Shown here: piece by piece, positions 1 to 64,000 of the stretch | Layout of the letters: the number at the start of each line of letters is the position of its first letter | Numbering within the stretch: position 1 is the first letter of the stretch | From: Thalassotalea euphylliae | GTDB taxonomy: Bacteria; Pseudomonadota; Gammaproteobacteria; Enterobacterales; Alteromonadaceae | Assembly (NCBI RefSeq): GCF_003390395.1 | Contig: NZ_QUOV01000001.1 | Coordinates: 3,534,001 to 3,598,000, forward strand | Direction: 5' to 3' | DNA: 64,000 nt | Translations under genes and position numbers: made by a program | The notes under the pieces: generated by a model | What the model saw: the letters and a program-made list of their open reading frames with translations, nothing else | What the model was told of the DNA's origin: nothing | The model's database searches: none

Positions 1-583
1 CTCCTGGGGCAACACCAATTAGTAAGGTGTCTTCGTTAGGGAAAGAATGGTCTGGAACTGATAAATTAAGTGGTGCAGGAACACCTTGGAAAACTCGACC
101 GGCCATATCGAACTTAGAACCGTGACATGGACAGAAGAAACCGTCTTTAACACCAGCTACGTGTTGTTCGAAATCACCTTTGTGATGAGTAGGTGCACAA
201 CCTAAGTGAGTACAAACACCGAGTGCAACCATGATCTCAGGCTTAATTGAGCGATGTGCGTTTTTCACATACTCTGGCTGTTGTGGTTCTTCTGAGTTCG
301 GATCACGAAGTTGACCATCATGCTTTGGTAATGCCGAAATAATTTCGTCAGTACGACGAATTACATATACAGGTTTACCACGCCATTCAGCACGAACTAG
401 TTGACCAGGCTCGATTTTACTCACATTGACTTCAACCGGAGCACCAGCAGCTTTCGCTCTGGCACTAGGGTTCCAAGAACCAATGAAAGGCACAGCCACA
501 CCAACAACACCTACACCACCAACAACCGAAGTTGCAGCAGTTAAAAAGCGTCGTCGGCCGTTATTCACGGGCGCATTGCTCAT
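1..583 (-). CDS. petA: Ubiquinol-cytochrome c reductase Rieske iron-sulfur subunit (3' end off window)
   Basis: Rieske [2Fe-2S] subunit of the cytochrome bc1 complex, which passes electrons from ubiquinol to cytochrome c1 at the periplasmic face of the inner membrane. About 194 residues are visible, so probably only a few C-terminal residues are missing. Translation starts at the ATG at 583, preceded by GGAG. An N-terminal twin-arginine motif (R10-R11-R12-F-L-T) is followed by a hydrophobic anchor with GGVGVVGVAVPF. The two cluster-binding boxes are present: CTHLGC near residue 124 and CPCHGS near residue 151. In related genomes petA is followed by petB and petC, which would lie beyond the left edge. 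Unusually, the gene is cut off from the upstream rpsI by an 800-bp repeat-filled gap and seems to have its own promoter at 693-721. Confidence 0.95.
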   Translation of the reverse strand, partial: MSNAPVNNGRRRFLTAATSVVGGVGVVGVAVPFIGSWNPSARAKAAGAPVEVNVSKIEPGQLVRAEWRGKPVYVIRRTDEIISALPKHDGQLRDPNSEEPQQPEYVKNAHRSIKPEIMVALGVCTHLGCAPTHHKGDFEQHVAGVKDGFFCPCHGSKFDMAGRVFQGVPAPLNLSVPDHSFPNEDTLLIGVAPG

Positions 584-692
584 TCAAATTCTCCAATTAA
601 TTTACAAACTCAATCACATAGATGATAATGGTTCTTATTCAAGCACTATCAGCCAGTTACTTGAGCTAACTAGCGACAAAAAAATTTTTTCG

Positions 693-721
693 ATCATAAA
701 GAAAACCCCCTATTTTTACAA
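693..721 (-). promoter_or_regulatory. Putative sigma70 promoter for petA
   Basis: Reading the minus strand there is TTGTAA, a 17-bp spacer and TATGAT, followed about 100 nt later by the petA start codon. The boxes and spacing fit a sigma70 promoter well. It would let petA be transcribed independently of rplM-rpsI. This is a motif call only. Confidence 0.5.
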
Positions 722-819
722 GGTAATTAACCCTTGTTTACGTGAGTTTATTTAAAATAGTGACAAAATATTTCAAGGCGAAAAACAGATTGGCGAAAGC
801 TTAAACAATTTAAATTTTG

Positions 820-991
820 GACATAAAAAATCGTTATATAGCCGCTTTTGATATCGAGAACTTGAATGATTATGTTGCGAGAATTGAACTAGTTAACTTG
901 AGTTAGCTGCTTTGAGTAATCCAACCTTCTTACGTTCGACTTTGCGCTACTGCTAGAATGTACCGATCAGCACCTTATCGTTCGAACGACA
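820..991 (-). pseudogene. rpsI-tail repeat copy 1 (most decayed)
   Basis: Most diverged unit, farthest from rpsI. It keeps the acataaaaaa lead and the ccaaccttcttacg segment, but its hairpin arms no longer pair. There is no open frame of useful length. Confidence 0.6.
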
Positions 992-1165
992 GGCATAAAA
1001 AATCCGACATATAGCCGGTTTTTGACATCGAAAACGTAAATATTAACGTTTTGAGCATTGAGGACGTTAACTTGAATTAGCTACTTTGAGTAAGCCAACC
1101 TTCTTAAGCTCGACTTTGCGCTGCTGCTATAATTTTCCATTCTGCACCTTGTCACACGAACGACA
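992..1165 (-). pseudogene. rpsI-tail repeat copy 2
   Basis: Intermediate unit. The hairpin is partly preserved (tccgacatatagccggt). The segments equivalent to the last rpsI codons (ttaacgttttgagcattgag, then ccaaccttcttaag) are recognisable but mutated. Confidence 0.65.
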
Positions 1166-1340
1166 GACATAAAAAACCGGCATATAGCCGGTTTTTTGAT
1201 TTTGAAAACGTAATATTAACGTTTTGAGCATTGAGGGCGTTAACTTGGATTAGCTGCTTTGTGTAAACCAACCTTCTTACGGTCTGCTTTAGGCCATTGC
1301 TAAAGTGTAAACGCACAGCCGCTATATTCAGAGAACAACA
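1166..1340 (-). pseudogene. rpsI-tail repeat copy 3 (least decayed)
   Basis: Closest degenerate copy to rpsI. Its terminator hairpin at about 1173-1197 is essentially identical to the functional one. The stretch ttaacgttttgagcattgag matches the real rpsI stop region with one visible change. It could still work as a second terminator behind rpsI. Confidence 0.7.
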
Positions 1341-1372
1341 GACATAAAAAAAACCGGCATATAGCCGGTTTT
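1341..1372 (-). terminator. Intrinsic terminator of rplM-rpsI
   Basis: Perfect 8-bp stem aaaccggc/gccggttt with a 5-nt loop (1351-1371). On the minus strand it is followed by a run of T residues and lies 20-50 nt past the rpsI stop. A T tract also follows on the + strand, so it may be bidirectional. Confidence 0.8.
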
Positions 1373-1393
1373 TTGATTTTGAAAACGTAAATA

Positions 1394-1786
1394 TTAACGT
1401 TTTGAGAATTGAGGACGTTTACGTGCTTTATGTAAACCAACCTTCTTACGCTCAACTTTACGCGCGTCACGAGTAACGAAACCTGCTTTACGTAGGTCAC
1501 CACGTAATGCTTCGTCGTACTGCATAAGTGCACGAGTGATACCGTGACGGATAGCACCAGCTTGGCCTGTGCTACCACCACCAGTAACAGTGATGTTTAA
1601 GTCGAACTTCTCTAATAACTCAACTAACTCAAGAGGTTGACGAACAACCATACGAGCAGTTTCACGAGCGAAGTATTCAGAAATATCGCGTTTGTTAATG
1701 GTAATGGTACCGTTACCTGCTTTCATGAACACACGAGCAGTAGAGCTCTTGCGACGACCAGTACCGTAATATTGATTATCAGCCAT
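1394..1786 (-). CDS. rpsI: 30S ribosomal protein S9
   Basis: Small-subunit ribosomal protein S9, 130 aa, the usual length. Its C-terminal tail reaches the P-site tRNA. The sequence opens with [15 protein letters not shown] and contains [21 protein letters not shown]. The basic tail ends in PQFSKR, the family signature. The start ATG lies 3 nt after the rplM stop, so the two genes are cotranscribed and probably translationally coupled. The last codons and the terminator have been copied three times downstream (see the array at 820-1470), while this copy is intact. Confidence 0.98.
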
Positions 1787-1789
1787 GGG

Positions 1790-2218
1790 TTACAGCTCCA
1801 AAACTTGTGGTTGTTGTGCAGCATGCTTGTGCTCAGGACCAGCATACACTTTTAACTTACGGTACATTTGACGACCTAAAGGACCTTTAGGAAGCATACC
1901 TTTAACTGCGAATTCGATAGCACGCTCAGGCGCTTTATCGATAAGCTTTTCGAAGCTAATTTGCTTCAAACCACCAGGGAACTCAGTGTGCGAGTAGTAG
2001 ATTTTACCTTTCGCTTTGTTACCTGTTACACGTACTTTCTCAGCGTTAACAACAACGATGTAATCGCCTGTGTCTGCGTGAGGAGTGTACTCTGGCTTAT
2101 GCTTACCGCGTAAACGACGCGCAATTTCAGTAGCGATACGACCAAGAGTTTTGTTCTCAGCGTCCACTACAAACCAGTCGCGCTCAATGCTTTCTGGTTT
2201 TGCTACAAAAGTTTTCAT
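1790..2218 (-). CDS. rplM: 50S ribosomal protein L13
   Basis: Large-subunit ribosomal protein L13, an early assembly protein, 142 aa as in E. coli. Recognisable segments are [20 protein letters not shown] at the N-terminus, [14 protein letters not shown] in the middle and [16 protein letters not shown] toward the end. It is the first gene of the rplM-rpsI operon. The ATG at 2218 follows a leader of about 140 nt that contains a perfect hairpin. L13 represses its own operon in E. coli, so leader-based autoregulation is possible here but not shown by the sequence. Confidence 0.98.
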
Positions 2219-2252
2219 TTATAAAAACCCAAATAAAAATGTTACTAAACTT

Positions 2253-2272
2253 GATAACGCCCTAGCGTTATC
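2253..2272 (-). promoter_or_regulatory. Leader hairpin of rplM mRNA
   Basis: Perfect 8-bp inverted repeat GATAACGC/GCGTTATC with a 4-nt loop, located 35-54 nt before the rplM start. It is not followed by a T tract, so it looks like an mRNA leader structure rather than a terminator. A role in L13 autoregulation is inference. Confidence 0.45.
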
Positions 2273-2351
2273 GGTTCAAAAGGCTACGCGTTTACCCCTT
2301 CGAGTATCGAGCCCGTTGCTTACTCTCGGGAAAGAATAAGCTTTGTAACGT

Positions 2352-2369
2352 AGGGAGCGCAGGATTATA
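2352..2369 (-). promoter_or_regulatory. rplM promoter -10 region with GC-rich discriminator
   Basis: On the minus strand TATAAT (2364-2369) is followed by a GC-rich discriminator (CCTGCGCTCCC). This is the arrangement expected of growth-rate and stringently regulated ribosomal promoters. No good -35 hexamer is visible at 16-18 bp. Confidence 0.45.
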
Positions 2370-2418
2370 CAGAACTCTTTTTAAAAGATCACGTACAATT
2401 TTTAATCTTTTGATAGTG

Positions 2419-3414
2419 TTAGTCGGCTTTTTCACTTTCCACCGAGGCTGGATTGTCGCCCTCTGTCTGGTTTTTCACTAACTTGTAGCTAATACGCATT
2501 CTAAAGGGCTCTTCTGGCGTGGTGAGATAAAAAGGAAAATTGTCGATATTCGGGCTGTTTGGGAAAAATTGTGGCTCTAAGCAAATACCGCCAAAACTTT
2601 CAAACTTACCGCCTAAATATTTGCCTGTATACACTTGTAAACCAGGATAACCACTTGATACATGAAGCTGCAATTGCTTATCGGGGCTGATCAACACGCC
2701 TTGAGATTCATCAGCGGGTCTACTGACGACAAAATTATGATCCAGATTATCTTTAGGCTGTTGAGGATCAAGCACACGTGGCTGGCGAAAATCCATACTC
2801 GTACCATCAACTGGGCAAATTTCACCGGTAGGTACGTTAGCGTCATCGACTTCGGTAAAGTTATCGGCAAATATTTGCAAAATATGCCCTGACGCACTTT
2901 CACCAACACCAGCCAAATTAAAGTAAGGATGTGTTGTTGGACCGACCACGGTTGCTTGCTCAGTTATTACTTTCATATCAATATCTAGCGAGCTGTCGTT
3001 GTTCAGGTGATAGGTTACCCAAAATACCATTGCGCCAGGATAACCATTATGACCATTTGCCAATTCACATTTTAGTGTCAGCACCTGCGTTTCTTGCGCC
3101 ACTAACTCCCAACACATGTGACTGATACTCTTGTCACCGCCGTGCAAATGGTTCGAGCCTTCATTGGCTTGTAAAGCAAACTCCTGATCATCAATAGAAA
3201 ACGCTGCGCCACCAATGCGATTAGCATAAGGACCAACTATCGCACCATGATAAAACGGGTCATCTAAATAATCACTAAGCGTTGAATAACCAAGAATAAT
3301 ATTGCGGTCTTTACCGAATACGTCGGTATGCCATTGCAATAAACGAGCGCCGTAATTAGAAATACAAACTTCATCACCTGCGTCGTTACAAAGTACGAAG
3401 GAACGTAACTCCAT
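2419..3414 (-). CDS. galM: Aldose 1-epimerase (galactose mutarotase)
   Basis: Cytoplasmic mutarotase that interconverts the alpha and beta anomers of galactose and glucose, feeding the Leloir pathway. 331 aa, near the usual 340. Family landmarks are GPYANRIGGA around residue 60, NEGSNHLHGG around residue 85, THPYFNL near residue 160 with the catalytic His, and CLEPQFFPNSPN near the C-terminus with the catalytic Glu. The ATG at 3414 is used because it opens the conserved domain directly. No other galactose genes are next to it. The upstream gene-free stretch suggests it is monocistronic. Confidence 0.93.
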   Translation of the reverse strand: MELRSFVLCNDAGDEVCISNYGARLLQWHTDVFGKDRNIILGYSTLSDYLDDPFYHGAIVGPYANRIGGAAFSIDDQEFALQANEGSNHLHGGDKSISHMCWELVAQETQVLTLKCELANGHNGYPGAMVFWVTYHLNNDSSLDIDMKVITEQATVVGPTTHPYFNLAGVGESASGHILQIFADNFTEVDDANVPTGEICPVDGTSMDFRQPRVLDPQQPKDNLDHNFVVSRPADESQGVLISPDKQLQLHVSSGYPGLQVYTGKYLGGKFESFGGICLEPQFFPNSPNIDNFPFYLTTPEEPFRMRISYKLVKNQTEGDNPASVESEKAD

Positions 3415-3731
3415 ACATCTACCCTTTCATTTTCGGTGACTATTGCCACACTTTGTTTTCTTCTATATTAGCTGGCTTTTGAAATTAGGTTCAACGAATT
3501 AATAAAGATCACGAAGGCAGAATATTTTGAAGGTTATGACAGCAAGTTATGTCATTTGCTTATGACGTAGTGTTTAGTCAAAACAACGTAGAGTAATTCT
3601 AGCAAAGAACTTAGCGCAGGCAATAAGCGAGAGCATAAGGAAATATGCAAGTAGAATTGCGCTCGCTCACCTTTTAACGAGTTATCAAAATTAGCTTTTG
3701 AACAGAGTGTCAAAAGAAATAACACAAATCA
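3415..3731. other. Gene-free stretch upstream of galM
   Basis: No ORF with coding character on either strand. It must include the galM promoter on the minus strand. AT-rich, without an obvious repeat. Upstream flank of the candidate RNA at 3789-4273. Confidence 0.5.
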
Positions 3732-3752
3732 AATAAAAATAATTCTCATTTG
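3732..3752 (+). promoter_or_regulatory. Fur-box-like operator
   Basis: On the minus strand, TGAGAAT-N-ATTTTTA matches 11 of 14 informative positions of the 7-1-7 Fur consensus TGATAAT-N-ATTATCA. It sits directly upstream of the -35 hexamer of the + strand promoter at 3755-3782, where a repressor would block transcription. This is a motif-only call in AT-rich DNA. Confidence 0.4.
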
Positions 3753-3754
3753 AG

Positions 3755-3782
3755 TTTACTTTTGTTTTTTAGCTGTTATGAT
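3755..3782 (+). promoter_or_regulatory. Putative sigma70 promoter for candidate RNA
   Basis: TTTACT, a 16-bp spacer and TATGAT on the + strand, placing transcription start near 3789. No protein-coding gene lies downstream on this strand before a terminator at 4247-4273. Confidence 0.45.
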
Positions 3783-3788
3783 AGACCA

Positions 3789-4273
3789 CGATTAGAAAAT
3801 ACCAAGAGCAATCTTGGAGCTGAAGCCCAACTGATACCGACAGGCAGTTGTATGATTTGTGAAGCAATTAGCCCAGCTTCATCGGCTATCCCCCTAGCCG
3901 TTACAAATTAATTGCCTTTAGGTATCTTTTTCAGCACGTTCAGCTTATCGGAATATACAGATAAGCAACAGTTTCTATGATGGTAAATATGGATTAACGA
4001 ATATGAATTGGCGAATACCGGCCGATTAGTGCGTTAGAGGTTGTGCCATATTTACAAAGAAAAGTTTCCAAGCAAGCTCAGCGGCTGACAGTGTCATGTG
4101 TGCCCTCAGATAGCACTGTTGGTTGGCTGAGCACCCTAACTTAATCAGTTAGGAATGAAACCAGTTCACTCCCAGTGAAATGTGTAAGTGATACATTTAT
4201 CACATGTTACTTTGACAGCTTCCTTGACGGGAAAGCCCACTACCTTAAGCCCACATTATGTGGGCTTCTTTTT
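3789..4273 (+). ncRNA. Candidate large structured noncoding RNA (about 485 nt)
   Basis: The region has promoter-like boxes at one end and an intrinsic terminator at the other, but no ORF longer than about 20 codons. It is packed with paired arms. Stems: CCAAGA/TCTTGG (3802-3817); CAACTG/CAGTTG (3828-3850); TGAAGC/GCTTCA (3821-3881); CGGCTA/TAGCCG (3883-3900); GCAATTA/TAATTGC (3864-3915); GCTTATC/GATAAGC (3943-3966). A three-tier stem follows: GTAAATATGG/CCATATTTAC (3983-4055) enclosing TAACG/CGTTA and AATTGGC/GCCGATT. Next come GCTCAGC/GCTGAGC (4076-4132) enclosing ACAGTG/CACTGT, CCTAACT/AGTTAGG (4135-4153), TTCACT/AGTGAA (4165-4179) and GTGATA/TATCAC (4188-4203). The 3821-3881 and 3864-3915 pairings cross, so they are a pseudoknot or alternatives. 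I could not match it to tmRNA, RNase P RNA, 6S RNA or a known riboswitch. Confidence 0.6.
4247..4273 (+). terminator. Intrinsic terminator of the candidate RNA
   Basis: Stem AAGCCCAC/GTGGGCTT with an ATTAT loop, followed by C and five T residues on the + strand. The minus-strand side has no T run, so it serves + strand transcription and not the convergent lipoprotein gene. A second copy of the 5' arm (AAGCCCAC) lies just upstream at 4233-4240. Confidence 0.8.
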
Positions 4274-4286
4274 ATCTATTTTTTAT

Positions 4287-6035
4287 TTACTGCTTGATAA
4301 ACACCTGCACTTCATCAACTTTTGGAGTGCTATCTTCAGAAAGGTTCACTAAGTAAGAAAAGCCATTGTTCTCAAGAGTTAACTGATTTTGCGTACGCTG
4401 AGTGACAAATCGGTTAGGGATTTCGGTGCGCGGTTGACCTACATACAAACATTGCACACATGGTCTGCGCTGCGACTGATATTTATTACTTTCGAGTGTG
4501 TACTTGATCATATTGCCACGGACAAAGTCGACAATCAGCGAATTGCCATACACCCATACGTCTTTATTTCTCGCTTTAGGAATAGTAATGGTCGGCAGCC
4601 CTAGGGTATCGACAACATCATCTTTAGAAATCTTCCGTTTGCTCTCCAATAAGCCTTCGGTTAAATCAATAAAGGTTGTACTGCTTGCCAAAGCAACAAC
4701 ACCTTGCCAATCAAATTCCTGATACCCTCTAAAGTAAATCGAAATACCGCTCAGCTGTTTATTATTTGCTTTATCCGCCGAGGTGTTACCGTTGAAATAT
4801 AATCTCGTTAATGTTTTGCGTCCCTGAACACGCAGGGTATTAAAGCGCAATATTGGGGCTTTTAAATACAGCGCCTTACTCACCTGCAATAATGTACTGC
4901 CAATTTCTAACTCTTTATCAATGGTGATATCAGCACCGTACAGGTTATCGTGCAAAGGAATTCGATTGCTTAAATGGAGCGGTAATAGCCAGTCCGAATG
5001 TTCGTAACCAACAAAGGTGTCGCGATCAAACAAAAATAAATGTTTGCGCCCGTACAAGAATGCACTTTGCTTGCCAGATACCTTAATAATGGCTGAAGGC
5101 TCACCTAAAAGCGCTGTAACTTGTCGTTTATTCCAGCCCAACTGAGCACCTAAAATATCACCATTAACATCTATATTTTCATTAAATTGCGATGTGCTTG
5201 TTACCGCGTTAATACTCGCTGCTTGTGCATTACCCTGCGATTTTGTGCTAGCAGTACTTGCGACTCGCTCGACGTTAGCAATGTCAGCTAAGCTTTGCTC
5301 AGTTGTCGAGCTTCTGCGCGGAATAGCGCGTCGTGGCGTCAATCTTTGAGATGTCAGCTGTTTGGGCGTTTTTTGTCGCTTTGCTTGAGTCGCTACAACA
5401 GTATCTGCCGCTTGTTCTGCCACTACTTTTGTGGCTGAATTGAGTGTTGGCGCAATTGTCGATTTGGAATCGGTGAATGTAGAATCGTTTAGTGTCGAAT
5501 CAGTTAGCGCTAATGCAGCTGTAGTGATAGCACCAGACTTAAGCAAAGCAATGTTTGACTCGCCTTTGGCATTAAAATTAGTAATCTTTCCACCAGTTGC
5601 CTTGGCTAGAGTCTCTTTGTCCTGACACAATACGATAGCTTCTGCCGTCATTCTGTGACGTTTTGCTTTGATTGTTCGATTTTCCTGGGTTCGGATTCTA
5701 ATTTGCGTTGTTTGATAATCCGTAATTGCGATGGCATCAGCACCCAATTTTTCAGCGCGCTGTTTCAGCTGTAAAATAGCTTCATCTACCGAATTCTTTG
5801 CCAACTTGGATGAAATTTTGGCATTGCGAGGGTAACTTTTCAGCTGCTGGTGCTCGGAAGCTGAAATCCCGCTAAAGCCAGAAACCTCACCAAGCACATG
5901 ATAGGGGCAATTAGGGTAATAGTTTAAAACAACAACATTAGCTGGCGCGGAGTAAGTACTTGATTGGTTGGTATCAGAAGTGCTACCACAGCCTAATAGG
6001 GCTATAGGGAGTAAGAATACTAAAGCTCGTAACAT
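4287..6035 (-). CDS. Lipoprotein with RcsF-like and BamE-like regions
   Basis: Unrecognised 582-aa predicted lipoprotein. The signal peptide ends in a lipobox (LLGCG, Cys about residue 16). Residues about 35-140 resemble the RcsF/YbjQ fold type (cysteine near NYYPNCPYHVLGEV, then AEKLGADAIAITDY). A Ser/Thr/Lys-rich, probably disordered linker follows (about 165-285). The second half (from about 290) has BamE/SmpA-like pieces (LGWNKRQVTALLGEPSAI; later DVVDTLGLPTITIP), suggesting two related copies. The ATG at 6035 is chosen; an adjacent GTG at 6038 is possible. It converges on the candidate RNA. Envelope localisation is well supported, but the function is unknown. Confidence 0.7.
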   Translation of the reverse strand: MLRALVFLLPIALLGCGSTSDTNQSSTYSAPANVVVLNYYPNCPYHVLGEVSGFSGISASEHQQLKSYPRNAKISSKLAKNSVDEAILQLKQRAEKLGADAIAITDYQTTQIRIRTQENRTIKAKRHRMTAEAIVLCQDKETLAKATGGKITNFNAKGESNIALLKSGAITTAALALTDSTLNDSTFTDSKSTIAPTLNSATKVVAEQAADTVVATQAKRQKTPKQLTSQRLTPRRAIPRRSSTTEQSLADIANVERVASTASTKSQGNAQAASINAVTSTSQFNENIDVNGDILGAQLGWNKRQVTALLGEPSAIIKVSGKQSAFLYGRKHLFLFDRDTFVGYEHSDWLLPLHLSNRIPLHDNLYGADITIDKELEIGSTLLQVSKALYLKAPILRFNTLRVQGRKTLTRLYFNGNTSADKANNKQLSGISIYFRGYQEFDWQGVVALASSTTFIDLTEGLLESKRKISKDDVVDTLGLPTITIPKARNKDVWVYGNSLIVDFVRGNMIKYTLESNKYQSQRRPCVQCLYVGQPRTEIPNRFVTQRTQNQLTLENNGFSYLVNLSEDSTPKVDEVQVFIKQ

Positions 6036-6235
6036 CACAATAATCCGTTATTTTTGTTATTTTAGTGATTAGCATGCATGTAAAAGTGAGGTGATTAACC
6101 TCGAGTTAACCCAGCGTAAGTAGGTAACAAGCACGATTTAGTCTAAAAAAGTGCTTAACATGCAACCTACTACGCTAGCGAATTTAACAAATTATTTCAA
6201 TAGCATTAGCTCGTAATAAGAGTTATTGATTGAGG

Positions 6236-7111
6236 TTATATTGACAACTTTTGCATCTTAGCGGCGAATGCTTGGGCAAATCGCGCTGCTGAGCCTTTAT
6301 CCATATTAAAATACAATGAAGGTTCGATTAGCTCAGCTTCCATGAGCGCAAATGAATCACCACTGCGCACAAAGTCGACTCGCGCGTATAATGGCATATC
6401 ACTAATTGCAGCAAGTGAGAGGTTTGCTTGACGCACTAATTCTGGCTCAGGTTCAATCGTTGCCAAACGGCCACCGTGCTCTTCTTGAACGCGAAAATCA
6501 TCCTTTTTAGGTGTTTTTAAAATCGCGTGACTATAGTTGCCATCAAAATAAAACAGTGAAAACTCACCTTCCTCAATAACGCTTGCCATAAACGGCTGAA
6601 CCATAAAATTACGACTAGCAAAGGCTTCTGTTAATGCCGCTAAACTGTCTTGATAACTGGCTTTTTTTAGCCAGAAGGTATTATCAGCATTGGCTGAGAT
6701 TCGCGGCTTTATAACGATTTGTTTAACACCAAAATGTTCAAAAAATGCAGGAATTTCACTATTATCAAAGTGCTCTCGCCATAAGGTTGGCACGATATTG
6801 ACGTGTTTTGCTTCAAGCTCTTTTAGATAGCGTTTGTCGATATTCCACTTCATCACCGCTAGGCTATTTTCAAGGTGGGCTGTGGATTGCTCTATCTTCT
6901 CAAGCACAGCGATAAATTTGTCGGCATCGTCTTGATAATCCCAAGGGGAACGCACAATCACTGCATGAAAATCATCCCAATCAACTTGTTCATCGCGCCA
7001 AGAAACCATTTGCATTTGCCAGCCAAGCTCAGCCAATGGCTCTTCAAGCAGGTGATCATAAGCTTCAAAATCGGCCAAACTGTCCATCGATAAAATTGCA
7101 CAACGTTTCAT
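6236..7111 (-). CDS. ATP-grasp family protein (DcsG / glutathione synthetase-like)
   Basis: 291-aa protein resembling the ATP-grasp group related to prokaryotic glutathione synthetase and the cycloserine enzyme DcsG. These ligate an amine to an acyl phosphate using ATP. Visible features are an N-terminal pre-ATP domain (MKRCAILSMDSLADFE; AVIVRSPWDYQ) and central ATP-binding strands (IVIKPRISANADNTFWLKK; FMVQPFMASVIEEGEFSLF). Metal-binding acidic residues lie near YARVDFVRSG and LMEAELIEPSLYF. The ATG at 7111 is preferred because an AGAG-containing stretch lies before it, whereas the upstream ATG at 7153 has no ribosome-binding site. Its substrate cannot be predicted. It is divergent from the HDOD gene. 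Confidence 0.8.
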   Translation of the reverse strand: MKRCAILSMDSLADFEAYDHLLEEPLAELGWQMQMVSWRDEQVDWDDFHAVIVRSPWDYQDDADKFIAVLEKIEQSTAHLENSLAVMKWNIDKRYLKELEAKHVNIVPTLWREHFDNSEIPAFFEHFGVKQIVIKPRISANADNTFWLKKASYQDSLAALTEAFASRNFMVQPFMASVIEEGEFSLFYFDGNYSHAILKTPKKDDFRVQEEHGGRLATIEPEPELVRQANLSLAAISDMPLYARVDFVRSGDSFALMEAELIEPSLYFNMDKGSAARFAQAFAAKMQKLSI

Positions 7112-7249
7112 TCTTGCTCTCGTTCTTTTTGCGTTTCGGGCTTTATATTGCATTAAAAACTATTGAATACAAACATTGGGCATGATTTTTTTTATCGGTC
7201 GTTTTACTATAGGCGGATATCTGTATTTTCAAATGATTTTCAACCCAAG

Positions 7250-8101
7250 ATGCTACAAGTTGACGAGTCGGTTTTAAAAGACATTGGCCGTGGTTTTTCT
7301 GTTCCAGCTCAGCCGAGCTTATTGCTCGAGCTGCAAGAAAAAGTCAAACAAGGTGAACCGAACTTAGACGAAATTGCTGAGCTTATTGCTCAAGACATTT
7401 CTGTAAGTGCAAAAGTACTTAAAACCATTAATAGCCCGCTGTACGGTCTATCCCGAAAAATAGCTGACATTCCAAAGTCTGTTAAATATATCGGCCTTAA
7501 CGGTATTGTTTCGTTAGTCACCAGTGACCTGATTCGAAAAAGTTTTAACCAACAGGGCTGCAGCATATCGCTTGAGAGCTTTTGGGATAACGCCAGCAAT
7601 ATCGCTAACACTGCGGTATTTATTGGCCAAAAGCTCCGTCGAAGAATTGCCAAAGAAAAACTATTCACACTTGGGCTGTTTCACGACTGCGGAATTCCAG
7701 TGATGGCAATCAAGTATAACAATTATCAGCAGGTGCTCGATTTCGCAGAAAAGAACCCTAGTGAAGTGATCACGAAAATTGAAGAAAAGGCGTATCAAGT
7801 GAGTCATGCAACGATAGGTTACTATGTCGCAACGTCATGGCGTCTGCCACCAGATATTTGTCAGTTAATATTGCGTCACCATGAGAGAGACTTTCTTGCG
7901 AAACTCGACGGTAGCGAAACGCAACTTGCGTTTGCGATTTTAAAAATGGCGGAAAATATTGTTCACCAGCATAAATATTTCAGGCCGTCATCAGACTGGC
8001 AATACCTGCAAGACACCATATTCACCGTACTAGACTGCGATGAATATGACTATCAAGATTTATTGGAAGACCTCGATGAAGTACTCACTTCAACTCGTTA
8101 A
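7250..8101 (+). CDS. HDOD domain protein
   Basis: 283-aa HDOD protein (HD-related output domain), a non-catalytic relative of HD phosphohydrolases found in bacterial signalling proteins. The domain fills nearly the whole length: SVPAQPSLLLELQE, then IAELIAQDISVSAKVLKTIN, IGLNGIVSLVT, and a degenerate HD segment TLGLFHDCGIPVMA. It is a stand-alone domain with no receiver or GGDEF attached. The start at 7250 matches how related proteins begin (MLQVDESVLK). An upstream in-frame ATG at 7163 would add 29 residues without a clear ribosome-binding site. The 3' end overlaps the convergent TPR gene by 17 bp. Confidence 0.85.
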   Translation: MLQVDESVLKDIGRGFSVPAQPSLLLELQEKVKQGEPNLDEIAELIAQDISVSAKVLKTINSPLYGLSRKIADIPKSVKYIGLNGIVSLVTSDLIRKSFNQQGCSISLESFWDNASNIANTAVFIGQKLRRRIAKEKLFTLGLFHDCGIPVMAIKYNNYQQVLDFAEKNPSEVITKIEEKAYQVSHATIGYYVATSWRLPPDICQLILRHHERDFLAKLDGSETQLAFAILKMAENIVHQHKYFRPSSDWQYLQDTIFTVLDCDEYDYQDLLEDLDEVLTSTR

Positions 8102-9398
8102 TTCTTAACACTTGTTGGCTTACTCTGCGACGTAAATGTAAGTAAGCCAGCGTAACTAACACCAATAAAGCGCCAATAACACCGATAAGTACGCGGTAGT
8201 TTTGCAATGTCTGGTTTTGCGCCACTAATTGCTTATGCACACCTTCCGAATTTAACCGGATCACTTCATTATTGAGCTTAGCAACCCCTAACACTTTGGC
8301 CGCTTGCTGCTGCCGAGTAAGTTTATCGTTAGCTAAATTAAAATAACCTTGCTGTGCCTTATTTAAAGAGCGGTGATCTTGCTGGTATGTGTGCCAATGA
8401 ATCAGCAACTCATAAAGCCCTAAACGGCTAATTGCTTGTTCACCATCATTAGCAATATATTGCGAAAAGTGTTGTTTTATTGTCTGCTCCATGCATTCGT
8501 ACTGGGCTAATTGCCAGCACGACAAGCCCTTAAGAATTGCTAATTTCTCATCAAACGAGGGAGAGCTAAAATCAGTTTTCTCAAAATACTGGCTCTGCAC
8601 TGTTAATACTTTGCGATAATCAGCTTGCAGGTAAGCTAAATAGCTTTTTGCATAATGAAACAAATAGTGTTCGAATTCACTTTGTGAACTCGCTAAGCGC
8701 TCTTCATACAATGCCAAACGTTGCTCTGCCAAGCTGAGTTCTTTTGCATCCAAGTATGCATCGATGAGATTAAACAACGTGAGCAAGTAATCATCCGCAG
8801 CCAATTGTTCACTTAATGCCAATGCCTTTTCTGCTTCTTCAGCAGAAAGCTGATTTTGTTCTAACATGTAATACACAAATGATAACTGGTTGTGAATCAC
8901 CAATTGTAAGTTCAGGCTATCCATATCAGCAGCGATCTGATTAAGCTCATATAAGCGCTTCAACGCATGTTGAGTATTGTCGTCATAAACATTGCAGAAC
9001 GAAAAGTAATTCAACTCAGCACGAATAGAAAGCAGCTCACTATTGCTGTTCATGCCATGTGCCATCGAAAGCTTTGCAGCCGCACAGCTATTGTCATCGG
9101 CAATATTATTTAGATTAACACTTTGTAAAATATAGGCGTAGGTCAGTTGTTTGCTAGACAAGTCTGCGGGCTTTGATAGCACTGGACTCAATGCCTCAAT
9201 GGAGGCTTGATGCTGATCTTGGCAATGTAACAACACCGCATTGATTAAGCCATCAAGCGCTGAATTTTGTTGCGCTATCGGCTGTTTGTATTTAGCCAAG
9301 GTGTGCTTACAAATGTGGGGGTCTTCTACATCAAACGAAGCACCAATTGCAGTATTGCACAGCAAGAAAAACGCGGTAAGAACGCGAAAAATATTCAT
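8085..9398 (-). CDS. Membrane-anchored TPR-like protein
   Basis: 437 aa. An N-terminal signal peptide (MNIFRVLTAFFLLCNTAIGA) is followed by about 350 residues of helical, leucine/alanine-rich TPR-like sequence, presumably periplasmic. A single transmembrane helix follows at about residues 402-422 (LIGVIGALLVLVTLAYLHL). The protein stops 15 residues later (LRRRVSQQVLRINELK). The signal peptide-TPR-TM layout is common in TPR sensors that continue into a coiled coil and a GGDEF or histidine kinase domain. Here the output domain is missing and the end overlaps the HDOD gene tail-to-tail. Whether it is a truncated sensor or a complete scaffold cannot be decided from sequence alone. Confidence 0.75.
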   Translation of the reverse strand: MNIFRVLTAFFLLCNTAIGASFDVEDPHICKHTLAKYKQPIAQQNSALDGLINAVLLHCQDQHQASIEALSPVLSKPADLSSKQLTYAYILQSVNLNNIADDNSCAAAKLSMAHGMNSNSELLSIRAELNYFSFCNVYDDNTQHALKRLYELNQIAADMDSLNLQLVIHNQLSFVYYMLEQNQLSAEEAEKALALSEQLAADDYLLTLFNLIDAYLDAKELSLAEQRLALYEERLASSQSEFEHYLFHYAKSYLAYLQADYRKVLTVQSQYFEKTDFSSPSFDEKLAILKGLSCWQLAQYECMEQTIKQHFSQYIANDGEQAISRLGLYELLIHWHTYQQDHRSLNKAQQGYFNLANDKLTRQQQAAKVLGVAKLNNEVIRLNSEGVHKQLVAQNQTLQNYRVLIGVIGALLVLVTLAYLHLRRRVSQQVLRINELK

Positions 9399-9515
9399 TT
9401 AATTAATAACTTAAAATTATTATTGTATGGAAATAGTTAATTCTAGTTCCCAAGCTTCTGAAATAAGGAACTTTTTGTTAAAAATATGCAAGGTGCTTTA
9501 ACAACATAAAGCAAG

Positions 9516-9546
9516 TGCTAGCTCCCGTATTGGTAGCGAGCTAGCA
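9516..9546. terminator. Inverted repeat between dehydrogenase and TPR genes
   Basis: 9-bp perfect arms TGCTAGCTC/GAGCTAGCA with a 13-nt loop. It lies downstream of the dehydrogenase on the minus strand. The T content after the stem is weak, so termination is only possible. Confidence 0.35.
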
Positions 9547-9592
9547 TTCCAAAACGCAATCTTTAATTATATTCAGCTGGGTTAAATGCCCA

Positions 9593-10735
9593 TTAATTTT
9601 TAGGCTCAATACGTTTAATACCGCCGCCATCTGTACCCACATACAAATAGCCATCGTTACCTTGCATAAGGCTGCGCACTCGGCCAATACCTTCAAATAT
9701 TTTTGATTGACCTTTAAAACTATTTTCCGTCACGTCTACCAGCACTAGGTAATGAAATTTCAGCGAGCCTACTAATATTTTACCTTGCCAATGCGGATAT
9801 TTATCACTGGTAACAAACACCATTCCTGACGGTGCAATGGAAGGTGTCCAATGGTGCAAAGGCTGCTCCATGCCACGCTTTTCAGTGAGTTCGGTAAACT
9901 TACTGCCACTGTAATTAACTCCATAACTGATCACTGGCCAGCCATAGTTTTTACCTGCCGCCACTAAGTTAATTTCATCACCACCTTTGGGGCCGTGTTC
10001 GTGCAACCAAATTTCACCTGTTTTAGGGTGCTTCGCCATGCCCTGCGGATTGCGATGACCATATGAATAAGTCGCAGTTTTTGCATTTGCTTGCCCGACA
10101 AATGGGTTATCTGTTGGAATGCGGCCATCATCGTGAAGACGATACACTTTACCGCCATCAAGTGATAAATCTTGCGGCTTGCGATCACGTTCACCGCGAT
10201 CACCTATCGAGAAGTAAACATAGCCTTTATCATCAAAGGCAATTCGACTACCAAAGTGGTGGCGTTTAGTCGTATTATCACTGCCTTTGTAAAGCATATT
10301 TTGATGCGTAATAGTAATGTTTTTGGCGTCATATTTAGCGCGCATTAAGGCTGTATTTGTACCTTCACCTTCCCCTTGAGGGCTCGCAAACGTAATGTAG
10401 AGCCAGCCATTCTTTTCGTAATCTGGGTGCAAGGCAATGTCGAGCAAACCACCTTGCCCTTGGGCGACAATCTCAGGTAGCCCGCCCACTTTGTCGGCAA
10501 GTAACTTGCCATCACGTATCACTCGTAATTCGCCTTTACGATCAGTCACTAGTAAGTCGCCACTTGGCAATTGTGCCATTCCCCAAGGAATCTCAACACC
10601 TTGAGCGTACATTTTGGTTTGGTAGTACTTTTGATCACTATTGTCAGCAATTTGCGGGCTTTCAAAGGCACCACAAACTGCCGATATCGTCATCGCACCA
10701 AGGAACAGCGATTGTTTAAAAAGCTTATTCATCAT
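9593..10735 (-). CDS. Periplasmic PQQ-dependent sugar dehydrogenase family protein (YliI/Asd-like)
   Basis: 380-aa exported beta-propeller of the glucose/sorbosone dehydrogenase family. These enzymes oxidise aldose sugars in the periplasm with PQQ as cofactor. A signal peptide (residues 1-23) is followed by the propeller: EIPWGMAQLPSGDLLVTDRKG, GQGGLLDIALHPDY, KRHHFGSRIAFDDKGYVYFSIGDRG, YGHRNPQGMA, WLHEHGPKGGDEIN and a C-terminal GNDGYLYVGTDGGGI. The His/Arg-rich loops match the PQQ and metal-binding regions of the family. GAGA lies before the start codons (ATG ATG). No PQQ biosynthesis genes are in this window. Its natural substrate is unknown. Confidence 0.88.
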   Translation of the reverse strand: MMNKLFKQSLFLGAMTISAVCGAFESPQIADNSDQKYYQTKMYAQGVEIPWGMAQLPSGDLLVTDRKGELRVIRDGKLLADKVGGLPEIVAQGQGGLLDIALHPDYEKNGWLYITFASPQGEGEGTNTALMRAKYDAKNITITHQNMLYKGSDNTTKRHHFGSRIAFDDKGYVYFSIGDRGERDRKPQDLSLDGGKVYRLHDDGRIPTDNPFVGQANAKTATYSYGHRNPQGMAKHPKTGEIWLHEHGPKGGDEINLVAAGKNYGWPVISYGVNYSGSKFTELTEKRGMEQPLHHWTPSIAPSGMVFVTSDKYPHWQGKILVGSLKFHYLVLVDVTENSFKGQSKIFEGIGRVRSLMQGNDGYLYVGTDGGGIKRIEPKN

Positions 10736-10773
10736 AACTATCTCTTTTTTATTTTATGGGTGCCCCAAAAGCC

Positions 10774-13700
10774 TTACGACAATGGGGCTTGGTTAGCATC
10801 ACCCAAGTTGGTATTCTTTTTTGTAAATAGTCCTTGAATATCTTCCTTAATTAAATACAAGGCGGGAATTAGGAACAAGGTAATAACAGTCGCGAACATA
10901 ATGCCAAAACCCAGTGAAATAGCCATTGGGATAATAAATTGCGCCTGCAAGCTACCTTCAAAGTAAAGCGGGAATATACCAAAGAAAGTGGTTAGCGAGG
11001 TCAACAATATTGCCCTAAAGCGCTCCGTACCAGCGTTAATAACAACGTCGATCATGCGTTGGCCAGTACCTTTAGCACGATTAATAAAGTCGACTAATAT
11101 CAAGCTGTCGTTAACCACAACCCCTGTCAATGCAATAAACCCGTATATCGACATCATATTAATAGTTTTACCCAATAAAAAGTGCCCAACAATAGCACCG
11201 ATAATACCAAACGGGATCACCGACATAATCACCAAGGGTTGCACATAAGACTTAGTCGGAATGGCTATTAATCCATAAATTAAGAACAGCGCGCCTAAGC
11301 CTGCAATGCCAAGTTGGCGCAAGAAATCTGCTTGTTCCTTACTTGCTCCTTCAACACCGTAGCTAACCGATGGGTAATCCGCCAAAATATCTGGAATGAT
11401 TTCTTCATTCATTTCCGACAGCACTTTGCGCGATTCAATTTTCTCACTGTCGATATCCGCAGACACTGTAATTGAGCGCTTTTGATTCACCCGCGTAATG
11501 GTTGAAAACCCTTGCCCCAAGCTAATATCAGCCACTTGATAAAAGGGCACCTGCTCGCCACTGCTGGTACGAATCCACATATCTTCTAGATCCGTTACCG
11601 ATAATCGATCTTCTTTTGGATAGCGCACCATCACTTTAAGTTCGTCACGGCCACGTTGAATACGCTGTGCTTCTTCACCATAGAATGCCTGACGCACTTG
11701 TTTCGCTAAGTCTGACAGCGTTAAACCTAGCACTTCCGCTTCAGGTTTAATGCTCAATTTAATTTCTTGCGAGCCACGACTAAACGAGTTGCGAATATCA
11801 TAAACGCCATCATAAGCGCCAAGTTTATCCATAATTCGCTCTGCTGCCGCCTCTAGTTCAACATCATTGCGACCCGTTAACTGAAACTCTAGCGCGGCTC
11901 CACCGCCAACGTTAGTACCGGCAAAAAAGCGAATTTCTTTTGCACCAGGGATTTCGCCAATTCTTTCACGCCACAGTTTTTCAATATCATAAGCGTTTAG
12001 CTCACGTTGCTCAGGCTTGACTAGCTCCAATAAAAAGCTCGCACTGGTATTGCCGTTAGTAAAAACCATGGAGTGCTTGATAAACGAAACGCCGTCAATT
12101 TTATTCTCTTCGGCAACATCAAACGCCGCTTGCTTGATACGCTCTATCGCTTTGTTGCGCTCACTCACTGCGCTGCCATCGACCAAGGTTAAATTACCTT
12201 GAATAAAATCACTCGGTACATTCGGGAAGACTTCAACTTTGACAAAAGCGCCAATAATTAACCCAAGCGCTAACAGTAGCGCTGCAATAAAGGTCGCAAT
12301 TGTGTTGTAGCGAGCCACTAAAGCTTTTTCTAGTAAAGGCTTGTAGGTGTGATGAATAAAGTTGTCTAGACCTGCTTTGAAGCGCATTTGAAAACGCTCA
12401 AAGGCATTGGGGTTATCTTTTAACGGCACGTATTTCATATGTGCTAAATGCGCTGGCAATATCCATTTTGATTCAATTAGCGAGAATATCAGGCAAAAAG
12501 TGACGACAAGCGCAATGGCACGGAAAAACGCAGCAAATGTCGCATCAATAAATAACAGTGGCGCAAACGCAGCAATTGTTGTTAACACACCAAAGGTGGC
12601 AGGCATGGCAACGCGGAGCGTGCCTTTAATCACGTTGTCAGTGGAATGGCCCGAACGCTGAATTTCTGTGTAGGCACTTTCGCCAATCACTATCGCGTCA
12701 TCAACCACAATCCCAAGCACCATAATAAAGGCGAATAAACTGAGCAGGTTAATTGAAACTGACCACTCGCCCATAATTGGCATTAAAATAAAAGCACCAA
12801 AAAAGCTGATGGGAATACCCAACATTACCCAGAAGGCAACGCGTAATCTTAAAAACAGTGTTAACACCAAGAACACTAATAACGCCCCCAACATCATATT
12901 GGAGATCATCATGTCTAAGCGATCTTTCAGATAAAAGGAGGAATCTCCCCAAGCGGTGAGCTTAGCCCCTTGCGGCAGTTGCTCGTTCTTCTTAGCAACA
13001 TAGGCATGTACTTGTTCGGCGATTTCTAAATCATTCTGATCACCAGTTGACTGCACCATAATGCTCGAGGTGTTCTCGCCGTTAAATCGTGCGAAGTCTT
13101 CTCTTTCAACAAAGCCATCAACAATATTGGCAACGTCTGCAAGTACTAACCGAGTGCCATCTGCGGCAGTGCGAAGTACCAAGTCACCGTATTCCTGACC
13201 GGTATAGGCTTGCCCTTCTACACGCAAAGAAATATCACCGCCGACCGTTTTAATGGTACCGCCTGGTAAATCAATTGATGAGCGCCTAACCGCAGCGCTT
13301 ACTTCGTCAAACGTCAGATCATATTGCTGAAGCTTTTCTTCAGATACTTCAATACTGATTTCATAATCACGACTGCCGACCACTTCTGCACTATTGATAC
13401 TGGGCAATGCCATTAGTTCATCACGAACATCTTGCGCCATGTTTTGGCGGGCACGCCTGTCCATATTGCCGCTTACCGATAGCCAAATAACTTGGCCTTT
13501 AAACTCTTGTCGCGTCACTATCGGCTTTTCTGCTTGTTCAGGGAAGGTGGTAATGGCATCAACTTGCTGTTGTACTTCGTCTAACTTTTCAGCCATTGAG
13601 TAACCAGACTGCAACTCAATCACAACACGACCAACCCCTTCGCTAGCGGTCGAGACCATGCGCTTGATGCCTTCAATATTCTCAACCGCTTCTTCGACTT

Positions 13701-13920
13701 TGAGAATAACTGACTGTTCAACCTCTTCTGGCGCCGCTCCTAAATGCGGCACCACAATTTGAATACTATTGGGGTTAAATTCAGGGAACATTTTCTTGTT
13801 TAAACCCTGAAACGAGATAAACCCAGCAATCAGAATGAACACCATCAACAAGTTGGCAGCGACGCTGTTACGGGTAAACCAAGCAATGATCCCTGTAAAT
13901 TCTTCTTTTACTTGTGTCAT
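10774..13920 (-). CDS. RND efflux transporter, inner-membrane pump subunit
   Basis: 1048-aa AcrB-type transporter using the proton motive force. Expected topology: TM1 near residues 16-36, a large periplasmic porter domain, the TM2-TM6 block (about 335-480) containing GIVVDDAIVIGE with the paired proton-relay aspartates, a second porter domain, and a final TM block with GVVVNDSLILVDFIN. It overlaps the fusion-protein gene by 4 nt (ATGA), so the two are translationally coupled. No TolC-type gene is next to it, implying use of an outer-membrane channel encoded elsewhere. The substrate is not predictable. Confidence 0.93.
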   Translation of the reverse strand: MTQVKEEFTGIIAWFTRNSVAANLLMVFILIAGFISFQGLNKKMFPEFNPNSIQIVVPHLGAAPEEVEQSVILKVEEAVENIEGIKRMVSTASEGVGRVVIELQSGYSMAEKLDEVQQQVDAITTFPEQAEKPIVTRQEFKGQVIWLSVSGNMDRRARQNMAQDVRDELMALPSINSAEVVGSRDYEISIEVSEEKLQQYDLTFDEVSAAVRRSSIDLPGGTIKTVGGDISLRVEGQAYTGQEYGDLVLRTAADGTRLVLADVANIVDGFVEREDFARFNGENTSSIMVQSTGDQNDLEIAEQVHAYVAKKNEQLPQGAKLTAWGDSSFYLKDRLDMMISNMMLGALLVFLVLTLFLRLRVAFWVMLGIPISFFGAFILMPIMGEWSVSINLLSLFAFIMVLGIVVDDAIVIGESAYTEIQRSGHSTDNVIKGTLRVAMPATFGVLTTIAAFAPLLFIDATFAAFFRAIALVVTFCLIFSLIESKWILPAHLAHMKYVPLKDNPNAFERFQMRFKAGLDNFIHHTYKPLLEKALVARYNTIATFIAALLLALGLIIGAFVKVEVFPNVPSDFIQGNLTLVDGSAVSERNKAIERIKQAAFDVAEENKIDGVSFIKHSMVFTNGNTSASFLLELVKPEQRELNAYDIEKLWRERIGEIPGAKEIRFFAGTNVGGGAALEFQLTGRNDVELEAAAERIMDKLGAYDGVYDIRNSFSRGSQEIKLSIKPEAEVLGLTLSDLAKQVRQAFYGEEAQRIQRGRDELKVMVRYPKEDRLSVTDLEDMWIRTSSGEQVPFYQVADISLGQGFSTITRVNQKRSITVSADIDSEKIESRKVLSEMNEEIIPDILADYPSVSYGVEGASKEQADFLRQLGIAGLGALFLIYGLIAIPTKSYVQPLVIMSVIPFGIIGAIVGHFLLGKTINMMSIYGFIALTGVVVNDSLILVDFINRAKGTGQRMIDVVINAGTERFRAILLTSLTTFFGIFPLYFEGSLQAQFIIPMAISLGFGIMFATVITLFLIPALYLIKEDIQGLFTKKNTNLGDANQAPLS

Positions 13921-15233
13921 ACACCTGTTCCCTCAGTACTTCCTTCCGCTTCTTCTTGAGCACTTTCTTCAACATTGCTATCGCCAGCAACTTGCTCTTC
14001 AGTTTTCGTATTTTGCTCCGGCTGCCACTCGCCATTCACACGTAGCGTCATTCCTTCAACAGGGGTTTCTAAGTTAGTCAGCACTAGGCGATTATCCGCT
14101 GCTAGCGCTTGCTGAGAATAAACGTAATCAAAGTCAGAGCGCAGTACTGGTATTTGTTTAATATGTAGCTTGTTGGCTTCGTCAATCAGGTAAATAGTAT
14201 TCGCGCCATGCACCGCGCCTCGTGGAATTGCGATCACACCATCAACAGACTTACCAGTGATTTTGGCGTTAACAAAGGTGCCGATGCGAATTTCGTTTGT
14301 TTGGTTAAGGTCAAGCACACCATAAGGGTCAACAACTTGCGCAACCACGTAATGAACACGAGATGAAGTGTCGACAACCCCTTCATAACGAGTTAAAAAT
14401 GACGCCCACGTTTGGCGAGAATTATCAACCTCTGAGAAAAGTTCCACGGCAGAGCCTTCACTATGTACTTGATTAATTTTCGGTAAATCAAGAAATGGCA
14501 CATCGCGCAGTTTGACTGGCAAGCGTACTTCGGCATAATCAATGGCAAATGTATCGGCTAGTGCAGCGCCAATGGTAATGTACTGGCCAACGTCAACACG
14601 CTTAGCTTTTAACATCGCGTCGTATGGGGCAACAATGCTAGTACGCGCCAGTTTTCGCTGCGCTTCTCGTAAATCGGCTTGGGCGGCAATTAAATCGGCT
14701 TTAGCTTTTTGTAGCTGAGGAATACGAAGCGCAAGGATTGGCGCTTGTTCAAGTGTTTTACCGGTTAGTAGCCATTCGTCTTTTGCTTGGTCAGAGCGTG
14801 CTTGTTCTGAAACCAGCTCAGCTTCTGCCGATTCTAAACGCGATTGCGCTTGCAGTACTTCCACTTGATAGGTGTCGTCATCTATTTTTAGTAGCTGTTC
14901 ACCTTTTCTAAAAAAGCCACCAACGACAAACTTATCTGATACTTGGCTGACCATACCCGACACTTCTGAAATCAATACCGTTTCAGTGCGTGGCATCACA
15001 GAGCCATGACTCGCAATGGTAAATTGAACATCGGTAGGACTAAGCGCTAGTACATCAACGAGTGGCGCACGGGTTTCAACTGGCTTTTTCGGCGGCTTTG
15101 GCGCCATCATACCGACAAGAATCAGGACGATGATGGCAGCAAATATAATCGCGATAGGCGTTAACACATAGCGTAAGGGCACCATACGCTTTTGGCGTTT
15201 AGGCGTAGATTGATTAACAGCAGAGTTAGACAT
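13917..15233 (-). CDS. RND efflux periplasmic adaptor (membrane fusion protein)
   Basis: 438-aa HlyD/AcrA-family adaptor linking the inner-membrane pump to an outer-membrane channel. An N-terminal TM anchor (VLTPIAIIFAAIIVLILVGMM, about 24-44) is followed by a lipoyl/barrel-sandwich half (GSVMPRTETVLISEVSGMV), an alpha-helical hairpin (about 120-190, LQAQSRLESAEAELVSEQAR), the second lipoyl half (ARTSIVAPYDAMLKAKRVDV) and beta-barrel and membrane-proximal domains. The C-terminus is a Glu/Thr-rich tail. It is first in the operon, with the pump start overlapping its stop. No dedicated regulator is adjacent. Confidence 0.92.
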   Translation of the reverse strand: MSNSAVNQSTPKRQKRMVPLRYVLTPIAIIFAAIIVLILVGMMAPKPPKKPVETRAPLVDVLALSPTDVQFTIASHGSVMPRTETVLISEVSGMVSQVSDKFVVGGFFRKGEQLLKIDDDTYQVEVLQAQSRLESAEAELVSEQARSDQAKDEWLLTGKTLEQAPILALRIPQLQKAKADLIAAQADLREAQRKLARTSIVAPYDAMLKAKRVDVGQYITIGAALADTFAIDYAEVRLPVKLRDVPFLDLPKINQVHSEGSAVELFSEVDNSRQTWASFLTRYEGVVDTSSRVHYVVAQVVDPYGVLDLNQTNEIRIGTFVNAKITGKSVDGVIAIPRGAVHGANTIYLIDEANKLHIKQIPVLRSDFDYVYSQQALAADNRLVLTNLETPVEGMTLRVNGEWQPEQNTKTEEQVAGDSNVEESAQEEAEGSTEGTGV

Positions 15234-15305
15234 TGAGCGACACCATAATTTATTAAAATATTAACTTTCAGTATGTTACAAGCTAGCCAAAGCCCTTACA
15301 ACAAG

Positions 15306-15683
15306 TTAATTTTTTGTAAATTTTGCCCATGACAACAAAATTTGACGAAAATCGTCCAAGCCACAGGCACTAACGGTTTCGCTGTCGATATGAAGCTCTT
15401 GCACCGCTAACTCTTCTGGTAAATCTTCGGTGCCATTTAAATTAGTGTTGGGCTGAATAAACGCATCTTGATCAGTTAACGTAACTGAATATTCGCTGCC
15501 CGTTACGGTAATTTCATGCTGGTGTTTACGTTCAATTTTTTCAATGGCAATTAACAACGCCGACAACATTTCGGCATTACCACCGACTTCCGTTTCCAGC
15601 CAAGGGCCAATCATTTGTTGTTCAAGTGAAAATAATGCTTTCGCTTGCCCTGAAATAGGGTCATGTCTGAATTCGTATTCCAT
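15306..15683 (-). CDS. yacL: UPF0231 family protein YacL
   Basis: 125-aa protein matching the YacL (UPF0231) family, small cytoplasmic proteins of unknown function restricted to gammaproteobacteria. The match rests on the start (MEYEFRHDPISGQAKALFS), the GPWLETEV stretch and the C-terminal CGLDDFRQILLSWAKF, which parallels CGVEDFLQVVAAYRNF of E. coli. It contains no enzymatic motifs. It sits alone upstream of the RND adaptor gene with a 72-nt gap. Its role is unknown. Confidence 0.85.
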   Translation of the reverse strand: MEYEFRHDPISGQAKALFSLEQQMIGPWLETEVGGNAEMLSALLIAIEKIERKHQHEITVTGSEYSVTLTDQDAFIQPNTNLNGTEDLPEELAVQELHIDSETVSACGLDDFRQILLSWAKFTKN

Positions 15684-15943
15684 AAGTAACCTAACACGTA
15701 TAAAAGTGGGTAGCTGATACTGCTATGTAACTCGATATGACGCTACCCATTATTGTGATTAACACAAGCGACTGGTCCGCCTGCAAACGATGTGAAAGCG
15801 TATGCTTTGAGTGTAGCAAACCCTGACTCAATAACTAACGCCGAACGCTAAAACTGAAACTTATCGCTTCGCTGATTAACTCAAGCTTATTTAACTTCTT
15901 GAAATAAAATGATTAAGCAATTTACTGCCTGCCCGATACATCA

Positions 15944-16861
15944 TTAAGCAGATTCTGCGCTGCATTTACCGACTAAAAATTCACTAAAGGCAAGTACTTT
16001 TTTCGGCGGGCGAATAAGCTGTGGTCGCAGTAAGTAAATATCTAAACCAGGACTTGTCGATGTTTGCTCAACCTCGTTATCGCTATCGTTATCGTTATTG
16101 CTAAATAGGGCCATTAACTGCCCTTGGGCAAGTGCCTGCGCAACTAAATAGCTTGGCAGATAAGCTATGCCCAGCCCGCTAATGGCTTGCTCGCGTATGA
16201 TTGCTTTGTCATTGATAACAAAAGTTTTATTCGGCTTTATCTTATCTTGGCCAAATTGCCAGCTTTCATCTTTAGCGCCGAGCAAGCATAAATGCCGTGC
16301 TAAATCTGCTGGCGTTAACGGCTTGCCGTGTTTGGCAACATAACTTGGCGAGACACAGCATATATATGAATAACTTAATAATTTTTTAGCGACTAAGTTC
16401 TCGGGGGGCATTTTAGTGGCCCTTAGCGCAATGTCAAAATCATTCGCCATTAAATCGAACTTAGTGTAACTGCAATCCAAAGAAAAGGTTATCTTGGGAT
16501 TGCGCTGTTGAAACTCAGCACACCAAGTCGCCAACTTTCCCATCGTAAATTGCTGAGGTGCGGTGATTCTGAGTAAGCCAGCAACGTCTTCTTGTTCTGC
16601 ACGTGTGAATCGATCGATCGCCAACATGTTTAGCCGCATCTCAGTCACTTGTTTGGCAACAGCGATGCCTGCCTCAGTCAAGCGCACGCTTCTTGTCGAT
16701 CTCACCAATAATGGTGTTGCTAGCTCGCCCTCAAGTTGCTTAACTTGCGCCGATAAATAACCTTTAGATATCGCCAATTGCTGCGCAGCCTTGGTAAAAC
16801 TCAACTGGCTAGCGACTTCACCAAATAATAGTAATCGCTCAATTTTTTTATGCTCTTTCAT
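15944..16861 (-). CDS. LysR family transcriptional regulator
   Basis: 305-aa LysR-type regulator. The N-terminal winged helix-turn-helix is clear (FGEVASQLSFTKAAQQLAISKGYLSAQVKQLE, about residues 13-44, then LLVRSTRSVRLTEAG). The C-terminal periplasmic-binding-like effector domain starts around residue 95. The gene is divergent from an aldo/keto reductase with about 124 bp between starts. This is the classical arrangement in which the LysR protein controls its neighbour and itself, so the reductase is the likely target. The inducer cannot be inferred. Confidence 0.9.
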   Translation of the reverse strand: MKEHKKIERLLLFGEVASQLSFTKAAQQLAISKGYLSAQVKQLEGELATPLLVRSTRSVRLTEAGIAVAKQVTEMRLNMLAIDRFTRAEQEDVAGLLRITAPQQFTMGKLATWCAEFQQRNPKITFSLDCSYTKFDLMANDFDIALRATKMPPENLVAKKLLSYSYICCVSPSYVAKHGKPLTPADLARHLCLLGAKDESWQFGQDKIKPNKTFVINDKAIIREQAISGLGIAYLPSYLVAQALAQGQLMALFSNNDNDSDNEVEQTSTSPGLDIYLLRPQLIRPPKKVLAFSEFLVGKCSAESA

Positions 16862-16985
16862 GTTAGTTTGTCAGCACACTCATTATTTTATATATCATAC
16901 AGTGAGTTTTTATTGTTTTCCTATCTTGATAAATCATTGAACGTCTACAATGACTAAAGTTAAGATTGATAAAGAGAATAAAGAC

Positions 16986-17957
16986 ATGAACGCACTGGCT
17001 ATTCATCAACACTTGCCAACCGCGAGTCAAATTATTTGTGGCTGCATGGGACTGGGCGGAGGCTGGGATCAGCAGCCGATTAACAAAACCCATTACCACC
17101 AAGCCCAACAGTTCATTGAAACCGCACTGGCAACGGGTATTAACTATTTTGACCATGCAGATATCTACACCTTTGGCAAAGCAGAGCAAGTGTTTGGGCA
17201 AGTATTAGCCGAGCAACCAAGCTTGCGCGAACAAATGATCGTGCAATCTAAATGTGCAATTCGCTTTGACGATGATAGTGGTCCTAAGCGCTACGATTTT
17301 TCTAACGAGTGGATAACGAAATCTGTTGATGGCATTTTGTCGCGCTTAGGCATTGAATACCTTGATGTTTTACAATTGCACCGCCCAGATCCATTAATGG
17401 AATTAGCAGAGCTCGCTGAATGTTTAACATCACTTCAAACAAGCGGCAGAGTGAAGCATTTTGGTGTTTCTAATATGAATCATCACCAAATTGCCTACCT
17501 ACAATCGGCACTCGACATGCCCATAATTGCTAACCAAATTGAAATCAGCCTTCAGCAACTAGGATGGTTAGATCATGGCGTATTGGCTGGTAACCCAGCG
17601 GGTGAACACGGTAACTTTTGTGCAGGTACAATGGAGTACAGTCAGCTCAATGGCGTGCAAATTCAATCATGGGGAAGCCTGGCACAAGGTCTTTTCTCTG
17701 GCCGTGATGTGAGCAACCAAGCTGAGTATATCAAGCAGACAGCTAAGCTTGTTGCTAACCTTGCAGAGCAATACAACACAAATGCCGACGCCATTGCTCT
17801 GTCCTGGATAATGCGTCATCCGGCGAATATCCAACCAATAATTGGCACGACCAATCCGGAGCGTATTAAGCGCTGCGCTGAGGCAAGCAAAGTCAAGCTA
17901 TCACGGGAAGATTGGTACCAACTATACGTTAGCGCACGTGGTGAAGAGTTACCTTAA
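16986..17957 (+). CDS. Aldo/keto reductase (YdhF-like)
   Basis: 323-aa NADPH-dependent aldo/keto reductase of the TIM-barrel superfamily. Signature pieces are GINYFDHADIYTFGKAEQVFGQ with catalytic Asp and Tyr, VQSKCAIRF with the catalytic Lys, and LQLHRPDPLMELAELAECL with the catalytic His. Cofactor-site elements are GRVKHFGVSNMNHHQI and IQPIIGTTNPERIKRC. The overall form resembles E. coli YdhF. The ATG at 16986 is preferred over 16950 because the upstream residues (TKVKIDKENKD) lie outside the domain and 16950 has no ribosome-binding site. Likely controlled by the divergent LysR gene. Confidence 0.9.
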   Translation: MNALAIHQHLPTASQIICGCMGLGGGWDQQPINKTHYHQAQQFIETALATGINYFDHADIYTFGKAEQVFGQVLAEQPSLREQMIVQSKCAIRFDDDSGPKRYDFSNEWITKSVDGILSRLGIEYLDVLQLHRPDPLMELAELAECLTSLQTSGRVKHFGVSNMNHHQIAYLQSALDMPIIANQIEISLQQLGWLDHGVLAGNPAGEHGNFCAGTMEYSQLNGVQIQSWGSLAQGLFSGRDVSNQAEYIKQTAKLVANLAEQYNTNADAIALSWIMRHPANIQPIIGTTNPERIKRCAEASKVKLSREDWYQLYVSARGEELP

Positions 17958-18139
17958 GCAGTTAGTTTTTAAGTTGGTGGCATAAGCTGCTGACAAAAGC
18001 TATTCGTAAAAGCTGCTCGCAAAAGCTACTCATTAAAGTAATAGGCTAATTTAGGTATTAATATTCTGTCCGTGACTTTAAGCGTAATTAAGCGTTAGTA
18101 TCAATAAAGATATTTTTCACGGACTAGAATTGACTATAG

Positions 18140-18496
18140 ATGGAACGCTTACATCGTATTGCCAAACGCTTATATCCCTTTCGTACATCTGCAATTATCC
18201 TCGCGTTTTTCGCTATCGCGCTATTTGCCGCAGTTACCTTATCTGGTGCTCGCAATCAGTCTCAGGTTTGGCTATTTGCCAGTGCACTGTTGTTGATGTG
18301 GAGCCTATTGCTCACTTTGTTTATTTATAGTTTTAGCAGTGTGATTGGCAAGGCGCCGAAAGGTGCCAATATATTTACCAAAATTAGACTGTGGTTACTC
18401 TCTGGCGTTCAAAAAGCAATTATGTGGTTATTCTTATTGGTTTTTTTCGCCAGCGTGCTAATGACCTTCCGGTTAATTAACTTTGGATTTTTCTAG
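18140..18496 (+). CDS. Small inner-membrane protein of unknown function
   Basis: 118-aa hydrophobic protein with three predicted TM helices: about residues 17-35 (SAIILAFFAIALFAAVTL), 43-66 (VWLFASALLLMWSLLLTLFIY) and 93-113 (IMWLFLLVFFASVLMTF). A positively charged N-terminus (ERLHRIAKRLYP) suggests N-in topology. I do not recognise the family. Its stop codon overlaps that of the convergent GFA gene through a shared CTAG. The hydrophobic periodicity and the ATG opening the frame support it as a real gene. Confidence 0.65.
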   Translation: MERLHRIAKRLYPFRTSAIILAFFAIALFAAVTLSGARNQSQVWLFASALLLMWSLLLTLFIYSFSSVIGKAPKGANIFTKIRLWLLSGVQKAIMWLFLLVFFASVLMTFRLINFGFF

Positions 18497-18924
18497 CACT
18501 TACCGTCACGATAGCCGAGGTATTTAGGCAAATCGTCTTCAAACGTTAGCCAAGCGGCTTTACTCTCGCAGTAGATATGTGCGTCAGGCTTTACACCAAC
18601 CAAGTTATCAAAGGCGGCCAAGGCAATTTCTACGGTGCATTGCTCGCGATTAAAGCGTGATTCAAACAGCAAACTCGCACCACAACGCTGGCAGAAGCTA
18701 CGCACACTATCATTCGAGGCGCGATAATGGCTCAGTAACTCAACACCAGAGTGCCAGTGCAAATACTCTCGCTTAACCTCTCCAAATGTAGAAAATGCCG
18801 CGCCATGAAATTTTTGGCACATTTTGCAATGGCAATGGCCCACTAAAGGCTCGAAGCGCTCGACTTCAAACTGAATAGCGCCGCACAAACAACTACCTTT
18901 ATTGATATTCGACACTTCAACCAT
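18493..18924 (-). CDS. GFA family (glutathione-dependent formaldehyde-activating-like) zinc protein
   Basis: 143-aa member of the GFA/CENP-V family of small zinc-binding proteins. Zinc ligands are visible as CLCGAIQ (residues about 12-18), CHCKMCQ (about 31-37) and CQRCG (about 78-82). HGAAFSTFGEV between them is also typical. Some members bind S-hydroxymethylglutathione, but most are uncharacterised, so formaldehyde metabolism should not be assumed. The start at 18924 precedes the domain directly. It ends tail-to-tail on the small membrane protein gene. Confidence 0.85.
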   Translation of the reverse strand: MVEVSNINKGSCLCGAIQFEVERFEPLVGHCHCKMCQKFHGAAFSTFGEVKREYLHWHSGVELLSHYRASNDSVRSFCQRCGASLLFESRFNREQCTVEIALAAFDNLVGVKPDAHIYCESKAAWLTFEDDLPKYLGYRDGKC

Positions 18925-19012
18925 TGCTATTCCCTACCTCTTTCTAAACTTTTTCTAACCTTTGACGTTATACCACTGATTTACCGACCAGTTTTCACCA
19001 CGTTAATACAGC

Positions 19013-20233
19013 TTAGAAAAATGCCTGCAAACCAGTTTGCGCACGACCTAAAATCAAACCGTGAACATCAAAAGTACCTTCGTAGGTATTCACTGTTTCA
19101 AGATTGATCATATGGCGAATCACATGAAATTCATCGGCAATACCATTACCGCCGTGCATGTCACGCGCCATACGGGCAATATCAAGAGACTTGCCGCAGT
19201 TGTTGCGCTTAACTAGTGAAATCATGGTTGGGTCCCAATCACCACCATCAATAATTTGGCCTACACGTAGGGAGCCTTGCAAGCCTAACGAAATTTCGGT
19301 TTGCATGTTTGCCAGCTTAGTTTGAAATAGCTGAGTCTGTGCTAGCGGTTTACCAAACTGCTGGCGATCTAAACCGTACTGACGAGCAGCATGCCAACAG
19401 AATTCCGCAGCACCTAACGCGCCCCAAGAAATACCGTAGCGCGCCATATTTAAGCAGCTAAACGGGCCTTTCAAGCCTCGTACTTCAGGGAACATATTTT
19501 CCTCTGGCACGAACACCTTATCCATGACAATTTCGCCAGTAATTGATGCCCGTAACGAAAGCTTACCTTCGATTTTCGGCGCCGACAGGCCTGCCATGCC
19601 TTTTTCTAGGATAAAGCCACAAATGGCGTCACCCTCTGCCTCATTTTTTGCCCAAACCACAAATACATCAGCAATTGGCGAGTTAGTGATCCACATTTTT
19701 GAGCCGGTCAGCTCGTAGCCGCCCGCAACCTTTTTAGCTCGGGTGATCATGCTAGCCGGATCAGAGCCCGAGCCTGGCTCAGTTAAGCCAAAGCAGCCGA
19801 TGTATTCACCGCTAGCCAGCTTAGGCAAATATTTCTCTTTTTGTGTTTCGCTGCCAAAGGTATAAATGGGGTGCATAACCAATGACGACTGAACGCTCAT
19901 GGCACTGCGATAACCTGAATCAACTCGCTCAACTTCACGCGCCACTAAGCCATAGCTAACATAATTCACACCAGAGCAGCCATAGCCTTTAATGGTTGCA
20001 CCCAACAAGCCAACTTCACCAAACTGCCGCATAATATTGGCATCAAATGTTTCATTGCGATTTGCCATCAAAACGCCAGGCATTAATTGCTCTTGGCAAA
20101 AATTATGAGCCATATCTCGAATCATGCGCTCGTCTTCACTGAGCTGGTCATTGAGCAACAAAATGTCATCCCAATTGCTTAACACTGCATTTGCCACTTT
20201 GGTTTCCTTATTAGTCACAGTTGAACTCACCAT
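19013..20233 (-). CDS. gcdH: Glutaryl-CoA dehydrogenase-like acyl-CoA dehydrogenase
   Basis: 406-aa flavoprotein of the acyl-CoA dehydrogenase family, closest to GcdH, which oxidatively decarboxylates glutaryl-CoA to crotonyl-CoA in lysine/tryptophan breakdown. Landmarks are [17 protein letters not shown] and [17 protein letters not shown] (FAD/substrate contacts), [25 protein letters not shown], and [20 protein letters not shown] with the catalytic Glu. GcdH usually has TYEGTHD, while this one has TYEGTFD. The ATG at 20233 is chosen; an in-frame TTG lies 12 nt upstream. No CoA-transferase or LysR partner is adjacent. Confidence 0.88.
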
Positions 20234-20368
20234 AGTTTGACGCAACTATCTGCATTTACAAAACAAACGTATGGTTTTGTTATCAATAAATTACGCTAGT
20301 CAGTAGCAAAAAGTTGCCACCGAAAAGTTGGCACCGAGCCGATTTGCCAAAATCAAACATCAGCATAG

Positions 20369-22573
20369 CTACAAATCAATTGGTCTTGCTTGATCTGGAT
20401 AACGATAATCGCATACACCGTCTGGAAAAATCGCCTGCAGTTTTGACAAGTAAGGTTGCATATCTATATCACCATACATTCCGTCATCAATGGCTTTTGA
20501 AACCGGTATTAGCTTGCAACTGAAAACACTGCCAGCCCAAGGGCCACCGGCTGCTATTCGGCTGTTACTAAAGCTTTTAAAATGTTTTGCGCAAGCACCT
20601 AACGCTTGATTATTCCACTGGCCATCCCAAACTCGATTACCACTCGCAATTATGTTTCCGTGGTTATCAAAGCAAATGTCGGTGATATCGGCAGGTTTAT
20701 TTTGCCAAGCAGATAACGCCGGATTCGCCCTTATTTCCCGAAGCCAACGATCTATGGCAGCAAAGGCACGAGTAACCGGTTGATGGTTTTTATCTGCCAC
20801 CCAAATAACCTGATTCTTAGCATGACCTTGTCCCGCTAGCATACGTTGACGCGCGGCAAAACTGGCTGACATATGATGCATATCTAACTCATCTTCCAAG
20901 TAGTGGCGAACATCAATAATAGGTAGGTTAATTTTGCCAATGAATACTTGCCCGCTGCGATAAGCGGATTGTGCTGCTTGCCTGCTACCGTCGGCACGTT
21001 TAGCAGGCGTTTTATCGGTTGCTTCAGTGATGTTGTTACGACTCCATAGGCTTAACCAGAGAATCCCTTTTTTGCCTCGCCAGCCGCCTAGTATTCGCTC
21101 TGGTGACATATCTGCTAGCGGCTTCCAACTACCGACATGCCAATTAAGATCAATAAAACGCTGCGCCGATATTTGCCCTTTAACCAATGCAGCCAATCCG
21201 TATTGCACCCCTTGATTACTCCAAGTTTGATTGGCAAACCCAAGCTCATCACGGCCAAAAAGCTCAACCATATCTTGCCAATAACTCCACTGTACTTGCT
21301 TAACCACAGCTTCTGAAAAGTATTCATTCAGAAACCCTTGCGCTGGATTATGAATAAAAGTGGAAAGACCAAACCAGCCATTAATACATTCACTGTTGCC
21401 TTGGGGCATACGTGGCCAGCGGCCAACCAATACTTGATTAATTGGCTCTAATACCGCGCTTACATGGGTTTCACCATTTTTCGCATTCATTCCTTCCACC
21501 AAAATGCGATTTGGCCAGTTTTGCCAAAACTCTGGTTCAGGTGACCTAAACGCATAATAGTTATGCAGTAAGTCGCAATCGAGTGCATACAAGGTTTGGC
21601 TAATCATGTCTGGATAGGAATAAAGCGGAATCGCAGCATCTAAAATACCAGTGCTATTTTGTCCGATCAGGTACTGTGCTAAACCGCCTCCCGAGCCACC
21701 AATGCCAACCGTATATTCAGGCTCACCATAAAGGCTAACAAACTGCTGTTTTACTCGCCGCGCGGTATCTTCCGCCAGCAACATGTTATAGGTATGGCTG
21801 GTTTTATTCGCGGTTGACGTGATTACGGCATAGCCTAAGCGCAGCTGCTCTATTCGCCGTTCAATCGTGCGTTTGATACGCAGCTTGCCTTGGCGAAAAC
21901 CAATACCCGAGCCCCCTTCAAACTGATAAACAAGTTTATTGTTCCAGCTATGTTGCAGGTTAACTTGTGTACTCGAGTAGTGTTTAACCGGCATAATCAG
22001 CAAATACAGAAAACGGTTAATTGTGCCTATTTCTATGTGGAAAAGTTGCAAAGCTGATTGCAAAAGAGCTTCCGGTGGCCTGCTATCAAAAACCTTAATT
22101 TCGCCACTTTCGAGCTCTACCGCAAAGCGCAATTGAGTTTTAATTGCACAGTCTTTGCTATAACCAACGAGGTGTGAAAGCTTACCTAAATTTGCCTCAT
22201 GATCATAAACCGATACCCCCCACCCCATTTGATTATCAACTTGTGGCTGACCTAAGCCACTATCAAGGGTCATGCAATAGAATGGGTATTGTGGAGGGCC
22301 TGCATACAAGGTTTTTAGCGGCCCAACTTGGCCCAGTCGTATGGGAAATTCAAAGCTTTCTGCTGGTCGAGGGGTATGGCGAATATGCCTGCTGAAATCC
22401 AGCAGTGAATCGACTTGCGCTTCTTCTTGCTCACTGGTCGAGTGAATTGGTACAGCTTTTACTTGCCGCGCAAAATATTTTGAAGGTGGCGTGAGCAACC
22501 AATAAACTAAAACTGTTGCTGCGACAATCAGCAGTATCAGTAAAACCAATTTCCGCTGTATCGATCTTAACAT
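20369..22573 (-). CDS. DUF6351-like alpha/beta-hydrolase
   Basis: 734-aa predicted exported or membrane-anchored hydrolase. One N-terminal TM (LVLLILLIVAATVLVYWLL, about 10-28) leaves the rest outside the cytoplasm. The nucleophile elbow is visible as GIGGSGGGLAQYLIGQ near residue 300. LVYQFEGGSGIGFRQGKL, GYAVITSTANKTSHTYNMLL and DAAIPLYSYPDM match my recollection of the DUF6351 family, which is related to tannase-like and hydroxybutyrate-oligomer hydrolases. The ATG at 22573 is chosen because GAGAGG lies 7 nt before it; a GTG directly upstream is the alternative. The substrate is unknown. It stands alone. Confidence 0.7.
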   Translation of the reverse strand: MLRSIQRKLVLLILLIVAATVLVYWLLTPPSKYFARQVKAVPIHSTSEQEEAQVDSLLDFSRHIRHTPRPAESFEFPIRLGQVGPLKTLYAGPPQYPFYCMTLDSGLGQPQVDNQMGWGVSVYDHEANLGKLSHLVGYSKDCAIKTQLRFAVELESGEIKVFDSRPPEALLQSALQLFHIEIGTINRFLYLLIMPVKHYSSTQVNLQHSWNNKLVYQFEGGSGIGFRQGKLRIKRTIERRIEQLRLGYAVITSTANKTSHTYNMLLAEDTARRVKQQFVSLYGEPEYTVGIGGSGGGLAQYLIGQNSTGILDAAIPLYSYPDMISQTLYALDCDLLHNYYAFRSPEPEFWQNWPNRILVEGMNAKNGETHVSAVLEPINQVLVGRWPRMPQGNSECINGWFGLSTFIHNPAQGFLNEYFSEAVVKQVQWSYWQDMVELFGRDELGFANQTWSNQGVQYGLAALVKGQISAQRFIDLNWHVGSWKPLADMSPERILGGWRGKKGILWLSLWSRNNITEATDKTPAKRADGSRQAAQSAYRSGQVFIGKINLPIIDVRHYLEDELDMHHMSASFAARQRMLAGQGHAKNQVIWVADKNHQPVTRAFAAIDRWLREIRANPALSAWQNKPADITDICFDNHGNIIASGNRVWDGQWNNQALGACAKHFKSFSNSRIAAGGPWAGSVFSCKLIPVSKAIDDGMYGDIDMQPYLSKLQAIFPDGVCDYRYPDQARPIDL

Positions 22574-22700
22574 CACACAACCTCTCAGCTACTTCACAAC
22601 CAGTCCTATATAAAGTTTAGGAATCACTTGGTGATCTTGCCTGACAATTTGTTAACCTTATGCCCATACTCACTCGATACATCTATCACAAAGGCATTTC

Positions 22701-23201
22701 ATGGAAGTAAGAATCATTGAAGGTAAAACTATTTATGGCATTAGCACACGTACCAACAACGCCTCAGAAATGAGTCCTAACGGTAAAATTCCCGGTCTTT
22801 GGCAAAGATTCGATGCGCAGGTCGCTGTTGATTACCAAGGTGGTGAAAGGGTCTATGGAGTCTATACCGATTATGCCTCTGACCAAGATGGTGACTTCAC
22901 TGTAACCGCTGGCTACGACGCGAAAAATTCGCAGGACAAAGCGAAGTTAGACGATGCACTACATGCGATTACGATACCAACGGGGCGCTATTTAGTATTT
23001 TCTAAGCAAGGTGAAATGCCGCAAATTGCCATTGATGCATGGACTGAAGTTTGGCACTTTTTTAAGGATGAAGCGTTTCAAGATGACAAAAATGTAGAAA
23101 ATAACACTAACCAATATCAGCGTGTATTTAGCACTGATTTTGAATATTACCCTAATGCTAATGAAATTCAGGTCTGTATCGCGATTGCAGATGATGTATA
23201 G
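22701..23201 (+). CDS. GyrI-like / effector-binding domain protein
   Basis: 166-aa stand-alone effector-binding (GyrI-like, AraC E-set) domain. The pattern is an antiparallel sheet duplicated around ligand-contact strands: MEVRIIEGKTIYGISTRTNN, WQRFDAQVAV, VYGVYTDY, DFTVTAGYD, IPTGRYLVFSKQGEMP, then IDAWTEVWHFF and FEYYPNANEIQVCIAI. Such domains bind hydrophobic or cationic small molecules. Here there is no DNA-binding domain, so it resembles the cassette-type single-domain binders. Neighbours are unrelated. A strong terminator follows at 23273-23296. Confidence 0.8.
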   Translation: MEVRIIEGKTIYGISTRTNNASEMSPNGKIPGLWQRFDAQVAVDYQGGERVYGVYTDYASDQDGDFTVTAGYDAKNSQDKAKLDDALHAITIPTGRYLVFSKQGEMPQIAIDAWTEVWHFFKDEAFQDDKNVENNTNQYQRVFSTDFEYYPNANEIQVCIAIADDV

Positions 23202-23272
23202 ACTAAATTGACGAATACTCAGCTATTCTTTCTAGACTAAAACCTTCTTAATCTAAAGAACTTTAAAGACTA

Positions 23273-23296
23273 AAAAGGGAGCCTTAGCTCCCTTTT
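23273..23296 (+). terminator. Intrinsic terminator between GyrI-like gene and yqhD
   Basis: Stem AAAAGGGAGC/GCTCCCTTTT with loop CTTA. T and A runs on both sides make it usable from both convergent genes. Confidence 0.8.
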
Positions 23297-23328
23297 GGTT
23301 TACTCATTTCAATTATCGTCAAATGAGC

Positions 23329-24498
23329 TTAAAGCGCAGCTATTAAAATCTTACGCACGATATCCAATGTTAAATCACCTGTTTCAGAAAGGTGAGTTAA
23401 GCCCATCTTTTCCATGTTTGCCACTAAGGTGTCGATACCTGCTTCATCAATATCGTAGTGAGAAAGGTTAGTAACAATATCTAGTGAATTGAAGAAAGCT
23501 TCTGTTTTATCAATTGCTTGATTAATTTTCTCTTCGTCACTGCCATCGGTAATATGCCAAACGCGCTCAGCAAATTGCACAAGTTTGTCGTGTTTTTGCG
23601 CCTTACGCTCACGCAGTAGACTTGGCAAGATAATCGCTAAGGTGCGACCATGCGCAATACCGAACATTGCCGTCATTTCGTGACCAATCATGTGTGTTGC
23701 CCAATCTTGCGGTACACCAACACCAATTAATCCGTTAAGCGCCGAAGTTGCTGACCACATAAAGTTCTTGCGGGCTTCAACATCTTGCTCACCTTTCACT
23801 TGGCTTTGGTAAGTTACTGGGCCATCTTCAATTAAGGTTTGTAATACACCTTCAGAGAAGCGATCTTGGATTTTCGCATTTACTGGTTGCGTTAAGTACT
23901 GCTCAATGACGTGTACAAAGGCATCAGCAACACCGTTAGCAATTTGCTCTGTTGGTAACGTGAAAGTGAAATCTGGGTCTAAGAACGAGAACTTAGGGAA
24001 TACTAGCGGTGAAGTTAACGGGAATTTCTGATCATTGTACGTAACAACAGAAAAGCTGTTCATCTCAGAGCCAGTTGCAGGCAAGGTAGCAATACAACCT
24101 AATGGTAATGCTTCGGTTGCTGGTACTGGGTTAAAACCGTGGAACAAAATGTTAGCGTGGTCCGCCTCTTGTTTTGATGCTAATGCAACAAACTTAGTGC
24201 CGTCCATTACAGAACCACCACCAACAGCTAATAAGAAATCAATACCTTGTGTTTTTACCACATCAACCGCTTTCATTAGCGTTTCAAATTGTGGGTTTGG
24301 CTCAATACCACCAAATTCAACAACTTCGCGGTTGCCTAAAGCTGCAGTTACTTTCTCTAATGTACCGAAGCGCTTAACGCTACCACCACCAAATAGCACC
24401 AGTACTTTCGCCTGTGCAGGAATAAGTTGGTCTAGTTCAGCTAAACGGTCTTGACCAAATACGATATGAGTTGGGTTGTAGTAATCAAAATTTTGCAT
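23329..24498 (-). CDS. yqhD: NADPH-dependent aldehyde reductase, iron-type alcohol dehydrogenase
   Basis: 389-aa group III alcohol dehydrogenase. It reduces short-chain and toxic aldehydes (for example methylglyoxal and lipid-peroxidation products) with NADPH. Key segments are LVLFGGGSVKRFG and VGGGSVMDGTKFVA for nucleotide binding and LPATGSEMNSFSVVTY. The metal ligands are in the segments ANGVADAFVHVIEQYL and HMIGHEMTAMFGIAHGRTLAI. The length equals E. coli YqhD. The divergent AraC-type gene at 24942 resembles YqhC, the aldehyde-responsive activator of yqhD in E. coli, so the regulatory pair looks conserved even though a 266-bp element separates them. Confidence 0.93.
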   Translation of the reverse strand: MQNFDYYNPTHIVFGQDRLAELDQLIPAQAKVLVLFGGGSVKRFGTLEKVTAALGNREVVEFGGIEPNPQFETLMKAVDVVKTQGIDFLLAVGGGSVMDGTKFVALASKQEADHANILFHGFNPVPATEALPLGCIATLPATGSEMNSFSVVTYNDQKFPLTSPLVFPKFSFLDPDFTFTLPTEQIANGVADAFVHVIEQYLTQPVNAKIQDRFSEGVLQTLIEDGPVTYQSQVKGEQDVEARKNFMWSATSALNGLIGVGVPQDWATHMIGHEMTAMFGIAHGRTLAIILPSLLRERKAQKHDKLVQFAERVWHITDGSDEEKINQAIDKTEAFFNSLDIVTNLSHYDIDEAGIDTLVANMEKMGLTHLSETGDLTLDIVRKILIAAL

Positions 24499-24521
24499 TA
24501 TCTATCCTAATGTGTGCCCTT

Positions 24522-24787
24522 ATACCAATTGAAATAATTACTTAAGCATTCAGCGAGAATTAAAAGGCTCAGAGGCAAGGCATTGATTACAGAGAATGGT
24601 TATTCCCTTGTCCAAATCAATAACGCAGCATATGAGCCTTTTAAACTCGCCCTCTGGGAGCGTTTCAGCGTCGTGATAACCGCGCCAAATTGATGAGATG
24701 TAGAATAACTATATCAACAAAAATTTGGCTTGTTTTCACACCGCTGACAGCGCTCTGAATAGCTCAATTAGTTAATTTAATTGGTAT
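24522..24787. mobile_element. MITE-like palindromic element in the yqhD-yqhC intergenic region
   Basis: Noncoding element bounded by inverted ends ATACCAATT (24522-24530) and AATTGGTAT (24779-24787), each continued by AT-rich imperfect pairing. Inside are nested arms AAAAGGCTCA/TGAGCCTTTT and ATTGATT/AATCAAT, so the left part folds into a long stem. It has no ORF. Size, terminal repeats and internal pairing fit a non-autonomous transposable element. No clear target-site duplication is visible, which leaves the mobile origin unproven. Confidence 0.55.
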
Positions 24788-24941
24788 CGAATTCATTAAG
24801 CACATTTTATTACCACAAAAAAGATTTAAAACAGCATTTCCAACCATAATCATGCCTAAAACTCTCATCACCAGTATTTTTAGCAGATTTAGGTTGTACT
24901 ATTGGATATACTGCGAGCAGGCATAATTTTAGGGTTTGATC

Positions 24942-25826
24942 ATGCAAGATTTAATTGAAAGTTTAACCGCGCTTGCGCCAAATGAAGGTGTCAACAAAAC
25001 ACCACTGCCTGGTGTGTATGTGTTTAAAGCCAGCCAATCGTCTGGCAAGATACCGTTATGCTACAGCCAAGGAGTTATCTGGGTGGCGCAGGGGCAAAAG
25101 CGCGTTTATTTCAATGAGAACGTCTATGAATACAATCCAGATAATTACCTTGCGCTCGCGGTCCCTGTACCTGCTAAATGCGACACCATAGTCGAGCCCG
25201 GTAAACCACTACTTTCATTGATGATTGATTTTGATATGAATCTTCTGAATGAATTGGTGCGCATTTTTACCGATCATGGTTGCTCACAAGCAACAGGAGT
25301 AGACAATACTAGCGAAAAAAATAAAGGACTGTTCGTTAGCCAATGCACTGATAACCTGCGCTGCACCATAGTAAGACTTGCCAAATGCTTGCAAGACGAT
25401 ATGCAGTCCTCAGTACTAGGCAAAAGCCTAATCCGTGAAGTTTTTTACCATATATTGAAAGGCCCGAATGCTGCGCCACTATTTTCTTTGGTGAGCCATA
25501 ACACGCATTTATCGAAAATGGAAAAAGTGCTCAAGCACTTGCACACCCATTACAGTGGACGCTTAGATGTAGAGCAACTCGCCACTATGGCAAATATGAG
25601 CGCTTCAACGTTCCACCGTAACTTTAAGCAAATAACAGCTTCATCGCCCATTCAATATGTTAAAAAACTGCGCCTAAGCCGTGCACGTGAACTGTTAGTA
25701 GACCAAGGGCTAAAAGTAAAACAAGCTGCGGCACAAGTCGGCTACGACAGCCCAACGCAGTTTAGTCGAGAGTTTACTCGTTATTTCGGTCAAAGCCCTA
25801 GCGAATGCAATCGCCAGCTAGCGTAA
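24942..25826 (+). CDS. yqhC: AraC family transcriptional regulator (YqhC-like)
   Basis: 294-aa AraC/XylS regulator. The N-terminal AraC_N-type domain (residues about 20-180, with YSQGVIWVAQGQKRVYF and YNPDNYLALAVPVP) matches the subfamily of YqhC. The C-terminal double helix-turn-helix is complete (LDVEQLATMANMSASTFHRNF; VKQAAAQVGYDSPTQFSREF; GQSPSE). It lies divergent from yqhD, the partner gene controlled by YqhC in E. coli. The ATG at 24942 is preferred over the in-frame TTG 6 nt upstream. The symbol is transferred by similarity and context. Confidence 0.85.
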   Translation: MQDLIESLTALAPNEGVNKTPLPGVYVFKASQSSGKIPLCYSQGVIWVAQGQKRVYFNENVYEYNPDNYLALAVPVPAKCDTIVEPGKPLLSLMIDFDMNLLNELVRIFTDHGCSQATGVDNTSEKNKGLFVSQCTDNLRCTIVRLAKCLQDDMQSSVLGKSLIREVFYHILKGPNAAPLFSLVSHNTHLSKMEKVLKHLHTHYSGRLDVEQLATMANMSASTFHRNFKQITASSPIQYVKKLRLSRARELLVDQGLKVKQAAAQVGYDSPTQFSREFTRYFGQSPSECNRQLA

Positions 25827-25932
25827 TGGCAGGAATTGTTAGCACCAGTGTTTCGACAAAAACACAAAACCCTTGAATTATGAATATTTATTGACCAGTA
25901 TTAAATTAGGTTTATTAAAAAGGAAGTGTGTA

Positions 25933-26433
25933 ATGAACATGGAAATACTGAAGAAAAACATCAAATTACTCGTCATGCCGCTAGCGAGTTTTGCTTTGCT
26001 TGGTTGTAGCGCGCTGCCAATAGAAACAGCGCTAGAAGATAACCACTTTCGCTTAGAAAACTTTAAGCGCGACAATACAGACAACTTTGAACACGTTTAT
26101 TTAATGTGTGCCAATCAAAAGCCGGCTTCATTTATTCACCCGAAACAGCACCTCAGCGGCCAGCATAGCTTATGGGTAAAAGCTGAGCTAAAACGCCGTA
26201 ATATAGACTTTAGCGAGCGCGTTGCGGTCGTAAATTTTAATGTTAACCTTGAAGCAGATAAAAGTTATATGCTGAATCGAGAGGTGATGAAAGACAGTGA
26301 GAAAATAGCACTGTGGATCCAAGAAACTGACACTGGCGTTGGCGTTTCTGAAGTCATCATTGCCGATTTAGCACACCCGAAAGCTAATGAGTATTTTCAT
26401 GAACTAAAACAATGCCGCACTGGCAGCGTATAA
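25933..26433 (+). CDS. Small predicted lipoprotein
   Basis: 166-aa predicted lipoprotein: MNMEILKKNIKLLVMPLASF then a lipobox LLGCS with Cys near residue 25. The ATG at 25933 is well supported by AAGGAAG 6 nt upstream, which overrides a longer in-frame reading from 25873. The mature part has two cysteines (YLMCANQK and LKQCRTG near the C-terminus) that could form a disulfide, and beta-strand-rich sequence in between. I do not recognise the family. It is monocistronic with its own terminator at 26514-26541. Confidence 0.75.
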   Translation: MNMEILKKNIKLLVMPLASFALLGCSALPIETALEDNHFRLENFKRDNTDNFEHVYLMCANQKPASFIHPKQHLSGQHSLWVKAELKRRNIDFSERVAVVNFNVNLEADKSYMLNREVMKDSEKIALWIQETDTGVGVSEVIIADLAHPKANEYFHELKQCRTGSV

Positions 26434-26513
26434 ACGCAATATCTGCTACTAAACGGCATTTGTCTTAACTAAATATTTTACTAGACATATTATTGGTTAT
26501 AGTCTGCATCGAT

Positions 26514-26541
26514 AAAAAACGAGCTTATTGCTCGTTTTTTT
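26514..26541 (+). terminator. Intrinsic terminator of the small lipoprotein gene
   Basis: Stem AAAACGAGC/GCTCGTTTT with loop TTATT followed by a T run, about 80 nt past the stop codon. Confidence 0.85.
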
Positions 26542-26827
26542 GATCTTAGCTGCCCATATCAATCAGCTGCAACCGATATGATTGACTATGCTTAACTCAA
26601 CAACTCAAACAAGAAGCTCAACCAAGCAACTCAAGTAAGCGATTCAACCAAGCTGTGTAATTAACAAAATGCCAGAACCGTTAGCCCCTCCTCACAACAA
26701 TATAAAGGTGGGAGCTAACTTAGGACTTGATTTCAAATGATTAATTGCCAACAGGCTTTGTGCTGCTAACTTCTCAATGATATTCAACGTTGATGCTCGC
26801 TGAAAAAACACCTGAAAGGGAGATTCT
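26542..26827. other. Gene-free stretch upstream of the Na/Pi transporter gene
   Basis: No ORF of note. At about 26591-26655 a degenerate short motif related to AACTCAA-(N)-AAG recurs several times (CTCAACAACTCAAACAAG, CTCAACCAAGCAACTCAAG and so on). A promoter for the transporter is presumably here, but no convincing box pair was found. Confidence 0.4.
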
Positions 26828-28612
26828 ATGTACATAAGTTCAAGCAACACAAAGGGTCGCTATATGATCGGCACTGGGGCGTTATTTATGGCATTCACCC
26901 CACTAGTCGCTTGGGCAGCGAGTAGTACCTCTGACTCGCTAGATTGGTTTAAAATGGCCATGGAGCTGTTTGGTGGTTTAGCCTTATTTTTATTTGGCAT
27001 GGAGCAAATGTCTGCAGCACTTAAAGCCGCTGCCGGCGATCAAATGAAGAACCTGCTGTCAAAACTAACCACTAATCGATTCTCCGCCGCTGTTAGCGGC
27101 GCCGCAGTGACTTCTATAATCCAGAGTTCATCAGTCACAACTGTGCTTGTCGTTGGCTTTGTCTCGGCAGGGTTAATGACCTTATCACAGTCAATTGGCG
27201 TCATTATGGGGTCTAATATCGGCACTACCATTACCGCGCAAATTGTCGCTTTTAAAGTAGAAAAAGCAGCGCTTTTAATGATTGCCTTGGGCTTTGCCAT
27301 GTTATTTCTTTCAAAGAAAGAAAAGGTACAACACTACGGTAACGTGCTGATGGGGCTTGGTCTTATCTTCTTTGGCATGGGTATTATGAGTGAAGGAATG
27401 TCGCCACTGCGCAGCTATGAGCCTTTTATCAACCTAATGACCAGCATGGAAAGGCCGCTTTACGGTATCTTGGTGGCGGCCTTGTTTACCGCTCTGGTGC
27501 AGTCTTCATCGGCAACAACAGGCATTGTAATTGTCATGGCTAGCCAAGGCTTTATTAGCTTACCCGCAGGTATTGCGCTTGCCTTTGGCGCTAATATTGG
27601 TACTTGCGTAACTGCCCTACTCGCCTCTATTGGTAAACCAACTGAAGCCAAACGAGCGGCAGCCATTCATATTATTTTCAATATTGTTGGTGTGCTGCTG
27701 TGGCTCTTGTTTATTCCACAGCTTGCGGTCTTAGTAACTTATGTGTCACCGGTTGCGGCAAACCTCTCTGGTACAGAAAAACTGGCAGCAGAAGTACCAA
27801 GGCAAATAGCCAATGCTCATACCATTTTTAATGTTGCCAACACACTGATATTTATTGGTTTTACGGCACAGTTTGGCCGCTTGGTTGAGCGCCTTATTCC
27901 CGACAAAGCTACACCTAAGAAAGCGATTATCAAACCGCTTTATCTCGATAATGATTTATTGGAAACGCCTGCGCTGGCGCTTGATATGGTGCGCCGCGAG
28001 CTTGCTCACTTAGCGTCAATTGTTGATGCAATGCTGGCAAAAACAGGTGATGCGTTTCGCGAGCGTGACGCGAGAAAATTTGATGAAATTGCCAAAATGG
28101 ACGATCAAGCCGATATTTTACACGCCGAAATCACTGACTATATCCGCAAACTAACATTGCAGAACCTAACCGAGCAAGAGAATGAAAACATGATGCGCTA
28201 CCTTAGCATTAACGAAGATTTGGAGCGCATTGGTGATGTAATTGAAACCAACCTAGTCGAAGTAGGTAAAGAAGCGGTTCGCCTTAAGTTAAAAGCAACA
28301 GAAACCGAACGTACGATTTTAAGCCAACTTTACTATCAGCTAAGAGAAGTTCTTAGTGCAACACAAACCATCACACAAAATGACGATGAATTGGCGGCAC
28401 AGAACATTCTGCATATGAAAGATAATATTAACCAACTGGTACGTGAAGCCATTCAAATGCAGGCCAAGCGCCTTAAGCAGGAAGGGTCAGAAAATATCGA
28501 CGTAACGCATATGGAAAATGAGCTGATGGACAGCATGAAGAGAATTTACTCACTTAGCAAACGCATCGCGAAACTTTCCTTGCCGAAAAACCTGTTTCAA
28601 GAGCCTGACTAG
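26828..28612 (+). CDS. Na+/phosphate cotransporter with C-terminal PhoU-like domain
   Basis: 594-aa Na/Pi cotransporter (NptA/SLC34-like) fused to a PhoU-like helical domain, as in E. coli YjbB. After an initial hydrophobic segment, two inverted transport repeats carry the hallmark QSSSVTT (about residue 99) and QSSSATT (about residue 221) motifs, each followed by glycine-rich GSNIGTT/GANIGTC. The C-terminal domain (about 385-585) has PhoU features: AKMDDQADILHAEI and ISINEDLERIGDVIE-type helices (here SINEDLERIGDVIETN). The ribosome-binding site GGGAGA precedes the ATG. It may move phosphate; the direction (uptake or export) is not given by sequence. Confidence 0.9.
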   Translation: MYISSSNTKGRYMIGTGALFMAFTPLVAWAASSTSDSLDWFKMAMELFGGLALFLFGMEQMSAALKAAAGDQMKNLLSKLTTNRFSAAVSGAAVTSIIQSSSVTTVLVVGFVSAGLMTLSQSIGVIMGSNIGTTITAQIVAFKVEKAALLMIALGFAMLFLSKKEKVQHYGNVLMGLGLIFFGMGIMSEGMSPLRSYEPFINLMTSMERPLYGILVAALFTALVQSSSATTGIVIVMASQGFISLPAGIALAFGANIGTCVTALLASIGKPTEAKRAAAIHIIFNIVGVLLWLLFIPQLAVLVTYVSPVAANLSGTEKLAAEVPRQIANAHTIFNVANTLIFIGFTAQFGRLVERLIPDKATPKKAIIKPLYLDNDLLETPALALDMVRRELAHLASIVDAMLAKTGDAFRERDARKFDEIAKMDDQADILHAEITDYIRKLTLQNLTEQENENMMRYLSINEDLERIGDVIETNLVEVGKEAVRLKLKATETERTILSQLYYQLREVLSATQTITQNDDELAAQNILHMKDNINQLVREAIQMQAKRLKQEGSENIDVTHMENELMDSMKRIYSLSKRIAKLSLPKNLFQEPD

Positions 28613-28665
28613 CACTCAAACTGGCACTGACTGGTCATTGCTAACGAAAACGAAAACGAGCCAAT

Positions 28666-28704
28666 AAAAAACGGGCTTGAGTGATTAACTCAAGCCCGTT
28701 TTTC
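28666..28704. terminator. Bidirectional terminator between Na/Pi transporter and secF
   Basis: Perfect 12-bp stem ACGGGCTTGAGT/ACTCAAGCCCGT with loop GATTA, flanked by an A run and a T run. It serves both convergent transcripts. Confidence 0.9.
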
Positions 28705-28733
28705 TATCGTTACTAACCTTAAAGAATCTGTGC

Positions 28734-29681
28734 CTATGGCATCATTTCTTCGTGGTCAGCACCTTCTTTTTCTACCACTTCTGGAATTAGGTCTTCTTTT
28801 GAAATACCTAACGCCAAGGCAATTGAACTTGCTACGTAAATAGATGAGTAAGTACCGACAAACACACCAAATAATAATGCTGTCGCAAAACCGTGAATTA
28901 GCGCGCCACCTTTGAAGAATAGTGCGGCTAATACCAATAACGTGGTGATTGACGTAATAAAGGTACGGCTTAACGTTTGTGTTAATGAGATATTGATGAT
29001 CTCTTCTGGGCCACCTTCGCGAATTTTACGGAAGTTCTCACGAATACGGTCAGAAACAACAATGGTATCGTTAAGCGAGTAACCAATTACCGCCAAAATC
29101 GCCGCTAATACCGTTAAATCGAACTCAATGCCTAATATTGAGAACAAACCTAGGGTTAGTAATACATCGTGGAATAACGCGAATACCGAACCTAATGCAA
29201 AGCGCCATTCGAAACGAAACGCAACGTACACCAAGATACAAATCAAGGCGGTTAACATCGCCAAGCCACCTTGTTCGGTAAGCTCGTCACCAACACTGGC
29301 ACCAACAAACTCAATACGGCGCATTTCAACGTTCACGCCCATACCGTCTTTTAGTACAGAAAGTATTTGATCGCCTAAAGTTTCGGCTTTCACGCCTGGG
29401 CGCTCACCCATGCGGATCACCACGTCGCGACTGGTACCAAAAAGTTGAACCACGGCATCATCAAAGCCGTTGGCATCAAGCACCTGACGCATTTTCGTTA
29501 AATCAGCGGCTTGTTCAAAGCCCACTTCAACTTTAACACCGCCAGTAAAATCAAGGCCAAAGTTCAATTTGTTAATCGCTAGCGAAGCAATCGACGCTAC
29601 CATCATCAGGATACTGAACACCATGGCTACCTTGCGGTAGCCCATAAAGGCAACAGTTTCTTTTAACTTTAAAATTTGCAT
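28734..29681 (-). CDS. secF: Protein translocase subunit SecF
   Basis: 315-aa SecF, which with SecD and YajC uses the proton motive force to assist export after SecA. Six TM helices are expected: TM1 (VAMVFSILMMVASIASLAI), a periplasmic domain with NFGLDFTGGVKVEVGFE, and the TM2-TM6 block with FRFEWRFALGSVFALFHDVLLTLG and AVIGYSLNDTIVVSDRIREN. The ATG at 29681 has AGGTGG 5 nt upstream; two GTG codons further upstream give a longer reading. It follows secD with 9 nt to this start, so it belongs to the same transcript. Confidence 0.96.
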   Translation of the reverse strand: MQILKLKETVAFMGYRKVAMVFSILMMVASIASLAINKLNFGLDFTGGVKVEVGFEQAADLTKMRQVLDANGFDDAVVQLFGTSRDVVIRMGERPGVKAETLGDQILSVLKDGMGVNVEMRRIEFVGASVGDELTEQGGLAMLTALICILVYVAFRFEWRFALGSVFALFHDVLLTLGLFSILGIEFDLTVLAAILAVIGYSLNDTIVVSDRIRENFRKIREGGPEEIINISLTQTLSRTFITSITTLLVLAALFFKGGALIHGFATALLFGVFVGTYSSIYVASSIALALGISKEDLIPEVVEKEGADHEEMMP

Positions 29682-29690
29682 CACTACCAC

Positions 29691-31538
29691 CTAAATACTG
29701 ATTTTATCAAGGCGTTTACCGCCCCAAACTGCATTAACGACCGTACGTGTACCAACAATTGCGGTAAACATCGAAGTGATAATACCGATTGATAAGGTCA
29801 CCGCGAAGCCTTTGATTGGGCCTGTACCAACAGCAAATAGAATAAAGGCAGCAATTAAGGTGGTGATGTTAGCATCTAAAATAGTTGAGAATGCTGCGTC
29901 ATAACCTTGGTGGATAGATTGCTGTACTGATTTACCACTGCGTAACTCTTCACGAATACGCTCGAAAATAAGTACGTTAGCATCAACCGCCATACCTACG
30001 GTTAATACGATACCTGCCATACCTGGTAGCGTTAGGGTTGCCCCTGGGATCATCGACATGACACCAACAATCATGATCAAGTTAGCACCTAGCGCAAGGT
30101 TTGCTACCACACCAAAAGCACGGTAGTAGATCATCATAAAGATAAACACTAACGCGAAGCCGCCAATAATCGCTTGGAAGCCTAGTTTGATGTTTTCAGC
30201 ACCCAGTGATGGACCAACGGTACGCTCTTCTACAATTTGAATTGGCGCAATCAAAGCACCTGCACGTAACAACAACGCTAAGTTATGCGCTTCTTGCTGG
30301 CTACCAGCACCCGTAATACGGAAGTTTTTACCAAGACGCGCTTGAATAGTCGCGACTGAGATTACTTCTTCCACTTTTTCGAAGATGGTATTGCCGTCAG
30401 CATCTTTGCGATCGGTACCTTTGTACTCAATAAACACCGTTGCCATTGGCTTGCCGATATTATCTTTGGTCGCGTTCGAGAACTTGCTACCACCTGGTGA
30501 ATCAAGGGTAATGTTTACTTGCGGACGGCTGTATTCATCAAAGCCAGAGCCTGCATCAACAATATGGTCACCCGTTAGCATGATGCGCTTTTTCAGCAGT
30601 ACTGGCGTACCGTTGCGCTCATATAGCAATTGCGAGCTAGCTGGCACTCGGCCATCTAAGGCATTACCAATATCGTTATCGGTATCCACCATTCTGAACT
30701 CAATGGTTGCCGTCGCATTTAAGATTTCTTTTGCTTTTGCCGTGTCTTGAACACCCGGTAACTCAATCACGATGTGCTTTTGGCCTTGACGCTGTACTAG
30801 CGGCTCGGCAACACCTAATTCGTTAACACGGTTACGAATAATGGTAATGTTTTGCTGCAAGGCATATTCGCGAATTTCTTTTTGCTTCTGCTCTGTCATC
30901 ACTGCTTTTAAAGTCAGTGAATCTTCGTCCATCGTAAATAACAAATCGCGATTTTGCTTGCTTAGGTAGTCTTCCGCTTTTTCCAAATCTTCAGGATTAC
31001 GGAAAACAACCTTAATCGCATCGCCGTCAAGCTTGACACTGCGGTAGCGAATTTTTTCGCCGCGTAGCTCAGAGCGAAAATCACCCACTAAGCCCGTTTG
31101 TGCTTTATTAACGGCTTCTTTCATGTTTACTTCCATTAAGAAGCTAACACCACCACTTAAGTCCAAACCTAACTTCATTGGTGAACCACCAATTGCAGCT
31201 AACCAATCAGGTGTTGCAGGTGTTAGGTTTAACGCCACTGAGTAGTCACGGCCATAAGTGTCGTGTAACAAGTCACGCGCTTTAATTTGGTTTTCAGTAT
31301 CGCGAAAACGCGCTAGCACTTGGCCTTTTTCAAGGGCAATGCTCATTGCTTCAATATTATTTTCGCTTAATTGAGATTTAATTTGGTCTAATGTTGAAGC
31401 ATCCACTTCAACACCGCGTAGGCCTGAAACCTGAACCGCGGGATCTTCACCGTAGAGGTTGGGTGAAGCGTATAACATACCAATGGCGATAACGAACATC
31501 ACCATCAGCGTTTTCCATAGAGGGGTTTTATTTAACAC
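29691..31538 (-). CDS. secD: Protein translocase subunit SecD
   Basis: 615-aa SecD, inner-membrane partner of SecF. The GTG at 31538 is taken as the start because MLNKTPLWK matches the E. coli SecD N-terminus, and GGA precedes it. Features are TM1 at about 10-27, the periplasmic P1 head ([20 protein letters not shown]), [18 protein letters not shown] and [19 protein letters not shown]. The C-terminal RND-like TM block has [21 protein letters not shown] terminator-like hairpin lies between yajC and this gene, so secDF expression may be partly uncoupled from the upstream genes. Confidence 0.97.
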
Positions 31539-31670
31539 AATAATTCCACTAGTTTATTGTTTCGCTATTGTTAGCGTTACGCTTTTGCTTAGTTGAGCGC
31601 TCTTGCTAGGTTTACCTGACATAGCTGCTAAACTACTTGGGTAAAAAAAAACGTTGGGCTAAAGAACGCA

Positions 31671-31693
31671 AAAAGCCTCGATTAGAGGCTTTT
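31671..31693 (-). terminator. Terminator hairpin overlapping the yajC stop codon
   Basis: Stem AAAAGCCTC/GAGGCTTTT with a 5-nt loop, followed on the minus strand by TTTTTGCG. The yajC stop codon TAA lies in the loop (31682-31684), so the last codons of yajC form one arm. It may attenuate read-through into secD. Confidence 0.7.
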
Positions 31694-32011
31694 CATTGTT
31701 CCTTTTGGCAGTACCGCACTAATTGATGCTTTTTGTACTGTCACATCAGTACCTTCAGCAATCGCGATTACCACAAAATCTTTCTCGTCAGACACTTTAG
31801 TGATTTTGCCCACTAAACCGCCTTGGGTCAGTACTTCGTCACCTTTAGATAGTGCCGACATTAAGGTTTTGTGCTCTTTTACGCGCTTCGCTTGTGGGCG
31901 ATAAATCATAAAATAAAACACTAAACCGAAAACGGCCAGCATGATTAACATTTCCATACCACCACCTTGCGGTTGTGCTTGGGCGAAAATAGTACCTAAA
32001 GATAGACTCAT
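31682..32011 (-). CDS. yajC: Sec translocon accessory protein YajC
   Basis: 109-aa YajC, the small single-TM partner of SecDF. The N-terminal region has one TM helix (MEMLIMLAVFGLVFYFMIY, about 18-37) followed by the family signature RPQAKRVKEHKTLMSALSKG and GDEVLTQGGLVGKITKV. Length and position between tgt and secD are as expected. Its 3' end is unusual: the last three codons and stop are part of an intrinsic terminator hairpin. Confidence 0.96.
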   Translation of the reverse strand: MSLSLGTIFAQAQPQGGGMEMLIMLAVFGLVFYFMIYRPQAKRVKEHKTLMSALSKGDEVLTQGGLVGKITKVSDEKDFVVIAIAEGTDVTVQKASISAVLPKGTMKSL

Positions 32012-32052
32012 AATTTCCTCTACTTCTTTTAATATTTATAAATTGAATTCTT

Positions 32053-32080
32053 AGCGCTTTATTAACGTTAATAAAGCGCT
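32053..32080. repeat. Perfect 28-bp palindrome between tgt and yajC
   Basis: AGCGCTTTATTAAC joined to its exact reverse complement GTTAATAAAGCGCT, centred on AACGTT. It lies in the short gap between the tgt stop and yajC on the template for both. No T run follows, so it is not a typical terminator. An operator or mRNA-processing hairpin is possible. Confidence 0.6.
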
Positions 32081-32104
32081 ACATTTTGCTGCTGTGCAAA
32101 ATGA

Positions 32105-33253
<1,149 letters not shown>

Positions 33254-33353
33254 CTAGTAAAACAGACCAGCGGCTTCAGTTTAGGGGTTAAGTTAAACGT
33301 GTTTAACTCAATGTTTCTGGTAAAACTTTTCTTATAAAACTTAAAAAAAAGAG

Positions 33354-34400
33354 TTAACGGCTTTGGCGTGTTAAAAACATCGCATCGCCGTATGAGAAAA
33401 AGCGATACTTTTCCTCTACTGCGTGTTGATAGGCACGCATCATATTGTCGTAACCTGCAAAGGCGCTGACTAACATTAACAAGGTTGATTCCGACAAGTG
33501 GAAGTTAGTAATTAGCGCATCAACCACTTTGAAGTTAAAACCTGGGGTAATAAAAATATCTGTGTCTTGATAAAACGGGGCAATTAATTCGCCTTGCTCA
33601 TCTGCCGCTTTGGCTGCACTTTCGAGTGAGCGCATCGAGGTGGTGCCAACTGCGACGACACGGCCACCATTAGCTTTCGTTTGTTCGATTTTCGCCACAA
33701 CGTCTTCCGAGACTTCCACATATTCTGCGTGCATGACGTGATCAGCAATTTCTTCAACTTTTACCGGTTGGAAAGTCCCCGCGCCAACGTGCAAGGTAAC
33801 AAAAGCAAGCTCTACACCTTTGGCTTGAATTTTTGCCAGTAAGTCATCGTCAAAATGCAAACCTGCGGTTGGCGCAGCAACAGCGCCAGGCTTTTCATTG
33901 TAAACGGTTTGATAACGTTCGCGATCTGAGTCTTCATCTGGGCGGTCGATATAAGGTGGCAATGGCATATGACCAATGCGTTCAAGAATATCTAAGACCT
34001 TTTCTTCACCTTCAAATGACAATTCAAAGAGTGCGTCATGGCGAGCAACCATCTTTGCCGACACAGACTCTTCCAAAATAATTTCGGTGCCAGGTTTTGG
34101 CGATTTGCTACAGCGGATATGCGCTAACACTCGATGTTCATCTAAAACCCGTTCAACCAACACTTCGAGCTTGCCACCCGAGGCTTTCTTACCAAACATG
34201 CGGGCAGGTATTACACGGGTGTTGTTGAAAATAAGTAAGTCACCGTCGTTTAGCTGCGCTAACACATCAACAAAGGTGCCATCGGTGATGTCGCCGCTAT
34301 TGCCTTCAACCGTCATTAAACGACTGGCAGTACGATCTTGTTTTGGGTAACGAGCAATTAACTCTTCAGGTAAATCAAAAGCAAAATCAGAAACACGCAT
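33354..34400 (-). CDS. queA: S-adenosylmethionine:tRNA ribosyltransferase-isomerase
   Basis: 348-aa QueA, which transfers and isomerises the ribosyl part of SAM onto preQ1 in tRNA to give epoxyqueuosine. The start at 34400 is chosen because [19 protein letters not shown] is the usual N-terminus; a longer reading to 34463 adds a non-family cysteine/arginine-rich tail. Conserved parts are [62 protein letters not shown] and [10 protein letters not shown]. First gene of the cluster. Confidence 0.96.
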
Positions 34401-34586
34401 ATACACCGCCAGCCAGCAACAAAAAAACCGCGTAAGTCTAGTGCCGAGGCGGCGTAAATTCAAGCAATATTGATAGATTCAATAGCGACTATTGGCAAAA
34501 AAAACGCAAGCACTAAATAGATTCATCGGTTATGCTCAGATGAGCAGTTTTTTCGGCTAAGCCGTTAAGTAAATCAGGATGTTTAT

Positions 34587-36329
34587 ATGAATAACTTAGC
34601 TATCGCCGTGGCCAAAACTATTATTAATGGTTTTGAGCGCCATATGTACCTATTTGGTGAAATCACTCGTTCAGCGAAAGAGCGTTTTGAGCAAGCACAA
34701 TGGCATGAAGTGCAAGAAGCTTCACGCCAACGAACCGATTTTTATGATCTACGTATCAAAGAGACCTTAGCCACCATACGCCAAGACTTTGCCATTTCAG
34801 AATTAGACGAAGCGCTATGGCAAGCAATTAAACAAGAATACGTTGAGCAGCTGCTCTATCATGACAAGTCCGATTTAGCAGAAAGCTTTTACAATTCCAT
34901 TTTTTGCCATCTGTTTGAGCGCAAGTACTACCACAATGGCTTTATTTTTGTTGAATCTTCTCAAGAATGTTTAGACAACCTGCGTCAAAAGCAAATCTAC
35001 ACACGCTATGAACCCAATGAGCAAGGCTTAGAAAAAACCATTGAGACAATCATGGAAAAAGCGGGCTTTACCCTGCCGTTTCGTGATTTAGCTGGCGATA
35101 TTGATATCGTAATTAGTCGCTTTTCACGCGAAGCAGACAAAACTCGTTATCCTATCGACCAGATGAAGTTTGATATTCTTGATCAAGTTTTCTATCGCAA
35201 TAAAGGCGCTTACATTATTGGTCGCGTGGTTTCACCGGGCGGTGAAACGCCTTTTATTGTGGCGCTGCTTAACGATGAACAAGGCCATATTTACGTTGAT
35301 ACCTTGTTAACCAATAAAGAAGATATGGCAGTCGTATTCGGTTTCGCTCGTGCCTACTTCTTTGTTGATTGTCCTTATTTGCTGCCCATGATCAACTTTT
35401 TACAAGAGTTGATGCCAAGTAAAACCAAGGCTGAGCTTTATTCTGCGGTTGGTTATCACAAACAAGGTAAAACGCAATTTTATCGCGACTTCCTGCACCA
35501 CTTAGCGCAAAGCGACGACAAGCTTGAACTAGCGCCGGGGATCAAAGGTATGGTGATGTCAGTATTCACCCTCCCGTCATACCCTTATGTGTTTAAGATC
35601 ATTAAAGACAAGTTTGCGCCAAGCAAACAAATGACGAAAAAAGATGTGAAGTCTAAATATCGTCTGGTGAAGCTGCACGACAGAGTGGGTCGAATGGCCG
35701 ATACCATGGAATATTCCGAAGTTGCCTTTCCCAAAGACAGGTTCTCTGATGAGTTATTAGCAGAGCTAGAACAAGTGGCGCCATCGATTATTCGCTACGA
35801 AGACGATCTGGTGGTTATCGAGCACATGTATATTGAACGCAGAATGACGCCGCTTAATCTCTACCTTGCTAAAGCAAGTGATGAGGAAATTAGTGATGCT
35901 ATGTTGGGCTATGGTACAGCCATCAAGCAACTGATTGCTGCCGATATTTTCCCTGGCGACATGCTGTTGAAAAACTTTGGTGTAACTCGCCATGGCCGCG
36001 TTATTTTCTATGATTACGATGAAATCACTTACATGGACGAAGTGAATTTTAGAGTGAAGCCTGAACCTAAAACCGAAGAGCAAATTTATGCTTCAGAGCC
36101 TTGGTATACAGTAGACCCTGGCGATATGTTCCCAGAAGAGTTAGCGACGTTTGCACTAGCTAACCCGAAATATCGCAAAGCGTTTTTACAACATCACCCA
36201 GAGCTATTAGACGCCAGCTATTGGCAGCAAGCACAACAAAATGTTGCTGCGGGTATTGTCGAAGATGTATTTCCATACCCAGATGAAGTCAGGTTTTATC
36301 ACTCAAAACCGACCTCCCATCACAATTAG
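34587..36329 (+). CDS. aceK: Isocitrate dehydrogenase kinase/phosphatase
   Basis: 580-aa bifunctional AceK, which phosphorylates and dephosphorylates isocitrate dehydrogenase and so sets flux between the TCA cycle and the glyoxylate shunt. The N-terminal regulatory domain opens with IINGFERHMYLFGEITRSAKERFE. The kinase-like C-terminal domain has PSYPYVFKIIKDKF (ATP-site Lys), RLVKLHDRVGRMADTMEYS, MTPLNLYLA and the metal-binding FYDYDEITYMDEVNFR. In E. coli it follows aceBA. Here it is not linked to isocitrate lyase or malate synthase. A stem-loop at 36352-36390 follows. Confidence 0.96.
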   Translation: MNNLAIAVAKTIINGFERHMYLFGEITRSAKERFEQAQWHEVQEASRQRTDFYDLRIKETLATIRQDFAISELDEALWQAIKQEYVEQLLYHDKSDLAESFYNSIFCHLFERKYYHNGFIFVESSQECLDNLRQKQIYTRYEPNEQGLEKTIETIMEKAGFTLPFRDLAGDIDIVISRFSREADKTRYPIDQMKFDILDQVFYRNKGAYIIGRVVSPGGETPFIVALLNDEQGHIYVDTLLTNKEDMAVVFGFARAYFFVDCPYLLPMINFLQELMPSKTKAELYSAVGYHKQGKTQFYRDFLHHLAQSDDKLELAPGIKGMVMSVFTLPSYPYVFKIIKDKFAPSKQMTKKDVKSKYRLVKLHDRVGRMADTMEYSEVAFPKDRFSDELLAELEQVAPSIIRYEDDLVVIEHMYIERRMTPLNLYLAKASDEEISDAMLGYGTAIKQLIAADIFPGDMLLKNFGVTRHGRVIFYDYDEITYMDEVNFRVKPEPKTEEQIYASEPWYTVDPGDMFPEELATFALANPKYRKAFLQHHPELLDASYWQQAQQNVAAGIVEDVFPYPDEVRFYHSKPTSHHN

Positions 36330-36351
36330 CTTTTAGCTTTTTATGTGAATT

Positions 36352-36390
36352 AATAGGCTTTGAATATGTGCAAATATCTCAAAGCCTATT
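36352..36390 (+). terminator. Stem-loop downstream of aceK
   Basis: Perfect 12-bp arms AATAGGCTTTGA/TCAAAGCCTATT with a 15-nt loop, followed by CACTTTTG. The T run is short, so termination efficiency is uncertain. Confidence 0.55.
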
Positions 36391-36608
36391 CACTTTTGAA
36401 TATAGGGTTTAAAACTAGAGCTTAAAAGGCAGGTAAATTTAATACAAAGCGGTGAAGGATTGCCGTTGACGGGCGAGTTGATGGGTGAGTTGATCGGCAA
36501 ATAGAAAAGGTTAATTTATACTTCAATGCAAACGTTAACAGTCAAAATAGCATTTGCCACTTAGTCAACATACTCGGATAACATACTCGAAATAAGAAGG
36601 AATTTAGC

Positions 36609-37286
36609 ATGAGAAAATCACTTTTGGTTATTGCGCTGTTGTCTTTCTACCCAGCGTCTAGTTTCGCTTCAAATGAAATAACATCTTGCTTGAGTAACAA
36701 GTGTCGCAGTTACTTTAATGACTTCGATGTATATGCTAGTAGCGGCCACAAAGAAGCTATCGCCACCTTAGCTGACATGTATTACAACGGTTATGGCACG
36801 AAAAAGAATTTGCGCCGCGCAGTTAAATACTACAAAAAAGCTGCATTTAAAGGTGTACCAAGTGCTCAATACAAAATGGGGCTGATTTATTTATCCAACG
36901 ATCACTACCAAGACCCTGAAAAAGGGCTTACCTACATAGAGCAAGCCGCACAAAGCAAGCACCCTGGTGCGATGCATACTTTAGGGGTGATTTATTTACA
37001 CAATCAAAACTTACCGCAAGCAGATTACTGGTTGGCACAAGCCTATCGGCACGGTGATAGCAGTATGCAAAGCCTAGTTGAACAACTAAAAAGTGCTCAA
37101 CCAGCAATACTGGCGCAACTACCTCAACTAAATGAAGAAGTAGCTGAAAATTGGCTTGTGTGGCACCAAACAGACAAAAACAAGCAAGCATCTGTACAAG
37201 ACTATTTAGACACACAGCTAAACATCTTCAAAGAGCGCAGCCGAAGAACGGTTGATTGGCCGAGTAATTGGGCTTCAACGCCCTAG
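36609..37286 (+). CDS. Exported Sel1-like repeat protein
   Basis: 225 aa with a signal peptide (MRKSLLVIALLSFYPASSFA) and Sel1-like repeats at about residues 46-160. Repeat cores are AIATLADMYYNGYGTKKNLRRAVKYYKKAA, then GVPSAQYKMGLIYLSNDHYQDPEKGLTYIEQ-type and GAMHTLGVIYLHNQNLPQADYWLAQA-type units (each a TPR-like helix pair). An N-terminal cysteine pair (CLSNKC) could form a disulfide. AGAAGG lies close before the ATG. Such proteins act as periplasmic protein-interaction scaffolds. No specific partner can be named. Confidence 0.8.
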   Translation: MRKSLLVIALLSFYPASSFASNEITSCLSNKCRSYFNDFDVYASSGHKEAIATLADMYYNGYGTKKNLRRAVKYYKKAAFKGVPSAQYKMGLIYLSNDHYQDPEKGLTYIEQAAQSKHPGAMHTLGVIYLHNQNLPQADYWLAQAYRHGDSSMQSLVEQLKSAQPAILAQLPQLNEEVAENWLVWHQTDKNKQASVQDYLDTQLNIFKERSRRTVDWPSNWASTP

Positions 37287-37385
37287 GAAACTAAGCGGCA
37301 AAGATAGCTTGTTGAATGAACTAGATTCTACTCATCTAGATCAAAATACTTAAAACCTCTATCTCGAAACTTTAGTTGCCCCCTG

Positions 37386-37428
37386 TCAGCAGAAAGGGTT
37401 TGTTTACTTATCAAGCCCTTTCTGCTGA
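37386..37428. repeat. Perfect 13-bp inverted repeat
   Basis: TCAGCAGAAAGGG and its exact complement CCCTTTCTGCTGA separated by 17 bp, between the Sel1 gene and tRNA-Trp. No T tract follows on either strand (the + strand continues AAATACC), so it does not look like a classical terminator. Confidence 0.55.
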
Positions 37429-37486
37429 AAATACCAGCAAACAATCAAAAACCGCTATTTTTTTGCAATTTTCGCTTTTTAAGGGG

Positions 37487-37514
37487 TTTACCTTTAACTT
37501 TGGTTGGGTATAAT
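37487..37514 (+). promoter_or_regulatory. Promoter of tRNA-Trp
   Basis: TTTACC, 16-bp spacer, TATAAT (37509-37514), then the tRNA 5' end 14 nt later. The short leader and perfect -10 are typical of stable RNA promoters. Confidence 0.65.
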
Positions 37515-37527
37515 GCAACGCCTCTGC

Positions 37528-37604
37528 AGGGGTATAGTTCCAATTGGTAGAACAGCGGTCTCCAAAACCGACGGTTGGGAGTTCGAATCTCTCTACCCCT
37601 GCCA
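37528..37604 (+). tRNA. trnW: tRNA-Trp (anticodon CCA)
   Basis: Acceptor stem AGGGGTA/TACCCCT (37528-37534 and 37594-37600), discriminator G, encoded CCA end at 37602-37604. The anticodon arm CGGTCTCCAAAACCG presents CCA. The T arm GGGAG-TTCGAAT-CTCTC is well formed. It stands alone and is followed by a T-rich stretch without a hairpin. Confidence 0.96.
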
Positions 37605-37705
37605 CTTTTTCTCTCTCTTTACTTTCAGTTAGTTCCTAACATATAGTCTGCTCAACAAACTCGTTAATCATTGTTTATCACAAGTGATAATTGTATTTGC
37701 CTATT

Positions 37706-38047
37706 ATGATCCAGCAAGCAGCATTCGATAAATTGACCGCCATGGGCATTGACTTGTATCAACTACGAGATCAACAAAACTCTGCTCCTTCGGCAGACTA
37801 TTTAGCCATTGATGTCAAAGCAACAGCAAACCATCGCTTATATTTAGATATTTTGACTGCGCTGTCACTTAATCAAACTGAAGTCGGTATTAAAGAAGAC
37901 AAAATAGATTTGGGCTTGCTTCAGTGGCAATTCCATCAAGCGGAAACAATTGAACTGACCAAGCAGCATTTAGTGACACCAAGTTTAGATGTGCTTGCTC
38001 AGCAACCTCAACTGAAACAGCAACTTTGGCTGCTACTTGCCAATTAA
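37706..38047 (+). CDS. holD: DNA polymerase III subunit psi
   Basis: 113-aa psi subunit, which links the clamp loader to chi and SSB at the replication fork. The protein is poorly conserved, but LTAMGIDLYQLRD at the N-terminus parallels the E. coli LGITQWSLR segment. The length and central hydrophobic strands also fit. The strongest support is context: it lies directly before rimI, as in E. coli, with only 1 nt between the TAA and the rimI ATG. The ATG at 37706 is preferred over an upstream TTG. Confidence 0.8.
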   Translation: MIQQAAFDKLTAMGIDLYQLRDQQNSAPSADYLAIDVKATANHRLYLDILTALSLNQTEVGIKEDKIDLGLLQWQFHQAETIELTKQHLVTPSLDVLAQQPQLKQQLWLLLAN

Positions 38048-38048
38048 A

Positions 38049-38531
38049 ATGACAAATTCAAGTACTAACAATCTCACCTACACTGCAATTACATTAGATG
38101 ATGTAACTGCCCTAATGCCTATTGAAAATGCTTGCCACACTCATCCGTGGACAGAAAAACTATTTCAGTCTTGTGTAGGTGGCCGCTATTTTGGTGAATA
38201 TGCACAGGCAATTGACGCCAGCGGCAACAGCAAAATTATCGGCTTTTATATTGGTGAATACATTTTAGGTGAAGCCACGTTAATGAATATTTGCGTAAAC
38301 CCCATTGAGCAAGGTCAAGGCTTCGGTAATGCGCTACTAACACAGTTTATTACGCAAGCGAAAAACCTTGGTGGCGAGCAGCTTTGGCTTGATGTTAGAA
38401 CCAGCAATACGCCAGCAATCATGCTTTACATCAATCATGGCTTTACTGAAATTAGCCGCCGCACTGGTTACTACCCAACGGCAACAGGCTATGAAGACTC
38501 CATTGTGATGGGGAGAAAACTGGTAAGCTAA
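38049..38531 (+). CDS. rimI: Ribosomal protein S18-alanine N-acetyltransferase
   Basis: 160-aa GNAT acetyltransferase that acetylates the N-terminal alanine of ribosomal protein S18. The RimI pattern is PIENACHTHPWTEKLFQSC at the N-terminus, LMNICVNPIEQGQGFGNALL (acetyl-CoA pyrophosphate loop Q-G-x-G-x-G/A), and LDVRTSNTPAIMLYINHGF and RTGYYPT at the end. It begins 1 nt after the holD stop, so the two are coupled. An upstream TTG start would overlap holD. Confidence 0.93.
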   Translation: MTNSSTNNLTYTAITLDDVTALMPIENACHTHPWTEKLFQSCVGGRYFGEYAQAIDASGNSKIIGFYIGEYILGEATLMNICVNPIEQGQGFGNALLTQFITQAKNLGGEQLWLDVRTSNTPAIMLYINHGFTEISRRTGYYPTATGYEDSIVMGRKLVS

Positions 38532-38567
38532 CTTACACAGTTTACGAACCAGCTTTTCATGTCTTCG

Positions 38568-39845
38568 CTAATTACTCACCGTTATTTGCTCGGTCAAGTT
38601 GGCGAAATTATAAGTAGAGTTATCATCCAGCATAAAATCCAACTGCACTAAATTATTGTTTGAAGCACTAGCCGATGTTTCATATTGCCATTGTGCTAGC
38701 GCTGTCGTTGCCACTTTATTAAATACATTTTCAGGGATGGCTTTAACAATAGTGATATTACTGACACTACCACTGGGCGTAATATCAAACTTAAGTACCA
38801 CCGAACCTTCAACTCTATCACGTGCGGCTTGAATCGGATATTTAGGCTCAATGCGTACAGTCGGCTTGATGTGCTCAGCCAAGTTACTCATTTTCTTACT
38901 CGACTTATGCGTATCATTTTTTGAGTAGCCTGAGTAGCCATCACCAGCATAGCTAATTGCCGACATTATACTTAATGCCCCTACCAACACCGCTACACTT
39001 GCCAGCTTGGATTGTTGGTAACCTTGCTTAATCATATTAATGCGTTCAAACATCACGTTTTTATCTCCATATTCTTTAAAGGATAATTGAGCAAAGCCAA
39101 GCGGTGGCGACGCTTGCGCCGCCACTAACAAAGCTTTGCTGTAGTTAATCCTGCAAGTCGTGTGTTTGCGCGCCAACACGGTTTGATCACAGGAAATTTC
39201 CTGATCACGGCGAAAGCGCGAATACGCTAGCCATGCCAGAGGGTGGAACCACATTAAAGCCACTATCAACAGCCCAATGGTGTTCCATACCATGTCATTT
39301 CGATTGAAATGGCAAAGTTCATGCTCAAGAATCAGCTGTTGCTGCTCTTTCGAATACAACTGCTCAAAATGCTTGGGGATCAAAAGTTTCGGTTTAACTA
39401 TCCCGACTAGCGCGGGGCTATAGTTCTGCTGTGTTCGGTAAACTTTTAATGCGCTATTTGCTAGCACTTCGTGCTGTAATAAATCATTGGTGACAGGCTG
39501 CCAGTTAGCGTACGATTTGATCAGTTTGAGATGCTGAAAACTCCAAAAGCCCAGTAAGCTGAGTACACCAGCAAGCCAAATAGTAAGCAAAGGCAGCTCA
39601 ACACCGGTACTTGAAGGCTGAGTGGTGTAAACCGCCAAGTAACGCTGAACACTTTGCCCTTCGCTAACGACAGCAAACCAGTTTGGCATCTCAATAAAAG
39701 GAAGAATCAAGCTTGCAGGTAACAGCAGCCAAGTAGCGTACCCTATTTGAGGGCTGTAAAAACTGGATAAATAGCGCCTTGTCAGTAGTAGCACTGCCGC
39801 AACTAAGCTAAATGGGATGATTACCTCGCCAAGCCAACTAATCAT
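38568..39845 (-). CDS. BlaR1-type M56 metallopeptidase with TonB C-terminal domain
   Basis: 425-aa membrane protein. An N-terminal BlaR1/MecR1-like peptidase domain has TM helices at about 5-25, 32-52, 85-105 and 190-210. The zinc motif HELCHFNRND lies before the last of these, and QEISCDQTVL contains the third-ligand region. After a further TM (about 270-290) the sensor half is not a penicillin-binding domain but a TonB C-terminal domain (about 320-415, YPIQAARDRVEGSVVLKFDI, VATTALAQWQYE). The ATG at 39845 has GGGAG 7 nt upstream and overlaps the blaI stop by 8 nt. By family knowledge it would cleave the neighbouring BlaI-type repressor on a signal. Confidence 0.88.
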   Translation of the reverse strand: MISWLGEVIIPFSLVAAVLLLTRRYLSSFYSPQIGYATWLLLPASLILPFIEMPNWFAVVSEGQSVQRYLAVYTTQPSSTGVELPLLTIWLAGVLSLLGFWSFQHLKLIKSYANWQPVTNDLLQHEVLANSALKVYRTQQNYSPALVGIVKPKLLIPKHFEQLYSKEQQQLILEHELCHFNRNDMVWNTIGLLIVALMWFHPLAWLAYSRFRRDQEISCDQTVLARKHTTCRINYSKALLVAAQASPPLGFAQLSFKEYGDKNVMFERINMIKQGYQQSKLASVAVLVGALSIMSAISYAGDGYSGYSKNDTHKSSKKMSNLAEHIKPTVRIEPKYPIQAARDRVEGSVVLKFDITPSGSVSNITIVKAIPENVFNKVATTALAQWQYETSASASNNNLVQLDFMLDDNSTYNFANLTEQITVSN

Positions 39846-40212
39846 TTTCTTGCTCCCAATCACTGATCAGTTGCTTCAACGACTCTATGTCTTCTTTTTC
39901 CAAATTGTTGTGCTTGGCAAAACCAGCAACCAAAGGTGAAACTCGGCCACTAAACAAACGTTTTATTAACGACTGACTGGCATGCTGTTGATAACTAGCT
40001 TGCTCTAAAATCGGATAGTACAAGTAGCGGCGTTTATCTTTCTCGAAACCAACGGCACCTTTTTTTACCAGCCGATTAAGCAAGGTTTTCACGGTTTTTT
40101 CATGCCAAGGGCGCTCTTGGTTAAGCTGCTCGATTATATCGCCAGCAGACAGTGGATGTTGCCCCCAAAGCACCGTTAATACTTCGGCTTCAGCATTGCT
40201 AATATCAATCAT
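39838..40212 (-). CDS. BlaI/MecI-type transcriptional repressor
   Basis: 124-aa winged-helix repressor of the BlaI/MecI/CopY family. The DNA-binding domain is typical: ISNAEAEVLTVLWGQHPLSAGDIIEQL, then WHEKTVKTLLNRLVKKGAV and DKRRYLYYPIL. The C-terminal helices provide dimerisation and the cleavage region for an M56 peptidase. AGGA lies 8 nt before the ATG. It is the middle gene of the lipoprotein-repressor-peptidase operon. Two identical palindromes with a TACA-N2-TGTA core upstream of the operon are its likely operators. Confidence 0.9.
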   Translation of the reverse strand: MIDISNAEAEVLTVLWGQHPLSAGDIIEQLNQERPWHEKTVKTLLNRLVKKGAVGFEKDKRRYLYYPILEQASYQQHASQSLIKRLFSGRVSPLVAGFAKHNNLEKEDIESLKQLISDWEQEND

Positions 40213-40266
40213 AATAATTTCCTAACTTGTGGTCTCGGTTGCCAAACCTCATTGCAACTGACCTGT

Positions 40267-41028
40267 CTAACTGCGCTGACCATAAACAAACTGACAGCCC
40301 GCTAAATTTGCGTAATCTTCTACTGGTGTTAATGTCGTCACGTTCAATTGGCTTATCTGATCATTTCGTGATTCTCGCTGGGCTTCAAAATACAGCCAAC
40401 GACCACCTGTGTCGGGACGCATTTCAATAAATGGGTATGCTCGCATTCGCCATTGGCCGTTAGTGCCATAGCTATAATTTTCATTCTTAACTTCTTCGCT
40501 AAATGCATACCGCCCATTTATATTTAAATTGAGCGTAAGAGAAGAGTGGCATTGATCGCTTCCATCATGTTGTAAATCTTGGCTCTTGTCGAATTCAATA
40601 CGGTACAGATTCGCCATATCTCTCATTGAGGTTCCTGCGTGCGGGTTAACTCCTTTCGGCACTAGAAATACGCCGATGGAATTTTTTTGAAACCAATGAT
40701 TACCTTCTTTTAAGGCCGAAGTCCGAGTTACTTGCCAATCAAGGTTGGATAACTCGCTCGCTAACAAATGAACAACCTCTGGGTCTGAGACAAACGGAGA
40801 ATAAATAATGGTGGTATCGTTAATCGACTCAGGAAACTGATGTTGGTTAACAGAGATGTTGAACGATTTGCCCTCTAGGTTACCTTGTAACTGCTCAATA
40901 ACATTGGTTTGTTGTTCCTCGGTTAAGTAGCGACCGTATAAATGCACAGTAGGTGCGCTACAACCGGCTGTCACCATAGCAAGTACACCCAGTACCATCT
41001 GTTTTGCACTTATTTTTCGTGTTTTCAT
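40267..41028 (-). CDS. Predicted lipoprotein heading the BlaI/M56 operon
   Basis: 253 aa with a lipoprotein signal (KQMVLGVLAMVTAGCSAP; lipobox TAGC, Cys about residue 23). The start at 41028 is chosen over 41040 because GGGAAG sits just before it. The mature region starts HLYGRYLTEEQQTNVIEQLQ and has mixed alpha/beta character with two later cysteines (QCHSSLTL and LAGCQFVYG). I do not recognise the family. It lies 54 nt upstream of the repressor gene on the same strand, downstream of two BlaI-type operators. It is therefore probably the structural or output gene of this signalling operon. Confidence 0.75.
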   Translation of the reverse strand: MKTRKISAKQMVLGVLAMVTAGCSAPTVHLYGRYLTEEQQTNVIEQLQGNLEGKSFNISVNQHQFPESINDTTIIYSPFVSDPEVVHLLASELSNLDWQVTRTSALKEGNHWFQKNSIGVFLVPKGVNPHAGTSMRDMANLYRIEFDKSQDLQHDGSDQCHSSLTLNLNINGRYAFSEEVKNENYSYGTNGQWRMRAYPFIEMRPDTGGRWLYFEAQRESRNDQISQLNVTTLTPVEDYANLAGCQFVYGQRS

Positions 41029-41115
41029 GCTACTTCCCATTTGGAATCAAATTAAGCTTGCTCGTTAAACCTGTGGAACGAAATTGATTAATTTTTATTA
41101 AGTTTTAGCCCCATT

Positions 41116-41131
41116 GATTACACATGTAATC
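41116..41131. promoter_or_regulatory. BlaI-type operator, copy 1
   Basis: 16-bp perfect palindrome except at the central CA: GATTACACATGTAATC. The core TACA-N2-TGTA is that of BlaI/MecI operators. It is identical to the copy at 41141, with 25 bp centre-to-centre (about 2.4 helical turns). Confidence 0.75.
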
Positions 41132-41140
41132 AAAAGCAAC

Positions 41141-41156
41141 GATTACACATGTAATC
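41141..41156. promoter_or_regulatory. BlaI-type operator, copy 2
   Basis: Exact second copy of the 16-bp palindrome GATTACACATGTAATC. It is in the intergenic region between the minus-strand operon and yaeQ, so in principle it could affect both directions. Confidence 0.75.
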
Positions 41157-41224
41157 TGAACATGCAAGTTTATTTATTAGCCATCACACATAAAAACCAA
41201 GACAACCAATTTGCTAATTAGCAG

Positions 41225-41255
41225 GTGACAATATCTGCCATTGTGTGAATATAAT
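41225..41255 (+). promoter_or_regulatory. Putative yaeQ promoter
   Basis: TATAAT at 41250-41255 with GTGACA/TGACAA 18-19 bp upstream. It lies about 70 bp from the nearer BlaI-type operator, so repression of yaeQ by that operator is less likely than for the minus-strand operon. Confidence 0.4.
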
Positions 41256-41285
41256 TAGAGCAACTACTCATATTCATCATTTCTT

Positions 41286-41843
41286 ATGGCGCTTAAAGCA
41301 ACAATATTTAAAGTTCAGTTATCCATCTCCGATATGGATAGAAACTACTACGCAGAGCACGACCTCACCATTGCTCGTCACCCTTCTGAAAACAACGAAA
41401 GAATGATGCTGCGCATCTTGGCGTTTATTTTCAATGCCAACGAGTCATTAGCCTTTACCAAAGGATTAAGCGATGTTGATGTGCCTGATTTATGGCAAAA
41501 AAACTTACACGATGAAATTGAGCATTGGATAGAGCTCGGCCAACCATCGGCAATCCGTATTAAAAAAGGCTGTAATCAAGCCAAGCAAATGACCATCTAC
41601 AGTTATGCCGATGGCCCGTTTAACCAGTGGTGGCAAAAAGAAGCGAACCAACTTCGCTTAAAAAGCAATTTAACCGTAACCACCATAGCGCCTGAGTTAG
41701 CCGAAGAATTAGCTAATTTAGTTGATCGCCAAATGCATCTGCAATGTACTCTTTCTGAAGGCCAACTTTGGTTGACCATTACTAGCCAAGCAGATGGTGA
41801 GGACCCCATCGAAGTGACACCGCAAACCCTATCAAGGAATTAG
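41286..41843 (+). CDS. yaeQ: YaeQ family protein
   Basis: 185-aa YaeQ-family protein with a PD-(D/E)XK nuclease-like fold according to published structures; its cellular role is unsettled. Recognisable family pieces are MALKATIFKVQLSISDMDRN, YYAEHDLTIARHPSENNERMMLRILAF, DEIEHWIELGQPSAIRIKKGC and MTIYSYADGPFNQWW. The length matches E. coli (181 aa). It precedes the thioesterase gene by 6 nt, so they form a two-gene operon. Confidence 0.93.
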   Translation: MALKATIFKVQLSISDMDRNYYAEHDLTIARHPSENNERMMLRILAFIFNANESLAFTKGLSDVDVPDLWQKNLHDEIEHWIELGQPSAIRIKKGCNQAKQMTIYSYADGPFNQWWQKEANQLRLKSNLTVTTIAPELAEELANLVDRQMHLQCTLSEGQLWLTITSQADGEDPIEVTPQTLSRN

Positions 41844-41849
41844 CATTTT

Positions 41850-42638
41850 ATGCATATAGATACCCTACTCGCGCAAGCAACAAACTCATCGACACTCACT
41901 ATTCCCGCTAGTTGGGGACAAGGGCGTACCGTATTTGGTGGTATTTCAGCAGCGGTTCTCTATCAGGCAATCAAATCGAAAGTCGCTAACGATAGACCAA
42001 TGCGCTCATTTAACTGTAACTTTGTCGGGCCATTGGCGGTAGGTGAACCGTTTGAGCTGCAAGTTGAGATCTTGCGCGAAGGAAAAAGTGCCACACAAGC
42101 CTTCGGTAAAATCATCCAGCAAGATAAAGTCGCGGTGATTTGCCAAGTGTGTTTTGCGGTTGATCGCCAATCAAAAATCGCGGTTGAAAATACCGAGCGA
42201 CACGATTTACCGCCAGCGAAAAAAGCACAGTTTATTCCACCGATCCCGAAAGTTGTGCCTAAGTTTTTAAAACACTTAGACCTCAACCTAGTGGAAGGTA
42301 AGTTCCCATTTATGGGCAGTAAAAAGAACCATATCAAAGGCTGGATTCGTTTTAGCAAAGCACCAGAAGCTATTACCGATGCCCATTTAATCGCGTTGAT
42401 CGATGGCTACCCTTGCCCAGTGTTGCAAACCTTAAAATGGCCAGCACCGGCGAGCAGCATGAACTGGAATATTGAGTTTTTGCACCCGCATGACGAAATC
42501 AAGCCAACTGACTGGCTAGCCTATTCATCCTTCCCACGCCAAGCTGCCGATGGCTACTGTCATATGGAATCAGATATTTGGGATGCCAATGGCAAGCTGA
42601 TTGCTATCAGTCGCCAAGTGGTGGGGGTTTTCGACTAA
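41850..42638 (+). CDS. Acyl-CoA thioesterase-like protein (TesB/4HBT hot-dog family)
   Basis: 262-aa double hot-dog-fold thioesterase-like protein. The N-terminal half has the substrate-site pattern WGQGRTVFGGISAAVLYQA and MRSFNCNFVGPLAVGEPFEL. The second half has ALIDGYPCPVLQTLKWPAPASSMNWNIEFL and ISRQVVGVFD at the end, as in TesB-type and Thioesterase-like superfamily members. It probably hydrolyses acyl-CoA, but the chain specificity is unknown. It follows yaeQ with a 6-nt gap. Its function there has no evident link to YaeQ. Confidence 0.85.
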   Translation: MHIDTLLAQATNSSTLTIPASWGQGRTVFGGISAAVLYQAIKSKVANDRPMRSFNCNFVGPLAVGEPFELQVEILREGKSATQAFGKIIQQDKVAVICQVCFAVDRQSKIAVENTERHDLPPAKKAQFIPPIPKVVPKFLKHLDLNLVEGKFPFMGSKKNHIKGWIRFSKAPEAITDAHLIALIDGYPCPVLQTLKWPAPASSMNWNIEFLHPHDEIKPTDWLAYSSFPRQAADGYCHMESDIWDANGKLIAISRQVVGVFD

Positions 42639-42661
42639 CGTAGTTTTATAGATGAATGCTT

Positions 42662-42693
42662 GATTCGTTGATTCGTTGATTCGTTGATTCGAT
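42662..42693. repeat. 8-bp microsatellite (GATTCGTT)
   Basis: Three perfect tandem copies of GATTCGTT at 42662-42685 plus a fourth imperfect copy (GATTCGAT), just after the thioesterase stop codon and upstream of prfC. Noncoding, and possibly prone to slippage. Confidence 0.8.
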
Positions 42694-42825
42694 TAGGGTG
42701 ATTTATAGTCAATAAGTGCGAGCAGTAACAATAAATGACAAATAATTTTTGCTGCTCTTATCGACACTTCTCGCTATAATATCGCGCTTTTTTAATTTTC
42801 ACCCTTATCGTTACAGGAATCAGGC

Positions 42826-44406
42826 ATGTCTGTACAACAGCAAGAAGTCGGCAAGCGCCGCACGTTTGCTATCATCTCTCACCCGGATGCGGGTAAAACC
42901 ACGATCACCGAAAAAGTATTATTATTCGGTCAAGCTTTGCAAACAGCCGGTACGGTAAAGGGTAAGAAATCAGGTCAGCACGCTAAGTCTGACTGGATGG
43001 AAATGGAAAAAGACCGTGGTATCTCGATCACCACCTCGGTAATGCAATTCCCTTACGCTGACTGCCTCGTTAACCTGCTCGACACCCCAGGTCACGAAGA
43101 CTTCTCGGAAGATACCTATCGTACACTAACGGCGGTAGATTCTTGTTTAATGGTTATCGACACCGCCAAAGGTGTTGAGGACAGAACCATTAAATTAATG
43201 GAAGTTACCCGTTTGCGTGACACGCCAATCATTACGTTTATGAACAAAATGGACCGCGATACCCGTGATCCAATGGAAGTCATGGACGAAGTGGAAGACG
43301 TACTGAAAATTAAATGTGCGCCAATCACTTGGCCTATTGGCATGGGTAAAGACTTTAAAGGTGTATACAACATCTTAACCGATGAAACCATCCTTTACGC
43401 CACAGGCCAAGGCCACACGATTCAAGAAAAACGCGTGATTAAAGGCTTGGACAACCCAGAGCTAGACGCTGAAATTGGTGCCTTCGCCGAAGACTTACGT
43501 GAAGAGCTGGAATTAGTCGTTGGTGCATCGCACGAATTCAACCTAGACGAATTCCTAAAAGGTGAACTAACACCGGTATACTTTGGTACCGCACTCGGTA
43601 ACTTTGGTGTCGATCATATGCTTGATGGCTTAACGACATGGGCACCAACACCACAGCCGCGCGCAACAGACAAACGTGATGTCGCTGCCGAAGAGGAAAA
43701 ATTCTCAGGTTTCGTCTTTAAAATTCAAGCGAATATGGATCCGAAACACCGTGACCGTATCGCCTTTATGCGTATCGTTTCCGGTAAATACAGCAAAGGC
43801 ATGAAGATGCGCCAAGTTCGTATTGGCAAAGACGTGAAAATTGCCGATGCGGTAACCTTTATGGCGGGCGATCGCGCTAACGTTGAAGAAGCCTTTGCAG
43901 GCGACATTATTGGTTTACATAACCACGGCAGCATTCAAATTGGTGACACGTTTACCAATGGCGAAGAAATGAAGTTCAGCGGTATTCCAAACTTCGCGCC
44001 TGAAATGTTCCGTCGTATTCGCCTGCGCGATCCACTTAAAGCCAAGCAACTGCAAAAAGGTCTGATCCAGTTATCAGAAGAAGGTGCTGTGCAGGTATTT
44101 AGACCACTAGATAACAACGATATGATTGTTGGCGCGGTCGGTGTACTGCAATTTGAAGTAGTTGTTCAGCGCTTAAAAACCGAATACAACGTGGATGCGA
44201 TTTACGAGCCGATCAGTGTTGCCACCGCACGTTGGTGTACTTGTGATGATGAGCGCACGCTTGATCAGTTCCGCAAGAAAGCATCAGATAACTTGGCGCT
44301 TGATGGCGGCGACAACCTAACGTATATCGCACCAACCATGGTTAACCTGAACTTGGCACAAGAGCGTCATCCGGATATTGTGTTCCATAAAACCAGAGAG
44401 CATTAG
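42826..44406 (+). CDS. prfC: Peptide chain release factor 3
   Basis: 526-aa RF3, the translational GTPase that recycles RF1/RF2 after termination. G motifs are intact: G1 [15 protein letters not shown]2 region with [12 protein letters not shown]3 [16 protein letters not shown] and G4 NKMDRDTRD. Domains II and III follow ([37 protein letters not shown]). AGGAATC precedes the ATG. The length equals the E. coli protein (529). Confidence 0.97.
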
Positions 44407-44476
44407 CAACTAGGCTAGCTCCTCAAATATTCTGCGCTATGGTGATGAATTGCTTGTAGCGTCATAAAAATTTTAA

Positions 44477-44504
44477 CTAGGTAGTGCTATAACCCACTAC
44501 CTAG
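44477..44504. repeat. Perfect 10-bp inverted repeat between prfC and argS
   Basis: CTAGGTAGTG and CACTACCTAG with an 8-nt loop, about 75 nt past the prfC stop and 36 nt before argS. There is no T run on the + strand. It may be a weak terminator or a leader hairpin of argS. Confidence 0.5.
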
Positions 44505-44539
44505 CTTGCTTAACCGCATACAGATAGAGATCTTTTAAC

Positions 44540-46285
44540 ATGAATATTAAGTCTTTGCTTTCGGAAAAAGTGTTGGCTGCTATGGTAGCAGCAGGCTTAC
44601 CAGCAGATACCAATCCAGCCGTTAGTCAATCAACCAAACCGCAATTTGGTGATTACCAAGCCAATGGTGTGATGGGCGCGGCGAAAAAGCTTAAAACCAA
44701 CCCACGTGAATTAGCGACGAAAGTGGTTGAACACTTAACGCCTGCGCTTGCAGATATTGCCGACAATATCGAACTTGCAGGCCCAGGTTTTATTAATATT
44801 CATTTAAACAATACTTGGTTAGCTAGCCAGTTAGCGGCAAGTGCCGCCGATGCTAATTTAGGTGTTAGCCAACGCGCAGAGCCACAAACCGTTGTTGTTG
44901 ACTACTCAGCGCCTAACCTAGCGAAAGAAATGCACGTTGGTCACTTACGCTCAACCATTATTGGTGATGCCGTAGTACGCGCCTTAGAGTTCCGTGGTGA
45001 CAAAGTGATTCGCCAAAACCATATGGGTGACTGGGGTACGCAGTTTGGTATGTTACTGGCGCACCTAAGCGATAAGCTAGCGGCTGACGAAGTCGCTGAA
45101 ACCGCCCTATCTGACTTAGAAGCGTTCTACCGCGAAGCTAAAGTGCGCTTTGACGACGAAGCAGGCTTTGCCGATCGCGCTCGCGAATACGTTGTAAAAC
45201 TCCAAGGTGGCGACGCGGAATGCGACAAGCTATGGCAACAGTTTATTGATATTTCTATCGCCCACAGTGAAGAAATTTACGAAAAACTCAACGTTACCTT
45301 GAAGCGCAGCGACATCATGGGTGAAAGCGCCTACAACCCAGACTTGCCGAAAGTTATCGATGAATTAATGGCACAAGAAATTGCCGTTGAAGACCAAGGT
45401 GCGAAAGTGGTCTTTATCGACGAAATGGCGAACAAAGACGGTGAGCCTTCGGTATTTATCGTACAAAAATCTGGTGGTGGTTACTTATACGCAACGACAG
45501 ACTTATCTGCTTGTCGTTACCGCAGTGGCGAGTTAAACGCTGATCGCATTATTATCTTTACCGATGCGCGCCAAGCCCTGCACTTTAAGCAAGTGGAAAT
45601 TGTTGCCCGTAAAGCAGGTTTCTTGCCTGAGCAAGTGGCTTACGACCATTGCCCATTTGGCATGATGATGGGTGACGATGGCAAGCCATTTAAAACCCGT
45701 ACTGGCGGCACGATTAAGCTAGCTGAGCTACTTGACGAAGCGGTTACGCGTGCAACTGACCTTATCAAAGAGAAAAACCCTGAAATCAGCGCTGAGCAAC
45801 TTGAAGAAGTGGCGCGTAAAGTGGGTATTGGCGCGGTGAAATTCGCCGATTTATCGAAAAACCGCACTAGCGACTACATCTTTAACTGGAAAACCATGCT
45901 GAGCTTTGAAGGAGCGACGGCGCCATACTTACAGTACGCTTACTCGCGTATTCAAAGTATTTTCAGCAAAGCAGGGGTTGATGTAGCAAGCTTGACAGAG
46001 CCAGCAACAATTGAAGCACCACAAGAAAAAGCACTAGCCCTTAAGCTACTTCAGTTGGAAGAAGTACTAGATTCAGTGATTGCTGACTGTACCCCTAACC
46101 TACTTTGTAACTACTTATACGAGTTAGCCAGCTTGTACATGAGCTTCTACGAAGCTTGCCCAATCCTAAAAGAAGGTATTAGCGAAGAAACTAAGACATC
46201 ACGCTTAGCAATTTGTGCAAGTGTCGCAACCACACTTGCCAAGGGCTTAGATATTTTAGGTATCGATGTGATGGAGCGTATGTAA
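44540..46285 (+). CDS. argS: Arginyl-tRNA synthetase
   Basis: 581-aa class I aminoacyl-tRNA synthetase charging tRNA-Arg. The N-terminal ADD1 domain includes [16 protein letters not shown]. The HIGH-type motif is in [19 protein letters not shown], followed by [17 protein letters not shown] and [12 protein letters not shown]. The KMSKS position is degenerate, as is normal for ArgRS ([13 protein letters not shown]). The anticodon-binding domain begins around [12 protein letters not shown] and ends DVMERM. The length matches E. coli (577). Confidence 0.97.
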
Positions 46286-46359
46286 TACGCTCCACTGTGA
46301 CAGGGATGCAGCTTGAATAGGATGTTATTTTTAGGGAGTAAGGAAGAGGTGAAGTCGTA

Positions 46360-47481
46360 ATGAAGCTTTTACTTATCGGGGCTAATAGCGCCGATCAAGC
46401 AACGCTAAATAAAATTTTTAGTCGCGGTAATCATACCTTAAGTCAGGTTGCCAATGCCGAACAGGCATTAGAGCTACTTGCCGCTAGCCGCTACGACGTC
46501 GTTGTAGTTAACGAGCAATTGGCGGATATGGCGGTAGAAGCATGCCTAAAAGCACTTATTCAAGCGGCTCCTCATGCCCTTAAAATTGTCGTTACCCACG
46601 ATGACAACAGTGACTTCGATTTAGCGCACGAGCAGATTCGTTCACCGATTCACGCGGCAGAACTTGTCGCCTTGCTTGAAGCTATGGTGCCGCAGCACAG
46701 AGCTATCACCAAAAAACATATTGTTGATGCCGTTGCTAAGATCAAAACTCTACCAAGCCCACCTAAGGTTTATATGCAGCTTAATCAGCTGCTAAAGCAA
46801 AGTACTACTGACTCAGCAAAGATTGCCGAAATTATTAGTCGCGATCCAGCACTTGTCGCTAAAGTGTTGCAATTCGTCAATAGCTCGGCGATGGCTAAGG
46901 GCAAGCAAATTACGAACATCGGTGATGCCATCACGAAAATGGGGGTTGATACCCTGTGCTGTATTGTGATGACGGCAGAGATGTTTTCCTACCAGCCCAA
47001 TATTCCTGACTTCTCAATTGAGCAAGAACAACAGCACTGTTTAGCCACTGCGCGAATGGCGGCATCTATTGTTAAAGCACAGCTAAAGCAACAAGCATTG
47101 CTGACTGGTTTACTGCATGGCATTGGCAAATTGGTGCTCTATGAAGTTGACGAAAAGCAAACCAAAAAGTTTATGGCAGAGCGCTTAAATGGCAGCGATA
47201 ACATTGGCTTAGAGCAAAAGTTATTTAATACCGATCACGCGCAAGTAGGTGGTTATCTGTTGCATTTGTGGGGCTTTCCTTATGCTATTGTCGAAGCTTT
47301 GGTATTGCAATATCAACCGGAAAAGCTGCTCAATAAACCATTTGGCACAGCGCATGCAGTTTACCTAGCCAATACCTTGCTGAAAGAGCGCGAGTTGTCA
47401 CCGCTTTTTATTGAGAAATTTAAACTTGAGCCCATGTTGGAAAAACTAGTGGCACGTGCGGAAAAAATTCGTAATTTCTAG
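46360..47481 (+). CDS. HDOD protein with N-terminal pseudo-receiver domain
   Basis: 373 aa. Residues 1-115 have the CheY-like fold pattern (KLLLIGANSAD; RYDVVVVNEQLADM; ALKIVVTHDD). However, the phospho-acceptor Asp is Asn51 and the acidic pair after strand 1 is absent (GAN), so phosphorylation is unlikely. Residues about 125-350 form an HDOD domain (LPSPPKVYMQLNQLL; EIISRDPALVAKVLQFVNSS; LTGLLHGIGKLVLYEV; WGFPYAIVEAL). GAGGTGA lies 8 nt before the ATG. It is probably a protein-interaction signalling module; the target is unknown. Confidence 0.85.
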   Translation: MKLLLIGANSADQATLNKIFSRGNHTLSQVANAEQALELLAASRYDVVVVNEQLADMAVEACLKALIQAAPHALKIVVTHDDNSDFDLAHEQIRSPIHAAELVALLEAMVPQHRAITKKHIVDAVAKIKTLPSPPKVYMQLNQLLKQSTTDSAKIAEIISRDPALVAKVLQFVNSSAMAKGKQITNIGDAITKMGVDTLCCIVMTAEMFSYQPNIPDFSIEQEQQHCLATARMAASIVKAQLKQQALLTGLLHGIGKLVLYEVDEKQTKKFMAERLNGSDNIGLEQKLFNTDHAQVGGYLLHLWGFPYAIVEALVLQYQPEKLLNKPFGTAHAVYLANTLLKERELSPLFIEKFKLEPMLEKLVARAEKIRNF

Positions 47482-47540
47482 CCCGCTCACAAACATCTGA
47501 TGAACAAAAACATCCGTTTAACAGAAAAGACTGAATGAAC

Positions 47541-47572
47541 AAAAAAGGTTAGCTTCATGCTAACCTTTTTTA
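47541..47572 (+). terminator. Intrinsic terminator after the HDOD gene
   Basis: Stem AAAAGGTTAGC/GCTAACCTTTT with loop TTCAT followed by a T run. It separates the HDOD gene from yjjV. Confidence 0.85.
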
Positions 47573-47608
47573 TATGTAAACCTTATACCAACAACAACTG
47601 AGAATCAC

Positions 47609-48409
47609 TTGCTAAGCTTTACTGACAGCCATTGCCATCTAGATTTTGACGAACTCAGCCAGTCTTTGAATGATGTACTAACAACTTGTGAAGCACAGCA
47701 AGTTAAGCGCATTGTTGTCCCTAGTGTTGGCCCGCAAAACTGGCAACAAGTGCTATCACTGCCAACACAAGCAGCAAGCTCAGTTAAGCTTTATCCTTGC
47801 TTGGGCATTCACCCTTGGTTTCTCGATGGTTTAGCCGATGATGCCATTGAGCAACTCGACAAACTAATAGCGGAGCACAAAGCTTCGCTGATTGCACTCG
47901 GAGAAATGGGCATTGATGGGACAATAGCTAAAGACAGCAAAGCACCAACGCAGCATCTTAACCAGCAAATCACTATCTTTGAGCAACAACTTGAGCTAGC
48001 CAAGCAGCATCAACTGCCCGTAATCGTTCACCACCGGCGGTCCCACCCCGAAGTTGTACGTAGTCTCAAAGCGGCTAAGCTAAGTCATGGCGGTATAATT
48101 CACGCGTTCTCAGGCAGCTACCAGCAAGCAAAACAATATCTAGACTTAGGTTTTTTATTGGGTATTGGCGGCACGATTACTTACCCCAGAGCAGCCAAAA
48201 CCATAAACACCGTTAAAAAGTTACCGATTGAATCGCTGGTATTGGAAACAGATGCACCGGCAATGCCACTGGCGGGTTTTCAAGGGCAAGCAAACCACCC
48301 CAAACATGTTGTCGATGTTTTTGAGGCGCTAGCTAGTTTACGTAGTGAAGACAAAGAAATATTAAGCGAGCAGATTGAAGCGAATATAAACCGCTTATTT
48401 AACTTGTGA
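47609..48409 (+). CDS. yjjV: TatD family metal-dependent hydrolase YjjV
   Basis: 266-aa TIM-barrel metallohydrolase of the TatD/YcfH group, closest to E. coli YjjV. Metal ligands are TDSHCHLDF at the N-terminus, GEMGIDG, PVIVHHRRS, IHAFSG and LETDAPAMPL. GGTITYPRA also matches YjjV. The start is a TTG at 47609 with GAGA 6 nt upstream; no in-frame ATG or GTG close by gives the conserved N-terminus. Some TatD enzymes have DNase activity, but this subgroup's substrate is unsettled. Confidence 0.9.
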   Translation: MLSFTDSHCHLDFDELSQSLNDVLTTCEAQQVKRIVVPSVGPQNWQQVLSLPTQAASSVKLYPCLGIHPWFLDGLADDAIEQLDKLIAEHKASLIALGEMGIDGTIAKDSKAPTQHLNQQITIFEQQLELAKQHQLPVIVHHRRSHPEVVRSLKAAKLSHGGIIHAFSGSYQQAKQYLDLGFLLGIGGTITYPRAAKTINTVKKLPIESLVLETDAPAMPLAGFQGQANHPKHVVDVFEALASLRSEDKEILSEQIEANINRLFNL

Positions 48410-48426
48410 CTTTAATACCTTCGCTA

Positions 48427-49044
48427 TTAGTGACGCTTGCTTTTAAGCAGTGAAGTAGGCGACCTAAAACGACTTAATCCGCGTGCCAACAAAAACCCAA
48501 TCAAACCTGCAACGAGTAGCATGTAGCGCATAACTTCTTGATGTTCAGTATTAGCCTGTTGCAAGCTTTGTTGCCACGCTTGCTTGCTGATAGTAAAGCG
48601 TAAATACCCTTGCAGTTTTTCATCCCTAAGTTCGACCACAAGCGGAGCCACGTCGGAATATTGCGCTACTTCTGGCGTATTGATGCCAAATAATTCATGA
48701 ATGCTCTGCTCTTTACCACCAACGCCGACAGTTTGCCCAGTTTGATCATACAAGGTCACCCCTGAAATAAATTCTGGCAACGCCAGCTTTGCTAAATAGT
48801 CATTCGTCGCGGCTTTTTTACCTTGCTTTAATAACACCAACATCGCTTGTGCTGCTTGGTTAATATAATCATCAGCGAACGCTTGCTGTTGGCTAGAAAT
48901 CAACTGAGCTTGGTGGTTATAACGGGTTATCAGCATATTGAGCAGCACAACAATCAAGACTATCGCAATCGCTAATTGCAGAATTTTGTTATAAATCGAT
49001 GATATTTTGGGGTATAAAGGCAATTCTGTTTGCATCGTAGCCAT
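48427..49044 (-). CDS. smp: Smp/YtjB-like membrane protein
   Basis: 205-aa inner-membrane protein with two TM helices (about 24-43, ILQLAIAIVLIVVLLNMLI, and near the C-terminus, YMLLVAGLIGFLLARGL) around a periplasmic sensor-like domain with FISGVTLYDQTGQTVGVGG and LQGYLRFTISKQAWQQ. This layout and its position divergent from serB match E. coli Smp (YtjB), a protein of unknown function. The ATG at 49044 is chosen; an ATG at 49035 and a TTG at 49059 are alternatives. Confidence 0.8.
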   Translation of the reverse strand: MATMQTELPLYPKISSIYNKILQLAIAIVLIVVLLNMLITRYNHQAQLISSQQQAFADDYINQAAQAMLVLLKQGKKAATNDYLAKLALPEFISGVTLYDQTGQTVGVGGKEQSIHELFGINTPEVAQYSDVAPLVVELRDEKLQGYLRFTISKQAWQQSLQQANTEHQEVMRYMLLVAGLIGFLLARGLSRFRSPTSLLKSKRH

Positions 49045-49116
49045 TAACCAAGTGAACAATATTTATACCATATAGCATGTATGCATCTGTTTAAATACTG
49101 AATTTAGGACTCTTTC

Positions 49117-50124
49117 GTGATTACCAGCAATTTTCAATCTGATGTCAGTGTCAGCGATCAGCCGCTTGCACAAGCCTTTCAAACTGTATTAGCTCAAGCG
49201 CCTGTGTGCCTTTCAACAACCCCGAGCGGTTTTCAATTTAGCGAGTATCAGGCGCAAAATTCAAACATTGAACTTGTGGTTTTTAGCTCGCTTAGTGTCA
49301 GCTTACTTGCTCGTATCGAACAGCAATGCCAACTATCGTTGACCGCATTAACCGCGGTCAATCAACGAAATCAACTGGAAAGCATTCGCTTTGCAATCGA
49401 ATGTGAAAACATTACATTTGCGCGCGAGCAGTTAGTAGCACTGACCCAAAGCGAGAATTTTGAAGCTGCCATTGTCACTGACGCACCACGCTTAGACGAA
49501 CCAGGTTTACTAGTGATGGACATGGATTCCACTACCATTGAAATTGAATGTATTGACGAAATTGCTAAGTTGGCAGGCGTTGGTGAAAAAGTTGCTGAGG
49601 TAACAGAATTAGCAATGCAAGGTAAGCTAGATTTCTCACAAAGCTTACATCAACGCGTTGCCACTCTTGAGGGTGCGCCAGAATCAATTCTAGCAGCAGT
49701 CGCGAATAATTTGCCGTTAATGGCTGGGCTTGTCTCATTAGTTGAGGCATTAAAAACACACAATTGGCGTGTTGCGATTGCCTCTGGCGGCTTTACCTAT
49801 TTTGCCGACCATTTAAAAGAAACATTAGGCTTAGATGCCGCCTATGCCAACACCCTAGAGATTGTTGATGAGAAACTAACAGGCAAGGTGCTTGGCAATG
49901 TGGTTGACGCTCAAAAGAAAGCAGACGTGCTTGTTGAACTCGCCGAGCAATATGGCATTAAGACAACACAAACAATTGCCATGGGCGATGGTGCTAATGA
50001 TCTTGTGATGATGGAAGCCGCTCACTTAGGTGTCGCCTATAAAGCAAAACCGCTAGTACTGGCGAAAGCCGACTCAAGCATTAGCCATAGTGGGCTTGAT
50101 TGTATGCTTCATTGGTTAAAATAA
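49117..50124 (+). CDS. serB: Phosphoserine phosphatase
   Basis: 335-aa HAD-superfamily phosphatase that performs the last step of serine biosynthesis. The C-terminal catalytic domain has the nucleophile motif MDMDSTTIEIECIDEIA, the second motif VAIASGGFTYF, Lys in GNVVDAQKKADVL and motif IAMGDGANDLVMM. The first 130 residues are a less conserved regulatory part. The GTG at 49117 is used, with AGGA 8 nt upstream. It is divergent from smp. Confidence 0.95.
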   Translation: MITSNFQSDVSVSDQPLAQAFQTVLAQAPVCLSTTPSGFQFSEYQAQNSNIELVVFSSLSVSLLARIEQQCQLSLTALTAVNQRNQLESIRFAIECENITFAREQLVALTQSENFEAAIVTDAPRLDEPGLLVMDMDSTTIEIECIDEIAKLAGVGEKVAEVTELAMQGKLDFSQSLHQRVATLEGAPESILAAVANNLPLMAGLVSLVEALKTHNWRVAIASGGFTYFADHLKETLGLDAAYANTLEIVDEKLTGKVLGNVVDAQKKADVLVELAEQYGIKTTQTIAMGDGANDLVMMEAAHLGVAYKAKPLVLAKADSSISHSGLDCMLHWLK

Positions 50125-50160
50125 TCAGCTCTTTCCTGCCGAAGAAAAAGGCAACACAAG

Positions 50161-50197
50161 AAAAAGCCAGCATATTGCGAAATAGGCTGGCTTTTTT
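50161..50197. terminator. Terminator between serB and the PilZ gene
   Basis: Stem AAAAGCCAGC/GCTGGCTTTT with a 14-nt loop, A and T runs on both sides; suited to both convergent genes. Confidence 0.8.
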
Positions 50198-50220
50198 GTT
50201 TTGATCACTGGTGAATATTT

Positions 50221-52665
50221 TTAATTTAGCAGTTTATGGCGATTAATCACTTCTTGAGTGATATCGAAACACTGCATTACGCCAGCAACACTCCAAATTT
50301 CTTGCTCCAATTGCTTGCCGCGATGAATTGCATATGAACCAATATAGCTTAATTCTGGATTCAAGTGCTCCATATCCGGCTCTGCGGTGCGAGACAATTT
50401 AATTTGCACACAATAAAACTCACCACTTTTTTGCGCCTTGTCGATAAACATCTTTTTCAATTTAGTGGAACTTAGTTCACTGGCTAACTTGGTTGTCACG
50501 GCCTGATCAATCGCGTCAGCATTTCGCTTAATTGAAATAAACAAGGTTTCCTCTGCTGGCGCATCAGCTTGTTGCAGTTTTTTCAACGTGAGGTTAACCA
50601 AATTGGCCGCTTCTGGGTGATGTAATAATGGGTAAAGGTTGAGGTGCTTGGGTCGATCACTTAAGCCTTTCATGCTCATTAAAAACGGTTTTTCATTATT
50701 ACCGCTTGCCAAAGTTTCAACCTTGTAGCGACTGCCACTTGTTTGCACAAAGAAACTTGGCACGCTCGTACTTTTCGCATAGATAGAACGCAATGCTTTG
50801 GCAAGACCCGGCGTCATATCTGCGTATTCTTCTTTGGTCAGCTTGGCTTTGTTTTTTTCAATCAATACTTTAAAGAAAGCTCTGCCAATATGCTGGTGAC
50901 GCTCAACATGGACACGCAAATTCAGCACATTTTTCTTTTTATTGATGCGCATGACTTCATAAGGCAGCGACTTTAACTCAAAGGTTGAAGTAATTTTTTG
51001 TAAATTCGGGAAGGCGATTTTAACAATTTCGCCTTTGGTTAATACCGCCGACTTATCTAAGTGCACTTTAAGGCCTGATACCGAAAAGTCCTGTGATGTG
51101 CCTGTCCACATAACACCTTCCGCCTCAACCTCAACAGGGGTTTTATAAACAAATCTAGGCTCTTGTCGTTGATTTCGATAGTTAACACCAATTTCATCCA
51201 TAGCAGGCACGTTAACCAAACGCTTGTGGCCAAATGCTTTTAATTTACTGGTGACGATGTCGTCGTAATTAAACTGCTGATAATCACTGCGTATTTGCTT
51301 TGTGGTCACGTCAGTCGCGACGACAATATATGACAAGCCCGAAAGAATACTTTGCACCTCTTCCGAAATTGGCATGTCTAGGTAGGCATCTTTTTTGGTC
51401 AAGGTGTTTGCAAGCGTTAATGGTGCATTCGCCTTTACTTTATCAACCGCAGCAATTGAGAGCATAGTAATGGCAAATGTCGATTTCGACGCGGCAAAGC
51501 CTAAAAAATGCCTAGCAAATGATTCATCTTGAGCAAGTTGCTTTTCATCTGCGGTGTAAAAATAAGAGCGTCCCTGACTTTGATGAACAAAGCTATAAAC
51601 CAATAATGAGTGCCCAGTTTTTTCAGCACGTAGCATACGCTCAACGCGATCCGAATCGATCAGGTTGTACAACGTGCTTTGTTTCGCTTCATTTTGCCAG
51701 TACTGGTATACCGCTTGATTGTTATTACAGGTTAATGCATAACGCGGTACAAACTTACCTTCTTTGGCTGCCACAAATACTGGTAACTCATTGATTTTAG
51801 GCAAGGAAAATTGTTCTAAGCTGCGAGATTTTAACGCAGCAATGGTATTGTCTAAATTAATTTTATAGCGGCGTTTATTGCCTTGAATAAAACCTTTGAG
51901 AAACTGCTTAAAGCCATCTTTTTCTTTGTCGAGAATGCGTGACGCACCAATCAGTTGAACCTGATTTTCAACACTGATGTTTTCTATTTGATACTCAAAG
52001 TTGGACTGATTACCAAATTGGAACTCCTGCGTTAGGCCAGTAAATTCAAGCTTAATAACATCGCCAACCGATATTTTTTGCATGCTTGCAAAGCGCAGCT
52101 TAACACCCGAAATACTCAAGTCTGAGCTAGTCGCTTCTATTTGTTCGCCATTCGCAAGCGTAACTCCAACGGCGATCGCGAAATTCATGCGTTCTTCTTG
52201 GCGATTATAAAAATCACCAAAAGGTACAAATTTAGCTGGGTAATAGAGTTTTTCTTGAACTTTTGGCGTGCCGCTTGGCGCTGCTGCTGGTAGGCTGCCG
52301 GCTTTCTCGCGTTGATAAATAACGCGAAAATTGTTTTCAGTATTATTTACTGCCTCGTAAACACCGAAGGTGTAACCGCCATAAGCGCTGACATTATCTT
52401 TGTATACTCGAATCGCTAAGTCATCGAGATAATGCGTGCGCTCTTCATCTTCAAAGGCTTTACATTCACCATCAACATGACCACGCAAATCAATCAAACG
52501 AGTACAAGGTTGTGCCAAACGCTTAATTTCCATTTTTAGTAGGAAGCGTTCGGTTTTCGCAATATTTTTTGTCGCGTCTAAAAAAGTGGCCTCAAAGTCT
52601 GATTGCTTTACTTGGCCTCTAAAACGCTCAATGATTTTTGCATATTGAGAAAAATTCTTGGTCAT
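50221..52665 (-). CDS. Large protein with two PilZ (c-di-GMP-binding) domains
   Basis: 814-aa cytoplasmic protein with at least two PilZ domains. The first (about residues 155-235) shows RQEERMNF then SDLSISGVKLRF. The second (about 470-560) shows RQEPRFVYKTPVEVEAEG then SQDFSVSGLKVHL. Both keep the R-x3-R and (D/S)-x-S-x-x-G elements that bind c-di-GMP. The regions between and after are alpha/beta sequence I do not recognise. There is no TM segment. It is divergent from radA. By family knowledge it is a c-di-GMP effector, perhaps in motility or surface behaviour; the partner is unknown. Confidence 0.85.
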   Translation of the reverse strand: MTKNFSQYAKIIERFRGQVKQSDFEATFLDATKNIAKTERFLLKMEIKRLAQPCTRLIDLRGHVDGECKAFEDEERTHYLDDLAIRVYKDNVSAYGGYTFGVYEAVNNTENNFRVIYQREKAGSLPAAAPSGTPKVQEKLYYPAKFVPFGDFYNRQEERMNFAIAVGVTLANGEQIEATSSDLSISGVKLRFASMQKISVGDVIKLEFTGLTQEFQFGNQSNFEYQIENISVENQVQLIGASRILDKEKDGFKQFLKGFIQGNKRRYKINLDNTIAALKSRSLEQFSLPKINELPVFVAAKEGKFVPRYALTCNNNQAVYQYWQNEAKQSTLYNLIDSDRVERMLRAEKTGHSLLVYSFVHQSQGRSYFYTADEKQLAQDESFARHFLGFAASKSTFAITMLSIAAVDKVKANAPLTLANTLTKKDAYLDMPISEEVQSILSGLSYIVVATDVTTKQIRSDYQQFNYDDIVTSKLKAFGHKRLVNVPAMDEIGVNYRNQRQEPRFVYKTPVEVEAEGVMWTGTSQDFSVSGLKVHLDKSAVLTKGEIVKIAFPNLQKITSTFELKSLPYEVMRINKKKNVLNLRVHVERHQHIGRAFFKVLIEKNKAKLTKEEYADMTPGLAKALRSIYAKSTSVPSFFVQTSGSRYKVETLASGNNEKPFLMSMKGLSDRPKHLNLYPLLHHPEAANLVNLTLKKLQQADAPAEETLFISIKRNADAIDQAVTTKLASELSSTKLKKMFIDKAQKSGEFYCVQIKLSRTAEPDMEHLNPELSYIGSYAIHRGKQLEQEIWSVAGVMQCFDITQEVINRHKLLN

Positions 52666-52846
52666 CTAATCTCTATTTTCTTTACAATGGCGCTAATTGC
52701 GAATTACGACACAAGCCAGTATATATAAGACTTAGCCGATAATAACCAGTTAAGACAGTATTAAGCGCCAATTTTTAAACACAATTTAATTAAAATCAAT
52801 ATCTAACGCATCGAGCTAGCAATATCTGTGCCCCAAAAGGATAATC

Positions 52847-54208
52847 ATGGCAAAAAATAAAACTTCATATGTCTGCACTGAATGCGGTGCTGACTTTTCT
52901 CGTTGGCTTGGCCAATGCCCAGAATGTAAGGCTTGGAACACTATTTCAGAGTTTCGCCAACCCAAGGCAAGTGGCCGAGGCGGAAGTTTTTCGGGCTTCG
53001 CTGGCAGCGTCGCCTCACAAGTACAAACGTTAGATAGTATCGACTTAACAGATCTACCACGTTTTTCATCGGGATTCCTTGAGTTCGATCGTGTTTTAGG
53101 TGGTGGTATCGTGCCAGGTAGTGCGATTTTAATTGGTGGTGAGCCCGGTGCCGGCAAAAGTACGCTATTGCTACAGACCATGTGTCACTTAGCGAGTCAA
53201 ATGCCAACCTTGTACATCACAGGTGAGGAGTCCTTGCAGCAAGTGGCCATGCGTGCCAAACGCTTGGGGCTAGCAACAGATAAGTTGAAGTTATTATCAG
53301 AGACTAGCGTTGAGAATATTTGCCATATTGCCGAGCGTGAGCAGCCCAAAATCATGGTTATTGACTCAATTCAAGTAATGCATATGGCCGATATTCAATC
53401 GGCACCGGGAAGTGTTTCGCAAGTGCGCGAAAGCGCCGCATTCTTAACCCGCTTTGCCAAACAGCACCACGTTGCCATGATTTTAGTTGGCCATGTCACC
53501 AAAGACGGTTCATTGGCAGGCCCTAAAGTACTTGAGCATTGTATCGACTGTTCCATTATGCTCGAAGGCTCAACCGATTCACGATATCGCACCTTGCGTG
53601 GCCATAAAAACCGTTTTGGCGCGGTTAACGAGCTCGGTGTCTTTGGCATGACAGGTACTGGGCTTAAAGAAGTCAAAAATCCGTCTGCGATTTTTCTTAA
53701 CCGCGGTGAAGAGCAAACACCAGGCAGTATTGTGATGGTTTTGTGGGAAGGCACTCGACCGCTACTGGTTGAAATTCAAGCCTTAGTGGATCACTCCGCG
53801 CTCGGTAATCCAAGGCGCGTTGCGGTTGGCGCTGAGCAAAACCGACTTGCCATGCTACTGGCGATTTTACATCGCCACGGCGGCTTGCAAATGAATGACC
53901 AAGACGTATTCGTTAACGTCGTTGGTGGCGTTAAAGTGTCTGAAACCAGTATCGATTTGGCCTTACTTTTAGCGTTAGTTTCTAGCTTTCGCGATCGCGC
54001 CCTGCCGCAAGATTTAGTGGTATTTGGTGAAGTAGGTTTGTCAGGTGAAATTCGCCCTGTGCCCAGTGGTCAAGAGCGTATCAATGAAGCCGCTAAGCAC
54101 GGTTTTAAACGGGCGATTGTGCCGTATAACAATATGCCAAAAACTAAGATTGATGGCATGAAAGTTATCGGCGTTAAAAAGCTGAGCGAAGCATTAGAGG
54201 CGATTTAG
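52847..54208 (+). CDS. radA: DNA repair protein RadA (Sms)
   Basis: 453-aa RadA, the RecA-related helicase that promotes branch migration in recombination. An N-terminal zinc finger is present (CTECGADFSRWLGQCPEC). The ATPase core has Walker A GGEPGAGKSTL and Walker B KIMVIDSIQVM. The RadA-specific KNRFG motif is in GHKNRFGAVNELG, and a C-terminal Lon-like domain includes VNVVGGVKVSETSIDLALLL. The length matches E. coli (460). Divergent from the PilZ gene. Confidence 0.97.
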   Translation: MAKNKTSYVCTECGADFSRWLGQCPECKAWNTISEFRQPKASGRGGSFSGFAGSVASQVQTLDSIDLTDLPRFSSGFLEFDRVLGGGIVPGSAILIGGEPGAGKSTLLLQTMCHLASQMPTLYITGEESLQQVAMRAKRLGLATDKLKLLSETSVENICHIAEREQPKIMVIDSIQVMHMADIQSAPGSVSQVRESAAFLTRFAKQHHVAMILVGHVTKDGSLAGPKVLEHCIDCSIMLEGSTDSRYRTLRGHKNRFGAVNELGVFGMTGTGLKEVKNPSAIFLNRGEEQTPGSIVMVLWEGTRPLLVEIQALVDHSALGNPRRVAVGAEQNRLAMLLAILHRHGGLQMNDQDVFVNVVGGVKVSETSIDLALLLALVSSFRDRALPQDLVVFGEVGLSGEIRPVPSGQERINEAAKHGFKRAIVPYNNMPKTKIDGMKVIGVKKLSEALEAI

Positions 54209-54323
54209 CCTTAGCCGATGAATTTTGCTAGTATGCGACAACACAAAACCCTTGGTTAATGCTTACATTGCTTTAACGCATTGGCATTAACCACTTTTAT
54301 CAATAATAAAATCCAGGTTTATT

Positions 54324-56549
54324 ATGACGTTATTCACTCGAGTCGCACTCACTCTGGGATGTGCGCTGGCATTGCAACCTGTGTATGCCGAACAGCTTTC
54401 ATTAGAGCGTATTTACAGCTCGCCGTCGTTAAGCGGCCAAACGCCAAAATCTCTCAAGTTTTCCCCAGACGGCCAACGTGTTACCTACTTACAAGGTAAA
54501 AAAGAAGACTTATACCGTTATGACTTGTGGGAATACAACCTTGCCGATAAACAGCATCGCTTACTGGTTGACTCCAACGATATTTTCTCAGGCCCTGAAA
54601 CCTTGTCTGACGAAGAAAAAGCACGCCGCGAACGCCAACGTGTTTATGGCTCAGGCATTATGGAGTATACCTTCTCTAGCGATGGCACCGCGTTATTGTT
54701 TCCACTTAATGGTGACGTTTACTACTACAGTCTAACTGAACAGACTGCACGTCGTATTACCGATACGCCGGAATTTGAAACCGACGTTAAGTTTTCGCCA
54801 AAGGGTAATTACATTTCCTTTATTCGTGAGCAAAACATTTATGCTTACGAGCTAAGCTCGGGCAAAGAACGCCGTTTAACCAAAGACGGTGGCGGGCTAA
54901 TTAAAAACGGCATGTCAGAGTTTGTCGCCCAAGAAGAAATGGGTCGAATGACAGGTTACTGGTGGGCGCCAAACGAGCAAAACTTAGCCTTTTTACGAGT
55001 TGATGAATCGCCAGTACAAGTAGAAATCCGCAATGAAATTTACGCGGAAGAAATTAAACTGATTGAGCAGCGCTACCCTGCAACTGGCACCAACAACGTT
55101 AACATTCAATTGGCAACTGTAGACGTTAAAGGTAAGCGTATTCGATTTGTCGACACAGGTGATGAAACCGACATTTATCTACCACGTGTTAATTGGATCC
55201 CTGATAGCCAACAGCTAACCTACCAATGGCAGAGTCGCAACCAGCAAACTCTAGAGCTACGTAGCTACAATATTAAATCGCGCCGCCAAAACACCTTGCT
55301 AACGGAAACTTCAGATCACTGGCTAAACCTGCACGATGATCTGCGCTTCTTAAGTGATGGCAGTTTTATTTGGGCGTCTGAGCGAGACGGATTTAAACAC
55401 CTTTACCACTATAGTAAAAAAGGTAAATTAAAAGCGCAGTTAACCAAAGGCGATTGGGTGGTTGATAGCCTAAAAGCCGTTGATGAGAAAAATGGCTGGG
55501 TCTATTTCACTGGTCGTGCCGATACCCCACTTGAGCGTCACTTATACAAAGCGCCTTTATCCGGTAAATCACCGGAGCACGTAGCTCGTGTTACTAAACG
55601 CAACGGCTATCACGATGTGACGATTGCGGGTGATTACCAAACCTATTTAGATGATTATTCAAGCATTGCCCAGCCTAAACAAGTAAGTTTGCACCAAATT
55701 GGCGGCGAGCACTTAACTTGGTTATCAGAAAACAAACTGGACGAAGCCCACCCACTAACCCCTTACTTAAGTGATTGGGTGCAACCAGAGTTTGGTTCGC
55801 TCAAGTCTGATGATGGTCAAGCCAACCTTTACTACAAGTTATACAAACCAAGCAACATGGCGCCGGGTAAGCAGTACCCTGTAATTGTCCGTGTTTATGG
55901 TGGCCCACACGCGCAGCGCGTGACCAATCAATGGGGCTCAAAGGAGTACTTAACTCAGTATTTAGTGCAACAAGGCTATGTCGTATTCCAACTGGACAAC
56001 CGTGGCTCAAACTATCGTGGCACGGCATTTGAATTCCCAATTTATGAAAAATTGGGTGACGTTGAAGTTACCGATCAAATCACTGGCGTAAAATACCTTC
56101 ATACCTTACCGTTCGTTGATAAAGAGCGCATTGGCATATACGGCCATTCTTACGGCGGTTATATGGCACTGATGACCATGTTCAAGGCGGGCGATTACTT
56201 TAAAGCCGGTGTTTCTGGCGCCCCAGTAACCGATTGGATGTTGTATGACACGCACTACACCGAGCGTTATCTAAACCACCCACAAGCTAACCAAGCAGGT
56301 TACAATGCGAGTAGTGTTTTCCCTTATATTGATGGACTATCAGGCGCATTACTGGTTTACCATGGCATGGCAGACGACAACGTACTGTTCACTAACACCA
56401 CTAAGCTAATCAAAGCGATGCAGGATAAGAACAAGACGTTCGAGCTAATGACATACCCTGGCAGTAAACACAGTATGCGTGGTAAAGCCGTTAAAGTGCA
56501 TTTGAATAGCACCATAGTGAATTTCTTTAATCGTCACTTCCAACCATAA
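54324..56549 (+). CDS. Dipeptidyl peptidase IV (S9B serine peptidase)
   Basis: 741-aa exported prolyl dipeptidyl peptidase. A signal peptide (about 1-22) precedes an eight-bladed propeller domain (FVAQEEMGRMTGYWWAPNEQ carries the Glu pair that anchors the substrate N-terminus) and the alpha/beta-hydrolase domain. The catalytic triad is Ser609 in GHSYGGYMAL, Asp684 or Asp685 in HGMADDNVLF, and His716 in GSKHSMRG. VRVYGGPHAQRVTNQWG forms the oxyanion region. It releases X-Pro dipeptides, consistent with a marine protein-degrading lifestyle. A palindromic terminator follows. Confidence 0.93.
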   Translation: MTLFTRVALTLGCALALQPVYAEQLSLERIYSSPSLSGQTPKSLKFSPDGQRVTYLQGKKEDLYRYDLWEYNLADKQHRLLVDSNDIFSGPETLSDEEKARRERQRVYGSGIMEYTFSSDGTALLFPLNGDVYYYSLTEQTARRITDTPEFETDVKFSPKGNYISFIREQNIYAYELSSGKERRLTKDGGGLIKNGMSEFVAQEEMGRMTGYWWAPNEQNLAFLRVDESPVQVEIRNEIYAEEIKLIEQRYPATGTNNVNIQLATVDVKGKRIRFVDTGDETDIYLPRVNWIPDSQQLTYQWQSRNQQTLELRSYNIKSRRQNTLLTETSDHWLNLHDDLRFLSDGSFIWASERDGFKHLYHYSKKGKLKAQLTKGDWVVDSLKAVDEKNGWVYFTGRADTPLERHLYKAPLSGKSPEHVARVTKRNGYHDVTIAGDYQTYLDDYSSIAQPKQVSLHQIGGEHLTWLSENKLDEAHPLTPYLSDWVQPEFGSLKSDDGQANLYYKLYKPSNMAPGKQYPVIVRVYGGPHAQRVTNQWGSKEYLTQYLVQQGYVVFQLDNRGSNYRGTAFEFPIYEKLGDVEVTDQITGVKYLHTLPFVDKERIGIYGHSYGGYMALMTMFKAGDYFKAGVSGAPVTDWMLYDTHYTERYLNHPQANQAGYNASSVFPYIDGLSGALLVYHGMADDNVLFTNTTKLIKAMQDKNKTFELMTYPGSKHSMRGKAVKVHLNSTIVNFFNRHFQP

Positions 56550-56573
56550 ACTGGCGATTTAGACTCTCTCTTT

Positions 56574-56601
56574 AAGGCGGCTTATAAGCCGCCTTTGTTT
56601 T
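56574..56601 (+). terminator. Intrinsic terminator of the DPP IV gene
   Basis: 22-bp perfect palindrome AAGGCGGCTTATAAGCCGCC-TT (56574-56595) followed by TGTTTTTC. Confidence 0.85.
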
Positions 56602-57009
56602 TCACTTCCTAGTGTTTTCTAACCTTTTATCCGTTTTATTCTGAAAACTTGTCCAACAATGGCACGAATCTAACGGCAAATCACCTAGCTGCAAATCATC
56701 TAGCTAGCTGGATGAATTTTACTGCTTAGCTTTTGTTTACTGCTTAGCTTTGTGTCGCCACCTCTGCAATCACTACTGCGTAATTATTCACAACGGATGA
56801 ATAATTTTGACGTGACAAATCCGACCAGATTGGTCAAGATTAGGGTTCGTGATATCGCCCATTAACAATAATTATATCGATAGTAAGTCAGGCGAAATAA
56901 CGACCTTCTGAAGCAAGTTCGTCAAAATAGTGGTTCACATAACAATAAAATCGACAAGCTGTACTTGGTTGAGAAGATATATTTTGAAGTAAAATGATTA
57001 AGGTGAAGT
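56602..57009. other. Gene-free stretch upstream of the chemoreceptor gene
   Basis: No credible ORF. It contains a 16-bp direct repeat TTTACTGCTTAGCTTT at 56718-56733 and 56736-56751, and a short palindrome GACCA-GAT-TGGTC near 56824. The chemoreceptor promoter should lie here, but no confident sigma70 or sigma28 pair was found. Confidence 0.4.
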
Positions 57010-59016
57010 ATGTCCAATCGTCCCTCTGTAATGCGCAAGGTACTGCTGTCTGTATCTAGCATTATTTCTGTTATTGCCATTATTGTGGCATTTACCGTTA
57101 CCAGTGAACGGGCTACAAGTGTTGAAGCCTCTGTTTTACAAAACATTCGCATTTCAACAACACAAGCATCTGATGGTATCCATGAATTTTTCCGCGAACG
57201 TTCGCGTGTGGTTACCTCACTGCAAAGTAACCCCTTCGTCAATGAATGGTTTGCAAATTACACCGAGCGAGGTAGCGATATCTCAGACGATAAAGCCTAC
57301 CAGCAAATTGTTCGACTCTTTAAAAACGAATCTCAAAGCGACCCGATGATCAAGTCAGTGTTTTACGCGCCCAAAGCAACACACGAGTACTTTGATTTAA
57401 ACGGTCGCTACAACGATCCAAACTATTCAACCAGTGTGCGCCCATGGTGGCACGAAGCGCTATCAAAAGATCGCTTGTTTATTACCAAGCCTGAAATTGA
57501 TGCCAACGACAAGTCGATTGTCACGTCCATTAAAACCACAGTTTACGACGATAACCGAGCGCTGCTCGGTGTAATGGGGATCGACATTCTCGCCTCTGAA
57601 ATTCGCCACAGCTTAATTGACACAATGAAATTCCAAGGTCTCGGCTACGGCTTTTTATTTACTGCTGACGGTCAACTAATTTCATTCCCTGACAGCCAAA
57701 ATCGCATCGATATGAGCAGTCTGCCAAAACTGAATGTGGTCGACAGTCAAATTGAAGGCGCCGCAGGCTTTGCCGATTTAATGAGGCTGGCAGAGCAAAA
57801 AGACGAAGCGTTAACGCATGTCACTTGGCAAGGTGAAGACTACTTAGTCTACGTTGCCAGCATAAAAGATGACACCTTAGCGCTTGATTGGCGTGTTGGC
57901 TTTATGGTGCCCCAATACGTGATTGATGAACCAGTTAACCACTCGATTTGGACGTCTTCATTAGCGGTTATTGTCATTATCTTGGTTACTGCGGGTGTGA
58001 TGATGCTAACTATTCAAAGGCTATTAACGACGCCAATTCAACAAATTGCCAAAGCCATGGACGATATCGCCACGGGTGAAGGCGACTTAACACAGCGCAT
58101 TGAAATGAATAGAAACGACGAGTTGGGCCAATTAAGCGATTCGTTTAATCTATTTGTCGAGAATATTCAGCACATTGTTAAACAAAGCAAAACGACGACT
58201 GAGAAGGTACTGGTTGAATCAGGCGATGTTAGCGACCTCGTAGATAATTTCTCTAGTACTATGTCTGAGCAAAAAGGCTATATTGAGCAAATCGCAACGG
58301 CCACATCGCAGATGACCCAAACCATCCACGGTATTTCTGACAATGCGCAAACGGCACTTGATCATGCTACTCAAGCCAATTCTGAATCAGCAGAAGGCCA
58401 ACAACTTGCAGCTAAAGCAAGCCAGTTGATGGATGAGCTAACCCATGATGTTTCAAATGCCGCCAATGTGGTTGAAGAATTACACCATAATTCGCAATCA
58501 ATCACCGCTATGCTTGAAGTTATTAAAGGTATTGCGGAACAAACTAATCTGCTTGCCTTAAACGCAGCAATTGAGGCAGCGCGTGCTGGCGAGCAAGGCA
58601 GAGGCTTTGCCGTGGTTGCCGACGAAGTGAGAACCTTGGCGAGCCGAACCCAAGAATCAACAGGCGAGATTGAAGAAATCATTGCCAAACTGCACGCATC
58701 GGCAGCAAGTGCCGTAGATGCCATGCACGTTGGTCGCGATAAAACCAGCCAAAGCGCTGATATCATTACGCAAGTAAATGACAAATTGCTGCAAATTAAC
58801 CAGGCAATTGCACTTATTGAGCAGCAATCAAATGAAACGGCGTCGGCAACCCGTGAGCAGGTACTTGCGTCTGACGAAATTACACGACAAACCTCAGCGG
58901 TTAACGACTTGGCCGAAACCACTGTGTCGCAAACGGGTAATATGGCAAGCAAGAGTGCGGAGCAGCGCGATATTACTCAGCAGTTAAACCAAATGATTGC
59001 ACAATTTACGGTTTAA
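57010..59016 (+). CDS. Methyl-accepting chemotaxis protein (dCache-HAMP)
   Basis: 668-aa transmembrane chemoreceptor. TM1 is at about residues 10-30 ([20 protein letters not shown]). A periplasmic dCache_1-type ligand domain spans about 40-300 ([46 protein letters not shown]), then TM2 (about 317-337), a HAMP domain ([20 protein letters not shown]) and the signalling domain. The hairpin tip has [19 protein letters not shown] and [13 protein letters not shown]. No C-terminal CheR-docking pentapeptide is present. The ligand class (amino acids or carboxylates for many dCache receptors) is not determined. Confidence 0.93.
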
Positions 59017-59053
59017 TTGACTTTAGCTTTAGCCGTATCAATCAACAACAACT

Positions 59054-59076
59054 AGGGAGCTTCAGGCTCCCTTTTT
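59054..59076. terminator. Terminator between chemoreceptor and zinc-ribbon genes
   Basis: Stem AGGGAGC/GCTCCCT with a 5-nt loop followed by a T run on the + strand. Confidence 0.8.
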
Positions 59077-59093
59077 ATTTACCACATCAAATA

Positions 59094-59345
59094 TTATTTA
59101 AACCACACCTTACCACCAATCATTTTATACGCAGGTGTGCCACGAATTAGCGTTTCTCGGGCAAACACTTGCTGACAATTAGGGCACTGACAAGGCTCAC
59201 TGGTGAAGTCTTTGGTAATACGCTCTTTAAAGCATTTGACTAACGCCCCTTTACCGCCCTTTTTGTATTGGAATAAGGCGCTATTGCATTTGCTGCAATA
59301 AATATCGACAGATTTTTCCGGCAGTTTTTTACGAGGTTTAGCCAT
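59094..59345 (-). CDS. Small zinc-ribbon protein of unknown function
   Basis: 83-aa basic protein with two CxxC-type knuckles, YCSKCNSALFQY (about residue 17) and CQCPNCQQVF (about residue 53). These form a probable four-Cys zinc ribbon, with extra Cys between them. The Lys-rich N-terminus (AKPRKKLPEK) and GKGALVKCFKERI suggest nucleic-acid contact, but this is inference. I do not know the family name. The frame is compact and converges on the chemoreceptor gene with a terminator between. Confidence 0.7.
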   Translation of the reverse strand: MAKPRKKLPEKSVDIYCSKCNSALFQYKKGGKGALVKCFKERITKDFTSEPCQCPNCQQVFARETLIRGTPAYKMIGGKVWFK

Positions 59346-59578
59346 TTAACAACAAAGATAACGAATAAAAAACAGGGATTTTACGCGAGCTAATTTAACA
59401 GAGCTATCATTCTTCGCAAAACCTAGCTCAGCCGTAGTCTTCAACTTGTGAAAATAGCCTGTCGTTATTCAAAAATTGCATTACTGTTAATAGATTACCT
59501 GATAACCAGTTACCGACGCGATGGTTATAATGGAGTAACAGATTATTATTAGCAGCTAAGAATAAAAGGTAGAGTGTG

Positions 59579-60586
59579 ATGCAAAATCGCCAAATCGTAT
59601 TATCAAATCGCCCCGACGGCATCCCAGGACCAGAGCACTTTTCAGCAAAAACCACCGAGCTAGATTTAACCCTAGCTGAAGGTCAAATTGCCGTTAAAAA
59701 TATTTATCTATCGATTGACCCTGCAATGCGTGGTTGGGTATCACTAGAGCCAAACTATCTACCACCTGTGCAAATTGATGAAGTCATGCGTTCAATTTGT
59801 GTTGGTGAAATTATTGACTCTAAACACCCAGATTACGCGAAAGGAGACACGGTTTACGGCATTTTCGGCTGGCAAGAATACTGTGTGTGTGAGCCCAACC
59901 CTATGGTCCGTAAAATCAACCCTGAGTTAGCCCCAATTTCAAGCTCTCTAGGGGCATTAGGGCCAAATGGTTTAACTGCCTACTTGGTACTTAATGAGCT
60001 CGGTAAAATTGAAGCAGGTGAAACTGTGTTAATTTCAACAGCAGCTGGTGGTGTGGGCAGTATTGCTGGTCAAATTGCCAAAATTAAAGGCTGTAAAGTG
60101 ATCGGCTTAACCGGTAGCGACGATAAAGTCGAGATGTGCGTTAATGAATTTGGCTACGATCACGCACTTAACTACAAAACCACTGAAAACTTGGAAAAAG
60201 CCATTGCTGAGCTTGCGCCCGAAGGTATCAACGTATTTTTTGACAACACCTCTGGCGCTATCGCCGATGCGGTTTACCCTAACCTAGCGATGAATGCTCG
60301 TGCGCTACAAGTCGGTACTGCTGCTGTGGAAAGCTGGGAGCCAGAAACACCATTAGGCCCACGACGCGATCGCCATATCTTAACCAAGCGCTTAACCGTA
60401 ATGGGCTTTGTGTTAATTGATCACACAGCTAAAGCGCCAGCCGCATTGCAACAACTTGCCCAGTGGTATACGCAAGGCGAATTAAAATATCGCGAAAATA
60501 TTACGGAAGGCTTGGAAAATGCACCACAAGCACTCGCTGATTTATATAAAGGCGCAAATACAGGTAAACAGCTCATTAAAATCTAG
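59579..60586 (+). CDS. NADP-dependent oxidoreductase (CurA/YncB-like MDR family)
   Basis: 335-aa zinc-independent medium-chain reductase of the leukotriene B4 dehydrogenase/CurA group, which reduces C=C bonds of enones with NADPH. Typical segments are NRQIVLSNRPDGIPGPEHF at the N-terminus, NIYLSIDPAMRGW, GLTAYLVLNELGKI, the nucleotide loop STAAGGVGSIAGQIAKI, GLTGSDDKVEMC, and VFFDNTSGAI. The ATG at 59579 is chosen; the preceding GTG is possible. The substrate is unknown. Followed by a bidirectional terminator. Confidence 0.9.
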   Translation: MQNRQIVLSNRPDGIPGPEHFSAKTTELDLTLAEGQIAVKNIYLSIDPAMRGWVSLEPNYLPPVQIDEVMRSICVGEIIDSKHPDYAKGDTVYGIFGWQEYCVCEPNPMVRKINPELAPISSSLGALGPNGLTAYLVLNELGKIEAGETVLISTAAGGVGSIAGQIAKIKGCKVIGLTGSDDKVEMCVNEFGYDHALNYKTTENLEKAIAELAPEGINVFFDNTSGAIADAVYPNLAMNARALQVGTAAVESWEPETPLGPRRDRHILTKRLTVMGFVLIDHTAKAPAALQQLAQWYTQGELKYRENITEGLENAPQALADLYKGANTGKQLIKI

Positions 60587-60685
60587 GAATTTGATCAAAT
60601 TAAGCCTACTAAGCTGCTCAAGACTATTGGGTAGCCTAATAGGCTTTTTATCGCGAATTAACGTGAGCTGATATTTCTCTAACAC

Positions 60686-60722
60686 AAAAAGGGCGCTTAA
60701 AGTAAACTTTAAGCGCCCTTTT
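60686..60722. terminator. Bidirectional terminator between oxidoreductase and OmpA-like genes
   Basis: Stem AAAAGGGCGCTTAAAGT paired with ACTTTAAGCGCCCTTTT with a very short AA loop, flanked by A and T runs. Confidence 0.9.
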
Positions 60723-60750
60723 ATTAATCTATAGCCTATCTAATTATTCG

Positions 60751-61998
60751 CTATTTTTTTACAGGTAATAGCAATTCTTCTTTTAAGCTCAATTCAATAC
60801 GACGATTGAGCTGATGAGCTTGTTCGTTATTCGACGTATCAAGTAAATCACTCTCACCTTTGCCCTGCGTGTTAATAATTTCAGGTTTGATCTGATACTG
60901 CTCGACCAGCATTTTTGCAAGTGATTGTGCTCGTTGCTCTGATAAGGTTTGATTATAAGCCTTACTGCCAGGTGCTGACGTATGGCCAGTGACCGTCAGG
61001 CTATTGACCTGATACTTATTAACAAATTCTGCTAATTCAGCAATTTTTTCAAAGTAGTTAGGAGCAATTTCAGCACTATCGTTAGCATAGCGTACCACTA
61101 AGTTAAAGCTGGCTTGTTGCGGTTGCATTAAGGTGCAACCATCACTATCAACCTGATAGCGGCTATCGCTTTGCTCGCACTTATCTAAATGATCGAACAC
61201 GCCATCATTGTCAGAATCTTGCTCAACCATTTTTACTGGCGCTGACTGTTTTACTGGCATCGATTGTTTTACTGGCTCTAATTTAGGCTTCACTTTGTGA
61301 CTCTTGCCACCACCAAAGTAGTAACGTACACCCAAGTTGAATACGTCATTGTCGTCACGACTTAAGTTGACCTGAGAAAAGCCCAAATATGCTTGCCAAT
61401 TGTTTGCAACGCGATAGTTAAGCTCTACGCCATACCAGATATCATGATCTGATACACTGTCTTGCCCTACGCCCTGTCCTGATTCGCGTGTTTGATAGTC
61501 ACCACGCCAATCAAAATAGCCCAACTTGCCTGATACTTTAAAGCGCTCTGACAATGGATATGAGGCCACGACGTTGATGGTGGCACCTTCCGCAGATTGT
61601 GGGTAGATATGCTCGACATTATCGTAAAACGCATCAAGGTCAGCTGTTTGACCGGTAAAATCAACGCTGCGCTCACCTAAGTCTAGATAACCGAGCTCAA
61701 GAGCAAAGTAAGTGTTAAATTGATAGCCGACAAATGCTGACCATGCATTACCTTGATCATCAACATCGACAACATCGGCATCAAGCTGAGATTGTTCAAA
61801 AAATCGCTCAACTTCGCGGCGACCCACATCCGTTTTGGCTATGCCAACATCTGCACCAAGGTACCAACCAAGTTGATTGTCGCATTGTTGATAATGAGCG
61901 TCTTGCGAATCACATTGGCTGCTGTTAGCCATCGCGTTACCAGTGGCTAGTATGCCTGCAGATAAAATGCTAGCTGTTATCAGGTTATACTTCTTCAT
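60751..61998 (-). CDS. OmpA family outer-membrane protein
   Basis: 415-aa outer-membrane protein. A signal peptide (MKKYNLITASILSAGILATG...) is followed by an N-terminal eight-stranded beta-barrel (about 40-235; WYLGADVGIAKTDVGRREVE, LELGYLDLGERSVDF, VFNLGVRYYFGGG). A KPV-rich linker, a short thrombospondin type 3-like calcium loop (DSDNDGVFDHLDKCEQS) and an OmpA/Pal peptidoglycan-binding domain (TVTGHTSAPGSKAYNQTLSE, NRRIELSL) complete it. It starts 3 nt after the stop of the GlyGly-CTERM gene, with its ribosome-binding site AGGA inside that gene's end, so the two are probably cotranscribed. Confidence 0.92.
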   Translation of the reverse strand: MKKYNLITASILSAGILATGNAMANSSQCDSQDAHYQQCDNQLGWYLGADVGIAKTDVGRREVERFFEQSQLDADVVDVDDQGNAWSAFVGYQFNTYFALELGYLDLGERSVDFTGQTADLDAFYDNVEHIYPQSAEGATINVVASYPLSERFKVSGKLGYFDWRGDYQTRESGQGVGQDSVSDHDIWYGVELNYRVANNWQAYLGFSQVNLSRDDNDVFNLGVRYYFGGGKSHKVKPKLEPVKQSMPVKQSAPVKMVEQDSDNDGVFDHLDKCEQSDSRYQVDSDGCTLMQPQQASFNLVVRYANDSAEIAPNYFEKIAELAEFVNKYQVNSLTVTGHTSAPGSKAYNQTLSEQRAQSLAKMLVEQYQIKPEIINTQGKGESDLLDTSNNEQAHQLNRRIELSLKEELLLPVKK

Positions 61999-62001
61999 TA
62001 C

Positions 62002-64000
62002 TTATCCTTTTACTTGCCATTTTAAGCGCGTGGTCAATAGTACAAGCAGCAATAACATCCATAGGTTTACACTACCGCCACCTTTGGTTTGTGCCTGAAT
62101 TTGTGTTAATGGCACAACCTTGATTTGCCATTGCCCTTGGCTTTGATTACCCACTGTATCCTCAACGATATAGTTGATAAGCGCTGTCCCAGAGAAATCT
62201 GTCGAAGGAATAAAACTTGCCTGACCATTGGTATTGAAGCTCACTTGGCCTTGCTCAGCATTTACTTCAACGCGCACTAGCGTTAGCGAATCGCCTTCTG
62301 GGTCGGTGTCATTTTCAAGCAAGTTAATGGTGAGTTCTTCACCTTGGTTCATCTCACTTTGCTCACCACTCACTTGTGGCGCATTGTTTGGAATGATGCT
62401 GAGTGTCACCTCGGCTTGTGCTGTGCCGCCTTGACCATCAGTAATGCCGTAAATAATGACCACATCACCGTTGTAATTTAGTGGTGGAGTATAGTGCAGC
62501 TGATCATCAACAATGGACACATCGCCTATGTTTGCTGTTGCCGAGCTGATCGTTAGCACATCACCATCGGCATCGCTATCATTAGCCAGAACATCAAGCG
62601 TGATTTCTGAATTAACCAATAAAGTTTCGCTATCGTCTTCAGCAATAGGTAGCTGGTTAGCTGTTTTCAACACGCCAACATAGCCTGGGTCAACAACAGT
62701 GCCATTAGCTTCACCGTCATCATCGTTAACTCCGCCGTCTTCAATCACCATTTGCACACACCAGTGACCGGGCGTTAAACCTGGCGTCCAAACACTGTTG
62801 TTGTCAACCGCAGGAGGTGGACAGTAGCCTGGCTCGCCGGCAGTAGACCACAAGCTGTTGTTGGCATCTTCAATAAAGTTATGCCAACCTTGCGCCAAAT
62901 TAAATTTACGATAGACAGGGTTTTCTGGCACCGGATTACGCTGCGGCATCACGATTGCGTAGCTGCTGCCCTGAACAGGTAAGCCATAGGCAATGTAATC
63001 AAAAATACCGCCAATATTAGTGGCTTCCGTATCTTGGATCAGTTGGTCACCTTCGTTAGCCACATCGTTATCTGTGATTTGAGCACCACCGGTTTCACCC
63101 GTTAAGGTGAATTCACCGCGGCGTAAACAAACACCTGCTTGGCCTTCTACTAAATAAGCATTGTTAACAATTGCTTGCTCAGGCAAGACATTACACTCAG
63201 GTGTTGCATCCAGATAATCAGCAATACCGTCGGCATCACTATCACCAAAGCCTTCTTGATTATCTGGGATCAAGTCACCATCAGTATCTGCGTCAGTTAA
63301 CTCAGGTAGTTGAGCGACTAGCTCAATATAAACAAAAGAGGTAGCAGACTTAGCTGGTACGCCATTATCGGTAACTTCGACATCAATACGATACAGTCCA
63401 GCTGTAAGCTGTGTGGGATCAAAGCTAAAAATGTCAGGGTTAGTACTAGTGTTGGTAACACTTGCATCGTTTACCTGCCATTGGTAGCTGTGTTCATCAG
63501 CGACATTTGCGTCGGTAACACTGGGGCGAATAACGACTTCACCACCATCGGCAGTAATCAACAAACGCTCTTGTGCTTGCTGACTAACATTAAGTGTAAC
63601 TTGCGGAGCGATGTTACCGTCACTAATAGTGATGGTATGGCTAGATTTATCACCTAAATTGACACTTGGGTCTAAGCTCACCACCAGTGTTTCATCACCT
63701 TCGCTATTGCCGTCTTCGGTAATATTTACCGTGATAAAGGCATCTGTACCTTGCTCAATAACTAGCTCACCTGATACCAAGTCGTGATCATCACTGTCAG
63801 CACTACCTGCAACTGCATATGGCACAACCATAGGGTACACTGGCGCGCTGCCATTTAAGTGAACACCAATAGTTAAACTCTGCCCTTCACTGGTAATTTG
63901 GTCTTTAGAAAGTGAAACCAGAGGCAGAACACAGACTTTTTGTACGGCAATACTGGTATTGCCCTCGCTATCAGTTGCCTGCCAAGCAGCTTCATTTAAA
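62002..64000 (-). CDS. Large GlyGly-CTERM surface protein, C-terminal part (5' end off window)
   Basis: The frame is open to the right edge, so this is at least 666 residues of a larger protein. Domain order in the visible part: a Calx-beta-like repeat near the edge (VVPYAVAGSADSDDHDLV, DGNSEGDETLVVSL); an Ig/PKD-like region; a TSP3-like calcium segment (DTDGDLIPDNQEG, DSDADGIADYLDATPEC); a choice-of-anchor U-like domain; two tandem cadherin/VCBS-type Ig repeats (VLANDSDADGDVLTI; LLENDTDPEGDSLTL). It ends with a GlyGly-CTERM sorting signal: GGGSVNLWMLLLLVLLTTRL plus a basic tail. By family knowledge, rhombosortase cleaves such tails during type II-dependent surface delivery. It is cotranscribed with the OmpA-like gene. 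Confidence 0.85.
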   Translation of the reverse strand, partial: LNEAAWQATDSEGNTSIAVQKVCVLPLVSLSKDQITSEGQSLTIGVHLNGSAPVYPMVVPYAVAGSADSDDHDLVSGELVIEQGTDAFITVNITEDGNSEGDETLVVSLDPSVNLGDKSSHTITISDGNIAPQVTLNVSQQAQERLLITADGGEVVIRPSVTDANVADEHSYQWQVNDASVTNTSTNPDIFSFDPTQLTAGLYRIDVEVTDNGVPAKSATSFVYIELVAQLPELTDADTDGDLIPDNQEGFGDSDADGIADYLDATPECNVLPEQAIVNNAYLVEGQAGVCLRRGEFTLTGETGGAQITDNDVANEGDQLIQDTEATNIGGIFDYIAYGLPVQGSSYAIVMPQRNPVPENPVYRKFNLAQGWHNFIEDANNSLWSTAGEPGYCPPPAVDNNSVWTPGLTPGHWCVQMVIEDGGVNDDDGEANGTVVDPGYVGVLKTANQLPIAEDDSETLLVNSEITLDVLANDSDADGDVLTISSATANIGDVSIVDDQLHYTPPLNYNGDVVIIYGITDGQGGTAQAEVTLSIIPNNAPQVSGEQSEMNQGEELTINLLENDTDPEGDSLTLVRVEVNAEQGQVSFNTNGQASFIPSTDFSGTALINYIVEDTVGNQSQGQWQIKVVPLTQIQAQTKGGGSVNLWMLLLLVLLTTRLKWQVKG

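Follow-up and report, generated by a model that had tools for sequence, protein, structure and literature searches.

A conserved structured RNA in Thalassotalea that appears to combine the leader and 3' UTR of a heme-receptor mRNA lacking its reading frame

The window analysed here is a 64,000-nucleotide stretch of the Thalassotalea euphylliae genome. Within this 64-kb window an RNA at 3789-4273 (+ strand) has galM on one side and a lipoprotein gene on the other, each encoded on the - strand. The original prediction had placed a structured RNA at these coordinates, which hold, with promoter-like boxes before it and a strong + strand terminator at its end; both signals are found (Table 1), and since the two neighbouring genes lie on the - strand the terminator serves neither of them. 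The promoter segment 3727-3784 is identical to that of two congeners at 55/58 (G001) and 52/58 (G006) positions. The predicted fold of 3789-4273 has an energy of -159.3 kcal/mol, as against -119.1 (sd 6.0) for dinucleotide shuffles (z -6.7), and none of 100 shuffles was as low; whole-RNA folds of the counterparts in G006 and G004 give z -6.4 and -5.9. The two nested domains that had been described, a three-tier stem at 3983-4055 with a 10-bp outer helix and further helices nested within it, and a second domain at 4076-4132, are both present in the predicted fold, the second with a conserved UGUGCCCU loop.

Table 1. Features of the RNA locus (positions in the window).
Feature	Position	Strand	Basis or remark
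galM (aldose 1-epimerase)	2419-3414	-	PF01263, E 3.3e-73; syntenic marker
Fur-box-like element TAAAAATAATTCTCA	3734-3748	+	just upstream of -35; 11/14 consensus matches
Promoter	3755-3782	+	-35 TTTACT (3755-3760), extended -10 TGTTATGAT ending at 3782; consensus scan
5' domain, homologous to heme-receptor mRNA 5' leader	3785-3931	+	model R1; leader position in congeners
P1 closing helix GATACC/GGTATC, then U5 (3927-3931)	3833-3926	+	pairs in 7/7 species
Hairpin P4 TGAAGC/GCTTCA	3860-3881	+	loop with UUAGCCCA in 4 species
Hairpin P5 CGGCTA-UCCCCC-TAGCCG	3883-3900	+	slide control, 6 species
Linker replacing coding region	3932-4063	+	contains three-tier stem 3983-4055
3' domain, homologous to heme-receptor mRNA 3' UTR, terminator-ended	4064-4273	+	ordered elements in congeners
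Hairpin D	4076-4132	+	loop UGUGCCCU (4099-4106) in 7/7 species
UACUUUGACAGC, candidate pairing segment	4208-4219	+	identical in 6/7 species
Intrinsic terminator	4247-4273	+	stem 4247-4267, then CTTTTT

The stretch 3783-4273 looks non-coding, as had been claimed, and only the stated limit of about 20 codons for any open reading frame is slightly off. Two ATG-start frames of at least 20 codons overlap it, one of 23 codons on the - strand and one of 32 codons on the + strand, the latter starting inside the terminator; with GTG or TTG starts the + strand holds frames of 53, 40 and 54 codons, the 53-codon frame starting upstream of the -10 box and carrying a one-base deletion in G001. A small protein encoded at the locus was rejected on this survey and on that deletion. 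The neighbouring lipoprotein-like gene (4287-6038, - strand, 583 aa) is without a Pfam match. Its relatives lie downstream of the RNA or of a receptor gene in G001, G003 and G005 (two copies), with one in G013, of another genus; it has no match in G002, G004 or G006, and a function of the RNA tied to this gene was rejected on that account.

Across the whole window the sole Rfam match at the gathering threshold is a tRNA at 37528-37601. No family reaches its gathering score at the RNA locus, in keeping with the claim that no known-family consensus is present, and the relatives' loci (L095, L106, L024, L012 and L010) likewise gave no match at that score; membership of a known Rfam family was rejected on these grounds, and so was tmRNA, of which none was found. 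At a relaxed E-value six sub-threshold matches appear near the locus, most of them covering the terminator. When 150 of the roughly 1500-1800 first-look candidates in each genome were scored, RyhB was found at E <= 0.001 in none of the seven genus genomes, and at the RNA locus its model reaches 19.8 bits, over the terminator, compared with a gathering score of 55; membership of the RyhB family was accordingly dropped. Among the titles and abstract openings listed in a weak search of the open-licence literature, none gives an account of this RNA, nor of a bacterial RNA made from the UTRs of a lost gene.

The genus set comprises seven genomes, G000 (that of the window) to G006, and the best match to galM is present in all of them. 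A blastn search with 531 bases against 60 relatives gave matches at E <= 0.001 in seven genomes, five of them in the genus: G000 itself, G001 and G006, plus 5'-end matches in G002 and G004. The matches in G018 and G046 extend over the terminator alone and were discounted as chance. The five genus members found by blastn served to build a covariance model of the 5' part (R1), which matches 6 of 98 relatives, namely the training genomes and G005 (E 7.2e-12). The divergent 5' part of G003 was missed by R1 and recognised by eye, as GCGATTAGAAAATGAAG..GATCCC..GGTCCCCCTAAACC..GGGATC. An exact pattern run across 395 genomes of the family matched five, all within the genus, and a contig scan with the exact 5' motif gave 59 stretches. 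CCCCCT and GATACC are present as well in two of these, from G002 and G004, and the remaining 57 were set aside as chance.

The position of these homologues points to the origin of the RNA. G002 and G005 have the 5' domain ahead of a receptor gene, as does G003 in divergent form. The gene in G005 encodes a TonB-dependent receptor of 734 aa and has its ATG 28 nt beyond the end of the closing helix; the protein passes the curated cut-offs of two heme/hemoglobin receptor models, TIGR01786 (373.9 versus 323.75) and TIGR01785 (358 versus 316.85). On the 3' side of the receptor stop codon, the same three genomes carry the elements of the 3' part of the window RNA in unchanged order: GTTTC(C)AAGC, the hairpin with GCTCA/TGAGC as its outer arms and loop UGUGCCCU, CTTTGAC, and the terminator GCCCA/TGGGC. 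Since its 5' part corresponds to the leader and its 3' part matches the receptor 3' UTR, the window RNA reads as a leader joined to a 3' UTR, and its descent from receptor UTRs is well supported by these matches of both parts in three congeners. Leader and 3' part are retained together in all four receptor-less genomes (G000, G001, G006 and G004). Of the suggestion that the RNA could be a new large class, one half stands, in that it is a genuine conserved structured RNA without an Rfam family; the other does not, as it is no free-standing class but the leader and 3' UTR of a receptor mRNA.

Receptor orthologs of other genera (G028 and G033) are without such a leader within 900 nt upstream; the locus of G019, in opposite orientation, was judged by eye only. 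In G033 (L111) a D-like hairpin, CTCCAAGCAGGTTCAG...CTGAGCCACC, with a different loop, was seen by eye 3' of the receptor; from its presence in that 3' UTR, the 3' element could predate the leader. The leader of G002 (L024, about 8483-8744) holds a MITE-like insertion between the 3' arms of P2 and P1, bounded by the terminal inverted repeats AGGGTCTGTTGATCTTTC ... GAAAGATCAACAGACCCT, and the receptor frame behind it contains one in-frame TAA.

Covariation across the homologues was counted on hand-set helices, because the MAFFT alignments (A1, A2, A4 and A5) misplace the hairpin arms. Changes on both sides are seen in 22 of the 48 pairs (up to seven species), and 24 of 311 cells are unpaired, on helices whose hand-setting favours pairing by construction. 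Loop-anchored slide controls score lower. In the inner helix of D, 6 of 8 pairs show double changes and 41/42 cells are paired, compared with at most 30/42 when slid; a slide of +3 still keeps 30/42 cells and four double changes, against six unslid. P4 has double changes in 5 of its 6 pairs (four species) and 20/20 cells paired, with at most 9/20 slid, while P5 has 34/36 paired versus at most 14/36 (six species) and five double changes, against three at slides of +2 or +3. P5 also has a compensatory pair between G000 and G001. Double changes are fewer in P1 (one, A-T to C-G, in G003) and in the terminator stem (2 of 9 pairs, seven species). The CCCCC of the leader is present in 7/7 species; the U of its loop is C in G006, and the stem is shifted in G003. 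Fold prediction for both G000 and G006 pairs the leader segment GCUGAAG (3819-3825) with UUUCAGC (3929-3935, after P1), one pair shorter in G006; this pairing would cover part of the U-run.

Sequence constraint was compared over the leader (3785-3931), linker (3932-4056) and 3' part (4057-4275), gap columns being left uncounted. Between G000 and G001 the leader is identical at 142/146 positions and the 3' part at 217/219, compared with 94/111 in the linker (14 gap columns) and 284/311 in the upstream intergenic DNA (Fisher, leader plus 3' part, p 1.8e-7 versus linker and p 2e-5 versus upstream intergenic). Between G000 and G006 the values are 132/146 (90%) for the leader and 189/217 (87%) for the 3' part, against 42/82 (51%) for the linker (43 gap columns), 126/213 for the upstream intergenic DNA and 46/118 at the four-fold sites of galM, which are saturated. 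Strong constraint on both ends of the RNA, and not on the linker, is thus well supported by sequence comparison among G000, G001 and G006. For G004 versus G002, identity in the leader (124/149, 83%) and 3' part (233/264, 88%) is close to that at galM four-fold sites (109/133, 82%), so this pair gives no sign of extra constraint.

The linker itself varies widely. In G000, G006 and G004 the linkers are mutually unrelated in sequence, and each has a lower fold energy than its shuffles (z -2.4, -3.0 and -2.7, with 5, 2 and 1 of 200 as low, respectively). The three-tier stem, which had been singled out as the most telling part of the RNA, lies in this fast-evolving linker, to which the linkers of G006 and G004 are unrelated. 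G001 retains the outer helix of this stem, where one compensatory change can be read from the alignment. Conservation falls instead on three elements: the junction of the leader, including the CCCCC loop; hairpin D (4076-4132), including the UGUGCCCU loop; and the terminator. Searches of the linkers and upstream DNA for remnants of the receptor or of the divergent operon gave chance-level matches only (best blastn E 0.021, tblastn E 0.024).

A receptor search at E <= 1e-100, in which no more than 18 candidates were scored in any genome, matched 11 of 60 relatives. Orthologs 66-100% identical are found in G002, G003 and G005; G000, G001 and G006 have only a 37%-identical receptor paralog at this threshold, and G004 has no match at it, again with up to 18 candidates scored. 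In the receptor-bearing genomes a divergent MotA/ExbB-like gene, a DUF2149 gene and a CobN-like gene lie across the promoter from the receptor. The MotA/ExbB-like gene occurs in 3/7 genus genomes, the same three that bear the receptor, and neither it nor the receptor was found in G000, G001, G006 or G004. The receptor of these three congeners thus occupies the syntenic site close to galM, which directly adjoins in G002, with two genes between in G003 and at least two in G005; beyond the receptor, all three genomes carry further genes common to the right side of the window, including what we take to be an ATP-grasp-like gene.

In a tree of the galM protein, G002 and G004 are sisters (100/100) and G000, G001 and G006 form a group (98/99). 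On this tree the receptor-less state requires two changes, and two losses of the receptor are the simplest reading, the number of loss events being uncertain. The locus of G004, from an assembly 93% complete with about 5% contamination in about 220 contigs, may have been exchanged by recombination: its linker holds no trace of the receptor of G002, and its 33-nt box/-35 stretch is of the G000 type, with one difference from G000 as against four from its sister G002. Over 70 nt of promoter it is 50/70 identical to G000 and to G002 each. At 3734-3765 and its counterparts (L009, L010, L012, L024, L095 and L106) the receptor-less genomes share AAATAAAAAYAATTCTCATTTGRGTTTACTTTT; at the same place AAATAATAATTATTCTCATTTGTRTTTACATT stands in G002 and G005, with a closely similar sequence in G003. 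The grouping of G004 with G000 here could reflect either recombination or parallel silencing of the divergent promoter of the lost operon.

The element upstream of the -35 was scored against the 7-1-7 consensus of Fur. It matches at 13 of 14 positions in G033, 12 in G002, G003 and G005, 11 in G000 and G004, and 10 in G001 and G006; as 22 places in the 64-kb window score at least 11/14, the box score alone is not significant. For the combined box/-35 pattern AATNATTCTCATTTGNGTTTAC, the top match, with 0 or 1 mismatch, falls at this locus in 7/7 genus genomes. At up to three mismatches there are 14 matches, of which seven lie off the locus, versus nine in the reversed control, giving no excess; the other match in G000 is flanked by a periplasmic-binding-protein gene on one side and, on the other, by the 37%-identical TonB receptor paralog. 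Fur control of the ancestral receptor gene appears likely and, through the putative box, Fur control of the window RNA plausible; iron control overall is moderately supported.

Taken together, the RNA is probably a heme-receptor mRNA that has lost its reading frame and been kept as a regulatory RNA. The receptor gene's own promoter, with a Fur-type box beside its -35, would yield a transcript of about 485 nt in which a linker rich in hairpins joins the former leader to the former 3' UTR and its terminator. Iron scarcity would relieve repression by Fur and allow transcription, and the RNA would then regulate other transcripts in trans by base pairing. That the promoter and both UTRs were retained without a protein is best explained by such a trans-acting RNA produced under iron shortage. 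The proposed role resembles that of RusT, an iron-starvation RNA of Caulobacter whose targets are described as including many outer-membrane transporters, a likeness by description and not by sequence to an RNA that is controlled by NtrYX (PMC11005374). The conserved C-rich loops of the window RNA (CCCCC and UGUGCCCU in 7/7 species, UUAGCCCA in four) may make contact with G-rich stretches such as ribosome-binding sites. RNAIII of Staphylococcus aureus, of about 500 nt with many hairpins, uses C-rich loops against ribosome-binding sites; the window RNA is like it in size, hairpins and C-rich loops, a function of its own loops being only proposed, and the sequence comparison, made through Rfam only, gave no match at the locus. 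CCC runs are not enriched in G000 (10 versus 8.4 in dinucleotide shuffles, with 296 of 1000 having as many) or in G006 (223 of 1000), so the case for the C-rich loops rests on their conservation and not on composition. For the candidate pairing segment at 4208-4219, matches in the genomes to the complement of an 11-nt 3' stretch, 27 besides the RNA itself, are not in excess of the reversed-pattern control (29), and this search yielded no target.

The two conserved ends could be divided in function, the 5' domain remaining a cis switch (a riboswitch or attenuator with P1 and the U-run at its end) that gates a 3'-UTR-derived small RNA, with only the 3' domain acting in trans. The junction architecture with its conserved unpaired stretches is compatible with a riboswitch mechanism, the U-run starts no more than two bases after P1 in G000, G001, G006, G005 and G002, and the joint retention of both parts in 4/4 receptor-less genomes would be expected. 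There is a precedent in Rli51, the 5' UTR of Listeria mpl, described as both a cis attenuator and a trans-acting small RNA that binds the transcript of a heme-binding protein (PMC11394854). P1, however, is weak as a terminator stem, with 6 bp and a large enclosed structure, a clean U-run is absent in G004 and G003, and no Rfam aptamer matches at the locus or the relatives' loci; we consider a cis switch possible but unlikely. Rli51 would share with the window RNA a 5' UTR acting in trans and a link to heme. Unlike Rli51, which still fronts its gene, the window RNA has lost its gene and has its 5' part fused to a 3' UTR, and the two are likened by description, not by sequence (PMC11394854).

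It is more doubtful still that the RNA is a sponge, titrating a former regulator of the receptor mRNA, whether another small RNA or an RNA-binding protein. Receptor-bearing and receptor-less forms do alike carry the CCCCC and UGUGCCCU loops, but no partner is known, and RyhB is missing from the candidates scored, as given above. Least probable is a decaying relic whose UTRs are functionless leftovers of the lost gene. The receptor has been lost, the in-frame stop and leader insertion of G002 show that decay occurs in the genus, and the near-neutral identity of G004 and G002 fits it; among G000, G001 and G006, however, the leader and 3' part stand far above linker, upstream intergenic DNA and silent sites, and with the compensatory pair in P5 this largely refutes a relic in these three genomes.

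The preferred reading, a receptor mRNA turned regulatory RNA, has relatives in kind. Small RNAs derived from 3' UTRs, such as CpxQ and SdhX, resemble the window RNA in that a conserved 3' UTR supplies both a terminator of its own and unpaired segments that are themselves conserved, but in the window the 3' UTR has no coding gene and bears a 5' leader. RyhB and PrrF are Fur-repressed, iron-sparing small RNAs of about 90-110 nt; the window RNA would probably be under Fur control and serve in iron shortage as they do, while differing in its 485 nt, in its origin from a receptor mRNA and in belonging to a genus where RyhB was found in 0/7 genomes.

UTR-derived small RNAs are well known, and usually the coding gene is still present, so that selection on a UTR for the sake of the RNA is hard to separate from selection for expression of the protein. 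Here the protein has been removed and both UTRs have been kept, which makes an independent role of the mRNA ends directly testable. The UTRs probably had a regulatory job already while the gene encoded a receptor, and would have outlived the frame for that reason. We give about even chances to the wider view that an mRNA became a non-coding RNA by loss of its whole frame, the frameless form being present on two branches of the genus, with promoter, leader and 3' UTR under selection and the receptor mRNA having been dual-function before. If this is true, the regulatory work of the mRNA ends has outlived the protein, and messengers that lose their frame would offer a concrete route to regulatory RNAs.
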